Of a stretch of 50,846 nucleotides of DNA, positions 1 to 50,846 are shown piece after piece. The notes under the pieces are model-generated. The model was not told the DNA's origin, ran no database searches, and saw only the letters and a list, made by a program, of their open reading frames with translations. The translations under genes and the position numbers were made by a program. The DNA lies in NCBI GenBank assembly GCA_903834465.1, contig CAILJB010000067.1, positions 1 through 50,846 on the forward strand, given 5' to 3'. How positions within the stretch are numbered: position 1 is the stretch's first letter; every line of letters begins with the position of its first letter. This DNA comes from an uncultured Pseudomonadota bacterium (GTDB lineage: Bacteria; Pseudomonadota; Gammaproteobacteria; Methylococcales; Methylomonadaceae).

Positions 1-139
1 GTTTGTTACTCACTTCGTCATCTACAATAATGATTCCAGAAGGGAGTTTTTTCGCATTGGGAATTAAGCCTGCTTTAAAGTGATTCCAAGCAGTTCGATA
101 ACCAATGCCTTGTTTTTTTGCGTAATCTGATAATTTCAT
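1..139 (-). mobile_element. tnpA: IS607-type transposase/resolvase TnpA, N-terminal part
   Basis: About 46 codons are visible before the window edge cuts the gene. The start reads MKLSDYAKKQGIGYRTAW, followed by a segment with IPNAKKLPSG and IIVDDE. This is the MerR-like helix-turn-helix that opens IS607-family serine recombinases, which move the element through a circular intermediate and leave no terminal inverted repeats. The catalytic serine domain and any tnpB partner would lie outside the window, so it cannot be said whether the element is intact. The family call rests on the pattern of the opening helix-turn-helix; a stand-alone MerR-like regulator is possible but less likely. Confidence 0.75.
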
Positions 140-153
140 GCATATAAAATACC

Positions 154-197
154 ATCTTTTTCTATTTTTTACCATGGTTTTTTTAAAAGAAAAAGAT
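154..197. repeat. Imperfect palindrome upstream of the transposase
   Basis: ATCTTTTTCT (154-163) and its exact reverse complement AGAAAAAGAT (188-197) flank a 24-base loop that contains the palindrome ACCATGGT (171-178). It sits just upstream of the transposase start and just downstream of the oxidase terminator. IS607 elements have no terminal inverted repeats, so this could be a promoter-region structure, part of the terminator T-tract, or the boundary of the insertion. Confidence 0.55.
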
Positions 198-223
198 ATC
201 GCTCCCACCATTTCGGTGAGAGC
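184..223 (-). terminator. Rho-independent terminator of the multicopper oxidase gene
   Basis: On the minus strand GCTCTCACC pairs with GGTGGGAGC (201-223, one mismatch, 5-base loop). Seven bases later comes a T-rich stretch, CTTTTTCTTTT. It lies ten bases past the oxidase stop codon and would end that transcript before the transposase gene. Confidence 0.7.
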
Positions 224-233
224 AACAAATGTT

Positions 234-1922
234 TTACTCAACAGAAAACTCGCGCATCATGCCCATGTCTTCGTGTTCTAAATTATGGCAATGATACAAA
301 AATAAACCTTTGTAATCTTGAAATGGTTTAATAATTCGCACTTTTTCCATCGGCATGACCAGCACGGTATCTTTCAAACCACTATCAATAAAGCCTTCGC
401 GCACGGTATCGTAATCGGTGGTATCGCCAGAAATACTACGGCTGGCAATTTCAAATTGCTGACCATGTAAATGAATCGGATGTGCCATTGATAAATTCAT
501 ACCACCCATCATGCCCATTCCACCACTGCGTTTCATTTCACCGCCGTTATTATGTTGGTCATGTTCATTAGACTTATTGTCCATTTTCATACCACCCGCG
601 CCATGTGCGTGGAAGATTTCAATTAACTGCACGCTGCCTACTTTCACACGTTCAAACGGCAACGGATTATTGAATTCGTACGCATGCCCATTAAGCAACA
701 TTGACATCGGTGCTTCAGAAATACCAATCGGTAACGGATTATTTGGATTGGCTGTATCGCTGATTTCATAGCGTTTAAATTTCGATAATTTCATTGGCAA
801 TTTTGGACTGTCGCTGACTTTGCGTGTTACACGCATGGTGCAAATCGGATATTCGCTGCCAACAGGTAAACCGCCGTGATTCATCCCCATGCTCATTTTG
901 GGCAACACGCCTGAGAACGCTAAACTTTTTAATGTGATAGTGGTGCCTTCGTTGCGTCCGCTGAAATCTGCCCACACATCTAACCGTTCACCCGGTGCAA
1001 GCATGACGTAAGGTTTTGTTTCGGGTTGTTCTAACAAACCACCATCAACGCCAATCACCGTGACGGGCATGCCATCATCCCATGCTAATTTGTAAATACG
1101 CGAAGTGGAACCATTCATGACACGGAAACGATACGCGCGACTTGCAACATCTAAATGAAAATTTGGGAAACCATTAACTAAAATTTTATCGCCCGTAAAA
1201 CCGGTCATTTTATTGTGCATCATGGGCGAATAAACAAGCTGATTTTGACTATCGAATTGTTTATCTTGAATCACCAACGGGATTTCATATTCACCAGACG
1301 GCAATTCTAACGCGGCTTCTTCTTCGTCATTAACAATCAACGCGCCGCCTAATCCAAAATAGAATTGTTTAGCCGTCGCACCATGTTGATGAGTGTGATA
1401 AATATTCATGCCTGCACGATTAACCACTTCAAATTCATAAACCAACGTTTCGCCAGAATCAATTGTGTATTGCGGATGACCGTCCATCACTTGCGGAACA
1501 TGCAAGCCATGCCAATGTGTCACCGTTGGTTGTGATAAACCATTGTGCAGATAAATACGGACTTTTTGTCCTTTTTGCAGGCGAATAATGGAACCCAAAT
1601 ATGAATTTGGAATATCGACCACCGTATTTTTTGGACCTTTGATTAAACGCGCCGAATATTGCAACATGTTCGTTTTTGCGCCGTCCAAAATGGAAATTGC
1701 CGCCGGTTTGCAAAATAAATCCAATTCAACATCAGGATGAAAATTCGGAGACGCTTTGTTAGGCGTAATTTTCGGATACATCAGCTCGTCAGTGTGTTTA
1801 TTGTGCATCATCATTCCCATGCCTTCCATGGCGCGAGCTAAATTCGGCACAGTCGTAAATCCAAGTAAGCCTAAACTTGATTGCCCTAAAAAACGACGAC
1901 GGGATTCATTAAACGCGCTCAT
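234..1922 (-). CDS. Tat-exported multicopper oxidase (CueO/laccase-like)
   Basis: This 562-residue protein is a three-cupredoxin copper oxidase that should act in the periplasm, oxidising Cu(I), Fe(II) or phenolic substrates with reduction of O2 to water. The N-terminus has a twin-arginine signal (RRRFLG at residues 8-13, then a hydrophobic run ending near ALARA-like residues 28-31). The copper ligands are all present: HWHG at 136-139, HTHQH at 176-180, HPIHLHG at 481-487 and HCHNLEHEDMGMM from 544. A Met/His-rich insert (about 440-480) lies just before the third ligand motif, as in CueO, where such a segment binds extra Cu(I). The start has a strong ribosome site (GAGGAG). It is a single-gene unit with its own promoter and terminator. 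The copper-detoxification role is inferred from family; a manganese or phenol oxidase role is possible. Confidence 0.9.
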   Translation of the reverse strand: MSAFNESRRRFLGQSSLGLLGFTTVPNLARAMEGMGMMMHNKHTDELMYPKITPNKASPNFHPDVELDLFCKPAAISILDGAKTNMLQYSARLIKGPKNTVVDIPNSYLGSIIRLQKGQKVRIYLHNGLSQPTVTHWHGLHVPQVMDGHPQYTIDSGETLVYEFEVVNRAGMNIYHTHQHGATAKQFYFGLGGALIVNDEEEAALELPSGEYEIPLVIQDKQFDSQNQLVYSPMMHNKMTGFTGDKILVNGFPNFHLDVASRAYRFRVMNGSTSRIYKLAWDDGMPVTVIGVDGGLLEQPETKPYVMLAPGERLDVWADFSGRNEGTTITLKSLAFSGVLPKMSMGMNHGGLPVGSEYPICTMRVTRKVSDSPKLPMKLSKFKRYEISDTANPNNPLPIGISEAPMSMLLNGHAYEFNNPLPFERVKVGSVQLIEIFHAHGAGGMKMDNKSNEHDQHNNGGEMKRSGGMGMMGGMNLSMAHPIHLHGQQFEIASRSISGDTTDYDTVREGFIDSGLKDTVLVMPMEKVRIIKPFQDYKGLFLYHCHNLEHEDMGMMREFSVE

Positions 1923-1958
1923 AACATCTCCTCAGACCTGAAGTCTTAAATTGAAAAG

Positions 1959-1975
1959 TGCGACAAAATGTCGCA
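1959..1975. promoter_or_regulatory. Perfect palindrome in the oxidase leader
   Basis: TGCGACA and TGTCGCA form an exact 7-bp inverted repeat around AAA. It lies just downstream of the predicted transcription start and 37 bases before the oxidase start codon. It could be an operator for a regulator or an RNA hairpin at the 5' end of the message. It does not sit between -35 and -10, where MerR/CueR-type sites lie. Confidence 0.5.
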
Positions 1976-1985
1976 GTCGGTTTCG

Positions 1986-2014
1986 AGTTTAGGTGAGAAT
2001 GTAGGCGTGTTCAA
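1986..2014 (-). promoter_or_regulatory. Predicted sigma70 promoter of the oxidase gene
   Basis: On the minus strand TTGAAC (2009-2014) and TAAACT (1986-1991) are separated by 17 bases. The predicted start is near 1979, giving a leader of about 57 bases. The 17-base spacing differs from the 19-base spacing typical of CueR-activated promoters. Confidence 0.5.
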
Positions 2015-2187
2015 GTTAAATTAACATGACGCAAAGGTTGAAAATTACGGTTTTTAAACGTAAAGAAAAAACTAAACGCTAACTTTTTGAACTGGTTAAA
2101 GGTTTTTTTATCTCTCTTGAGCATTTTTAGGTTAAAATGCGACCCTTTCAACCAGCCTTTTTAACTCATTTTAGAGTAAGTAAACAC

Positions 2188-4284
2188 ATGACAGATTTAT
2201 CCCTTTATAGAAATATCGGTATTTTCGCCCACGTTGACGCGGGAAAAACAACGACTACCGAACGTATTTTGAAATTAACCGGTAAAATTCACAAAATCGG
2301 TGAAGTACATGACGGCGCGGCAACCACCGATTTCATGGAACAAGAACAAGAACGCGGTATTACCATTCAATCAGCAGCAACGACCTGTTTTTGGAAAGAT
2401 CACCGCTTCAACATTATTGATACCCCAGGTCACGTTGATTTCACCATCGAAGTTTATCGTTCATTAAAAGTATTAGACGGCGGTATTGGCGTATTCTGCG
2501 GTTCAGGCGGTGTTGAACCACAATCAGAAACTAACTGGCGTTATGCGAACGATTCAAAAGTTTCGCGTGTTATCTACATCAACAAATTAGACCGTATTGG
2601 TGCAGATTTTTACCGCGTGGTAAAACAAGTTGAAGACGTTTTAGCAGCAAAACCGGTTGTCATGACATTGCCAATCGGCGTTGAAGACCAATTCTCAGGC
2701 GTAGTTGATTTGTTGACCATGAAAGCATGGGTTTGGGATGAATCAGGCGATCCATTGAAATACGAAATCAAAGACATTCCTGCGGATATGCAAGCGAAAG
2801 CCGAAGAATGGCGCACAAAATTGGTCGAAGACGTTATTGACCAAGACGAAGAAGTTTACGAAAAATATTTAGACGACGAAATTGCACCAGACATTGATGT
2901 TCTGAAAAAATGTATCCGTAAAGGAACCATTAACATGGATTTCTTCCCGACATTCTGTGGTTCATCATTCAAAAATAAAGGTGTTCAATTAGTTTTAGAC
3001 GGCGTAATTGATTACTTACCTTGCCCAACCGACGTAAATCCACAACCAGAAGTTGATTTAGACGGCAACCCAACGGGTACTTTTGCGGTTGTTGACGCAG
3101 AACGTCCATTACGCGCCTTAGCATTCAAAATTATGGATGACCGTTTCGGTGCGTTGACTTTCTTGCGTATTTACTCAGGTAAATTGGAAAAAGGTACCAG
3201 CGTTTTAAATACTTTCACAGGTAAAACCGAGCGTATCGGTCGTATCGTGGAAATGCACGCCGACACCCGTAACGAATTAGAATCAGCGCAAGCGGGCGAC
3301 ATCGTTGCTGTTTTGGGCATGAAAAATGTGCAAACAGGTCACACGTTGTGCGATCCAAAATTCCCCGCGACATTAGAACCAATGGTATTCCCAGAACCTG
3401 TTATTTCGTTGGCAATTTCGCCAAAAGATAAAGGTGCAGCTGAAAAAATGGGCATCGCGCTTGGTAAAATGATTCAAGAAGATCCATCATTCCACGTTGA
3501 AACCGACGAAGACAGCGGCGAAACCATTTTGAAAGGCATGGGCGAATTACACTTAGATATTAAAGTGGACATTTTACGTCGTACCCATGGCGTTGACGTT
3601 ATCGTTGGTAAACCACAAGTGGCATACCGCGAAACGATTACGCGCGAAGTGGAAGACGAATACACCCACAAAAAACAATCAGGTGGTTCTGGTCAATACG
3701 GTAAAATCAACTACATCATCACCCCAGGTGAACCAGGTTCAGGTTTCGTCTTTGAATCAAGCGTTACTGGCGGTAACGTACCACGCGAATACTGGCCAGC
3801 AGTTGAAAAAGGCTTTAAATCAATGCTTGATAAAGGCGTTTTAGCGGGCTTCCCTTGCTTAGATTTCAAAGTCAACTTAACGGACGGTGGTTTCCACGCG
3901 GTGGATTCATCAGCAATTGCATTTGAAATCGCGGCAAAAGCAGCGTTCCGTCAAACCATGCCAAAAGCAGGGCCACAATTGATTGAACCAATCATGGCTG
4001 TTGACACGTTCACACCATCTGATCACGTTGGTGACGTAATCGGCGATTTAAACCGTCGTCGTGGCATGATTAAATCACAAGATGCAGGTCCAACGGGCGT
4101 TCGTATCAAATCAGAAGTGCCATTAAGCGAAATGTTTGGTTACATCGGTGATTTGCGTACCATGACTTCAGGTCGTGGTCAGTTCTCGATGGAATTCTCA
4201 CATTACTTGCCTTGCCCTAAAAACGTGGCTGACGAAGTAATTAAAGAAGTGACCGAACGTAATAAAGCGAAAGAGAAAAAATAA
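2188..4284 (+). CDS. fusA: Elongation factor G paralogue (stand-alone)
   Basis: A 698-residue translational GTPase that would drive ribosomal translocation or recycling. The G1 motif [13 protein letters not shown] is near the N-terminus, followed by the switch region [20 protein letters not shown] (G3) and NKLDR (G4). EF-G domains II to V follow in order, including the domain IV segment [11 protein letters not shown]. The chosen ATG at 2188 follows GAGTAAG and matches the usual EF-G N-terminus; 17 upstream in-frame codons look untranslated. The gene is not in a str operon (no rpsL, rpsG or tuf beside it) and has its own terminator. Features such as [15 protein letters not shown] resemble the second EF-G seen in many gammaproteobacteria, so a canonical fusA probably exists elsewhere; this is inference. 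Confidence 0.9.
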
Positions 4285-4304
4285 GCTCTTTTAAGCTGAA
4301 AACA

Positions 4305-4344
4305 AAAGGCGCAAGTTGCAAAAATGCAGCTTGCGCCTTTTTTT
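4305..4344. terminator. Bidirectional terminator between EF-G and rsmD
   Basis: AAAAGGCGCAAGTTGC (4305-4320) pairs with GCAGCTTGCGCCTTTT across a short loop and is followed by a run of seven T on the plus strand. On the minus strand the same stem is followed by TTTTGTTTT, so it can serve both convergent genes. Confidence 0.85.
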
Positions 4345-4365
4345 GTTCTAGTATTGTTTACTCTT

Positions 4366-4920
4366 TTACAGTGCCTCAAATAACCGATAAGCCACGTCGC
4401 CAGCCACCTTGTCTTTCAATAATTGCCAGTGTTTTGGTAATTGTTCGAGTATTAAACCTGTTTCTGTTTCAATATAAATTTTCGCGTAGGGAGCAAGCCA
4501 GTTTCCTTTATCAAGTAATTCACAGCTTTGCTCAACTAAACCAAATCCAAACGGCGGGTCAATAAACACTATGTCAAATTGCAGTTTAGTTGGTTTGTTT
4601 AAATAAGCCAGCGCATCTAATTGAATCGTTTGAATTTGCGAGGCATTTAATTTTTCTACATTAGCTTGCAATATTCGATACGCTGCCAAATTATTCTCAA
4701 TTTGAACAACTGCTTTTGCCCCACGCGACGCGACTTCGAAACTCAGTGCGCCACTGCCCGCAAATAAATCCAAACATCGACTGTTAAAAATATCCGCTTG
4801 TAACCAATTAAATAACGTTTCTCGCACACGATTAGGTGTTGGGCGTAAACCTTGAACGTTAACAACGTCGATTTGCCGACTGCGCCATTGTCCGCCAATA
4901 ATTTTAATTTTATTATTCAC
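4366..4920 (-). CDS. rsmD: 16S rRNA (guanine-966-N2)-methyltransferase RsmD
   Basis: A 184-residue Rossmann-fold methyltransferase that modifies G966 of 16S rRNA in the small subunit. The family opening IIGGQWRSRQI and LRPTPNRVRETLFNWL are present. So are the SAM-binding LDLFAGSGALSFEVASRGA and the catalytic IDPPFG motif. Length is normal for the family. It is the last gene of a minus-strand run (sdhA, hemerythrin-GGDEF, DUF3147, rsmD), converges on the EF-G gene and shares its terminator. Confidence 0.93.
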   Translation of the reverse strand: MNNKIKIIGGQWRSRQIDVVNVQGLRPTPNRVRETLFNWLQADIFNSRCLDLFAGSGALSFEVASRGAKAVVQIENNLAAYRILQANVEKLNASQIQTIQLDALAYLNKPTKLQFDIVFIDPPFGFGLVEQSCELLDKGNWLAPYAKIYIETETGLILEQLPKHWQLLKDKVAGDVAYRLFEAL

Positions 4921-4962
4921 AAAATAATCAATCCATCTTCCATATAAAAATTGAAATTGAAA

Positions 4963-5313
4963 TTAAATCTGTACACCAAACCAGGCTAACAGTTTAATCA
5001 TACCGAAATAAGCTAACGCCGTGACGAAACATGCGGCGGTTAAACTTAACCAAAAATTCAAACCAACACGAAGTAATAGTGGCAAAGCGATAAACAGTAA
5101 TAACGATGGTACAACTAGCCAAAAAATACCTTGCGACAGTGCCGCGACTGGTTCAATTTCGCCGGTGTCTAAATAAAGCCAAATGAAGGCAAATAACGAC
5201 GTAAGTGGTAAAGAGGCGAGAGCAGCTCCCCAAAAAGAGCTACGTTTTGCTAATTCAGTGACAGCAATTAGAAGAATTGCTGAGAAAATAATTTTTAGGG
5301 CGTATTGCCACAT
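4963..5313 (-). CDS. DUF3147-type small integral membrane protein
   Basis: A 116-residue, very hydrophobic protein with four predicted membrane segments (about 5-20, 27-47, 60-80 and 88-110). The segment ELAKRSSFWGAALASLPLTS matches the conserved part of the DUF3147 family of unknown function. It starts nine bases after the hemerythrin-GGDEF stop codon, so the two are probably cotranscribed. No function can be assigned. Confidence 0.7.
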   Translation of the reverse strand: MWQYALKIIFSAILLIAVTELAKRSSFWGAALASLPLTSLFAFIWLYLDTGEIEPVAALSQGIFWLVVPSLLLFIALPLLLRVGLNFWLSLTAACFVTALAYFGMIKLLAWFGVQI

Positions 5314-5322
5314 AGTGGCTTG

Positions 5323-6855
5323 TTATGACTTGTCTGCGTATAACACATATTTAGATTTACCGGATTGTTTGGCTTGATACATTGCTGAATCGGCATGTTC
5401 TAATAATTCTTCAGGTGTAGATTTATCTTGCGGATAAAGTGTCACCCCAATACTCGCGCTGACGTGTGCAATATCATTATCAAGTTGAATAGGTTCATTG
5501 ATATTATGTAACAATCTATCCAGCAATGTTTCATAATCGCAAGGATTATTCAAATCCCCAAATAGAATGACAAATTCATCGCCACCCAATCGCGCCACAG
5601 TATCATTGGCGCGTAATAATTTAGAAAAACGATGAGCAACTTCTTTTAATAATTCATCGCCTGCGCCGTGACCTAACGTGTCATTTACAGCTTTAAATCC
5701 ATCCAAATCCAAATAACAAATTGCTAATGTGTTACGGCTACGTTCTGCTCTCGCCAATGCTAGATTTAAGCGATCTGCAAGCAAAACACGATTAGGCAAT
5801 CCAGTCAGTGCATCATGATGGGCATGGTGTTCTAATTCGCGTTTGAGTTCGAGTAAATTAGCAACATTGGAAAAAACCGCAACGTAATTCGTTAGTTCGC
5901 CATATTCATTTTTGACCGAAGACAACGTTAACCATTCTTCATCGCGTGGATTATCGGCAATTTGACTATAAACTTCACCGCTCCAGTAACCATATTGTTC
6001 AAGTTCTTGCCAAATTTTTTCAAACAATGCGCCGTATTTTAAAGAAATTTTTAAATCGGGGAGATGCTGCTCCGCCGCATCAGGCAATAAATGTTGACCA
6101 ATCAAATCGGGTAAATGCTTGCCAATTAAATCTGCCGGAGACAATTTTTTTGTGCGGCTAAATGATGGATTGACTTCAATAACGTTTAAATTTTTATCAG
6201 TAATGCAAATGGCATCTAAGGTATTTTCAAATACGTTAGAGGCTAATCGCTGTTTAGCTTCAATTTTTTGACGTTCGACGATTTCCTTCATGAGCTGAAC
6301 TGTTCGATTACAGACATTGTCGTACATCGACAAAATGGCTTGAATAAGCGCATTCATTGCCTCGCTCATTTCTTGTTCGGTTTGGAGTTTGGCTTCGTCT
6401 AAGGTCGCGCCTTCTTGCATGAGTTGAACCATTTTCGCCATGCGTTTATCGCTATCTAAAATGTGAAAAGCCAGCCAGCGTGTTAAAAACGATAATATGT
6501 CTTCGACGATTTGCGTGGCACTTAGCTGACCTTCTTCGTTTTTTAGAAAAATAATTTCATCAATAAATCGACTGTGTGTTGCCTTATGTTTGAGTTCTAA
6601 TTCGTCATCACTAAAATATTGATGCCAAATACCTTCTTCGGTTTGAAAATGATAAATTGCGTAATCGGTTAATTCATTAAAAACAGAATTTAACGTGATG
6701 GAGTCTGCTTGATTAACTAATTGTTTTGCCAGTGAATTTAATAGATAGACAAGTTTTTTATGTTGCTCATCAATGATGGCAATACCCGTATCAAAATTTT
6801 CATTCCACGGAAAAATTTCAATATTGGTGACGACTGGATTATCTGCTTCTCTCAT
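5323..6855 (-). CDS. Bacteriohemerythrin-PAS-GGDEF diguanylate cyclase
   Basis: A 510-residue soluble signalling protein. Residues 14-145 form a hemerythrin domain with a complete diiron ligand set: H32, H69, E73, H90, H94, H131 and D136. A PAS domain follows (about 205-330), then a GGDEF domain with an intact GGDEF active site at 424-428. An RxxD inhibitory site (RAND) sits five residues before it, so c-di-GMP product inhibition is likely. Hemerythrin-linked cyclases are known to change activity with O2 and redox state, so an oxygen-to-c-di-GMP switch is the natural reading. The ATG follows GGGAAGG. It lies 27 bases downstream of sdhA and is probably read with it. The PAS segment contains an odd repeated HLPDL stretch. 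Confidence 0.92.
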   Translation of the reverse strand: MREADNPVVTNIEIFPWNENFDTGIAIIDEQHKKLVYLLNSLAKQLVNQADSITLNSVFNELTDYAIYHFQTEEGIWHQYFSDDELELKHKATHSRFIDEIIFLKNEEGQLSATQIVEDILSFLTRWLAFHILDSDKRMAKMVQLMQEGATLDEAKLQTEQEMSEAMNALIQAILSMYDNVCNRTVQLMKEIVERQKIEAKQRLASNVFENTLDAICITDKNLNVIEVNPSFSRTKKLSPADLIGKHLPDLIGQHLLPDAAEQHLPDLKISLKYGALFEKIWQELEQYGYWSGEVYSQIADNPRDEEWLTLSSVKNEYGELTNYVAVFSNVANLLELKRELEHHAHHDALTGLPNRVLLADRLNLALARAERSRNTLAICYLDLDGFKAVNDTLGHGAGDELLKEVAHRFSKLLRANDTVARLGGDEFVILFGDLNNPCDYETLLDRLLHNINEPIQLDNDIAHVSASIGVTLYPQDKSTPEELLEHADSAMYQAKQSGKSKYVLYADKS

Positions 6856-6882
6856 CGGTACCTTCCCTTAATGTGCAAAAAT

Positions 6883-8709
6883 TCAATATACTCGCGCTTT
6901 GGGCGTAATCATTTCAACGTCATTGGTTAAAGTGTACAAATGCACGGGACGATAATCAATTTTTACTTTATTTTTATGTAACCACGTTAAGGTATGTTTT
7001 AACCAATTCGCATCGTCACGCTGTGGATAATCTTCTCGCGCATGACCGCCTCGACTTTCGTGTCGATTTGCTGCCGCATGAATGGCGACGCTGGCTTGAG
7101 CAAGTAAATTGTCTAATTCCAAGGCTTCGACTAAATCCGTATTCCAAATTAGCGAACGGTCTTTTAAACCCAAATTTTCAAACGATTCGCGTATTGCAGT
7201 AATTTCGGCAACACCTTCGTCTAACGTGGTTTGCGTTCTAAAAACCGCCGCGTTGTTTTGCATGGTCTTTTGCATGGCTAAACGAATGTCAGCCGTTTTT
7301 AATTTTCCATCAGTATTACGGATTTTTTCAAATCGCGCTAAGGCATCGGCATAACATTCTGGTTTTAAATCAGTGTGCGGTTGGTTAGGTGTAATCAATT
7401 CGGCGCATCGTAACGCGGCGGCACGCCCAAAAACCACTAAATCTAATAGTGAATTTGAACCCAAACGGTTTGCACCATGAACCGAAACACAAGCCGCTTC
7501 ACCAATTGCCATTAAACCTTTTACAACTTTGTCCGGAGAAACACCCCCACGCATATAGGGAAGGTTTGGCGAAGCAACTTGTGTTTCAGGACTCAATTGT
7601 TTAATTACAACTTCGGCGTGATAATTGGTCGGAATGCCGCCCATGTTGTAATGAACAGTGGGTAAAACAGGAATTGGTTGTTTTGTGACATTGACACCGG
7701 CAAAAATTCGCGCCGTTTCAGAAATCCCCGGTAAACGTTCATGAAGTAGAGCAGGGGGCAGATGTTCTAAATGTAAATAAAGATGGTCTTTCAATGCACC
7801 GACACCACGTCCAGCATGAATTTCCATCGTCATGGCACGACTGACCACATCGCGTGAGGCTAAATCTTTGGCGGTTGGCGCGTAACGCTCCATAAAACGT
7901 TCACCTTCCGAATTGGTTAAATAACCGCCTTCGCCGCGTGCGCCTTCGGTAATTAAACAACCTGCGCCGTAAATGCCTGTAGGATGAAATTGGATAAATT
8001 CCATATCTTGCAACGGCAAACCCGCACGCAACACCATCGCATTGCCATCACCTGTCACGGTATGTGCGGAGGTGCAGGAAAAATAGGTTCGTCCATAACC
8101 ACCGGTTGCGAGAATCGTTGTATGTGCTTTGAAAAGATGCAACGAACCATCGTCTAAACACCACGCGACAACGCCCCGGCATTCGCCATTTTGCATAATT
8201 AAATCGAGGACAATGTATTCAACGAAAAATTCAGCGTGATGTTTTAAGGCTTGTTGATAAAGCGTGTGCAAAATGGCGTGACCGGTTTTATCTGCCGCTG
8301 CACAAGTGCGTTGCGCTTGACCTTCGCCGTAATGCGTGGTCATACCACCGAATGCGCGTTGATAAATTTTACCATCGGCTGTGCGTGAAAATGGCACGCC
8401 GTAATGTTCTAATTCAATAACAGCAGGAATTGCCTCGCGGCACATGTATTCGATAGCATCTTGATCGCCGAGCCAATCTGAACCTTTAACGGTGTCATAA
8501 AAATGGTATCGCCAATCGTCTTCGCCCATATTGCCCAACGCGGCACTGATTCCGCCTTGTGCGGCAACGGTGTGACTGCGTGTAGGAAAAACTTTGGTGA
8601 GGCAGGCGGTTTTTAAACCTTTTTCGACGGTGCCGAGGGTGGCGCGTAATCCTGCCCCTCCCGCACCGACCACAACCACATCGTATTCATGTGTAATTAG
8701 TTTCGTCAT
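6883..8709 (-). CDS. sdhA: Succinate dehydrogenase flavoprotein subunit
   Basis: A 608-residue FAD protein that oxidises succinate to fumarate in complex II at the inner membrane. The dinucleotide-binding [12 protein letters not shown] is at the N-terminus. The FAD-attaching histidine is H46 in [10 protein letters not shown]. The substrate-site elements [22 protein letters not shown] and [10 protein letters not shown] follow, then the C-terminal [11 protein letters not shown]. It is the bacterial/mitochondrial type A subunit. Unusually, sdhB, sdhC and sdhD are not beside it: lpxC precedes it by 25 bases and a GGDEF gene follows. There is no clear Shine-Dalgarno before the ATG, though the start fits the family. 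The rest of the complex must be encoded elsewhere. Confidence 0.93.
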
Positions 8710-8734
8710 TTGGGCAGGGCAGAAATTGGATTAT

Positions 8735-9658
8735 TTAATCCGTGTGACGGGGGGTTTCGGCTGAACGCATAAAGGAAATAGGCGCGTCATCTTCGCTATC
8801 AAAACTGACCATTTCCCAAGCATCTTTATTTTCCAAAAGCGTGCGTAATAACCGATTATTTAGACCATGACCCGATTTATGACCGGTAAATTCACCAATC
8901 AAACTGTGACCAAGTAAATATAAATCACCAATTGCATCGAGAATTTTGTGTTTTACAAATTCGTCAGCATAACGCAGACCATCTTCGTTAATCACTTTGT
9001 CATCATCGACGACAATGGCATTATCTAAGCTGCCACCTAACGCTAAATTATTTTCACGCAAGGTTTCAATGTCTTTCATAAAACCGAATGTTCGCGCACG
9101 ACTCACTTCGCGTACAAATGTGGTGGATGAAAAATCCATTGTGGCGGTTTTAACGTGATTTTCAAAAGCTGGATGTTCGAAATCAATGGTAAATGTCACT
9201 TTAAAACCGTTAAACGGTTCGAATGCCGCCCATTTGTCACCCTCTTCAACGCGGATAGGGCGTTTAATTCGCAAATATTGTTTAGGGCAATCTTGTTCTT
9301 GCACGCCTGCCGATTGCAATAAAAATACAAAAGGCCCTGCACTGCCGTCCATAATGGGTACTTCCGGCGCAGAGACATCAATAATGGCATTATCAATCCC
9401 TAAACCCGCAAATGCAGATAACAAATGCTCTACGGTAGAAATTTTCACATCGCCGCAAACCAATGTGGTGGAAAGCGTGGTTTCACCAACATTTTCCGGC
9501 GTAGCTTGAATCGTGACGGGATTTTCTAAATCAACACGGCGAAAATGAATGCCGGTATTCGGTTCAGCGGGATGCAAAGTTAAATAAACTTGTTCACCGG
9601 TGTGCAGACCTACGCCAGTGGCGCGAATGGTATTTTTTAAAGTTCGCTGTTTAATCAT
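8735..9658 (-). CDS. lpxC: UDP-3-O-acyl-N-acetylglucosamine deacetylase
   Basis: A 307-residue zinc deacetylase that performs the committed step of lipid A synthesis. Zinc ligands are visible as H78 in STVEHLLSA and the H and D of [10 protein letters not shown]; the catalytic histidine is in [10 protein letters not shown]. The N-terminus [18 protein letters not shown] is diagnostic. It closes the dcw cluster after ftsZ, as in many gammaproteobacteria. A terminator-like hairpin stands between ftsZ and lpxC, so its expression may rest on read-through or on a promoter not recognised here. Confidence 0.96.
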
Positions 9659-9675
9659 AACGTGAGTTGCCCGTT

Positions 9676-9703
9676 AAAAATAACGCGCCCAGTTGAGCGC
9701 GTT
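9676..9703 (-). terminator. Terminator between ftsZ and lpxC
   Basis: On the minus strand AACGCGC and GCGCGTT form a 7-bp GC-rich stem with an 8-base loop, followed directly by ATTTTTAA. It lies 52 bases past the ftsZ stop and 18 bases before lpxC, so it would separate division-gene from lipid A-gene expression. Confidence 0.65.
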
Positions 9704-9754
9704 TGTTGCGTTGTGTGCAGCTAAATAACCTGCAACGATGTTTTTGTGATGTAC

Positions 9755-10942
9755 TTAATCAGCTTGTCGTCTTAAAAAAGCTGGAATATCTAAATATTCA
9801 ATATCGCCACCTTGTTTAGGCTGTGCACCAAAACGGGTTTCACGACCTTCACCGCCACGTGCTTGGGCAGAATGTTGACGCATCACAGTTGGTTTGTCCA
9901 AACCATCATAATTCATTTGACCACCGGCAATGTGGCGAGCGGTATTCACATTTTTTTGCGGAGCTTTTGCTTCTGTAATGGGCATTCCCATTCCAGTTGC
10001 CACAACAGTGACTTTAATTTCATCGTCTAAATCTGGGTTAATTGACATACCGATTTTGATAGTTGCATCTTCAGAGGCAAATGCCGCCACAATGTCACCC
10101 ACTTCGGTAAATTCTGCCATGCCCATATCGGTCGCTGAAATATTGACCAAAATACCGCGTGCGCCTTTCAAGTTAATATCTTCGAGCAATGGGCAAGCAA
10201 TCGCTTTTTCTGCGGCTTCACGCGCACGGTGTTCACCGGTTGCAGAACCTGTACCCATAATTGCTGCGCCCATGCCAGACATCACGGTGCGAACGTCCGC
10301 GAAATCCACGTTAATCATACCTGGGTGAACGATTAACTCCGTAATGCCTTGCACAGCGTCAAGCAATACATCGTTTGCCGCTTTGAACGCATCGATGAGC
10401 GACACTTTGTTGCCTAATACGGGCAATAATTTTTGGTTTGGAATGGTAATCAACGAATCGACATAACGTTCTAATTCAGCAATCCCTTTTTCGGCGACAT
10501 CGAGTTTTTTCTTGCCTTCAAACGCAAACGGTTTTGTGACCACGGCAACGGTCAAAATGCCCATGCTGCGTGCAATTTCAGCGATAACAGGAATTGCACC
10601 AGTGCCTGTACCACCGCCCATACCAGCGGTTAAAAACACCATGTCCGCACCTTCCAACACTTCACGAATGCGCGTTTTATTTTCTTCAGCGGCTTGACGA
10701 CCCACTTCAGGATTTGTGCCAGCACCTAAACCTTTCGTCAATTCCACGCCTAATTGAATAATCGTACCGAAATTCAATTTGCGTAACGCTTGAGCATCCG
10801 TGTTCGCACAAATGAATTCAACACCTTCAATATGGTTGCCTGCCATGTGGCTCACCGCATTATTACCACCACCGCCAATACCAATAACTTTGATTACCGC
10901 ACTCTCACTGTAGGTATCAATCAATTCAAATGTGTCTTTCAT
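9755..10942 (-). CDS. ftsZ: Cell division GTPase FtsZ
   Basis: A 395-residue tubulin homologue that forms the Z ring. It has the N-terminal GIGGGGNNAV, the tubulin signature GGGTGTGA, and the T7 segment NVDFADVRTVM. After a flexible linker (about 320-378) comes the conserved C-terminal peptide DIPAFLRRQAD, which binds FtsA and ZipA. It follows ftsA by 44 bases. Confidence 0.97.
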   Translation of the reverse strand: MKDTFELIDTYSESAVIKVIGIGGGGNNAVSHMAGNHIEGVEFICANTDAQALRKLNFGTIIQLGVELTKGLGAGTNPEVGRQAAEENKTRIREVLEGADMVFLTAGMGGGTGTGAIPVIAEIARSMGILTVAVVTKPFAFEGKKKLDVAEKGIAELERYVDSLITIPNQKLLPVLGNKVSLIDAFKAANDVLLDAVQGITELIVHPGMINVDFADVRTVMSGMGAAIMGTGSATGEHRAREAAEKAIACPLLEDINLKGARGILVNISATDMGMAEFTEVGDIVAAFASEDATIKIGMSINPDLDDEIKVTVVATGMGMPITEAKAPQKNVNTARHIAGGQMNYDGLDKPTVMRQHSAQARGGEGRETRFGAQPKQGGDIEYLDIPAFLRRQAD

Positions 10943-10986
10943 GTTTTTGTCGCTCCTTAAATTTGTTTATTCTGTAGAAATTATGA

Positions 10987-12231
10987 TTAAAAATTGCCTT
11001 GAAACCAACTCTTTATTTTTGTTAGCAATGACGACGCACTGTCGTGATCGGCTATTCGATGCAAACCTTGTTGTTGATGATGATCGCGTCCATACATCAA
11101 TAAACCTACGCCGGTGGAATGAATGGGGTTTTTGACCACTTCGGTTAGTCCGGTGACATTTTGTGGACTGCCCATTCTAACGGGCATGTGGAAAATCTCT
11201 TCCGCCAATTCAATCAATCCCCAAACTTGCGAACTACCGCCTGTTAGCACAATCCCTGCGGCAATTTGTTCTTCATAACCGACTCGGCGCAATTCTGATT
11301 GTACGAGTAACATCAATTCTTCATAACGCGGTTCGATAATGTCTGAAAGCGTTTGGCGTGAAATTTTACGAAACGGTTTATTATCACTAATACTTGGCAC
11401 TTCAATGATTTCTTCGTCATCGTCTAACAATTTCGTCATGGCACAGGCATAACGTTGTTTGATTTCTTCTGCATTCACTGTTGGTGTGCGTAATGCGACG
11501 GCAATATCGTTAGTAACTTGGTCGCCAGCAATCGGGATAACGGCGGTATGTTTAATTGCCCCTTCGATATAAACCGCAATATCGGTTGTGCCGCCACCAA
11601 TATCGATTAAGCATACGCCTAATTCTTTTTCGTCTTCGGTCAAAACTGCATGGCACGAAGCGAGTTGTTCTAACACAATGTCATCAACTTCTAAGCCGCA
11701 ACGACGAATACATTTGATGATATTTTGTGAAGCACTGACGCTGCTTGTGACAATATGCACTTTTGCTTCTAAACGAATGCCAGACATGCCAATCGGTTCT
11801 TTGATACCTTCTTGGGTGTCGATAATAAATTCTTGCGGCAAAATATGTAGCACTTTTTGATCTGCCGAAATTGCCACCGCTCGTGCTGAATCAATGACGC
11901 GGTCAATGTCGTATTGCGTGACTTCTTTATCTTTAATTGCCACGACACCGAGTGAATTGCGGCTACGGATATGACTACCGGCAATGCCTGCAAAAACGGA
12001 TTTTATTTGGCAACCCGCCATCAATTCCGCTTCTTCAATGGCGCGTTGTATGGATTGCACCGTGGTTTCCAAATTAACCACAATACCTTTTTTCAATCCT
12101 TTCGACGGTGTCGAGCCAAAGCCGATAACTTCGAGATGCCCATCGCCCGTCAATTCACCCACAATAGCTGCGACTTTTGAAGTGCCTATATCGAGTCCGA
12201 CGATTAAATTACGTTCTGTTCTTTTTGCCAT
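10987..12231 (-). CDS. ftsA: Cell division protein FtsA
   Basis: A 414-residue actin-like ATPase that ties FtsZ to the membrane and recruits late divisome proteins. The phosphate-1 segment VGLDIGTSKVAAIVGE is at the N-terminus, followed by the 1C domain, the IDIGGGTTDIAVY phosphate-2 loop and the adenosine motif GIVLTGGSSQVWGL. The last 13 residues (LLTKIKSWFQGNF) form the expected amphipathic membrane helix. It lies between ftsQ and ftsZ in standard order. Confidence 0.96.
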   Translation of the reverse strand: MAKRTERNLIVGLDIGTSKVAAIVGELTGDGHLEVIGFGSTPSKGLKKGIVVNLETTVQSIQRAIEEAELMAGCQIKSVFAGIAGSHIRSRNSLGVVAIKDKEVTQYDIDRVIDSARAVAISADQKVLHILPQEFIIDTQEGIKEPIGMSGIRLEAKVHIVTSSVSASQNIIKCIRRCGLEVDDIVLEQLASCHAVLTEDEKELGVCLIDIGGGTTDIAVYIEGAIKHTAVIPIAGDQVTNDIAVALRTPTVNAEEIKQRYACAMTKLLDDDEEIIEVPSISDNKPFRKISRQTLSDIIEPRYEELMLLVQSELRRVGYEEQIAAGIVLTGGSSQVWGLIELAEEIFHMPVRMGSPQNVTGLTEVVKNPIHSTGVGLLMYGRDHHQQQGLHRIADHDSASSLLTKIKSWFQGNF

Positions 12232-12256
12232 ATTTTACTCTGTGTTGCAGCCTGTT

Positions 12257-12976
12257 TTATCTGTTTGCAGCTTGCGCGGCGGGTAGGTTTTTCCAATCAA
12301 TAATTTGAGCATTTGGTTTCCACGATACTGCATAACCATTAGGATAACGTAAATCAACCACTGCCATCGCATTTACTTGTTCGCGTCCTAAAACGTCTAA
12401 TGTTTTCATAAATCGTTGTAATTTTTTTAACTGATCATTTCGTCCCAATAAAATTTCCAATCCCGTGGTTAATTTAATTTTCCAAGCCCAACGATTATTG
12501 ATACTAAATTCTGCCATTTGCATTGCCTGGTCAGCTAATGCGGTATTCACACCTTTCATGATTTCTAACGATTTTACTTGTTGACCTTCAGGGCCGTATA
12601 AAATTGGCAAATTCGTAAACGGTTCAATGTCTTTTGGACTAATAATTTCGCCGCGATTATTTACTAGTGCTTCATCGCCCCAACGTACATACGGACGTTT
12701 CTCTTTAATTTTAATCGCTAACGCATCAGGCCAAACGCGATTTACTTTTACACTTTCAACCCAAACCAATTGAGTTAAGGTATCTTGAATTGTCTGCACG
12801 TCTGCATCAAAAAAACCAACATCGACCAATGGTTCTAACACGGCTTTAATTTCATCTTTGCTTATGTATTGAAATGCGCCCTCAATTCTCACATATTTAA
12901 TAGGGACAACTTCTTTCACAGAATAAACTAAGCTCGTGAATAACGCCATAATGACGATAATTTTTACCAAACGCAT
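12257..12976 (-). CDS. ftsQ: Cell division protein FtsQ
   Basis: A 239-residue bitopic membrane protein of the FtsQBL divisome complex. One membrane helix (about 5-22) is followed by a POTRA domain (VPIKYVRIEGAFQYISKDE onward). Next is the FtsQ beta domain with VNRVWPDALAIKIKEKRPYVRWG and a C-terminal LRYPNGYAVSW. It begins three bases after the murB-ddl stop codon. It is slightly shorter than E. coli FtsQ at the C-terminus. Confidence 0.93.
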   Translation of the reverse strand: MRLVKIIVIMALFTSLVYSVKEVVPIKYVRIEGAFQYISKDEIKAVLEPLVDVGFFDADVQTIQDTLTQLVWVESVKVNRVWPDALAIKIKEKRPYVRWGDEALVNNRGEIISPKDIEPFTNLPILYGPEGQQVKSLEIMKGVNTALADQAMQMAEFSINNRWAWKIKLTTGLEILLGRNDQLKKLQRFMKTLDVLGREQVNAMAVVDLRYPNGYAVSWKPNAQIIDWKNLPAAQAANR

Positions 12977-12979
12977 CGA

Positions 12980-14776
12980 TTATTTCCGGACGCTCGTTTC
13001 CAGAATTCGCCACACTAATTCTTCAAAATCCATTCCAGCTTGTTTTGCTGCCATCGGCACTAAGCTATGATCCGTCATGCCGGGAACGGTGTTGACTTCA
13101 ATCAATTGTGCTTGCCCATTTTTATCGATAAAAACATCCACTCTCGCCCATCCTTGCACACCAATAATATCACTTGCTCGCAATGCCAATTGTTGTAATT
13201 GTAATTCTTGTTCAACATTCAAACCACATGGACAATGATATTGCGTGGTGGTTGAATTATATTTGGCTTCGTAGTCGTAAAATTCGCGCGGTGTTTCCAA
13301 ACGAATCACTGGCAACGCTTTACCTTGTAAAATACCAACCGTATATTCATCGCCCGTCACCCATGCTTCAGCGTAGACTTCGCAATTACACGCTAAAGCA
13401 ACTTCTAACGCGGCAACTAATTCGTCACGATTTTTCGCTTTGCTCATACCAACGCTTGAGCCTTCAAGTGCAGGTTTGACAATAATTGGAAAATCTAACG
13501 CTTCGATGCAAGCATCAATATCGTTTTCGTTTTTCAACACAAACCAATTTGGCGTTGGTAAATTCGCGCCACGCCAGCACAATTTTGTCCGTAATTTATC
13601 CATCGCAAGTGCGGAGGCTAAAACACCACTGCCCGTGTAAGGCAATCCTAAAACTTCTAACACACCTTGTAACACGCCATCTTCGCCGCCGCGTCCGTGA
13701 ATAATATTGAAAATTCTATCCACTTTAAGTTTCGCCAACGTGTCAATGACGTTCCCTGTCACATCAACAGCCAGCGCATTTACACCGCGAGAAATTAAAG
13801 CCGCATGAACCGCTGCGCCACTGCGTAATGAAACTTCACGCTCCGCTGCGTTGCCACCCATTAAAACTGCAACAGTGCCAAAATCTTCAGCGCGTTCATT
13901 TAATTTCCCCCCCACGATGCACACCTCCGTTTGTAAATTTATACCGTGTTGTTGCGCGACTTGTGTTTGTACATACGCAATCAATTGTTCAATATCTGCT
14001 GCTGTTGCCGAACCAGTGTTGATAATGAAGTTTGCGTGTTTTTCTGAAACTTGTGCGCCACCGATTTTAAAACCTTTTAAACTCGTTGCTTCAATTAAAC
14101 GCGCCGCGTAATCACCAGTTGGATTTTTGAAAACAGAGCCACAACTCGGTTGATTGGTCGGTTGTGAATTCGCGCGTTTTGCAAGTAGAGCTTTTATATT
14201 TTGTTGGCTTTCGCTTGTATCGCCGCGTTTTAATTTTAACGTTGTCGCCAAAAACCATTCGTCCGCATTTACATTAACGTGGCGATAACTAATTTCAAAT
14301 TCGCTAGCTGATTTGGTAAAAACGTCGCCACAACGATTGAGCATTTCAACTGTTTGCACAATTTCCCACGTTTCACCACCAAATGCGCCTGCGTTCATTT
14401 TTAATGCACCGCCCATTGTGCCAGGAATTCCCGCTAAAAATTCCGCACCGACTAAACCTTGTTCAGCACAAAATTTCGCGACTAAGGCACAAGGGACACC
14501 TGCTTCAACATAAATCGTTTCGTCACCGAGGCGTTGCATGGCTTTGAGGCGATTTTTCGTGTTAATTACCGTGCCGCGAATACCACCGTCACGCACTAAT
14601 AAATTACTACCTAATCCCATCCAAAACAGCGGTTCATTTTCGGGCAAACTTTGAACGAAACGAATCAAATCTGCTTTATCAGCAGGTTGATAAAATTTAT
14701 CTGCAACGCCACCCACACGCCAACTGGTATAGCTTGCAAGTGGTTCGTTATATTGAATTTGACCAGATGGTTGCAT
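12980..14776 (-). CDS. murB-ddl: Fused MurB reductase - D-Ala-D-Ala ligase
   Basis: One open frame of about 598 residues carries two full enzymes. Residues 1-293 are MurB (UDP-N-acetylenolpyruvoylglucosamine reductase): FAD-binding YTSWRVGG and GLGSNLLVRD, AGIPGTMGGALKMNAGAFGGE, the catalytic-serine region SCGSVFKNP, and a terminal TEVCIVGG. Residues about 300-599 are DdlB: TVAVLMGGNAAEREVSLRSG, HGRGGEDGVLQGVLE, the ATP-grasp core and EVNTVPGMTDHSLVP. The join falls at residues 291-300 with no stop codon and no ATG start for the ligase that would keep its first strand. In neighbouring lineages these are separate adjacent genes in the same order. A run of seven C at 13907-13913 lies exactly at the join, so a sequencing error there should be excluded. 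GTG at 14779 is an alternative start. Confidence 0.9.
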   Translation of the reverse strand: MQPSGQIQYNEPLASYTSWRVGGVADKFYQPADKADLIRFVQSLPENEPLFWMGLGSNLLVRDGGIRGTVINTKNRLKAMQRLGDETIYVEAGVPCALVAKFCAEQGLVGAEFLAGIPGTMGGALKMNAGAFGGETWEIVQTVEMLNRCGDVFTKSASEFEISYRHVNVNADEWFLATTLKLKRGDTSESQQNIKALLAKRANSQPTNQPSCGSVFKNPTGDYAARLIEATSLKGFKIGGAQVSEKHANFIINTGSATAADIEQLIAYVQTQVAQQHGINLQTEVCIVGGKLNERAEDFGTVAVLMGGNAAEREVSLRSGAAVHAALISRGVNALAVDVTGNVIDTLAKLKVDRIFNIIHGRGGEDGVLQGVLEVLGLPYTGSGVLASALAMDKLRTKLCWRGANLPTPNWFVLKNENDIDACIEALDFPIIVKPALEGSSVGMSKAKNRDELVAALEVALACNCEVYAEAWVTGDEYTVGILQGKALPVIRLETPREFYDYEAKYNSTTTQYHCPCGLNVEQELQLQQLALRASDIIGVQGWARVDVFIDKNGQAQLIEVNTVPGMTDHSLVPMAAKQAGMDFEELVWRILETSVRK

Positions 14777-14782
14777 CACGAT

Positions 14783-16204
14783 TTAACCTACTAATGCCTG
14801 TGAAAGCAATTGCGGCAATTGCGTGGCAATTTGTCCGACATTTCCCGCACCCATCGTTAAAATCACGTCATTTTCGTGAACAATGCTTGCCAACAATTTA
14901 GGTAAATCTTCCCAATGTTCGACAAAAATCGGATCAACTTGACCACGCAAACGAATTGCCCGACATAATGAACGCCCATCCGCGCCCGTAATCACGCTTT
15001 CACCTGCGGGGTAAATATCCATCAAAATCAGCACGTCAACGCTTGCTAAAACTTGCACAAAATCTTCGAATAAATCACGAGTTCGCGTATAACGATGTGG
15101 TTGAAAAATTACAATCGAACGGCGTGGCGCGTAGGCTTGTTTTAGAGCTTCCAAAGTTGCCGACAACTCACGCGGATGATGACCATAATCATCAACAAAC
15201 GTCACCACGCCATTTTTAACTGGGAAATCACCTTGAATTTGGAAACGTCGCCCGATGCCTTTGAACGCACTCAAACTGCGTTGGATTGCCGCGTCGTCAA
15301 CCGCTAATTTTGTTGCTACCGCAATCGCGGCAAGTGAATTCAACATATTATGCCAACCTGGCATATTGAGCGTCACTTCAAGCGGCGCGTAATCGCCACG
15401 ACGTTGCACGGTGAAATGTGTGTGCATGCCTTCTTGACGAATGTTAATCGCACGAAAATCGGCATCTTCATGCACGCCGTAAGTCACCATAGGTTTTGAC
15501 AGCGACGGCAGAATTTCGCGCACGCCTTCATCGTCCAAACACAAAACAGCTAAACCGTAAAAAGGCAAATGATGCAAAAATTCAACAAAGGTTTCCTTCA
15601 AACGCGAGTAACTATTTTCATACGTTTCCATGTGGTCATGGTCGATGTTCGTCACAATCGCAATCATTGGTTGCAAATACAAAAACGACGCATCGCTTTC
15701 ATCGGCTTCGGCAACTAAATACTGTCCAGCTCCTAACTGGGCATTTGTTCCAGCGCTGTTCAAACGTCCACCAATTACAAACGTCGGGTCTAAACCGCCT
15801 TCGGCGAGCAAACTTGCCGTCAAACTGGTTGTCGTCGTTTTGCCATGCGTGCCTGCAACGGCAATTCCAAAACGAAAACGCATCAATTCCGCGAGCATTT
15901 CAGCGCGTGGAATGACAGGAATACGTTGTTGATAAGCCTCATCGACTTCAGGATTTTTGCGGTCAATCGCACTTGAAACGACCACCACATCGGCTTGCGT
16001 GATATTTTCGCGTTGATGCCCAATTGTAATCGTGATGCCTAAATTGGCGAGACGTTCCGTTGTTGCGCTCGCTTTAATATCTGACCCCGAAACAGCGTAG
16101 CCTAAATTCAATAACACTTCGGCAATGCCGCTCATGCCTGTGCCGCCGATACCGACAAAATGAATGCGCTGCACTGCGCCTAACGGACTGTTTGGAAAAT
16201 TCAT
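14783..16204 (-). CDS. murC: UDP-N-acetylmuramate-L-alanine ligase
   Basis: A 473-residue Mur ligase adding L-Ala to UDP-MurNAc in the cytoplasm. The N-terminal UDP-binding [15 protein letters not shown], the ATP P-loop [11 protein letters not shown], the DHDHMETY segment and the C-terminal DDYGHHPRE are all seen. Its start overlaps the murG stop by four bases (ATGA), implying coupled translation. The fused murB-ddl gene follows after a few bases. Confidence 0.97.
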
Positions 16205-17259
16205 GCTTTCGCCTCCGCGATTACAATTTTGGCAACGTTTTCAGTTGCGTTTAAATAAGCTAATGATTGAGAAATGGCGCGTCTTTCGGGCAAGTTTTCA
16301 CACAAAATTTCAATTTGCTGCGCTAGATTTTCTGCCGTTAAATCACTTTGTTTTACTAAAATTGCCGCGCCTGCTCCGGTCAAATACTTGGCATTTGCAG
16401 TTTGATGATCATCAATGGCATTCGGTAGCGGAATGAAAATCGCGGGAATGCCCATTGCGGCAACTTCGCTAATTGTCATTGCGCCTGCGCGACAAATTAT
16501 TAAATCTGCCCACGAATATGCCGAAGCCATATCATCAATAAATGCACTAACGTCAGCATTTAAATTTAATTTTTCATAGGTTTTAGCAGCGTCGGCTTGC
16601 ATTGCTACGCCTGTTTGATGACGTACTTGCAAATTATTTTTTAATAATGCAATCGCATTCGGTACAGTTTCATTCAGGACTTTCGCGCCTTGACTACCAC
16701 CGACAATTAAAATTTTTAATGTTTCATTCTGTGTTGAATTCGTTTGTTTTATAGAATCAATAAAACTTTTTCGTAACGGATTTCCTGTACAAATCGCATG
16801 AAATTTTGTGTCAAAACTATTCGGAAAACCTTGCAACACTTTCGTCGCAATTTTGGCGAGCAAACGGTTTGTGGTGCCGACAACGCGATTTTGTTCATGA
16901 ATAATTAACGGAATTCCTAACGTTTTCGCCATCAATCCACCAGGTGCGGCAACGAATCCACCCATTCCTAAAACTATGTCAGGTTTGCGTTGTTTTAGAA
17001 TTTTTCGCGCTTCTAAACAGGATTTAGCGAGTTTGAAAACGGCGGTCACTTTGCTAAAAATTCCTTTGCCACGCAATCCTGAAACTGAAAGCCAGTCAAT
17101 TTCAATCCCATTTTCAGGAATCACACGACTTTCTAACCCCGCTTTTGTTCCAAGCCATGAAACTTGCCAGCCTTGTGTTTGTAAAAATTGCGCGACCGCC
17201 AGCGCAGGAAAAATATGCCCACCTGTTCCGCCTGCCATAATTACAATACGTTTAGTCAT
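16201..17259 (-). CDS. murG: MurG N-acetylglucosaminyltransferase (lipid II synthase)
   Basis: A 352-residue GT28 glycosyltransferase that adds GlcNAc to lipid I at the inner face of the membrane. The glycine-rich [16 protein letters not shown], the second loop [11 protein letters not shown], and the UDP-GlcNAc site [19 protein letters not shown] with the later [12 protein letters not shown] are present. The ATG at 17259 is chosen over an in-frame start 15 codons upstream. It follows AAAGGA at proper spacing, matches the family N-terminus, and overlaps the ftsW stop by only eight bases. Confidence 0.96.
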
Positions 17260-18421
17260 GCCAATATCCTTTTGGTAAATTTGCATTATATTCGGTGATT
17301 TCATGGTGAATGCGAAACAACAACGCCACTGAGCAACACATAATCATCATACTGCCACCGCCGTAACTCATCAGCGGTAATGTCAAACCTTTCGTGGGTA
17401 ACAAGCCCATATTTACGCCCATATTTACAAATGCTTGGAAACCAAACCAAATCCCTATACCGTAAGCAATGAAGGCAGAAAAACGCTCGCCACTTTTTTC
17501 TGCAGCAACGCCGATAGCAAAGGCTTTCCACACAAACGTTGCAAATAATCCGATAATCGTAAGTACGCCGACTAAGCCCAATTCTTCTGCAATCACGGAA
17601 AATAAAAAATCCGTGTGTGCTTCGGGTAAATAAAATAATTTTTGTAAACCATTTCCAAGTCCTACGCCAAACCATTCGCCGCGTCCGAAGGAAATTAACG
17701 CTTGAACTAATTGAAAACCTGTTTTCAATGGGTCAGCCCAGGGATCCATAAAACTGGTGACACGTTGCCAGCGATACGGCGAAAAATACACCAGCATTCC
17801 GGCTAACACACCAACACCTGAAAGCAATGCGCCAAATTGTAATAATCTTGCACCAGCTAAAAACATCACGCCCATCACAATAATTAAAATCACAACCGCC
17901 GAACCAAAATCAGGTTCCAATAACAACAAAAAGCTCACCACAAAAAATAAACCTAATGGTTTGAATAAACCAGTCGATGATTCTTGCACGTCTTTTTGCT
18001 GTTTGGTGACGTAATTTGCCATGAAAATCACGGTAAAAAATTTTACTATTTCTGAAACTTGAATTCGAAAGCCTGGAATATTGAGCCAGCGCGTACTGCC
18101 GTTTACTTTCACACCTAAACCAGGAATGAGTACGATGAGCAATAATGCCGCACTGAACAAAAAAGCTCTGCCACCGTATTCGCGCCAAAAGTGCATCGGG
18201 CGATATACTACAAATGTCGCAGCGATTAAACCTAATGTCATGTGAATAAATTGACGCATTGGATAATAGAACACATCATCGCTAATTTTTGCGCCTAAAT
18301 GTAACGACGCTGACGACACCATCACAAAACCAATCAGCAACAAACTAAAACTCACACACACCAACAATGGGTCAGTATGAAGTTTGAATCGAAAGGGAGC
18401 AGGTTTTTCGCGTCTTTTCAC
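17252..18421 (-). CDS. ftsW: Peptidoglycan polymerase FtsW
   Basis: A 389-residue SEDS-family septal glycosyltransferase with about ten membrane helices. Conserved elements include LLLLEPDFGSAVVI, the loop with WGDPLKTGFQ-like residues (WADPLKTGFQ), the FSVIAEELGLVG motif and the C-terminal GLLPTKGLTLPLMSYGGGSM. Translation starts at a GTG that overlaps the murD stop (GTGA). It partners FtsI in septal wall synthesis. Confidence 0.96.
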   Translation of the reverse strand: MKRREKPAPFRFKLHTDPLLVCVSFSLLLIGFVMVSSASLHLGAKISDDVFYYPMRQFIHMTLGLIAATFVVYRPMHFWREYGGRAFLFSAALLLIVLIPGLGVKVNGSTRWLNIPGFRIQVSEIVKFFTVIFMANYVTKQQKDVQESSTGLFKPLGLFFVVSFLLLLEPDFGSAVVILIIVMGVMFLAGARLLQFGALLSGVGVLAGMLVYFSPYRWQRVTSFMDPWADPLKTGFQLVQALISFGRGEWFGVGLGNGLQKLFYLPEAHTDFLFSVIAEELGLVGVLTIIGLFATFVWKAFAIGVAAEKSGERFSAFIAYGIGIWFGFQAFVNMGVNMGLLPTKGLTLPLMSYGGGSMMIMCCSVALLFRIHHEITEYNANLPKGYWHD

Positions 18422-19710
18422 GCTGGCAACGCCTCAATCGCGGCGGCAAATTGATTGCCACGGTCTTGATAATTTTTATATTGGTCTAAACTCGCACAAG
18501 CAGGTGATAATAAAACTGTATCCCCCGATTTGCCAACGTGTGCAGCAATCGCGGCGACTTCTTGCATATCTTGCGCGTGATACGTTGGCACGATTTCGGT
18601 TAATTGATTTATTACTGCTTCAATTTGCGGTGCGTCTTTGCCAATTAAAATCACCGCTTTCGCTTTAGCTTGAATGACAGGCGCAAGTTCGTTCATGTCT
18701 TGCCCTTTGCCTTCACCGCCTGCAATTAAAATTACTTTTTCGTCATAACCTTCTAACGCGGCAATGCACGCGCCGATATTTGTAGCTTTGGAATCGTTCA
18801 CCCAATTTATGCCATTTTTAGTGCTGACTTTTTGCATTCTGTGATTTAAGGCTTTGAAATTTTTCAGTGCTTTTACACATAATTCAATATCTAAACTAAC
18901 TGCCGTTCCTAATGCTAACGCCGCTAACGCATTTGACACATTGTGTTTACCTTCTAAAGGTAACGCAGACAACGGCATTAAAATTTCTTCGCCGTACATC
19001 AAATTGTTGTCAGCTAAATAAAAATCGGCTTTCTGTTTAACTGAAAAGGTAAATGTTTTGCGTGACGTATCGAGCATGGCTAAAACCATTTCATCATCAG
19101 CGTTTAAAACCATTACGCCATTGCCACTGAAAATCACTTGTTTAGCTTGCGCGTAATTGTCTAAATCATCGTGGCGGTCTAAATGGTCTGCTGAAATATT
19201 TAAAACAGTTGCTGCGACAGCATTTAAAACGTGTGAGCGTTCAAGTTGAAAACTCGATAATTCTAAAACGTATAAATCCGCCGCAGGGTCTAGCAAATCT
19301 AAAGCAGGTTTGCCTAAATTGCCGCCAACACCGACGTTTTTATCACAGGCTTTTGCCATGTCACCGAGCATTGTGGTCACGGTACTTTTACCGTTTGCGC
19401 CAGTAATTCCAATAATTGGCACATTCACAATGGCTGCGAATAAATCAATGTCGCTAACTAATTTTGAACCCGCGTTTAATGCCTCAGCAATAAACGGTTC
19501 AGCTAAAGAAACACCTGGGCTAACGATTAAATGCGTGGTATTTTTGAACGTTTCAGACGTAAAAGGGGCTTTGCGACTATCAACAATCGAAAAGTGCAGG
19601 GCGAGCAATTCCAAAAAATGCGCGACCGATGTGCCGGTGATGCCTTCACCGACGACAACGATTTTAGAATCTGCCGTTAAATCGAATTTTTCTTTTAAGA
19701 TGTTTTGCAT
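18418..19710 (-). CDS. murD: UDP-N-acetylmuramoyl-L-alanine-D-glutamate ligase
   Basis: A 430-residue Mur ligase adding D-Glu. It shows the N-terminal VVVGEGITGTSVAHFL, the P-loop GITGANGKSTVTTM, ISADHLDRH in the central domain, NHRMQ, and WVNDSKATN in the C-terminal domain. It begins three bases after mraY and its stop overlaps the ftsW GTG start. Confidence 0.96.
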   Translation of the reverse strand: MQNILKEKFDLTADSKIVVVGEGITGTSVAHFLELLALHFSIVDSRKAPFTSETFKNTTHLIVSPGVSLAEPFIAEALNAGSKLVSDIDLFAAIVNVPIIGITGANGKSTVTTMLGDMAKACDKNVGVGGNLGKPALDLLDPAADLYVLELSSFQLERSHVLNAVAATVLNISADHLDRHDDLDNYAQAKQVIFSGNGVMVLNADDEMVLAMLDTSRKTFTFSVKQKADFYLADNNLMYGEEILMPLSALPLEGKHNVSNALAALALGTAVSLDIELCVKALKNFKALNHRMQKVSTKNGINWVNDSKATNIGACIAALEGYDEKVILIAGGEGKGQDMNELAPVIQAKAKAVILIGKDAPQIEAVINQLTEIVPTYHAQDMQEVAAIAAHVGKSGDTVLLSPACASLDQYKNYQDRGNQFAAAIEALPA

Positions 19711-19713
19711 AAT

Positions 19714-20796
19714 TTATCTCAATTTCAAACTCGCCAAACCAATCAACACCAAAATCACGGTGATAATCCAAAAACGCACAATCACGCGTGGTTCAGGCCA
19801 GCCTTTAAGTTCAAAATGATGGTGAATCGGAGCCATTCTAAAAACCCGTTTGCCCGTGAGTTTGAATGACAACACTTGAATCATTACTGATAGCGTTTCC
19901 ATAACAAACACGCCGCCCATAATGACAAGCACCATTTCTTGACGAACCAAAACCGCTAATGTTCCAAGCGATGCGCCTAATGCTAATGCGCCCACATCGC
20001 CCATGAAAACCATTGCGGGATAAGTGTTAAACCATAAAAAACCTAATCCTGCTCCGACTAATGCCGCGCAAAAAATAATCAATTCACCTGTGTGCGGCAA
20101 AGAAGGAATTGCTAAGTATTGTGAAAACGTTGCGTGTCCTGACAAATAGGCAAAAACGCCCAAACCTGTTGCGACCATTACAGTTGGCATAATCGCTAAA
20201 CCGTCTAAACCATCGGTTAAATTGACTGCGTTACTTGTGCCAACGATGACAAAATAAACAAATACAACGTAAAACCAGCCCATGTCAAAGAAAACGTCTT
20301 TAAAAAATGGCACAAATAATTGCGTTTCAGCAGGCAAGGTCGCTGTTTTGAACAAAAATAACGCGGCGGCAAAACCGATAATCGATTGCCACAAATATTT
20401 TGAACGGGCAGAAAGCCCGTCACTATTGCGTTTCATCACTTTTCGGTAATCATCAATAAAGCCAATCACGCCATAACCAAGCGTTACGAGTAAAATGACC
20501 CAAATATAACGATTACTCAAATCTGCCCATAACAAAGTCGTAATCGTAATCGCCACTAAAATCAACGCGCCGCCCATTGTCGGCGTGCCGGCTTTTTCGT
20601 AATGACTTTGCGGACCAAGTTCACGAATACTTTGTCCGATTTTATTGCCGCTTAATTTGCGAATCATCCAAGGACCAATGATGAATGAAATAATTAGCGA
20701 CGTTAGCACCGCCAAAATGGCGCGAAATGTCAAATAATGAAAAACACGAAAACCGCTGTCGAAGCTGATTAAATAATCGGCAAAATAAAATAACAT
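19714..20796 (-). CDS. mraY: Phospho-MurNAc-pentapeptide translocase
   Basis: A 360-residue polytopic enzyme that transfers phospho-MurNAc-pentapeptide to undecaprenyl phosphate, making lipid I. Signature loops are KAGTPTMGG, the aspartate-rich [25 protein letters not shown] and the histidine motif [15 protein letters not shown]. About ten membrane helices are predicted. It follows murF after two bases. Confidence 0.97.
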
Positions 20797-20798
20797 TC

Positions 20799-22163
20799 TT
20801 AAAATCCTGTTGGTTCTACTAAAGCGGTAGTGATATTTTCCATACGTTGTGAACGTGAGCCTTTGATTAAAATTGTTTCGTTGCCGGTTAATTTAGGTTC
20901 TAACGTGGCGAGTAATTCATTTTGTGAAGCGAAATGTTGAGCATTTCCACCAAATGCAACGACGGTTTGTTTAGTTAATTCACCTACGGCAAATAAACGT
21001 TTTACGCCATAATTTTTCAAGGTATTACCCATTTCAAAATGCAATTGCTGACTATTTTCGCCTAATTCGCCAAATGCGCCTAAAATTACCCAGTGTTCGC
21101 CGTCGCATTTTACTAGAACTTCCAATGCCGCATTTAACGAAGCAACATTCGCGTTGTAAGTATCGTTAATAATCCAATTTCCCAAACGTCCACGCACTAA
21201 TTGCAAACGTCCATTGACAGGCAACATGTTTTCTAAACCTTGTTTGATTTGCGCCAACGAAATTCCGATTTCTAACGTTGCCGCGGTTGAAGCTAGCGCA
21301 TTTAAAACGTTGTGATTTCCAGCTAAAGGCAAATTTACGGTGATTTCCTCTTGCGCGGTTTTTAAATCAAAACTTGTAATGAAACGTCCATTTTCAATTT
21401 TTACGTCAATGTTTTCAGCACGAATATCTGCGTTTTCATTTAATCCGAACGAGATGATTTTTCGTGACCCCGCGATTTTTTGCCAAAAATCAAAATACGC
21501 ATCGTCACGATTTAAAATCGCTGTGCCATTTTCATCAAGTGTTTCGATAATTTCGCCTTTTGTTTGCGCGACACCATCTAAACTACCAAAACCTTCTAAA
21601 TGCGCCGCACCAACGTTGGTAATAATCGCCACATCTGCTTGTGTGAAACGGCTGGTGTAGGCAATTTCTCCAACGTGATTTGCGCCCATTTCAATAACCG
21701 CATAACGGTGTTCAGGTGATAATTTGAATAATGTTAATGGCACGCCAATATCATTATTTAAATTCCCTTGCGTAAAAAGCACGTCATCATGAATGCCCAA
21801 AATGGCAGCAAGCATCTCTTTCGTCGTCGTTTTGCCATTACTTCCTGTTACGCCAATAACTTTTACGGGCAGTTTTTTACGCCATACGCCCGCCAATTCA
21901 GCTAAAGCAAGATGCGTATCGTTGACCCAAATTTGCGGCAATTCAGTCGTTAATGTTTTATGCGTTAAAACGGCAATTGCACCAGCTTGTTGTGCAGCGG
22001 AAACAAAATCATGACCATCAAAATTTTTACCTTCAATGGCAATATAAAGTTGTCCAGCTTGCAACGTGCGAGTATCAATGCTCACGCCAAAAATTTCAGC
22101 ATCTCCGCCGATTAGTGTGCCGTTTACATTTGCGGCAATTTCGTTTAAGGTCATTTTTATCAT
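20799..22163 (-). CDS. murF: UDP-MurNAc-tripeptide-D-Ala-D-Ala ligase
   Basis: A 454-residue Mur ligase that adds the D-Ala-D-Ala dipeptide. The P-loop [14 protein letters not shown], the [13 protein letters not shown] segment, GANHVGEI and the C-terminal [11 protein letters not shown] are diagnostic. Its first ATG overlaps the murE stop (ATGA); a second ATG three codons in is an alternative start. The D-Ala-D-Ala substrate is made by the Ddl half of the fused gene in the same cluster. Confidence 0.96.
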
Positions 22164-23626
22164 GCTTGCGCCATTATTTCACGAACACATTGCGCGTCAT
22201 TAAAAGGAAATTTTACGCCTTCAATCTCTTGATAATCTTCATGTCCTTTACCGGCAATCAAAATGCAGTCTTGTGAATCAGCGTTTTCAATGGCTCTGTG
22301 AATTGCTTTTGCACGGTCGTGAATCACTTTAGCTTCGTTATTAAAACAGCCGCTTAAAATATCTTCTACAATCGCTTCATTTGATTCAAAACGTGGATTG
22401 TCATCTGTCACAATCATCCAATCTGCAAACTCTTCAGCAATACGTCCCATTTGAGCGCGTTTGCCGTTATCTCTATTTCCACCACAACCAAACACGAGGC
22501 CTAATTTACCGTGTGTGTGTTGACGCAAACTGCATAATACTTTTTCAAGTGCATCGGGGGTGTGTGCATAATCGACAATCACTAACGGCTGATTATTTTC
22601 ACCACCAAAACGTTCCATACGACCATCGACCGGTTTTAAATGGCTTAAACGTTGCGCGGCATCTTCTAGTTGTATGCCTAACGCTAACATTACCGCTAAC
22701 ACACACAACACATTTTCTAAATTAAAAAATCCAATCAACGGAACGTGTAATTTCTGTAATTGGTTTTGCCAACTTATTTCAAATGTAATGCCTCCTAAAT
22801 CAGGAATTACATTTTGTGCAACTAATGTTTGACCGCGCGGTGATTGTTTTTCTGTTCTTGTAACACCAATAATGGCTACATTTTCGGGTATTGCGGCAAT
22901 AATTTCTTCACTGACTACGTCGTCTAAGTTAATAACAGAAAATTCGAGTTGTGGCGCGTTAAATAATTTTAATTTTGTGTCTAAATATGCCGCCATTGTG
23001 CCGTGATAATCTAAATGGTCACGACTGAAATTGGTAAATACGGCACCTTTAAAATACGTTCCGTTAATACGTCCTTGTGCTAAACCGTGTGATGAAACTT
23101 CCATTGAAATATTCTCACAGTTTTCACCTTTCATTGCCGCTAACATTTTTTGTATGGCAAGTGCATCAGGCGTAGTGTTAAGCGTTTGTTGTAATTGTTC
23201 GTAACGTCCCCAACCCAATGTACCAATCACGCCGCAATTTTCTAAAACTTGACTTAGAAATTGACTGCAAGATGTTTTTCCATTCGTGCCAGTAATGCCA
23301 ATGACCGCCATTTTTTGTGAGGGATGTTGGTAAAAACGGGCGGCAATCGTACCTAAATTTTCAGCTAAATTTGTTATGGCAATGGCTAAAATGTTCGAAT
23401 GTGTAATATAACTTTTAGACAATTCAATATCATGACTATCAAATAAAATTGCCACTGCACCATGTTCAATTGCCTGTTTTGCGTAACTTAAACCGTGTTG
23501 TTTAGCACCATTTAACGCAATAAATATGTTGCCTTCGCTAACATCATTGCTGTTTAACGTTAAACCTGAAACAGACAAATCGCTGTCTATTACTGCTAAA
23601 TCTTTGAGTAATTCTGTCATTTTCAT
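22160..23626 (-). CDS. murE: UDP-MurNAc-tripeptide synthetase
   Basis: A 488-residue Mur ligase adding the third stem-peptide residue. It has the P-loop GITGTNGKTSCSQ, the FTNFSRDHLDYHGTM segment, YAHTPDAL, and the motif DDNPRFE. The DNPR form selects meso-diaminopimelate, as in Gram-negative bacteria. The start codon directly follows the ftsI stop codon, and the end overlaps murF. Confidence 0.96.
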   Translation of the reverse strand: MKMTELLKDLAVIDSDLSVSGLTLNSNDVSEGNIFIALNGAKQHGLSYAKQAIEHGAVAILFDSHDIELSKSYITHSNILAIAITNLAENLGTIAARFYQHPSQKMAVIGITGTNGKTSCSQFLSQVLENCGVIGTLGWGRYEQLQQTLNTTPDALAIQKMLAAMKGENCENISMEVSSHGLAQGRINGTYFKGAVFTNFSRDHLDYHGTMAAYLDTKLKLFNAPQLEFSVINLDDVVSEEIIAAIPENVAIIGVTRTEKQSPRGQTLVAQNVIPDLGGITFEISWQNQLQKLHVPLIGFFNLENVLCVLAVMLALGIQLEDAAQRLSHLKPVDGRMERFGGENNQPLVIVDYAHTPDALEKVLCSLRQHTHGKLGLVFGCGGNRDNGKRAQMGRIAEEFADWMIVTDDNPRFESNEAIVEDILSGCFNNEAKVIHDRAKAIHRAIENADSQDCILIAGKGHEDYQEIEGVKFPFNDAQCVREIMAQA

Positions 23627-25348
23627 TTAGTTTTTACCCATTAACAAAACTGGCATATTGTCGGATTGATCTGGCGCAACTTCGAGGATACGTAATGCGC
23701 CGCTCATCACTTTAGAAAATACTGGTGCAGAAACAATCCCGCCGTAATATTGTCCAGCGGAAGGTTCATCAATCATAACCACGATAATTAAGCGTGGATT
23801 ACTCGCGGGAGCCATACCGGCAAAAACGGAGAAATAACTGTTTTCGACATAACCGCCAGCACCTGCTTTTTTGACTGTTCCTGTTTTACCTGCCACGCTA
23901 TAACCATCGACTCGTGCTTCATACGCTGTGCCGTCTTTGGCAATAACCGTTTCCATCATGGCGCGTACACTTTTTGCGGTGCGGCTGGTAAAAATACGTT
24001 TCGCTTCGGGGTCTTCGTCACGTTTAAACAAACTCACCGAATGTAAAATACCATTGTCCGCAAGAGCCGTGTAAGAACGCGCTAGTTGTAATGCTGTTGC
24101 ACTTAAACCATAACCAAATGATAAAGTGGCGCGATCAAACGGTTTCCAATTTGCATAATCCAACAAACTACCGCTGGCTTCATTTGGAAAACCGCAGGCG
24201 GTTGATTCACCAAAACCAAGCTGGTGATAAACATCCCAAAAATATTTCGGTGGCATCCGCAATGCCATTTGACTCACCGCGATATTACTGGATTTTTTAA
24301 TTACGCCCGTTAAGTCTAACGTGCCGTAATTATGAACGTCTTTAACGACGTGCGTGCCGATTTCAAAACTACCATTCGTTTCAAATGTTTCGTCGGGACG
24401 AACATAATGTCCATCTAACGCGGCGGCAACGACAAATGGTTTAACAGTTGAACCGGGTTCAAAAACATCCGTTAAAGCACGATTACGATATAAATTTTCT
24501 TTTAAACTTTTGCGCGTATTGGGATTAAATGATGGTTGATTAACAGCGGCTAAAATTTCACCATTTTTTGCATCCAAAACGACAAGTACCGCTGATTTTG
24601 CATGATTTGTCGAAACCGCATGTGCCAATTCTCGATACGCTAAATATTGAATACGTTGGTCAATACTTAACTCTAACGTTTTACCGGCAATCGGCTCTTT
24701 AATATTTTCGACATCATCAATAATTTGTCGTTTGCCATCACGAATTACACGTTTACTGCCTGCAACACCGCGCAATAAATGGTCATAAGCGGCTTCTAAC
24801 CCTTCTTGTCCTTTGTCATCTAAATCAGTAAAACCAATTAAATGCGCTGCCACGCCGCCTGTTGGGTAAAAACGTTTAAATTCACGTTCAAAATAAACAC
24901 CAGAGAGTTTCAAACCTTTTACTTGCTCAGCTAAATTCGGACTCACTTGACGCGCTAAATAAGCAAATTGCTTATGCGGGTCAGTCAATAAATCTTCAAC
25001 TTTTCCTGGTTCTAAATTTAACAACCGTTCAAGCTGTTTAATTTGCTGACGTGTTGCAACTTTAAATTCTTGTGGGTTAATCCAAATGGATTCGACCGGT
25101 GTACTAATCGCAAGTGGCGCACCATTTCTATCTCGAATCATGCCGCGATATGCAAAAACGGGAACGTCACTCACATGGCGCATATCGCCTTGTTCTTTTA
25201 AAAATTCTTTGTCAAACACCTGTAAATCGACTGCTTTGCCCACTAAAACTAGCATTCCCGCAATAATTGCACCTAAGACCCAACGCCGCCGCGCCGAATA
25301 GTCGTAAGTAAATAATGTTGCTTCGTTTTTATGGCGGGAATACTTCAT
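23627..25348 (-). CDS. ftsI: Septal transpeptidase FtsI (PBP3)
   Basis: A 573-residue class B penicillin-binding protein. It has a short cytoplasmic tail, one membrane helix (about 27-45), a pedestal dimerisation domain and a transpeptidase domain. The active-site triad is present: the serine in EPGSTVKPF, SSNIAVSQ (SxN) and KTGTVKK (KTG). It cross-links septal peptidoglycan together with FtsW. Its ATG shares one base with the ftsL stop (TAATG). Confidence 0.96.
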   Translation of the reverse strand: MKYSRHKNEATLFTYDYSARRRWVLGAIIAGMLVLVGKAVDLQVFDKEFLKEQGDMRHVSDVPVFAYRGMIRDRNGAPLAISTPVESIWINPQEFKVATRQQIKQLERLLNLEPGKVEDLLTDPHKQFAYLARQVSPNLAEQVKGLKLSGVYFEREFKRFYPTGGVAAHLIGFTDLDDKGQEGLEAAYDHLLRGVAGSKRVIRDGKRQIIDDVENIKEPIAGKTLELSIDQRIQYLAYRELAHAVSTNHAKSAVLVVLDAKNGEILAAVNQPSFNPNTRKSLKENLYRNRALTDVFEPGSTVKPFVVAAALDGHYVRPDETFETNGSFEIGTHVVKDVHNYGTLDLTGVIKKSSNIAVSQMALRMPPKYFWDVYHQLGFGESTACGFPNEASGSLLDYANWKPFDRATLSFGYGLSATALQLARSYTALADNGILHSVSLFKRDEDPEAKRIFTSRTAKSVRAMMETVIAKDGTAYEARVDGYSVAGKTGTVKKAGAGGYVENSYFSVFAGMAPASNPRLIIVVMIDEPSAGQYYGGIVSAPVFSKVMSGALRILEVAPDQSDNMPVLLMGKN

Positions 25349-25614
25349 TACGGTTTGATATAAATAATTTTTTCGCGTGCTGGCATGGTGAGTTTTAATT
25401 GTTCACGCGCGACTTGTTCAACGCGATTTTGTTCTGCAAGCGTAGTAAGTTCGAGTTGTAATTGTCCCCATGCAACTTCATATTGATCTAAGGCTTTTTC
25501 TTGTTTTTGAATCTCAATAAAAATTAAACGCGAATTATATTTTTTATAAATCACCATTAGTGCCGATACCAACAACGCGGAAACTAAGAGGCTAATACCT
25601 AAAAAACGCGCCAT
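25348..25614 (-). CDS. ftsL: Cell division protein FtsL
   Basis: An 88-residue bitopic protein with a membrane helix near residues 4-23 followed by a coiled coil (about 35-75), the usual FtsL plan. Sequence conservation is low in this family, so position between rsmH and ftsI carries much of the call. It begins five bases after the rsmH stop codon. It would form the FtsQBL complex with FtsQ. Confidence 0.9.
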   Translation of the reverse strand: MARFLGISLLVSALLVSALMVIYKKYNSRLIFIEIQKQEKALDQYEVAWGQLQLELTTLAEQNRVEQVAREQLKLTMPAREKIIYIKP

Positions 25615-25619
25615 GAATT

Positions 25620-26546
25620 TTAAACTCGTTCTGCAACACGCAAAACTGCGCTGCGTGAGCGTGGATTTTGAGCTATTTCATTTGCACTGGGTTTAATCGC
25701 TTTGCTTAACACGTTTAAAACGCCTTTTTCAATATCTATTTCTTTAATGGGTAATTTGCCAACATCGCGTTTTACACCGGATTCATCGCGCATGAAACGT
25801 TTAACAATTCTGTCTTCTAACGAATGAAACGAAATAACAACCAAACGTCCTTGATGATTAAGCAATTTTACGGCTTGTTCAAGTACGGAGGTTAATTCAC
25901 CTAATTCGTTATTTACGGCAATACGAATCGCTTGAAAACTGCGTGTTGCGGGATGTTTATGTTTTTCACGAATTGGAATAGTGTCTTCAATCAATTTCGC
26001 CAATTGGCGTGTTGTTTTAATAGGTTGTGTTATTCGTGTTGTAATAATTGCATTCGCAATACGTCGTGCAAAACGCTCTTCGCCGTAATCAAATAAAACG
26101 TGTGTTAAGGTTTTTTCATCGATTTGCGCCAACCATTCTGCAGCGGATAAGCCTTGTGAACAATCCATACGCATGTCGAGTGCGCCGTCGTTCATAAAAC
26201 TAAAACCGCGTGATTGGTCATCGAGTTGTGGTGAAGAAACACCTAAATCAAGCAAAATGCCGTCAATTTTTCCATTAAGTTCTGCATTTGTAATAAAACG
26301 TTCCATTTCAGAAAAGGGCGCGTGAACCAATTGAAAACGACTGTCTTGAGATAAGTTTCTAGCGCGTTCACATTCAATGGCGGTCATGTCACGGTCAAAC
26401 GCTAGCAATCGACCATTTTCGCCTAATGCTTCTAAAATGCGTTGACTATGTCCACCCCGTCCAAACGTTCCATCTATATATACACCATCTTTTTTAATTG
26501 CTAAATGGTGCAATGCCTCTTCGAGCATTACTGATAAATGGATCAT
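25620..26546 (-). CDS. rsmH: 16S rRNA (cytosine-1402-N4)-methyltransferase RsmH
   Basis: A 308-residue SAM methyltransferase acting on C1402 of 16S rRNA; RsmI, also in this window, methylates the 2'-O of the same nucleotide. Motifs are HLSVMLEEALHHL, the SAM loop DGTFGRGGHSQRIL, LDLGVSSPQLDD and the C-terminal NPRSRSAVLRVAERV. The ATG at 26546 lies nine bases after GGAAG; an in-frame TTG two codons upstream is too close to that site. It is the first gene of the dcw cluster here because mraZ is absent. Confidence 0.95.
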   Translation of the reverse strand: MIHLSVMLEEALHHLAIKKDGVYIDGTFGRGGHSQRILEALGENGRLLAFDRDMTAIECERARNLSQDSRFQLVHAPFSEMERFITNAELNGKIDGILLDLGVSSPQLDDQSRGFSFMNDGALDMRMDCSQGLSAAEWLAQIDEKTLTHVLFDYGEERFARRIANAIITTRITQPIKTTRQLAKLIEDTIPIREKHKHPATRSFQAIRIAVNNELGELTSVLEQAVKLLNHQGRLVVISFHSLEDRIVKRFMRDESGVKRDVGKLPIKEIDIEKGVLNVLSKAIKPSANEIAQNPRSRSAVLRVAERV

Positions 26547-26575
26547 TAACAAATTCTTCCGTTGTTAAAAAGCAA

Positions 26576-26604
26576 TAAAAAAGCCCTATTGGGCATCACA
26601 TTGC
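26576..26604 (-). promoter_or_regulatory. Terminator-like leader hairpin of the dcw operon
   Basis: On the minus strand GCCC AATA GGGC is followed by TTTTTTATT, a compact intrinsic-terminator shape. An outer GCAAT / ATTGC pair can extend the stem. It starts within about ten bases of the predicted transcription start and ends about 30 bases before the rsmH start codon, so it could act as an attenuator or a 5'-end stabiliser. Confidence 0.6.
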
Positions 26605-26608
26605 ATTC

Positions 26609-26637
26609 ACTATAGATTTCAAATAAGGCTTAGTCAA
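26609..26637 (-). promoter_or_regulatory. Strong predicted sigma70 promoter of the dcw cluster
   Basis: On the minus strand TTGACT (26632-26637) and TATAGT (26609-26614) are separated by exactly 17 bases, one mismatch from consensus in each box. The predicted start is near 26602, giving a leader of about 56 bases to rsmH. It is the best promoter match found in the window. Confidence 0.75.
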
Positions 26638-26775
26638 GAGTGATTTTTATTTCAAATCTTGCTGTATTGACAATGGGTTATGTCTTTTTGTGAAGTTAAA
26701 AATAAATGCTACGACATATCATAAAGTTACCATTTTTAATGGAGAAATTACTTTAAGTTTTTAGCAATTAAAATG

Positions 26776-27130
26776 AAAGAGTCAGCCTGTAAGCCGGATT
26801 TTGTCTAGGACAGTCATTCATCTAGGCGACAAATCACTTTGCCGCTCAAGCAATCTACCCGAAAGCCGCCAGGGCGGACGTTAGCTTTCCTATTTGATCT
26901 TGCTCCGAGTGGGGTTTTCCCTGCCACACCTGTTACCAGCTGCGCGGTGCGCTCTTACCGCACCATTTCAACCTTACTGATTCGCCGAAACGAATTTAGC
27001 GGTATATTTTCTGCTGCACTTTCCGTAGGCTCACGCCCCCCAGTTATTATCTGGCACTCTGCCCAATGGAGTCCGGACTTTCCTCCCTTCTATCATTACA
27101 ATAAAACGGCGACTGCCCAGCCAACTCTTT
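26776..27130 (-). ncRNA. rnpB: RNase P RNA, bacterial class A
   Basis: The catalytic RNA of RNase P, which matures tRNA 5' ends. Reading the minus strand, the 5' part has GGGCAGTCGCCG and then the universal GAGGAAAGTCCGGACTCC (27068-27085). The middle has GGTGCGGTAAGAGCGCACCG, and the 3' part has TAGATGAATGACTGTCC. The 5' end GAGTTGGCTG pairs with 3' CAGGCTGACTC to make helix P1, which fixes the ends to within a few bases. At about 355 nt it is slightly shorter than the E. coli RNA. It lies between tlpA-like and the dcw promoter, the place it holds beside mraZ in pseudomonads. Confidence 0.95.
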
Positions 27131-27201
27131 CGCGGCTAGTTTAACACATTAACATTGGCGAGGCAGCCTAACAAAAATATAAAAAATGCTTCAATTAACT
27201 T

Positions 27202-27714
27202 TTATAACAATGGTGCTATAACCATTTGCAATTCATTTGCTGAGATTTCGCCTGCATGATGGTAAATAATTAGACCATCACGATTCACGACGGTAGTATA
27301 AGGAATTGCACTAATCAAATTACCCAATTTTTTGGCTAACTGAAAACCTGCCCAATCGCCAGAAATCAGCAACGGATAATTCACAGCTGCTTTTTGCTGA
27401 AACGTTTTAACTGCGTCTAAATCATCGAGCGCGATGCCGACAAATTGCACTTTTTCACCGTATTGCGTTTGCATCGCCATAAATTCGGGAATTTCTTTTA
27501 AACACGATGGACACCATGTCGCCCAAAAATTCAAAACGATGATTTTTCCTTGCCATTCTTTTGAAGAATGCGACACATTATTTAAATCAGGAAAAGAAAA
27601 TTCGGGAAGCGGCATGGGTTGTTGTTCGCTTTGCCATTGGTCAAACATTCGCACGCCAATGCCTGCGGTCAATGCTAATAAAGCGATAATGAAAATAATT
27701 TGTACGGTTTTCAT
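27202..27714 (-). CDS. TlpA-like thiol:disulfide oxidoreductase
   Basis: A 170-residue membrane-anchored thioredoxin-fold protein. An N-terminal hydrophobic helix (about 5-22) exports it to the periplasm. The redox site is NFWATWCPSCLKEIP, a CPSC pair, and the cis-proline region is AIPYTTVVNRDG. Such proteins reduce periplasmic disulfides, for example in cytochrome c maturation. It starts three bases after mutS and is probably expressed with it, although the functional link is not obvious. Confidence 0.88.
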   Translation of the reverse strand: MKTVQIIFIIALLALTAGIGVRMFDQWQSEQQPMPLPEFSFPDLNNVSHSSKEWQGKIIVLNFWATWCPSCLKEIPEFMAMQTQYGEKVQFVGIALDDLDAVKTFQQKAAVNYPLLISGDWAGFQLAKKLGNLISAIPYTTVVNRDGLIIYHHAGEISANELQMVIAPLL

Positions 27715-27717
27715 TTG

Positions 27718-30273
27718 TTAAACCATCTGTTTAAGGCGATAAATGAGTTCTAAGGCTTGCTTAGGTGTTAAATCGTCCGCGCGAACATCCTCTAGCAAGG
27801 CTAAAACAGGATTTTCAGATTGGGAGACAAACAAATCGATTTGGTCGCTGCCACGTTTTATTTGCTGTTCGGCGTAAGCGTGCATTTCGAGTTCGCGTAA
27901 TTTGTTTTTCGCATTTTCAATCACGACACGCGGCACACCTGCGAGTGCCGCCACTTGCAAGCCATAACTTTGATTTGCCGCGCCATCTTTGACAGCGTGC
28001 AAAAAGATAATCGTATCACCGTGTTCAATGGCTTCTAAATGGACGTTATGAATGTTGCGATGTTCATCGGCTAAAGAGGTCAGTTCAAAATAATGCGTCG
28101 CAAACAACGTGAAGGCTTTGGTTTCTTTAGCTAAATGTTCCGCACACGCCCACGCAAGCGAAAGCCCATCAAACGTACTCGTGCCACGTCCAATTTCGTC
28201 GATGAGAATTAAACTTTTCGACGTAGCATTGTGCAGAATGTTTGCGGCTTCGGACATTTCCACCATAAACGTCGAGCGTCCGCTGCTCAAATCATCCGAC
28301 GCGCCAATGCGGGTGAAAATTTTATCAATGTCGCCACAGATAAAATTTTTCGCAGGAACGTAGCAACCAATATGCGCGAGCAACACCATTAACGCCGTTT
28401 GACGCATAAACGTCGATTTCCCCCCAGCGTTAGGGCCAGTAATCATGAGCATTCGACGTTGCATCGACATCGCTAAATCATTCGGCACAAAGGGCGTATT
28501 CGACACGCTTTCAACGACTAAATGCCGTCCTGCTTCGATATGAATGCCTGTTTTTTCGCTCAACGTGGGTTGCGACAAATTCAATTTTTCAGCCCGTTCA
28601 GTAAACGCACTTAAAACATCTAATTCTGCTAACGCACTCGCACAACGCTGTAATTCAGGAACAGATAAACCAATAATTTCTAACAATTGGTCATATAAGA
28701 ATTTTTCAAACGTTAAGGCTTTTTCGCGTGCGCTTAATACTTTGTCTTCAAACGCTTTCAATTCTTCGGTGATGTAACGCTCTGCGCCTTTTAACGTTTG
28801 TTTGCGCCGATAATGCGCGGGGATTTTTTCGGCGTGCAAATGCGATACTTCAATGTAATAACCATGAACGCGATTGTAATTCACTTTTAACGTGCTAATT
28901 CCCGTTGCGGCACGTTCGCGCTGTTCCATGTCGAGCAAAAATTGGTCAGCGTTTTGGCTCAAATCACGCAATTCATCAAGTTCAACGTTATAACCGCCTG
29001 CAATGACACCACCGTCACGAATCAACACAGGTGGATTATCAAAAATCGCCCGATGCAATAATTCTGCGGTATCAGGCGGAATGCTGATTTGCTTGTTGAT
29101 GTGTTGCAGTTGTGGATTATCATGTTGCGCTAAAAGACGTTGCAGTTGCGGCAAAGCAGTCAAACTGTCGCGCAACGTAATCAAATCGCGCGGGCGTGCT
29201 GATTTCAACGCCACGCGCGAACTAATCCGTTCAATATCGCCGATTTGACGTAATTGACTTTGTACATTTTGATATTCGCGCGAATGTAGCAAACTCGCCA
29301 CGCACGCATAACGGTGTTTCAAAATCGATTGATTTCGTAGTGGACGATTGAGCCAACGACGCAAACAGCGACTGCCCATCGAGGTAATCGTGCTGTCGAG
29401 TACGCCGAAAAGCGTGTATTTCGTTTCACCCGATGGATGCGTGTCGATTTCTAAATTTCGCCGACTCGCGGCATCGATTTGAATGCAATCGTCGCTCGCT
29501 TCAACACGAATCCCTTGAATATGCGGCAAGGCGGCTTGTTGCGTATCTTTAACGTATTGTAATAACGCGCCTGCCGCCGCAATTGCCGTTGTGAGTTCAT
29601 CACAACCGAAACCTTTTAAATCAGTGGCTTTGAATTGCGAAAGCAAACGTTCTCGCGCACTCGACACTTCAAAATGCCATGCGGGACGACGGCATAAACC
29701 GTTGCGTTGTTTGAGCGTATGCGACAACGCGAAATCATCGCTAAATAATAATTCGGCGGGATTTAACCGCGCGATTTCGTTGATTAAATCGTCTTCGGAC
29801 GCGACTTGTTGCAACACAAATCGTCCGCTGGTGGCATCTAAACTCGCAATGCCGTATTGTCCTTTTATCCAACAAATTGCCACGAGTAAATTATCTTGGC
29901 GTTCTTCGAGTAAGGCTTCATCGGTAACGGTTGCAGGTGTGACTACACGAACGACTTTGCGTTCAACTGGGCCTTTGCTGGTTGCAGGGTCGCCGATTTG
30001 TTCACACAATGCGACCGATTCTCCAGCGCGTAAGATTTTGGCAATATAATTTTCGGAGGCATGATGCGGAATGCCTGCCATTGGAATGGGCTGACCGTTT
30101 GAACTTCCGCGACTGGTGAGTGTGATGCCTAATAATTGCGAGGCTTTTCGCGCGTCGTCATAAAACAACTCGTAAAAATCCCCCATCCGATAAAAAACCA
30201 ACATGTCAGGATGTTGTGCCTTGATGCGAAAGTATTGTTGCATCATGGGGGTGTGAGAGGTTTCTTGGCTCAT
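27718..30273 (-). CDS. mutS: DNA mismatch repair protein MutS
   Basis: An 851-residue mismatch-recognition ATPase of normal length. The mismatch-wedge motif [15 protein letters not shown] is near the N-terminus, followed by connector, lever and clamp domains. The ATPase core has the Walker [15 protein letters not shown], the [16 protein letters not shown] signature, Walker [17 protein letters not shown] and [11 protein letters not shown]-terminal tail ends in the [14 protein letters not shown] tetramerisation-type segment. It is followed at three bases by the tlpA-like gene. Confidence 0.97.
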
Positions 30274-30366
30274 GAAATATCTGAAATTCGTAAAATTAAA
30301 AATTGAATTTGACCGTATTTTAAAAATGCGGCAAATAATTCAAATTGATTAGTAAATGCCATTGTT

Positions 30367-31455
30367 TTATTTGAAATGTATTTTAATCAATTCAACAATC
30401 ACTGTTTTATGAATTGGTTTAAGTTCTGAATCATTTTCCACTGCATGTAAAAAACTATTGATGAAATTTTGTAGTGAAATAACAAGTCTGAGATAGTATT
30501 TTAATGTTGGAATTACGCCATTTACGATGACTTGACAACCGTGATTTTCTTTGATTTCGTTAACGATATTTTTAATTGCTTCTGCCTCAACGAGTTGACC
30601 GCTCGAAAAAACACAATATCGTTTGGGATTATGTTTGTAGATTTTTTGCTGAACTTGCCGCATCAAATCCGCATTGATTGGCTTATCTAATTTGATTTCA
30701 ATTGCTTCGATAAGTTCTCTATTGTTGAATATCTCAATATCACCCGCTGTTTTTGACGTTCTATCTGATGCGGTATGACTACCTAATTTATTTAATGTGC
30801 AATTGTCATAACGTTTTAATTCATCAATTAACTGCTGAAAAATACAGTGAAATGCAATAACAGGTAATTTTGAACCACCAAATTCTTTGTAATTGTGGTT
30901 AAAACAAGCCTGCAAAAAAGCAATAATGCTATCGATTGTGAAATCATCCGTATCATCAATTTTCGTAATTAACACAACGTCAGCTTTGTTTTTTTGAATT
31001 ACACAAAATAACAAATAGGTTAATAACGGTTTAGCTTTAGTTGGATTTTTTTCGACGTAATTAAGAATGTAAAGAAATGCGCTTTTTACAGGTTCACCTA
31101 TTTTTCCAGAATAGGAAAAATCGTAAGGATAAGGGTGTTCGAGAGAACGAGTGAGCCAGCCGCTTTCTGCCATGCAAGGCAATCCAAGTTTTCTCAAGGT
31201 TGGTGTAATATGTTTTGTGTCGATTGTGCGACCTGAAAAACCGCCTTGCATATTACTTTGATGAAAACGCACGTCCTGAGTGGGTTCAATAATTTTGTGT
31301 GTTAGTAATGTGATTAAAACGGTATAGACACCTCTTTTACTCAATGCGTGGTTTGCAATGGTCTCAACGAATTCCTGACATTCTTTGTTCAAATCAGGCG
31401 TAGTTAAATTCAAGGCTGAATTGTAAATTTCTTTTAGTAATTCGCTGTGATTCAT
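30367..31455 (-). CDS. Type II restriction endonuclease, probably SacI-like
   Basis: A 362-residue protein directly downstream of a cytosine-5 methyltransferase and overlapping it by 62 bases, as expected for a restriction partner. A PD-(D/E)xK-type core is visible: GDIEIF with D239, then E253-I-K255 in AIEIKLDKP. The order of conserved blocks resembles my memory of the SacI endonuclease family: YTVLITLLTHK, GRTIDTKHITPTLRKLGLP, PYPYDFSYSG, then GDIEIF and a late CQVIVNG. The cognate methyltransferase there is also of the C5 type. The family match is moderate and the recognition site cannot be read from the sequence. AT content is higher than in neighbours, consistent with transfer. Confidence 0.7.
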   Translation of the reverse strand: MNHSELLKEIYNSALNLTTPDLNKECQEFVETIANHALSKRGVYTVLITLLTHKIIEPTQDVRFHQSNMQGGFSGRTIDTKHITPTLRKLGLPCMAESGWLTRSLEHPYPYDFSYSGKIGEPVKSAFLYILNYVEKNPTKAKPLLTYLLFCVIQKNKADVVLITKIDDTDDFTIDSIIAFLQACFNHNYKEFGGSKLPVIAFHCIFQQLIDELKRYDNCTLNKLGSHTASDRTSKTAGDIEIFNNRELIEAIEIKLDKPINADLMRQVQQKIYKHNPKRYCVFSSGQLVEAEAIKNIVNEIKENHGCQVIVNGVIPTLKYYLRLVISLQNFINSFLHAVENDSELKPIHKTVIVELIKIHFK

Positions 31456-32455
31456 TTTCAGTTAAAAGTTGTTGTTTCAGTATTTGGGTGGCTAATTCAG
31501 TCACCATTGGAATACAAATAGAATTACCGACTTGTTTATATGCCTCAGATTTACTTTCAGAAATTTTAAAATTCTCTGGAAAGCCCATAATTCGGTAGCA
31601 TTCTTTGATCGTTAGCTTTCTCACTGCATCTTTGTCTGGAAGGTAAATAAAAAAGCGACCTGACGATTCTTGAGATGGTAGAGTCGGGTGTGTTCCACGC
31701 ACTGAATAAATACGATTCGGTTGTCGATGCACACGAGATAAATGCTCTGTGTTTTCTCGAATCCCTGTTTTCCAAATTGCTTTATTACGATAGCCAACAA
31801 AAATCAACCCTGATTCTTTTTGTGTTACTGGATTTTCAATCAATGTGTATTCGTCTTTGTTTAAAAACTCAAAATCACCATTGTCATTATCCAAAAAATG
31901 TTCAAGAGAGTTCGTTTTAGTAAAATTACATTTTGAGAAATTAAACGGTTTTTCTTTTGTGGCAAAAATAATGATACGTTCTCGATTTTGTGGTATTCCA
32001 AAGTTTTTAGCATTTAGCAGTTTGAAATCGACGTAATAACCTAATTCTTCCAATGAATTTAAAATGATAGTCAATGTGTTACCGCTGTCATGATGGATTA
32101 AATGTTTTACATTTTCTAATAAAACGACTTTAGGCTGTTTTGCATTGATAATTTCGCAAATATGGAAAAATAATGTTCCGCGTGTATCTTCAAAACCTCT
32201 TTTTTTGCCACAAATACTAAATGGCTGACAGGGGAAGCCAGCCGTTAATACATCATGATTAGGAATATCATTTAGCGGTATTTTTGTGACATCAGATAGC
32301 GGCATTTTTCCAAAATTGTTTTGATAAGTCGTTTTGCAATAATCATTTATTTCCGAAGACATCAAACATTCAAAACCTGCACTTTCAAAGCCGATTCTAA
32401 AACCGCCAATGCCTGAAAATAAATCAATAAATGTAAAAGGCTTATCCATTTTCAT
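31394..32455 (-). CDS. DNA (cytosine-5)-methyltransferase of a type II R-M system
   Basis: A 353-residue C5 methyltransferase that would protect host DNA from the adjacent endonuclease. Motifs in order: I FIDLFSGIGGFRIGFE, IV GFPCQPFS with the catalytic cysteine, VI ENVKHL, VIII QNRER, a target-recognition region, and X QVGNSICIPMV. The ATG at 32455 shares one base with the dxs stop codon (TGATG), so translation is probably coupled to dxs; an ATG two codons later is the alternative. Gene order methyltransferase then endonuclease lets protection precede cleavage. Confidence 0.93.
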   Translation of the reverse strand: MKMDKPFTFIDLFSGIGGFRIGFESAGFECLMSSEINDYCKTTYQNNFGKMPLSDVTKIPLNDIPNHDVLTAGFPCQPFSICGKKRGFEDTRGTLFFHICEIINAKQPKVVLLENVKHLIHHDSGNTLTIILNSLEELGYYVDFKLLNAKNFGIPQNRERIIIFATKEKPFNFSKCNFTKTNSLEHFLDNDNGDFEFLNKDEYTLIENPVTQKESGLIFVGYRNKAIWKTGIRENTEHLSRVHRQPNRIYSVRGTHPTLPSQESSGRFFIYLPDKDAVRKLTIKECYRIMGFPENFKISESKSEAYKQVGNSICIPMVTELATQILKQQLLTENESQRITKRNLQFSLEFNYA

Positions 32456-34311
32456 CACGCACAAAACGCTTCAACATTCGCCAAAATTCCCTGTGCGTCT
32501 AAACCGCATTCTGTTAAACATTCTTCGCGCGTGCCTTGTTCGACAAAATAATCAGGTAAACCTAAATTTAAAACAGGCATGAGAATTTTTTGGGCTTGTA
32601 AAAAGCGATTCACCGCTTCACCCGCACCACCTGCCAACACATTTTCTTCAATCGTCACAAACACATCGTGGGTTTTAGCAAGGTCTAAAATCAACGCTTC
32701 GTCCAATGGTTTCACAAAACGCATATTTACAACTGTTGCGCCAAGTTGTTTTCCCACATTTAACGCAGGCGCAACCATGCTTCCCCACGCTAATAAGGCA
32801 ATGCGACTGCCGCTGTGACGAATTTCTGCTTTGCCAATTTCTAATTCAGTCAACGCGCTATCGATTGCTGAACCCATTCCTTTGCCGCGTGGATAACGCA
32901 CCGCCGCGCAACCGTTATACAAAAAGCCTGTGGTGAGCATTTGCCGACATTCGTTTTCATCCGCAGGTGCCATAATCACCATGTTAGGAATGCAGCGCAA
33001 ATAACTGTAATCAAAACTTCCCGCGTGCGTTGGACCATCTGGACCGACTAAACCTGCGCGGTCTAACGCAAATAAAACATCCAAATTTTGCAACGCCACG
33101 TCATGAATCAATTGGTCGTAAGCGCGTTGCAGGAAAGTTGAATAAATGGCAACAACAGGTTTCGCGCCTTCACACGCTTGACCTGCCGCGAGCGTCACCG
33201 CATGTTGTTCGGCAATCGCTACGTCAAAATAACGATCTGGGAATTTTTCTGAAAATTGCACCAAACCTGAACCTTCGCGCATCGCAGGCGTAATACCTAA
33301 CAAACGTTTATCTTGCGTCGCCATATCACACAACCATTGACCAAACACTTCGGTATAACTCGGATGCGAAGGCGGAGCTTTGGGCAAATGGTCTAACGTG
33401 TGGTCAAACGCAGGCACACCGTGATAAGCGAGCGGGTCTTTTTCGGCAGGCGGATAACCTTTACCTTTTTGGGTTACGATATGCAAAAAGCGCGGGCCAG
33501 AAATATGTTTCAAATTTTCCAACGTCGAAACGAGCATCTCAATATCATGCCCATCAATCGGGCCAATATAGTTAAAACCAAGTTCTTCAAAAAGCGTCCC
33601 AGGAATCACCATGCCTTTGATGTGTTCTTCGGTGCGACGCGCCAGTTCCCAAACGGTTGGCATTTTACTCAACACTTTTTTGCTTTCTTCGCGCATTGAC
33701 GAATACAAACGACTCGACAAAATCTTGGTCAAATAATTACTCATCGCGCCAACAGGCGGGGAAATCGACATATCGTTATCGTTCAAAATCACCAGCAAAT
33801 TCGCATCTAACGCGCCAGCGTGATTCATCGCTTCATACGCCATGCCACCTGTGATACTGCCATCACCGATAATGGCGACCATTTGACGATTATCGCCTTT
33901 TAAATTCGCGGCAATCGCCATCCCTAACGCCGCACTAATCGAGGTACTCGAATGCCCCACACCAAACGCATCGTATTCGCTCTCAAATCGATTCGGAAAC
34001 GCGGATACACCATCTTTTGAACGAATCGTGGTCATCCGTTCTTTGCGTCCCGTCAAAATTTTATGCGGATAAGCCTGATGCCCCACGTCCCACACTAATT
34101 TGTCGCTCGGCGTATCAAACACATAATGCAATGCCACCGTTACTTCGACCGTCCCAAGCCCTGCGGCAAAATGTCCGCCCGATACACTGACCGATTTTGT
34201 TAAAAATTCGCGAACTTCTTTGCAAAGTTGCTTGAGTTGGTCTTTTTCGAGTTTTCGGACATCGGCAGGCGTGTTGATTTTATCGAGTAACGAATAGTGA
34301 GAATGGGTCAT
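32455..34311 (-). CDS. dxs: 1-deoxy-D-xylulose-5-phosphate synthase
   Basis: A 618-residue thiamine-diphosphate enzyme that condenses pyruvate and glyceraldehyde-3-phosphate, the first step of the MEP isoprenoid pathway. It shows [19 protein letters not shown], the ThDP motif [34 protein letters not shown] and [15 protein letters not shown]. The ATG at 34311 follows AAGGAA and matches the family N-terminus ([17 protein letters not shown]); 38 upstream in-frame codons overlap ispA and are rejected. It follows ispA by 43 bases, the usual order. Confidence 0.96.
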
Positions 34312-34354
34312 GATGTTGTGAATTCCTTGAATGCGGGGACGTGTGAGGATTGGA

Positions 34355-35251
34355 TTAGTGGTCACGTTGGATAATGTAGAGCGATAAATCACGCAACAAA
34401 TTGGCTTCGTCACCAAAATAAGCAAGATTTTCTAAGGCTTTTTCGTGTAATTCTTGGGCTTTTTGTTTCGCGCCAGCCAATCCTAATAAGGCAGGATAGG
34501 TCGGTTTATTATTGTCTTTATCTTTACCTTGGGTTTTACCGAGCGTTGCGGTGTCGCTTTCTTCGTCGAGAATATCGTCTTTGACTTGGAACGAAAGACC
34601 AATACATTTTGCGTAATTATCAAGTCGTTTTGCGGCTTCTAAATCAACATTTTCTTTCGCCAAGGTTGCCAACACAACACTTGCGCGAATCAATGCACCT
34701 GTTTTGTGAATGTGCATATTTTCAAGTTCAGGCAAGGTGAGCATTTTGCCAACAGATTCTAAATCGATGGCTTGACCACCCACCATGCCTTGTGAACCAC
34801 TGGCTTTGGCAAGTGTCGTAATCATTTCTAAACGTTTTTGTGCGCTGGCGGTAATCGTTGCATCGTGCGCCAACAATTCAAAGGCAAACGCTTGTAATCC
34901 ATCACCCGCTAAAATGGCGGTCGCTTCATCGAAAGCTTTATGACACGTTGGTTTGCCACGACGTAAATCGTCATCATCCATTGCGGGTAAATCGTCATGA
35001 ATGAGCGAATAAACATGGATACACTCTACCGCGCAGGCAATGCCATCAAGTTCATCAGATGAAATCCCTAAAACGTGTCCCGTTGCATAAGTGAGCATTG
35101 GACGCATGCGTTTGCCGCCATTCAAAACGCTATATCGCATCGCTTCATGTAAGCGTAATGGCAAAACGGTGTTACTAGGTAAACGCTGTGTCAACGCGCC
35201 TTCAACACGCTGTTGGCAAGTTGAGAGATACGTTTTTAAATCCTGATTCAT
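34355..35251 (-). CDS. ispA: Farnesyl diphosphate synthase (polyprenyl synthetase)
   Basis: A 298-residue short-chain prenyltransferase making C15 farnesyl diphosphate from C5 units, feeding quinones and undecaprenyl carriers. The first aspartate-rich motif is [18 protein letters not shown], and the second is [15 protein letters not shown]. The ATG at 35251 follows GGAG at eight bases and removes an 11-residue upstream extension. The usual upstream neighbour xseB is missing. Confidence 0.94.
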
Positions 35252-35554
35252 TAAGGTACTCCGAAGTTTAAAAACCGTTAGCAAAGATAGATGATGTGAA
35301 AATCACAGCGTAACGGCGGCAGTAATAGGTGAGTTATTATATAGGAAATTGGCTTGTGCGTGGATTGACCATCAATATTGATGTTAAAAACATTTGGTAA
35401 AATTAAGAAAAAAACCACTCCTGCTAAAAAAACGGCTACAATGTGCTTGTCAGAAAACAGCTGTTGAGTTAAGAGATTCCTAGTTGTAGGTTGTCTGGTT
35501 ATCAATGTTGTAAGTTCTGTGTAACCGTTTTTTTGTTTAATTAGGAGTTTCAAA
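35252..35554. promoter_or_regulatory. Divergent regulatory region between ispA and the cold-shock gene
   Basis: These 303 bases hold no convincing gene. On the minus strand a perfect -10 box TATAAT (35336-35341) points toward ispA, with no good -35. On the plus strand TACAAT (35437-35442) is a weak -10 candidate that would give the cold-shock gene a leader of about 105 bases; long leaders are usual for cspA-type messages. A 102-codon minus-strand frame here overlaps the cold-shock start and resembles no family. Confidence 0.4.
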
Positions 35555-35758
35555 ATGGCAACAGGTACCGTTAAGTGGTTTAACAATACAAAAGGTTTTG
35601 GTTTTATTGCCCCAGCAGATGGTGGTGAAGACGTTTTTGTTCATCACTCTGTGATTCAAGGCGAAGGCTTTAAAACTTTGAATGAAGGCGAAACCGTAAC
35701 ATTTGACGTTGAAACAGGTCCAAAAGGCTTGACTGCAACAAATGTACGCGCCAAATAA
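35555..35758 (+). CDS. csp: Cold-shock protein, CspA family
   Basis: A 67-residue single cold-shock domain, an RNA/DNA chaperone. [14 protein letters not shown] carries RNP1 (KGFGFI) and DVFVHHS carries RNP2; the C-terminus [10 protein letters not shown] is typical. TTAGGAG gives a strong ribosome site. It is a single-gene unit with a clear terminator and converges on a gene whose product also begins with a cold-shock-like segment. Confidence 0.96.
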
Positions 35759-35782
35759 GATTTAAAAAAGTGTGTTAGCCAA

Positions 35783-35817
35783 AAGCACGGTTGAAATTCA
35801 ATCGTGCTTTTTTTATG
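35783..35817 (+). terminator. Terminator of the cold-shock gene
   Basis: AAAGCACGGTTGAA pairs with TTCAATCGTGCTTT (one G-T pair, minimal loop) and runs into TTTTTTT. It stands between two convergent genes; the minus-strand T-tract is short, so it works mainly for the plus strand. Confidence 0.85.
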
Positions 35818-35832
35818 TCTAAAATTTGAAAT

Positions 35833-36249
35833 CTATTTTAACGGACGATTTTTAGCATCTTTGTTGATGTGTCCTGAAAAAAGCAACACCGCTTCGATAA
35901 ACCCCCACAATACGCCATAACCTTGAGTCAGTGCAGTTACAGCTATTTGCGCTAATCCCAATTTGTAATTTCCTAAATAGAAACGATGTGCGCCAGAAAA
36001 GCCCAGAAATAACGCAAGCAAAGTCGCAACCGATTTACGTTTCACCGCTTCAACGGGTTTTAGTGTTTCAGCAGCAAGGCGCATATTCAACACCACTCCG
36101 TCATTCACCTCAAAAGTCACTTCATCGCCTTCATCGGGTTGTAATTTTGATTGCCAACTATTCGCGTCAAATTCAAAAAAATCATCTTGGCTTTTAACAA
36201 TTCCTGTTTGCTTTTCGCTATCGTACGATTCAATTTGCCCGATAATCAT
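35833..36249 (-). CDS. Cold-shock-like plus TM2 domain membrane protein
   Basis: A 138-residue protein in two parts. Residues 1-60 follow the hydrophobic and glycine pattern of a small OB or cold-shock-like fold (IGQIESYD, TGIVKSQDDFFEF, GDEVTFEVNDG) but lack the aromatic RNP residues. Residues about 68-130 form a TM2 domain: KSVATLLALFLGFSGAHRFYLGNYKLG, then a second hydrophobic helix with the GYGVLWGFIEAVLLF segment. It ends the ubiE / ubiJ-like run, starting one base after the preceding gene. Function unknown. Confidence 0.75.
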   Translation of the reverse strand: MIIGQIESYDSEKQTGIVKSQDDFFEFDANSWQSKLQPDEGDEVTFEVNDGVVLNMRLAAETLKPVEAVKRKSVATLLALFLGFSGAHRFYLGNYKLGLAQIAVTALTQGYGVLWGFIEAVLLFSGHINKDAKNRPLK

Positions 36250-36250
36250 A

Positions 36251-36475
36251 TTAGTTTCCTTGCGTAGTTTGAGCGGTTAAATGGTTCAGTTTTTCGGTTA
36301 AAGCGAGTTCGGCACGTTGCAAAAGTGCGACTTGTTCATAAAATAATTCTGTTTCTGCCAATGTGGGTAAATCGCGGGTTTCATCTTGTAAAAACTCCAC
36401 AATATTGAGCTGCAACGTCGCCAATGTTTCCTCGTGCCACGTTTGCCCCGCACGAAGGAGCTTTTCAAACAACAT
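36251..36475 (-). CDS. Small coiled-coil protein resembling the UbiJ C-terminus
   Basis: A 74-residue protein two bases after the ubiE stop codon, in the position where ubiJ stands in the ubiE-ubiJ-ubiB operon. Its second half (IVEFLQDETRDLP, then ELFYEQVALLQRAELALTEK) lines up, from my memory of E. coli UbiJ, with that protein's last 50 residues (VAEAITEE, then FAEETAAVERAVDALTKRL). The N-terminal SCP2 lipid-binding domain of UbiJ is entirely absent and there is no room for it. It may be a minimal assembly factor for the ubiquinone complex, or a remnant. A UbiK-like coiled coil is the main alternative. Confidence 0.55.
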   Translation of the reverse strand: MLFEKLLRAGQTWHEETLATLQLNIVEFLQDETRDLPTLAETELFYEQVALLQRAELALTEKLNHLTAQTTQGN

Positions 36476-36477
36476 AG

Positions 36478-37221
36478 TTAAATTTTATAGCCACGATGTA
36501 CGGCAACGATGCCTTGCGTCATATTGTAATAATTACACCGCTCAAGTCCTGCTTCTTCCATCATTGTTTTCAGTTCGTCTTGTTTGGGGTGCATACGAAT
36601 AGACTCCGCTAAATAACGGTAACTCTCTTCATCGTTAGCCACAAATCTACCGATTTGCGGTAATAATTTAAATGAATAAAAGTCATAAATTTTTTCTGTA
36701 ATGGGGTCGATAGGGTGCGAGAATTCCAACACAATCACGCAACCACCTGGTTTTAAAACACGGTGCATGGATTTTAAGGCAGAGGCTTTATCGGTGACAT
36801 TCCGCAAGCCAAAACCAATGCACACACAATCGAAGGTATTATCCGCAAACGGCAAACATTCCGCGTTGACTTGAGCATAACGAATATCGGTTAAACCACG
36901 GTCAATTAAACGGTCACGCCCTGTGCATAACATTGCGGAATTGATGTCGGCTAAAACGACTTTTCCAGTGTCGCCAACTTTTTTACGGAAAAGTGTTGTT
37001 AAATCTCCCGTGCCACCGGCTAAATCCAGTACGCTATAACCCGCTCGAACTTGACTTAATTCGACGGCAACGCGCTTCCAAATACGGTGTATGCCCAGCG
37101 ACATTAAATCATTCATGATGTCATAGCGACCGGCAACCGAATCGAACACGCCGCGCACCAATTTGACTTTATCTTCGGTAGCGACTTGTTTAAAGCCAAA
37201 ATGAGTAGTGTTTTGCGTCAT
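36478..37221 (-). CDS. ubiE: Ubiquinone/menaquinone C-methyltransferase UbiE
   Basis: A 247-residue SAM methyltransferase that C-methylates the benzoquinol ring in ubiquinone synthesis. It has the SAM motif [30 protein letters not shown] near the N-terminus, [10 protein letters not shown] and [13 protein letters not shown]. The ATG at 37221 is preceded by GGAA; a TTG six codons upstream is rejected because that GGAA lies inside it. A -10 box TATAAT (37272-37277) lies upstream. ubiB is not next to it. Confidence 0.95.
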
Positions 37222-37271
37222 AGAAAAAAGTTCCTGCAAACGGATAATAAGGGAAGAGTGAAAAGTGTGGA

Positions 37272-37277
37272 ATTATA
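37272..37277 (-). promoter_or_regulatory. Candidate -10 box for the ubiE operon
   Basis: A perfect TATAAT on the minus strand about 50 bases before the ubiE start; a good -35 hexamer at 17 bases is not seen (TTTTAG is the closest). Predicted transcription start near 37265. Confidence 0.45.
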
Positions 37278-37311
37278 GCGTTAAAACGGCTGTGCTAAAA
37301 ACAACAGGCTT

Positions 37312-37340
37312 AAAAAAACCAGCTAAATGCTGGTTTTTTA
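37312..37340 (-). terminator. Terminator after the MOSC gene
   Basis: AAAACCAGC and GCTGGTTTT form a 9-bp stem with a 5-base loop, flanked by runs of A on one side and T on the other. On the minus strand it ends the rsmI-MOSC transcript just before the ubiE promoter; the symmetric tracts make it work in both directions. Confidence 0.85.
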
Positions 37341-37370
37341 TTTCAACTGAAAGATAAAAGTGGCTTCAAA

Positions 37371-38192
37371 CTAAATGGGTGGCTGTTTATCGCCGACAGT
37401 ATTCACCTCGATAATGTCGCCAATTTTCAATTCTCCACATTGATTATGCAGCGCGTTTTGTCCAAAATAAATTTTGTTTTGCCATTTTCGTAAACGATTC
37501 AAGGTAGTTAAAGGTTTTTTTCCGACATCGCCTGTTTGTGGATTGATGGCAGGAATTGAACAACGCGAACACGGTTTAGGAAGGCGAAAACTAATATTTC
37601 CAATCGAAATCTCTCGCCAAGTATCTTCGGCATAAGCCTCGCAACCCGAAATGACTAAATTTGGGCGAAAACGTGCCATTTCAATTGGTATTTCCAAAGC
37701 ATCATTAAGTGCGTTTAACGAATTTTCAGACACAATTAAAAATGGAAAGCCATCTGAAAAAGCCACTCGGTCTGAATCGCTGGCATATTTCAAATCGACA
37801 CCACGTTTGGTCTCGTTTGGTAAATAAACTAATTGACAAGGCATTTGTAAAACCGCACTAAACCACGCATCCGCCTCGTTTGAAACGTGTTGTGCGGCGC
37901 AACAATCTTCCCAAACCGTACTTTGAATAATCACGTTACTTCGAGATTCTAAGGACAATGTAAAATCTGGAACATTTGGCGCGGATAAAATCAATTCAGA
38001 ATTCGTTAGACAAGTTTTAATTATTGCCATTTTCGGCAAACGACGTTGACTGAGAAATTGTCCTTTTTCATCAATTAACATCCATTGTCTGTCATAGCGC
38101 AAACCTGTTTCGATTACATCCCATTGTTGTAACCGAATTCCTGCAAGCGATTTCACAGGATAAATAAAAATATCACTCAATGTCATCGACAT
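37371..38192 (-). CDS. MOSC domain protein (YcbX-like)
   Basis: A 273-residue protein with an N-terminal MOSC beta-barrel (IFIYPVKSLAGIRLQQW) and a C-terminal MOSC domain. The conserved cysteine pair is in LPKPCSRCSIPAINPQTG, the site that binds sulfur or molybdenum cofactor in this family. YcbX-type proteins reduce N-hydroxylated compounds with the molybdenum cofactor. No C-terminal ferredoxin domain is present, so it is the short form. The ATG at 38192 follows GAGG at six bases. It follows rsmI after nine bases. Confidence 0.85.
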   Translation of the reverse strand: MSMTLSDIFIYPVKSLAGIRLQQWDVIETGLRYDRQWMLIDEKGQFLSQRRLPKMAIIKTCLTNSELILSAPNVPDFTLSLESRSNVIIQSTVWEDCCAAQHVSNEADAWFSAVLQMPCQLVYLPNETKRGVDLKYASDSDRVAFSDGFPFLIVSENSLNALNDALEIPIEMARFRPNLVISGCEAYAEDTWREISIGNISFRLPKPCSRCSIPAINPQTGDVGKKPLTTLNRLRKWQNKIYFGQNALHNQCGELKIGDIIEVNTVGDKQPPI

Positions 38193-38201
38193 AATCATCC
38201 T

Positions 38202-39068
38202 CTAACTTGTTTGATTTGCATTACTGATTGCGAGTGCAGCTTGATAAAGCACTTTCTTTTTGCCGCCGGTAATTTCCACGGCTAATTCCACGGCTTTTTT
38301 TACACTACATTCGGTCAATAATAATTTCAAAATACGTTCTTGTTCGAGCGTAATCGTATTTTCAGAAACATCGATTTTTGCTGCACCTTCAACGATGACA
38401 ACAAATTCACCTTTACGCATATTGGCATCGTTTTCAACTAGCGCGAGCATATCAGTCAGCGGTAATTTAACAATCGTTTCATGTAATTTGGTCAATTCGC
38501 GGGCAATGACAATGGAACGTTCCGCCGATAAAACTGCCGTCATGTCATGTAGACAATCCAAAATGCGATGACAGGATTCGTAAAAAACCCACGTTGTGGG
38601 AATGCCAGCGCGTTCAGCAAAAAATGCTTGTCGCGCGGACGAGGTTCGCGGCGTGAAGCCTTCAAACGTAAATGGGGTAATGGCAACACCTGCGGCGGAT
38701 AATGCGGCAATTAACGCACATGCACCCACAATAGGCACAACAGGTAAATTCGCTTCATGCACAGCTTTAACAACAGGCATTCCCGGATCGCTAATTAACG
38801 GCGTTCCGGCATCGGAAACTAATGCAATTGATAATCCAGCGCGTAATTTTTCGACAATCTCTAATGCGGCTTTATCTTCATTGTGTTGATGCAACGCGAT
38901 AACTTTATTACTGATACCATAGTGTTGCAGCAACATTTTGACATGGCGCGTGTCTTCGGCGGCTATTAAATCCACGATTTTCAACGTTTCAATGGCGCGA
39001 AACGTAATATCGCCTAAATTTCCAATCGGGGTCGCAACAATATATAACTTGCCTGTTTCTTGATTCAT
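38202..39068 (-). CDS. rsmI: 16S rRNA (cytidine-1402-2'-O)-methyltransferase RsmI
   Basis: A 288-residue tetrapyrrole-methylase-fold enzyme acting with RsmH on C1402 of 16S rRNA. Motifs are LYIVATPIGNLGDIT, AAEDTRHVKMLL, VSDAGTPLISDPG and FYESCHRI. The ATG at 39068 matches the family start; a 40-residue upstream extension is rejected. A TATAGT box (39105-39110, minus strand) lies at a plausible distance. In other gammaproteobacteria it neighbours lpoA and yraN; here a signalling operon intervenes. Confidence 0.95.
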   Translation of the reverse strand: MNQETGKLYIVATPIGNLGDITFRAIETLKIVDLIAAEDTRHVKMLLQHYGISNKVIALHQHNEDKAALEIVEKLRAGLSIALVSDAGTPLISDPGMPVVKAVHEANLPVVPIVGACALIAALSAAGVAITPFTFEGFTPRTSSARQAFFAERAGIPTTWVFYESCHRILDCLHDMTAVLSAERSIVIARELTKLHETIVKLPLTDMLALVENDANMRKGEFVVIVEGAAKIDVSENTITLEQERILKLLLTECSVKKAVELAVEITGGKKKVLYQAALAISNANQTS

Positions 39069-39233
39069 TTTTTCTCGATTATGGTTATAAAAAATCCTAT
39101 TGCCACTATACCGCAAAGCATTGCAATCATCATTGAAACAAAACCGCTGGTTTAAATTTTTGCAAAAAATAACACGCATTCCACTCACTCTGTTTTAGAA
39201 TGCAAGACAAGCTAATTTGACAGGTTTAACCTT

Positions 39234-42200
39234 ATGCGAAAGAATCTAAAACTCAAGCAATTATCCTCGTGGTTTTCCTTGGTCGTTATACTAGCTTTAA
39301 GCGCGAATGCCTCATTTTTACTCATGATTCAACATGCTTACGATGGTGTAGTGAATGTGCAGAAACATCGACAAACCGCAATGTCGCTGGCAAATGAATT
39401 ACAACAAGAAACACGGCAACTGACGCTTTTTGTTAGAGCATACACGAGTACCGCTCAACCTCGTTATTTGATGTATTACTACGATATTTTGGCAATTCGT
39501 CAAGGCGAAAAACCTTTGCCAGAAAATTATATTCCCAGCGCGTATTGGGATATGGTCATTGCCGGTGAAATTAAACATCAATTTCCGCAAAATGGTGAGC
39601 TTCATTCACTTTCAAATCGAATGAAATCGATAGGATTTAGTGAAGAAGAATTTATCGCCTTAGATAACGTTTTTGCTGCAACCGAGGCAATGAAGCAAAT
39701 TGAACAAGTCGCTTTCGCCGCCACGCAAGGGCTTTACGATCCCAAAACCGAAGAGTTTGTTTCAGACGGTACACCGCGTTTAGATTTTGCGAATGAATTG
39801 GTCTATAGTCAAAAATACAACTTGCTAAAGTCTGATCTCGCTAAATCCGTTATCGAGCTGGTATCGATGGTTGATAATCGCACTAATACGGCTGTCATAA
39901 ATGCCGCAAAAGATTTGGAACACTGGATATTACTGACATCCGGCAGCGTGATTTTTACTTTAGTGATGGTTATGACGGCATCACGCGTGATTAGACAGCG
40001 AGTTTTACAGCCGATTGAAACGCTATCAAAAGCGGCGAAATGTTTGGAACAGGGTGACTATTCTGTCCGCGTAGAATTGAAGGAAAAATCGGGCAGTGTA
40101 GAAGAATTGATGGCACTTGGTGAAGTATTCAACAGTATGACTCAATCTATCGAAGAAGACATTGCGCGACAATACCATGTGCAGCAAGAATTACAAGCTG
40201 CCAATCAAAAAGCAGAAGATGCCACACGCGCCAAATCGATGTTTCTTGCTAACATGAGCCATGAAATTCGCACGCCGTTAAATGCCATTATTGGTATGGC
40301 GTATTTAGTATTAAAAACGCAATTAACGCCGCGCCAAAAAAACTATATTACAGAAGTACAAAATGCGGGGAAATTGTTGCTTGGTATTATCAATGACATT
40401 TTAGATTTTTCAAAAGTTGAAGCAGGCAAAATAGAATTAGAAGAATCCCATTTTGTTCTTGAAGAGGTAATCAGTAATTCACTTTCTTTATTGCGTCACC
40501 GCGCTCATGAAAAGGAAATTGAATTGTTATTCAGTGTGACCGACCCGTTATTATTGGGGGCAAGTGGTTCATTACTTGGTGATGCACTTCGTTTGGGACA
40601 AATTCTGACCAATTTGTTGTCCAATGCCATTAAATTTACGCATCAAGGTTACGTCAAACTGACGGTAAGTATTGAAGAACGTCACGATGATAAGCTATTA
40701 CTACTTTTTACGGTTATCGATACCGGAATTGGCATGTCTTCTGAGCAGGTAAAAAGATTATTTCAAGAATTCACGCAAGCAGATGGTTCAACCACTCGCA
40801 AATATGGCGGTACTGGATTGGGATTGACCATTTCTAAAAAATTTGTCGAATTGATGGGCGGTCGAATTTGGGTTGAAAGTATAGAAGGTAAGGGGACGCA
40901 GTTTAGTTTTACAGCAAATTTTTCAACCGTAACACCATCTTCTACCGATGAAATTTTATCAGGCGTTGATACATTGCGAGTATTGGTTGTTGATGACCAT
41001 TACGACACACGATTAGTGTTAGTTGATTTACTTACCGTTCTTGGTGTTGGTGCAGCGTATGAACAAAAAGTAACTTGTGTGTCTAATGGCAAGGCGGCTT
41101 TAGCGCAACTTAGAGAAGCAGCGAGTACGCATCAACCGTATGATTTATTATTGCTTGATTGGGTAATGCCTGGAATGAATGGTGGCGAAGTATTGCAAGC
41201 TCTGAAAACTGGCGACCTCTCACCGCCACAAATTGCGGTCGTTTCCGCCTACGATTCAGATATGATGCACAAAACGGCGAATGATTTTGGGGTTCAACAT
41301 TTTTTGTTAAAACCCATTTTGCCAGAATCTTTACGCAAGTTGCTTAATGAAGTGACAGGCGATACTGGGGATAAAAAAAGGAATTGCCATAAAAGCGAAT
41401 GCGAAGCTAACCTTAATGGAATGCGAGTGTTATTGGTAGAGGATAATTTTATCAATCAACTATTGGCCGTCGAATTGATGGAAACGCAAGGCATTGACGT
41501 TACGGTGGCAAACAACGGTGAAGAAGCCATTATGCAATTAGAGCAGGTCGCACCGGATTATTATCACGTCGTGTTGATGGATTTACAAATGCCGGTGATG
41601 GATGGTTATGAAGCCACACGCCGATTGCGTACTAATGCACGTTATATGAAATTACCATTAGTTGCAATGACTGCACATGCGATGACTGAAGAACGTGAAC
41701 GCTGTCAGGCTATCGGAATGAATGGACATTTGAGTAAACCCATTGAAGTAAACGATTTTTATGACACGTTAGCGCAATATTATACCCCTGCTGTAGAGAC
41801 AAATATCCGGATAAAATCGCTTGAAACTGCTCAAGCCTTACCAATTATCGCTGGTTTGGATGTTAAAGATGGTTTGTATCGCGCGGGCGGAAATCAGACC
41901 TTGTATTTACAAATGCTATCTCAATTTGCCAGTGATTTTGCTAATTGCGGCGATATTTTCGCAAATCATTTAACTAATGATGAATGGATAGAAGCTGAAC
42001 GTTTAGCGCATACTTTAAAAAGTGTCATGGGATCGTTGGGGATAAGAAAAATACCGATATTCGTCGCCGATTTTGAGAGTGCTTGTAAAAATAAACGGCT
42101 GGAATCTGCCATTGATACACTGAAAAAAATAACACGGTCACTTGCTCCCATAATTACGGCACTACAACAATTTTTTACGGTTAAACACATTGAAACAGAA

Positions 42201-42425
42201 ACCGCTACAGCCTTTACACCATCAGGCAATTTACCCGATTGTTTGCCGCAATTTATGAAAATATTAAGTGAGGGTGATTGCGATGTGATGGATTTGTGGG
42301 AGGATAATCATGATGCTTTTGCTCATGCCTTATCGCCACAAATTATGAATCAACTCCGTACCGCCATTAACAATTTCGAATTCGATGCCGCATACACGCT
42401 GTTGGCTGGATTAACTACGCGATAA
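39234..42425 (+). CDS. Hybrid sensor histidine kinase with two receivers and Hpt
   Basis: A 1063-residue inner-membrane sensor. Membrane helices at about 14-33 and 231-250 enclose a periplasmic domain of about 195 residues, helical in character, with no family I can name. A HAMP domain (252-305), a short coiled coil, HisKA with H343 in MSHEIRTPLN, and HATPase_c with DTGIGMS and GGTGLGL follow. Two receivers come next (phospho-acceptors D642 and D783, each with its acidic pair and lysine), then an Hpt domain with H926 in AHTLKSVMGSLG. All phosphotransfer residues are intact. The next gene, nine bases away, is a response regulator and the likely final acceptor. Confidence 0.92.
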   Translation: MRKNLKLKQLSSWFSLVVILALSANASFLLMIQHAYDGVVNVQKHRQTAMSLANELQQETRQLTLFVRAYTSTAQPRYLMYYYDILAIRQGEKPLPENYIPSAYWDMVIAGEIKHQFPQNGELHSLSNRMKSIGFSEEEFIALDNVFAATEAMKQIEQVAFAATQGLYDPKTEEFVSDGTPRLDFANELVYSQKYNLLKSDLAKSVIELVSMVDNRTNTAVINAAKDLEHWILLTSGSVIFTLVMVMTASRVIRQRVLQPIETLSKAAKCLEQGDYSVRVELKEKSGSVEELMALGEVFNSMTQSIEEDIARQYHVQQELQAANQKAEDATRAKSMFLANMSHEIRTPLNAIIGMAYLVLKTQLTPRQKNYITEVQNAGKLLLGIINDILDFSKVEAGKIELEESHFVLEEVISNSLSLLRHRAHEKEIELLFSVTDPLLLGASGSLLGDALRLGQILTNLLSNAIKFTHQGYVKLTVSIEERHDDKLLLLFTVIDTGIGMSSEQVKRLFQEFTQADGSTTRKYGGTGLGLTISKKFVELMGGRIWVESIEGKGTQFSFTANFSTVTPSSTDEILSGVDTLRVLVVDDHYDTRLVLVDLLTVLGVGAAYEQKVTCVSNGKAALAQLREAASTHQPYDLLLLDWVMPGMNGGEVLQALKTGDLSPPQIAVVSAYDSDMMHKTANDFGVQHFLLKPILPESLRKLLNEVTGDTGDKKRNCHKSECEANLNGMRVLLVEDNFINQLLAVELMETQGIDVTVANNGEEAIMQLEQVAPDYYHVVLMDLQMPVMDGYEATRRLRTNARYMKLPLVAMTAHAMTEERERCQAIGMNGHLSKPIEVNDFYDTLAQYYTPAVETNIRIKSLETAQALPIIAGLDVKDGLYRAGGNQTLYLQMLSQFASDFANCGDIFANHLTNDEWIEAERLAHTLKSVMGSLGIRKIPIFVADFESACKNKRLESAIDTLKKITRSLAPIITALQQFFTVKHIETETATAFTPSGNLPDCLPQFMKILSEGDCDVMDLWEDNHDAFAHALSPQIMNQLRTAINNFEFDAAYTLLAGLTTR

Positions 42426-42434
42426 GGAAACTAC

Positions 42435-43508
42435 ATGACAATATCAGAAAGTAACCGACCTGCCATTTTAGTGGTCGATGACACGCCCACTAATTTGAGT
42501 CTCATTTCAAATTTACTCAAAGATCAATATCGCATCATCGTTGCAAGCAATGGTACGAAAGCACTTGAATTGGCGAATAGTGTGATTCCGGATTTAATTT
42601 TGCTTGATGTGATGATGCCAAAAATGGATGGTTATGAAGTGTGCCGTCATTTAAAAGCAGATAAAAAAACACACAAAATTCCTGTTATTTTTCTTACAGC
42701 TAAAACAGAAATCGAAGATGAAGAATTAGGTTTTTTGGTTGGTGCAGTAGATTTTATTCATAAGCCCATTAGTCCGCCTATTGTTAAAGCGCGAGTTAAA
42801 ACACAACTCGAAGTAAAAGCCTGGCAAGATTCTCTACAAAATCGTGTTGAACAACAGCTCTTAGAAATTAACAATTTACAATATGCGTTGATTTGCGTGA
42901 TGGTGTCACTGGTCGAATTTCGCTCCGAAACCACAGGAAATCATGTTCGACGTATTCAAAACTATGTTTTGATGTTGACGAAAGAAATGGCTAAATTGTC
43001 GAAGTACAGCGCATTGCTAACACCGCACTACATTGAACAACTGGGGAAATCTGCACCGTTGCACGACATTGGAAAAATTGCAATTCCCGACACTATTTTG
43101 TTAAAACCTGACAAATTAACACCTGAAGAATTCGTCATCATGAAAACCCATGCTCAACTCGGTTGCAATATGCTTAAAAAAGCAGGCGAATACATTGGCA
43201 CACACAGTGAATTTTTAACAATCGCGATGGACATTACCTGTTATCACCATGAAAAATGGGATGGTTCAGGCTATCCAAAAGGTTTAGCTGGTAACGAAAT
43301 TCCATTGTCAGCGCGATTAGTGGCAGTTGCGGATGTGTTTGATGAACTCATTTCACACCGACCTTATCAAAAGCCGATGAATAATGAAAAGGCGATAGCC
43401 ACTATCATCGAAGGTAAAGGTACGCATTTTGATCCTGAAGTCGTAGACGCATTTATGGCAATTAAAGACGATATTTTGCACGTTGCCGCGACGTTGATGG
43501 ATAACTAA
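42435..43508 (+). CDS. Response regulator REC-HD-GYP, c-di-GMP phosphodiesterase
   Basis: A 357-residue cytoplasmic protein. The receiver has D58 in LILLDVMMPKMDGYE, and a linker helix (about 125-150) leads to an HD-GYP domain. Metal and catalytic residues are present: H210-D211 in LHDIGKIAIPD, the HHEKWDGSGYPKGL segment with GYP at 279-281, and ADVFDEL. Such proteins cleave c-di-GMP when phosphorylated. The preceding hybrid kinase should be its donor. It has an AAGGAA ribosome site. Confidence 0.93.
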   Translation: MTISESNRPAILVVDDTPTNLSLISNLLKDQYRIIVASNGTKALELANSVIPDLILLDVMMPKMDGYEVCRHLKADKKTHKIPVIFLTAKTEIEDEELGFLVGAVDFIHKPISPPIVKARVKTQLEVKAWQDSLQNRVEQQLLEINNLQYALICVMVSLVEFRSETTGNHVRRIQNYVLMLTKEMAKLSKYSALLTPHYIEQLGKSAPLHDIGKIAIPDTILLKPDKLTPEEFVIMKTHAQLGCNMLKKAGEYIGTHSEFLTIAMDITCYHHEKWDGSGYPKGLAGNEIPLSARLVAVADVFDELISHRPYQKPMNNEKAIATIIEGKGTHFDPEVVDAFMAIKDDILHVAATLMDN

Positions 43509-43525
43509 TTGTGTGAGGCAAGACT

Positions 43526-44830
43526 ATGAAAAACGTTACGAAGTGGATGTTGGCAACTATTGCCATTTTAGATGCAACAACGGCAACCGCTGCCACGGAT
43601 TTTTCACTCTTGGGAACGAATATTTCACTTTCGGGTTTTGCTACCGCAGGCTTTGCTATTTCAGATCAACGTTACAATTATCAACGTTTTTTAAATAATG
43701 ACGGAACGTTTAAGCGTGATTCTTTATTCGGTTTACAAATGGATGCCAAATTAACCGATGAGTTTAGTATTACCGTGCAAGCCAAAGTCGCGCCATCGAC
43801 GAGCAGTAACAATGGCATTGATCCTACTCTCACTTGGGCATTTTTATCTTGGCGACCGACGAATGATTTATTGTTTCGTGGTGGAAAACTGCGTGTACCG
43901 CTTTATTTGAACAGTGCTAATACTGATATTGGTGCAACATTTGATTTTGCACGCTTACCATCAGAAGTTTATGCCGCTGCACCAACAACAGATATAAACG
44001 GTGCGATGGTGAGCAAAATATGGAATCTGGATGCGGGTGAATTGACACTCGATGGTTATGTGGGAACGGCGGATGCTTACTACCGTCAAGCGGCTTACAA
44101 TTATCCGCCGTTATCGTCGGGTGCTAGTTATACGCCAATGAATATGAACGCTTATGGATCGGTGCTAACTTTTCAACACGATGACGATATTTTTCGTATT
44201 GGCGCACATGATGCCTACATCAAATTTACGGATGGCAGTACATTACCTGTCACGTTTCCTTTTGTCTCGATTATGCCTGGTGTGGGTTATTATCAAACAT
44301 CTAAAAATTTGCCAGGTTCAGGTATACCAGAAGTTTCAGTAACGCACACACTTGTTTACACAGTGGCTGCAGATATAGCATTGGATTACGGTTTTCGTAT
44401 CACGGGGGAATATGTTTGTCGTGACATGCGAAATATTTCCACAGGTCCTGGTTCACAGGGAGGATACCTTGCTTTACTCAAATCTTTCGATGCGTGGACA
44501 CCTTATGTCAGCGTGGCGCATTTACAATCGATGGATAAAACGCTTGATCTTTATAATCAAGTAAGTCGCAATCGTGTTCCCAACACAATTCCAAATGCCG
44601 CAATGCTTAATGCCGCGCAACAAGTTGGTGCGACAAGTATCGATACCTACGATCAAACTACGGTCGCGGTGGGAACAGCGTATCGACTAAATCCAACCAG
44701 TAAGTTAAAAGTTGAATGGGCAATTACCAAAATAGGTGAGGCATCGAGTTTCATCGATGCACCTGCTGGTGAGCTGTCCGGCAATAGACTCATCAATGTA
44801 TTTTCGTTTTCTTACAGCGTCGTGTTTTAA
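43526..44830 (+). CDS. Outer-membrane porin-like beta-barrel protein
   Basis: A 434-residue protein with a signal peptide (about 1-23, ending ATATAAT-like residues before DFSLLG). The body alternates short hydrophobic strands typical of outer-membrane barrels (LSGFATAGFAISDQRY, DEFSITVQAKVAP, LLFRGGKLRVPLYL). The C-terminus is aromatic, SFSYSVVF, the terminal-phenylalanine signal recognised by the Bam machinery. The substrate is unknown. It lies 17 bases after the HD-GYP gene, and a PstS-like gene follows. Confidence 0.8.
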   Translation: MKNVTKWMLATIAILDATTATAATDFSLLGTNISLSGFATAGFAISDQRYNYQRFLNNDGTFKRDSLFGLQMDAKLTDEFSITVQAKVAPSTSSNNGIDPTLTWAFLSWRPTNDLLFRGGKLRVPLYLNSANTDIGATFDFARLPSEVYAAAPTTDINGAMVSKIWNLDAGELTLDGYVGTADAYYRQAAYNYPPLSSGASYTPMNMNAYGSVLTFQHDDDIFRIGAHDAYIKFTDGSTLPVTFPFVSIMPGVGYYQTSKNLPGSGIPEVSVTHTLVYTVAADIALDYGFRITGEYVCRDMRNISTGPGSQGGYLALLKSFDAWTPYVSVAHLQSMDKTLDLYNQVSRNRVPNTIPNAAMLNAAQQVGATSIDTYDQTTVAVGTAYRLNPTSKLKVEWAITKIGEASSFIDAPAGELSGNRLINVFSFSYSVVF

Positions 44831-44841
44831 GGCGAATGGTT

Positions 44842-45255
44842 ATGAAGATGAAAATTAACATATTGTCGCTCGTGGTATCTTTAGGATTTGCAAAAGTTCA
44901 GGCAGGGGAAATTGTAATAATTGGAAATAGCAATGTTCCGAAGATGGATATAACGATGGTTCAAAAAATTTATACTGGAAAAGTTATTTCAGTGGAAGGT
45001 ATTAACGTAACACCTGTTGCAGTGAAAGCCGGAATGTCAGAACGCAATCGTTTTTTACAAAATTTTATGAATGAAGATGAAGAAAAATATACCGCTTATT
45101 GGACAGTACGTCGTTATATCGGTAAAGGTACGCCACCAAACGAATTAGATAGCACAACAGACGTTATTCGTTATGTGAAACAAACATCTGGTGCGGTAGG
45201 CTATATTGATGAAACACAACTAGAAGCAGATACAAATGTTATTACCCGAAAATAA
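44842..45255 (+). CDS. Small PstS-like periplasmic substrate-binding protein
   Basis: A 137-residue exported protein with a signal peptide (about 1-21, ending VQAGE). The body has VPKMDITMVQKIYTGKVISVEG, VKAGMSERNRFLQNFM and the late TSGAVGYID. These are the conserved elements of short PBP-like proteins annotated as phosphate ABC transporter substrate-binding, roughly one lobe of PstS. No permease genes are nearby, so a sensory or carrier role beside the porin and kinase is more likely than classical transport. The ATG at 44842 is chosen for its spacing from AAGGCG. It overlaps yraN by 20 bases. Confidence 0.75.
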   Translation: MKMKINILSLVVSLGFAKVQAGEIVIIGNSNVPKMDITMVQKIYTGKVISVEGINVTPVAVKAGMSERNRFLQNFMNEDEEKYTAYWTVRRYIGKGTPPNELDSTTDVIRYVKQTSGAVGYIDETQLEADTNVITRK

Positions 45256-45604
45256 ACCTAAAGCCGCTCATTTACTACGCGGTGAATCCGCCGAAAGGCA
45301 AGCCTGTGATTTTTTAATTTCTCAAGGTTTAACGTTAGTAGTGCGTAATTTTCGTTGCATTCACGGCGAATTAGATTTGATTATGAAAGATGGCGAAACA
45401 CTGGTAATTGTGGAAGTTCGTTTTCGTAAAAATGCGAAATATGGCAGTGCGCTAGAAAGCGTGGATGTTAGAAAACAAACGAAAATCAGTGCCGCGACCG
45501 AATTTTATTTAAATACGTTGGAAGGCGAAATGCCGCGAATACGTTTTGATGTTATGGGAATTTCAGGAAACGGCGAATTGCAATGGGTACAAAATGCGTT
45601 TTGA
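45236..45604 (+). CDS. yraN: YraN/UPF0102 nuclease-fold protein
   Basis: A 122-residue protein of the UPF0102 family. The restriction-endonuclease-like core is seen as NFRCIHGELDLIMKDG and VIVEVRFRK, followed by KQTKISAATEFYL. Its exact role is unresolved. In relatives it sits near rsmI and lpoA. Here its start lies inside the preceding gene, so it appears to be driven by the signalling operon. Confidence 0.9.
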   Translation: MLLPENKPKAAHLLRGESAERQACDFLISQGLTLVVRNFRCIHGELDLIMKDGETLVIVEVRFRKNAKYGSALESVDVRKQTKISAATEFYLNTLEGEMPRIRFDVMGISGNGELQWVQNAF

Positions 45605-45606
45605 TT

Positions 45607-45637
45607 TGTAGCGATTCTCCCACTGAAAATCGCTACA
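45607..45637. repeat. REP-like palindrome between yraN and mltD
   Basis: TGTAGCGATT and AATCGCTACA form a 10-bp perfect stem with an 11-base loop, between two convergent genes. There is no clear T-tract. It resembles the palindrome after rnhA (TGTAAGCGGATT stem). Confidence 0.65.
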
Positions 45638-45647
45638 GATATAACAT

Positions 45648-47117
45648 CTAACCCGATGTTTTAGATTTTTTGTGCGAGGTATTTTTACTAACAACGGCAA
45701 CCGTTACGGGAGCTTTGACTACTGGTGCTTTAGTGGCTACTTTTTGACCTTTTGCAACAACTTTGTTTTTGTCCGCTAGAGCTTTGTTATTAGCTGTAAT
45801 TTTCTGTGCCATCGCAACGATATGGTTATTTGGTAGAACAACCGATTTCCCTTTTGTCGCAGACTTGTTGTTTAACACAACACTAACCGGTTTTTTACCA
45901 TCCGATTTTTTCGCCGTCAATAAGGCTTTTACACTTTGTTTAGGTTTCGCGTTGGCTGCCAATTTAACAGATTCTTTAGCTTTACGACTAATCATTGGTT
46001 TTGCATCTCTGACATCATGATGGCGCACAGGATCATGACTTACGTCAACTTCATCTGCTTCGCCTTCATAACCTGACGAAAGCCATTCTTCAAACGGCAA
46101 TTGTGCTAAGTTTTCTTTAAATGCTTCGGCTTTTGCTACAGGAATTAACAAACGACGAGGTCCTGACCCTTCCGGCGCAGTTTTAGATTTGTTAAAGGCA
46201 GGATTGAGCTTTAAAAAATCATGCAACGACATGTCCGCCATTTCGGCCGCTTTGCTTAAATTCAATTGTGAATCTAAATGAACCACTTCGAAATACGGTT
46301 TGTTTGGAATATGGTGCAAATTAACGTTGTATTGGTCAGCGTTAGCAAAAATTTTCGCAATCGCTAATAAACGCGGCACATAATTTGCCGTTTCATCGGG
46401 CATACCTAGCGACCAATAATCGGTCGGCATATTGCGGTATTCGTTGCGTTCGATAGATTTTTTCACATTGCCTTTGCCCCAATTATAAGACGCAAGCGCA
46501 AGTAACCAATCGCCATCGAAGGTTTCACTGAGTTGTTTCAAATAAGTGGTAGCCGCTTTGGTTGACGCATAAATATCACGACGACCGTCGTACCACGCGT
46601 TTTGTTGCAAACCAAACATCCGACCTGTTGCAGGTACAAATTGCCACAAACCAGAAGCCTCGGCTTTTGAATACGCATTGGGTACAAAAGCACTTTCCAC
46701 AACAGGTAATAAAGCTAATTCACCGGGAATATTTTTAGCTTCGATTTCGTCTAAAATGAGGTGTAAATAAGGCTCAGCGCGTTGTTGAATAGTGTTCAAC
46801 GCATTTGGATGGCTTAAATACCAATCGATTTCACGATCAATACGTTCGTTTTCAATTTTAGGCAAGGAATATAAAGAGAGTAACCGTTCCCACACTGTGT
46901 CTTTATGAGCAGCAGCGGTTTTGGTGATTTCTGCTTTATTTATCGCTTGGTAATTTTGATAGTAATGATCAACATAAGCGTTATTTTGTTGTCCGACTTC
47001 GGGAGCAAGTTCACTGACGGTGAGCGCATCTTTTGAATTTTGCGAACAACCGGCGGCGGTAAGTGTCATCAATATCACTAATAAATTAACGTGTCTGTTT
47101 TGTTTAATCGGCATCAT
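45648..47117 (-). CDS. mltD: MltD-type membrane-bound lytic transglycosylase
   Basis: A 489-residue lipoprotein murein hydrolase. The lipobox is LTAAGC (Cys near residue 24). The SLT domain runs from about 110 to 250, with the catalytic glutamate in LPVVESAFVPNAYS, then ASGLWQFVPATGRMFGL and ALASYNWGKGNV. An MltD-type segment follows (HIPNKPYFEVVHLDSQLNLSK to about 350). The last 120 residues are rich in Lys, Ala and Val instead of the usual clear LysM repeats. The ribosome site AAAGG precedes ATG ATG. It is divergent from the yafS-like gene. Confidence 0.9.
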   Translation of the reverse strand: MMPIKQNRHVNLLVILMTLTAAGCSQNSKDALTVSELAPEVGQQNNAYVDHYYQNYQAINKAEITKTAAAHKDTVWERLLSLYSLPKIENERIDREIDWYLSHPNALNTIQQRAEPYLHLILDEIEAKNIPGELALLPVVESAFVPNAYSKAEASGLWQFVPATGRMFGLQQNAWYDGRRDIYASTKAATTYLKQLSETFDGDWLLALASYNWGKGNVKKSIERNEYRNMPTDYWSLGMPDETANYVPRLLAIAKIFANADQYNVNLHHIPNKPYFEVVHLDSQLNLSKAAEMADMSLHDFLKLNPAFNKSKTAPEGSGPRRLLIPVAKAEAFKENLAQLPFEEWLSSGYEGEADEVDVSHDPVRHHDVRDAKPMISRKAKESVKLAANAKPKQSVKALLTAKKSDGKKPVSVVLNNKSATKGKSVVLPNNHIVAMAQKITANNKALADKNKVVAKGQKVATKAPVVKAPVTVAVVSKNTSHKKSKTSG

Positions 47118-47124
47118 TTGACCT

Positions 47125-47153
47125 TTGTAGTTATGAAGTGGATTGATTATAGT
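47125..47153 (+). promoter_or_regulatory. Predicted sigma70 promoter of the yafS-like/rnhA operon
   Basis: TTGTAG (47125-47130) and TATAGT (47148-47153) with a 17-base spacer; predicted start near 47160. The same bases read on the minus strand as TATAAT (47146-47151), which may be the -10 of mltD, so the two promoters could overlap. Confidence 0.5.
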
Positions 47154-47202
47154 AACTTTTTAGCCCAAAATCATTAAAACCCCCTTAAGATGAGTGGAAT
47201 CT

Positions 47203-47913
47203 ATGAAACGCGATTTTTTATTTGCTTATTACCAAACACCGCGTGGCAAATTACTAAAAGAGCTTGAGGTCGCTTATTTACAGCGTTCAATTACGGTTGG
47301 TTGTCAGCAAACAATTTTGCAAGTTGGCGGTCTGGGTTGGGAAAATGATTTTATCGATTGTTCGTTATATCAAAGTTTTTCGGTACTCGATGCCAAGAAA
47401 TTGGGTTGGGATGAAGCGCATAAAATACAGGCAAAATCTTATGCATTGCCGCTGCAAAGTAACTGTGTGGATATGATAATTGTGCCGCATTTACTTGAAT
47501 TTGATGCTGCACGATTTCAGACATTTCGGGAGTTGGAGCGGGTTTTAAAACCAGAAGGTATTTTACTTGTGATGAATTTTAATCCATGGAGTTTTTGGGT
47601 GCGTTATCAATTCTTATTAGACAAACGGCTGGCGTATTCGTGGCATGGGCATTTTATTTCCCGTTCACGTTTATTTGATTGGCTGAAATTATTGAATTTT
47701 GAAGTGTGTAGTAAAACGGAATTTTATTTGGATTGCACCAAAACAAAAAACGGTTTGGACGCGCTGAATAGTTTTTCATTGACTTCTACGGCTTATGCAG
47801 TAAGAGCCATTAAGCGACGTTATAATCCTATTTCAATGACCCCGGTTAGAAAATTTGTCCCGCGTTTTACATTAGCAAATTCATTAAATGCAGCGGTAAA
47901 GCGTCATGAGTGA
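47203..47913 (+). CDS. SAM-dependent methyltransferase, YafS-like
   Basis: A 236-residue class I methyltransferase of unknown substrate. The SAM region is atypical ([14 protein letters not shown]), followed by [10 protein letters not shown] and a [18 protein letters not shown] motif. The tail [17 protein letters not shown] is basic. Its place between mltD and rnhA matches yafS of enterobacteria. The ATG follows GTGGA. Its stop overlaps the rnhA start by eight bases. Confidence 0.8.
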
Positions 47914-48343
47914 ACCAGTGATTATTTACACAGATGGCGCGTGTCGAGGCAATCCAGGGAAGGGCGGTTGGGGCGTGATTTTGCGTTACAAAGGTGTTGT
48001 TAAAGAATTACACGGTGGCGAACATGAAACAACCAATAACCGTATGGAGTTGATGGCCGCCATTCAAGCGTTGGAAATTTTAAAAAAACCATGCGTGGTG
48101 CAATTGCACATTGACTCCAAATACGTTTTAGATGGTATCACCAAATGGTTGCCGAATTGGAAACAACGTGGTTGGAAAACTGCCGCCAAAGCTCCGGTGA
48201 AAAATGAAGATTTATGGCGGCGTTTGGATAGCGCGATTCAATCGCACACAATAGACTGGCGTTGGGTTAAAGGGCACTCGGGCAACATCGGCAACGAACG
48301 TGCCGATGCGTTGGCGAATTTAGGGATTGATTCGTTGAAATGA
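47906..48343 (+). CDS. rnhA: Ribonuclease HI
   Basis: A 145-residue endonuclease that cleaves RNA in RNA-DNA hybrids. The four acidic residues are present: the D of [12 protein letters not shown], the E of [10 protein letters not shown], the D of LHIDSKYV and the D of [10 protein letters not shown]; the catalytic histidine is in KGHSGNIG. The start overlaps the preceding gene. dnaQ, often next, is absent here. Confidence 0.97.
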
Positions 48344-48344
48344 A

Positions 48345-48371
48345 TGTAAGCGGATTGCCAATCCGCTTACA
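48345..48371. repeat. Perfect 12-bp palindrome between rnhA and the RTX gene
   Basis: TGTAAGCGGATT and AATCCGCTTACA form a perfect 12-bp stem around GCC. It begins two bases after the rnhA stop and lies 16 bases beyond the RTX stop, so it could terminate both. No T-tract follows. It is close in sequence to the palindrome at 45607. Confidence 0.75.
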
Positions 48372-48386
48372 GGCGTACAAAGTCAA

Positions 48387-50846
48387 TTAAGCGGTTGTAA
48401 AATTGGTAATGCTAAGACCCGATACAACGCCAATTGTGCCAATTTGTTTGGAATCACCATCTGTCCAGTTTCCATCGGAATCATAATAAATTGCACCTGT
48501 GTCTGATGCGACGGCATAGTGCGGCACTTGCGGTGCAGCTGCACGTTGATCTCCTATACTAACGCCTAATGTCCCTAAGTTTGTAGTGGTATCAAAGATA
48601 ATTTCGTGAGCAACACCGGCGTAAACAGTTCCGCCTTGTGTAATCGCAACGGTGGGGGCAACACCAGCTCCCGTTATGGATGCTGATAAATCTGTAACAT
48701 TAGTAGCCGCCGTTGTACTAGTAAATATAATTGTACCGTTAGAATTTGAACCTACTGTGTAGCCAGACACAGTACCAGTTAAAGTCAAACCAGTTACAGA
48801 ACCACCAGCCAATACCGAACCAATTTCAGTTGCTGTGTATGCAGAACTTCCATCAGAAGTAACAGTCAAACCGGCAATTGTTATAGTTCCAACAGCAGCA
48901 GAACTAAAACCAGCCAAAGTGACAGATGCACTTTCAGTAGTAGCAGCTATTTGAGCAACCGTTTTTGCAACAGCACCAGTTGTACCACCCAATAGGATAA
49001 TATCTGTTCCATGAACAAAATTGGTGATGGTATCGGTAGAACTTGTACCTAGAACAATCGTATCAGCACTAGAGTGTGATGCCATTAAGTTGATTGTATC
49101 GTTACCTGCACCGCCATTGATTGTCGCGCCAATATCTTTTACATTAATAACATCAGCATGCGTCCCGCCAATGATTGTACTTGTTGCTGCACCACCAAGA
49201 ATGGTCAAATCATTATCATCAGAAGACGCATCAATTTTAGTAATACCAGATTGGCTCGCATCAACCATTGTGATGCCAGCATCAGCAGCATCACTACCTA
49301 AAGTAATCGTGCCAGCATTTACAGTAGATTCAATCATTAAGTTTTCAATGTTATTTATATGCGCGAAATCAGCATCGACAATATCACCTGCCGTTGTTGG
49401 TATTGTGGGTATTCCACCTACAATATCTAATGTATCGTTACCATCACCACCATCAAGAGTAACAATAGATGCCAAAGCTGTGTGATCCATAATATCGATA
49501 ACATCATTATCTGAACCCGCAGAGATACTATCTGCCCCGCCGCCGCTAACAATCGTATCTGAACCGCCGCCGCCAGAAATGCTATCTGCACCTATACCGC
49601 CGACAAGCATATCATTTCCACCATTGCCTATGATTGTGTTGCCACCATCGCCGCCAATAATAGTATCTGCGCCTGCACTACCGGTAATGCTATTGATGCC
49701 AGCAGACCCTGTTGTCGTAAATCCTCCTGCGGTCACTGTAATGGCTAAAATGCCATTGTTTCCCACGACATGATAATCTGCTGTGGATGCTGTTGAGACA
49801 AATGCTGTCGCTCCATTAGCAATAAGCAACCCATCAGTACCCGCAACAAAATCAGTGATAGCAGCTGTTCCGGCATTTACAACAAACAAATCACTACCTC
49901 CACCACCGGTAAGCGTATTCGCCCCTGAACTTACCGTAATACTGTCAGAACCAGAAGACCCCGTTATCAATGAACCTGCCGTCGTCACTGTAATGTCTAA
50001 AATACCGCCATTATTCACGGCAGAATAATCCGCAGTTGTTGATATGGTCGAAACAAATGCGGTTGCACCATTGCCAATATTTAACGTGTCGCTACCAACA
50101 TCAAAATCAGTAATAGTCGCTGTTCCTGCATTTATATTAAACGTATCACTGCCTGCCCCACCGGTAAGTGTATCATTCCCACCCCCGCTGGTGATGGTAT
50201 CTGCACCAGCCCCTCCAATAATTTGGTCAGAACCTGAGCCACCCGTCACGCTGAATTTGCCGTCAGTTTCCAAATTACCATCGAATGTTAAAAAGTTCGA
50301 TCCTGTCAATGCAGAACCATCGATTTTCAACGTATTGCTTGCAGGAACAACTGTATCCTTCGTGATAATCACGTTACCCGAAACATCTGCTAGGGAAATG
50401 GTCGTATTGTTATTTGCAAACGTTACGTCTGTTGCGGCGGTAATAGTAATTAGATTGGAAGGTGACACATTGCTCAATCCAGTATCGGTTATAGTTCCGT
50501 TTTTTATCGCTCCTAATACAGTTAGAATATCTGAGCCTGTGCCGGAGAGAGACGTAACACTATTTGCGTTAATAACACCCGTTGTTGCCGTATCCATTGC
50601 CATTAAAGTGGCTGCTGCCACTGACGTATCGGTGACGGTCAATGTTGCAGATGAATTTAATGCAGCTCCCAACTGTGTAAATTGAGCCGCCGTTAAACTA
50701 ATTGAACCTGTAATACCGCCAACCGAAACGTTTGAAATGTAAGTAATCAAATTATCTATCTGCGTGGGTGTTGCACCAGTCGCATCTACTGTTGCACTTC
50801 CAGCCGCGAAATCAGATGCAGCATTTAGAAAATCACTAATTGTGTA
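48387..50846 (-). CDS. Large RTX calcium-binding repeat protein, C-terminal part
   Basis: The frame stays open to the right edge, so the N-terminus is missing; about 819 residues are seen. Gly/Asp nonapeptide repeats of the GGxGxDx type occur in several blocks (near 50.2, 49.9 and 49.6 kb), for example GGAGADTITSGGGNDTLTGG, and would form calcium-filled beta-rolls. Two adjacent units of about 85 residues are near-copies (TITDFDVGSDTLNIGNGATA and AITDFVAGTDGLLIANGATA). The C-terminus, TGAIYYDSDGNWTDGD to the last ITNFTTA, resembles the ends of type-I-secreted RTX proteins. The composition is Thr/Ser/Gly-rich with almost no Cys. A surface adhesin or S-layer-like protein is plausible; no enzyme domain is seen. 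Confidence 0.85.
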   Translation of the reverse strand, partial: YTISDFLNAASDFAAGSATVDATGATPTQIDNLITYISNVSVGGITGSISLTAAQFTQLGAALNSSATLTVTDTSVAAATLMAMDTATTGVINANSVTSLSGTGSDILTVLGAIKNGTITDTGLSNVSPSNLITITAATDVTFANNNTTISLADVSGNVIITKDTVVPASNTLKIDGSALTGSNFLTFDGNLETDGKFSVTGGSGSDQIIGGAGADTITSGGGNDTLTGGAGSDTFNINAGTATITDFDVGSDTLNIGNGATAFVSTISTTADYSAVNNGGILDITVTTAGSLITGSSGSDSITVSSGANTLTGGGGSDLFVVNAGTAAITDFVAGTDGLLIANGATAFVSTASTADYHVVGNNGILAITVTAGGFTTTGSAGINSITGSAGADTIIGGDGGNTIIGNGGNDMLVGGIGADSISGGGGSDTIVSGGGADSISAGSDNDVIDIMDHTALASIVTLDGGDGNDTLDIVGGIPTIPTTAGDIVDADFAHINNIENLMIESTVNAGTITLGSDAADAGITMVDASQSGITKIDASSDDNDLTILGGAATSTIIGGTHADVINVKDIGATINGGAGNDTINLMASHSSADTIVLGTSSTDTITNFVHGTDIILLGGTTGAVAKTVAQIAATTESASVTLAGFSSAAVGTITIAGLTVTSDGSSAYTATEIGSVLAGGSVTGLTLTGTVSGYTVGSNSNGTIIFTSTTAATNVTDLSASITGAGVAPTVAITQGGTVYAGVAHEIIFDTTTNLGTLGVSIGDQRAAAPQVPHYAVASDTGAIYYDSDGNWTDGDSKQIGTIGVVSGLSITNFTTA

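What the first reader, a model, noticed from the sequence alone, without database searches (positions are those of the whole stretch)
39234..45604. Kinase / HD-GYP / porin / PstS-like operon: candidate envelope-to-c-di-GMP sensing system
Five plus-strand genes are packed with gaps of 9-17 bases or overlaps. The first two encode an intact phosphorelay (H343 to a receiver aspartate to H926, then D58 of the HD-GYP protein). The next two encode a barrel protein and a single-lobe PstS-like protein without any ABC permease. A substrate-binding protein and pore next to a sensor suggest that ligand entering through the porin is bound by the small protein and presented to the periplasmic domain (residues about 34-230), lowering c-di-GMP. 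The parts are seen directly; the circuit is inferred.
Basis: partly seen in the sequence, partly recalled or inferred. Interest (0 to 1): 0.75.

Follow-up and report, generated by a model that had tools for sequence, protein, structure and literature searches.

The report
Porin-linked sensor operon controlling c-di-GMP
A methane-oxidising bacterium carries a four-gene operon in which an outer-membrane pore and a small periplasmic protein probably feed a sensor kinase and a c-di-GMP-degrading enzyme; it looks like a kinase version of the Vibrio VpvABC biofilm sensor, and relatives of the pore-plus-small-protein pair sit beside several other kinds of bacterial signalling proteins.

Summary
Four plus-strand genes encode a hybrid kinase (H343, D642, D783, H926), a REC-HD-GYP protein (D58, intact HD-GYP), a porin-like barrel and a 139-aa single-lobe PstS-like protein. 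The fifth gene, yraN, is not part of it: in 10 of 17 congeners it lies beside rsmI, and the block sits between them here. Two of 17 congeners have the same four genes in order; a third has the kinase at a contig end, a fourth decayed pieces.

The small protein occurs in 105 of 370 gammaproteobacterial genomes. In 83 of 85 classified loci a same-strand porin is beside it; in 50 of those 83 a kinase, chemoreceptor or GGDEF/EAL protein adjoins the pair. Its tree tracks transducer class (7 changes, shuffled mean 39.8). One such wiring is in print: VpvABC (PMC12456836). This is a kinase/HD-GYP variant.

The circuit remains inferred.

The parts
39234..42425 (+). Hybrid histidine kinase, 1063 aa: hydrophobic segment about 13-33, presumed periplasmic region about 34-230, hydrophobic segment about 231-250, weak HAMP, HisKA (H343), HATPase_c, REC1 (D642), REC2 (D783), Hpt (H926)
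42435..43508 (+). REC-HD-GYP response regulator, 357 aa (D58; HDIGK 210; HHEKWDGSGYP 271), predicted c-di-GMP phosphodiesterase
43526..44830 (+). Porin-like outer-membrane barrel, 434 aa, C-terminal F; distant homologue of porins in porin/small-protein/diguanylate-cyclase operons of the same order
   Evidence: no Pfam match
44836..45255 (+). Single-lobe PstS-like periplasmic protein, 139 aa, with the family signature F73, W89, F/Y94, G96, P101, G122, Y123
45236..45604 (+). yraN (UPF0102): downstream neighbour overlapping by 20 bp, NOT part of the system
38202..39068 (-). rsmI (listed ORF reaches 39188; an internal ATG at 39068 is the likelier start): left flank, not part of the system

Best explanation
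This is an envelope sensing system in which an outer-membrane porin and a small single-lobe PstS-derived periplasmic protein form the input, and a hybrid kinase plus HD-GYP phosphodiesterase form the output. Most likely the small protein works with the porin, through which a still unknown solute or envelope cue enters, and its state is passed to the inner-membrane kinase. The kinase then relays phosphate from H343 to a receiver aspartate to H926 to D58 of the HD-GYP protein, changing c-di-GMP hydrolysis. Shown here: gene content, order, intact phosphorelay and HD-GYP residues, predicted fold of the small protein, recurrence of the pair beside transducers, and co-inheritance of the small protein with transducer class. 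Inferred: that the pair is the input, any physical contact, the ligand, and the direction of the c-di-GMP change. Precedents: VpvABC, in print as a predicted three-component module (PMC12456836, passages and sections read), and binding protein GltB needed for activation of kinase GtrS (PMC7927077, only the start of its abstract seen in a listing).
For: Same four-gene order in L031 (porin duplicated) and L032. Same-strand porin within two genes of the small protein in 83 of 85 classified loci; a transducer adjoins the pair in 50 of 83; of genes of at least 150 aa, 52 of 132 beside the pair are transducers against 4 of 174 more than three genes away (Fisher p 7e-18). Transducer class changes 7 times among 90 labelled rows of the small-protein tree (shuffled mean 39.8, lowest 34 in 200); 59 rows of the class-level loci plus the window: 7 against 25.9, lowest 20. 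All 6 HD-GYP proteins detected in the 144 small-protein loci lie next to a kinase beside a porin/small-protein pair, in three layouts. Porin and small-protein genes are tightly coupled (median gap -1; 137 of 143 under 50 bases).
Against: 33 of 83 pairs have no adjacent transducer by my HMMs, so the pair may do something else; counted with these rows the class signal is weaker (39 changes for all groups, shuffled mean 74.4; HK/HDGYP 11 against 22.6). Single pairs adjoin genes that I read by eye as transport genes: an ABC exporter-like protein (L120), a FeoB-like protein (L177), an antiporter-like protein (L168) and peptide ABC ATPases (L113). The kinase's sensor domain mostly occurs without the pair; one HD-GYP gene found in those loci (L232) has no pair nearby. 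Of 6 pair-linked transducers scanned, one has dCache_3, one a sub-threshold dCache_1, and four no recognised periplasmic sensor, so no shared docking domain is evident. The phosphate loop is lost, so a bound ligand is not established. The window's small protein is 16-28% identical to the other subfamilies.
Confidence: 0.52

Rival explanations
1. Porin and small protein are outputs or passengers: an uptake or scavenging pair whose expression or use is tuned by the kinase/HD-GYP pair, not its input.
For: 33 of 83 pairs have no adjacent transducer, and the porin/small-protein link is tighter than the link to transducers (83 of 85 against 50 of 83). A few pairs adjoin genes that look like transporters by eye (L113, L120, L168, L177).
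Against: No permease among the window genes of the operon or its scanned flanks; permeases were not searched systematically elsewhere. Chemoreceptors and GGDEF/EAL proteins, which do not regulate genes directly, are the commonest neighbours. Class tracking by the small protein.
Confidence: 0.23
2. The small protein is a periplasmic plug or assembly factor of the porin; the kinase senses porin state or envelope stress, and the small protein never meets the kinase.
For: Near-obligate pairing with the porin (83 of 85); one lobe without a PstS-type pocket; four long proteins carry the domain at their C-terminus, each next to a porin.
Against: Would not by itself explain why the small protein's phylogeny follows transducer class, unless the genes are merely inherited as a block.
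Confidence: 0.2
3. Chance adjacency of two unrelated gene pairs.
For: Only 2 of 17 congeners hold the whole set.
Against: Kinase/HD-GYP/porin/small-protein linkage appears in three layouts (L031/L032; L041/L050/L059; L160), and the enrichment.
Confidence: 0.05

Closest known systems
VpvABC of Vibrio cholerae (PMC12456836: abstract, sections 14 and 29, part 1 of section 15 and a passage of the introduction seen; PMC8754643: passages seen)
   Same: Porin plus small periplasmic binding protein in an operon with a c-di-GMP output; the paper calls it a predicted three-component module, and says vpvAB occurs without vpvC in many species and may be a conserved sensing unit. Operons of that layout (porin, small protein, GGDEF) occur in this order of bacteria, and their porins and small proteins are homologous to the window's.
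   Different: Output here is a hybrid kinase plus REC-HD-GYP instead of a diguanylate cyclase. Direct sequence comparison with V. cholerae VpvA/VpvB was not made; no search here returned that record.
RpfC/RpfG (recalled; only a search listing with abstract starts seen)
   Same: Hybrid kinase with receiver and Hpt domains next to a REC-HD-GYP phosphodiesterase.
   Different: Different input: two hydrophobic segments with a presumed periplasmic domain, plus porin and small protein. An rpfF gene was not searched for; the scanned flanking genes are rsmI, yraN and an SLT-domain gene.
PstS (phosphate ABC receptor)
   Same: Fold of one lobe.
   Different: Single lobe, S-G-S/T phosphate loop lost, no PstCAB among the adjacent genes scanned; the genome's one PF12849 match at E up to 0.01 is a full-length protein on another contig.
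TorT-TorS, LuxP-LuxQ (recalled) and GltB-GtrS (PMC7927077, abstract start)
   Same: Binding protein signalling to a sensor kinase.
   Different: From memory those are two-lobed binding proteins, and I recall none encoded as a pair with a porin of this family.

Membership tests
VpvABC system | porin gene | tested here: met
   barrel protein homologous to porins of porin/small-protein/GGDEF operons L036 and L038 (blastp 20-21%, E 4e-15 to 1e-17)
VpvABC system | small periplasmic binding protein | tested here: met
   homologous to the small proteins of GGDEF operons; direct comparison with V. cholerae VpvB not made
VpvABC system | membrane diguanylate cyclase as third gene | tested here: not met
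   kinase plus REC-HD-GYP instead
PstS phosphate receptor | two lobes forming a cleft | tested here: not met
   139 aa, one lobe
PstS phosphate receptor | phosphate loop S-G-S/T in this lobe (residue roles recalled) | tested here: not met
   profile alignment puts s-p-l against S-G-S of 4exl; commonest letters of 143 rows at these columns are S 34%, P 46%, L 37%; the window reads M-S-E there
PstS phosphate receptor | PstCAB permease adjacent | tested here: not met
   adjacent genes scanned are rsmI, the four operon genes, yraN and an SLT-domain gene
RpfC/RpfG | hybrid kinase with receiver and Hpt beside REC-HD-GYP | tested here: met
RpfC/RpfG | RpfC-type multi-TM input region (recalled) | tested here: not met
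   crude hydropathy scan finds two hydrophobic segments, at about 13-33 and 231-250
RpfC/RpfG | rpfF neighbour (recalled) | not tested
   no search for rpfF was made
BarA or TorS | NCBIfam equivalog cut-off | tested here: not met
   BarA 445 of 890 bits, TorS 413 of 676 bits
HD-GYP phosphodiesterase | HD and GYP motifs | tested here: met
HD-GYP phosphodiesterase | c-di-GMP hydrolysis | not testable with these tools
   needs an assay

The most novel reading that the evidence does not exclude
The porin plus single-lobe PstS-like pair is a general interchangeable outer-membrane antenna that Gammaproteobacteria attach to the main classes of transmembrane transducer (kinases with HD-GYP or other regulators, chemoreceptors, diguanylate cyclases and GGDEF-EAL proteins), with the small protein acting as a periplasmic messenger that does not use a PstS-type ligand cleft. 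VpvABC would be one instance of it, and the window operon an independent recruitment.
Probability: 0.45. Interest if true: 0.7.

Novelty: new variant of a known kind. Interest (0 to 1): 0.5.

Why it matters
How outer-membrane events reach c-di-GMP enzymes is poorly understood, and the signal of VpvABC is described in print as unknown. If the pair is a shared input for kinases, chemoreceptors and cyclases, the loci catalogued here make that testable by comparison and by swapping, and would give a signalling role to small proteins that public records call 'phosphate ABC transporter substrate-binding protein'.

Tried and rejected
yraN as a member of the operon: rejected. Phosphate sensing in the PstS manner: rejected as the default reading. 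Sensor domain as the dedicated partner of the small protein: not supported. BarA, TorS or NosR identity: scores far below the curated cut-offs. Structure of the kinase sensor domain: model useless (pLDDT 42); no solved relative by sequence (best E 0.76). Porin: no solved relative by sequence up to E 1. Sequence check against V. cholerae VpvB: no such record among the hits, and no Vibrio among the 13 control genomes named. Literature (an open-licence library only): searches returned no paper; two returned 11 and 4 papers, none with a relevant title, none opened; others returned the VpvABC papers. That the chemoreceptor and kinase versions are not in print rests on these searches only.

Limits of the survey. 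(E up to 1e-5, completeness 90 or more) matched 105 of 370 genomes, 102 of them outside the family; I fetched one place from each of 88 of these 102, mostly leaving out those whose matches were too weak to be listed. Three of the 88 loci (L146, L155, L161) were dropped because my ORF filter lost the small protein, leaving 85. Background genes come from the same stretches of up to 12 kb. The tree has 145 columns for 143 rows, and 60 of 140 inner branches are open; 52 'none' rows and 1 'mixed' row were not counted in the 90; loci L033, L058 and duplicates L060, L064, L072 were left out before, as were rows under 90 aa; rows include paralogues. The 59-row count also holds those of the 12 extra loci (L193-L204) that carried a label. 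The survey is centred on the small protein, so it says nothing of porins without it.

Full report
The thing itself. Four genes on the + strand, 39234-45255, are separated by 9, 17 and 5 bases. Gene 1 is a hybrid histidine kinase with two hydrophobic segments (about 13-33 and 231-250), a presumed periplasmic region between them, a sub-threshold HAMP match, HisKA, HATPase_c, two receivers and an Hpt domain. The phosphorelay residues H343, D642, D783 and H926 are present. Gene 2 has a receiver with D58 and an HD-GYP domain with both motifs intact. Gene 3 is a porin-like barrel with no Pfam, NCBIfam or PDB match by sequence; 142 of 150 members of its family longer than 300 aa end in phenylalanine. 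Gene 4 has no Pfam match of its own, but a 24-row profile finds PstS chains at E 5e-9, 11 of 24 members hit PF12849 weakly (best E 3e-5), and an AlphaFold model (pLDDT 88) matches PstS over about half of its length. It is one PstS lobe.

Where it sits. The organism belongs to the Methylococcales. Sister loci found by name are Methylomonas, Methylovulum, Methylobacter and unnamed Methylococcaceae; the genome G020, of the window's own family, holds a contig of 14,468 bases, the length of the Methylobacter record behind L072, so the family is that of Methylobacter. yraN is found in 40 of 41 relatives. In 10 of 17 congeners it lies immediately next to a divergent rsmI (L238, L239, L241-L245, L247, L248, L250); in the other 7, rsmI is not within the 1.5 kb held. 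In the window the four-gene block lies between these two genes. In G017 and G002, which carry the block, yraN is on another contig; in G017 the block ends beside rsmI, in convergent orientation. So yraN is a neighbour, not a member.

Conservation among close relatives. Of 17 congeners, G017 (L031) has the whole set in the same order with a duplicated porin, and G002 (L032) has it with the 5' end of the kinase on a second contig. G015 has the kinase orthologue at a contig end, so its downstream genes cannot be judged. G009 has only a porin fragment with a stop and a small-protein gene split over two frames, a decaying remnant away from the rsmI-yraN site. The system is accessory and patchy.

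A recurrent module. The small protein occurs in 29 of 61 relatives and in 105 of 370 gammaproteobacterial genomes, with up to 8 copies in one genome. I fetched one locus from each of 88 of the 102 matching genomes outside the family and could classify 85. A same-strand porin lies within two genes of the small protein in 83 of 85. Next to the pair lies a chemoreceptor (18 same strand, 2 opposite), GGDEF-EAL (14 same strand), GGDEF (4 same, 1 opposite), kinase (3 same, 7 opposite), both GGDEF-EAL and an opposite kinase (1), or nothing recognised (33). Of genes of at least 150 aa, 52 of 132 immediate neighbours are transducers, against 4 of 174 more than three genes away (Fisher p 7e-18). Porin and small-protein genes overlap or nearly touch (median gap -1; 137 of 143 under 50 bases). 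Neighbours that I read by eye include transporter-like proteins beside L113, L120, L168 and L177, which speak for an uptake role in some pairs. Named plasmid examples, 5 looked at: Caballeronia (hypothetical protein in the porin position, small protein, EAL protein) and Pseudoalteromonas (porin, small protein, chemoreceptor on the opposite strand) have transducers; an Alteromonas pair and a Vibrio copy have no signalling gene annotated beside them; the Photobacterium record has no annotation there.

The pair is inherited with its transducer. On a tree of 143 small proteins, three transducer classes over 90 labelled rows need 7 changes (shuffled mean 39.8, lowest 34 in 200 shuffles). With only the rows of the class-level loci and the window (59 rows) it is 7 against 25.9 (lowest 20). 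If the unlabelled rows are counted as a class of their own the clustering is weaker but present: 39 changes against 74.4, and for single groups 17 against 37.4 (GGDEF/EAL), 11 against 22.6 (HK/HDGYP), 12 against 21.7 (MCP). Gene order (porin first or second) needs 6 changes against 34.4. The window protein and its two orthologues form a starred set of 3; the nearest outside rows are far (path 2.45 or more). All 6 HD-GYP proteins detected in 144 small-protein loci sit next to a kinase beside a pair: L031 and L032 (kinase, HD-GYP, porin, small protein), L041, L050 and L059 (porin, small protein, kinase, HD-GYP) and L160 (divergent). One more HD-GYP gene turned up in a locus fetched for the sensor domain (L232), without a pair. 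The window genome has a second pair, with a different kinase.

What the small protein is not. In PstS this lobe carries part of the phosphate site (residue roles recalled). The profile alignment sets s-p-l against the S-G-S of a PstS. At those columns the commonest letters in 143 rows are S 34%, P 46%, L 37%, while a different set is near-invariant: F73 97%, W89 99%, F94 91% (Y in the window), G96 98%, P101 98%, G122 94%, Y123 92%. The genome's one PF12849 match is a full-length protein on another contig. So phosphate binding in the PstS manner is unlikely, and the conserved W-F/Y-G-P positions are a better candidate for a protein or other ligand contact (inference).

The kinase's sensor domain is not special to the pair. 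It occurs in 12 of 61 relatives at 15 places. Five rows are the window gene and its orthologues; 10 are others, in kinases, chemoreceptors, GGDEF proteins and one unlabelled protein. None of the 9 whose surroundings I fetched has a porin or small protein of these families nearby (L227-L235; two of them lie near contig ends). The tenth (G021, L056) has a pair 3.7 kb upstream on the same strand, with another GGDEF protein in between. Of 6 pair-linked transducers scanned with Pfam, L051 has dCache_3, L045 a sub-threshold dCache_1, and L034, L036, L039 and L041 no recognised periplasmic sensor.

Comparison with what is known. The VpvABC system of V. cholerae is described in print as a predicted three-component module of porin, periplasmic binding protein and diguanylate cyclase, with an unknown signal (PMC12456836, introduction passage); the same paper reports vpvAB without vpvC in many species and suggests a conserved sensing unit (section 14). 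Operons of that layout exist in this order of bacteria (L036, L038, L046, L061, L063, L065-L068, L070, L071; L069 with the cyclase split in two frames; L062 has two pairs and no cyclase within its stretch; L060, L064 and L072 are second copies of L046, L038 and L036), and their porins and small proteins are homologous to the window's. The input half is thus a known kind; the kinase/HD-GYP output is the variant, resembling RpfC/RpfG wiring (recalled). Chemoreceptor and kinase partners of the pair were not found in print in searches.

Verdict. Observation confirmed apart from yraN and one gap. Interpretation partly supported: input module and c-di-GMP output are likely; phosphate ligand, contact with the sensor and sign of the response are not shown. 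New variant of a known kind, with a broader pattern that deserves follow-up.

Noticed in passing
L152:4231-5937 (+), L193:5241-7265 (-), L194:5367-7097 (-), L195:5483-7174 (-): Four genomes carry the small protein as the C-terminal domain of a 563-674 aa protein. L152, the only one scanned, has a DnaJ domain at 127-186 (E 6e-7); by eye all four have a similar N-terminal part, one hydrophobic segment and a long linker, and each is next to a porin: a natural membrane-tethered version.
   Followed up: partly
L039:8541-13237 (own genome, contig C76): Second porin/small-protein pair of the same genome, followed by a kinase and then a protein with a weak class-V aminotransferase match instead of the HD-GYP regulator seen at the related L041 and L059.
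   Followed up: partly
window 12980-14779 (-): One 599-aa ORF holds both MurB-type and D-Ala-D-Ala ligase domains inside a cell-division/peptidoglycan gene cluster: a MurB-Ddl fusion, if the frame is right.
   Followed up: no
window 5323-6855 (-): Hemerythrin-PAS-GGDEF protein, perhaps an oxygen-responsive diguanylate cyclase.
   Followed up: no
window 48387-50750 (-): RTX-repeat protein (HemolysinCabind, 4 stretches), a possible surface protein about 3 kb from the operon.
   Followed up: no
L033:262-926 (+): G009 keeps only a porin fragment with an in-frame stop and a small-protein gene split over two frames near a contig end: decaying remnant of the window operon.
   Followed up: partly
L225 and L226: In G015 and G002 the kinase orthologue is preceded on the same strand by two kinase-labelled genes and a receiver gene, and then by a divergent kinase-labelled gene: a large signalling array.
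   Followed up: no
L268: A small-protein gene followed by a hypothetical protein in the porin position on an Alteromonas mediterranea plasmid lies beside a type IV CRISPR (csf) cluster.
   Followed up: no
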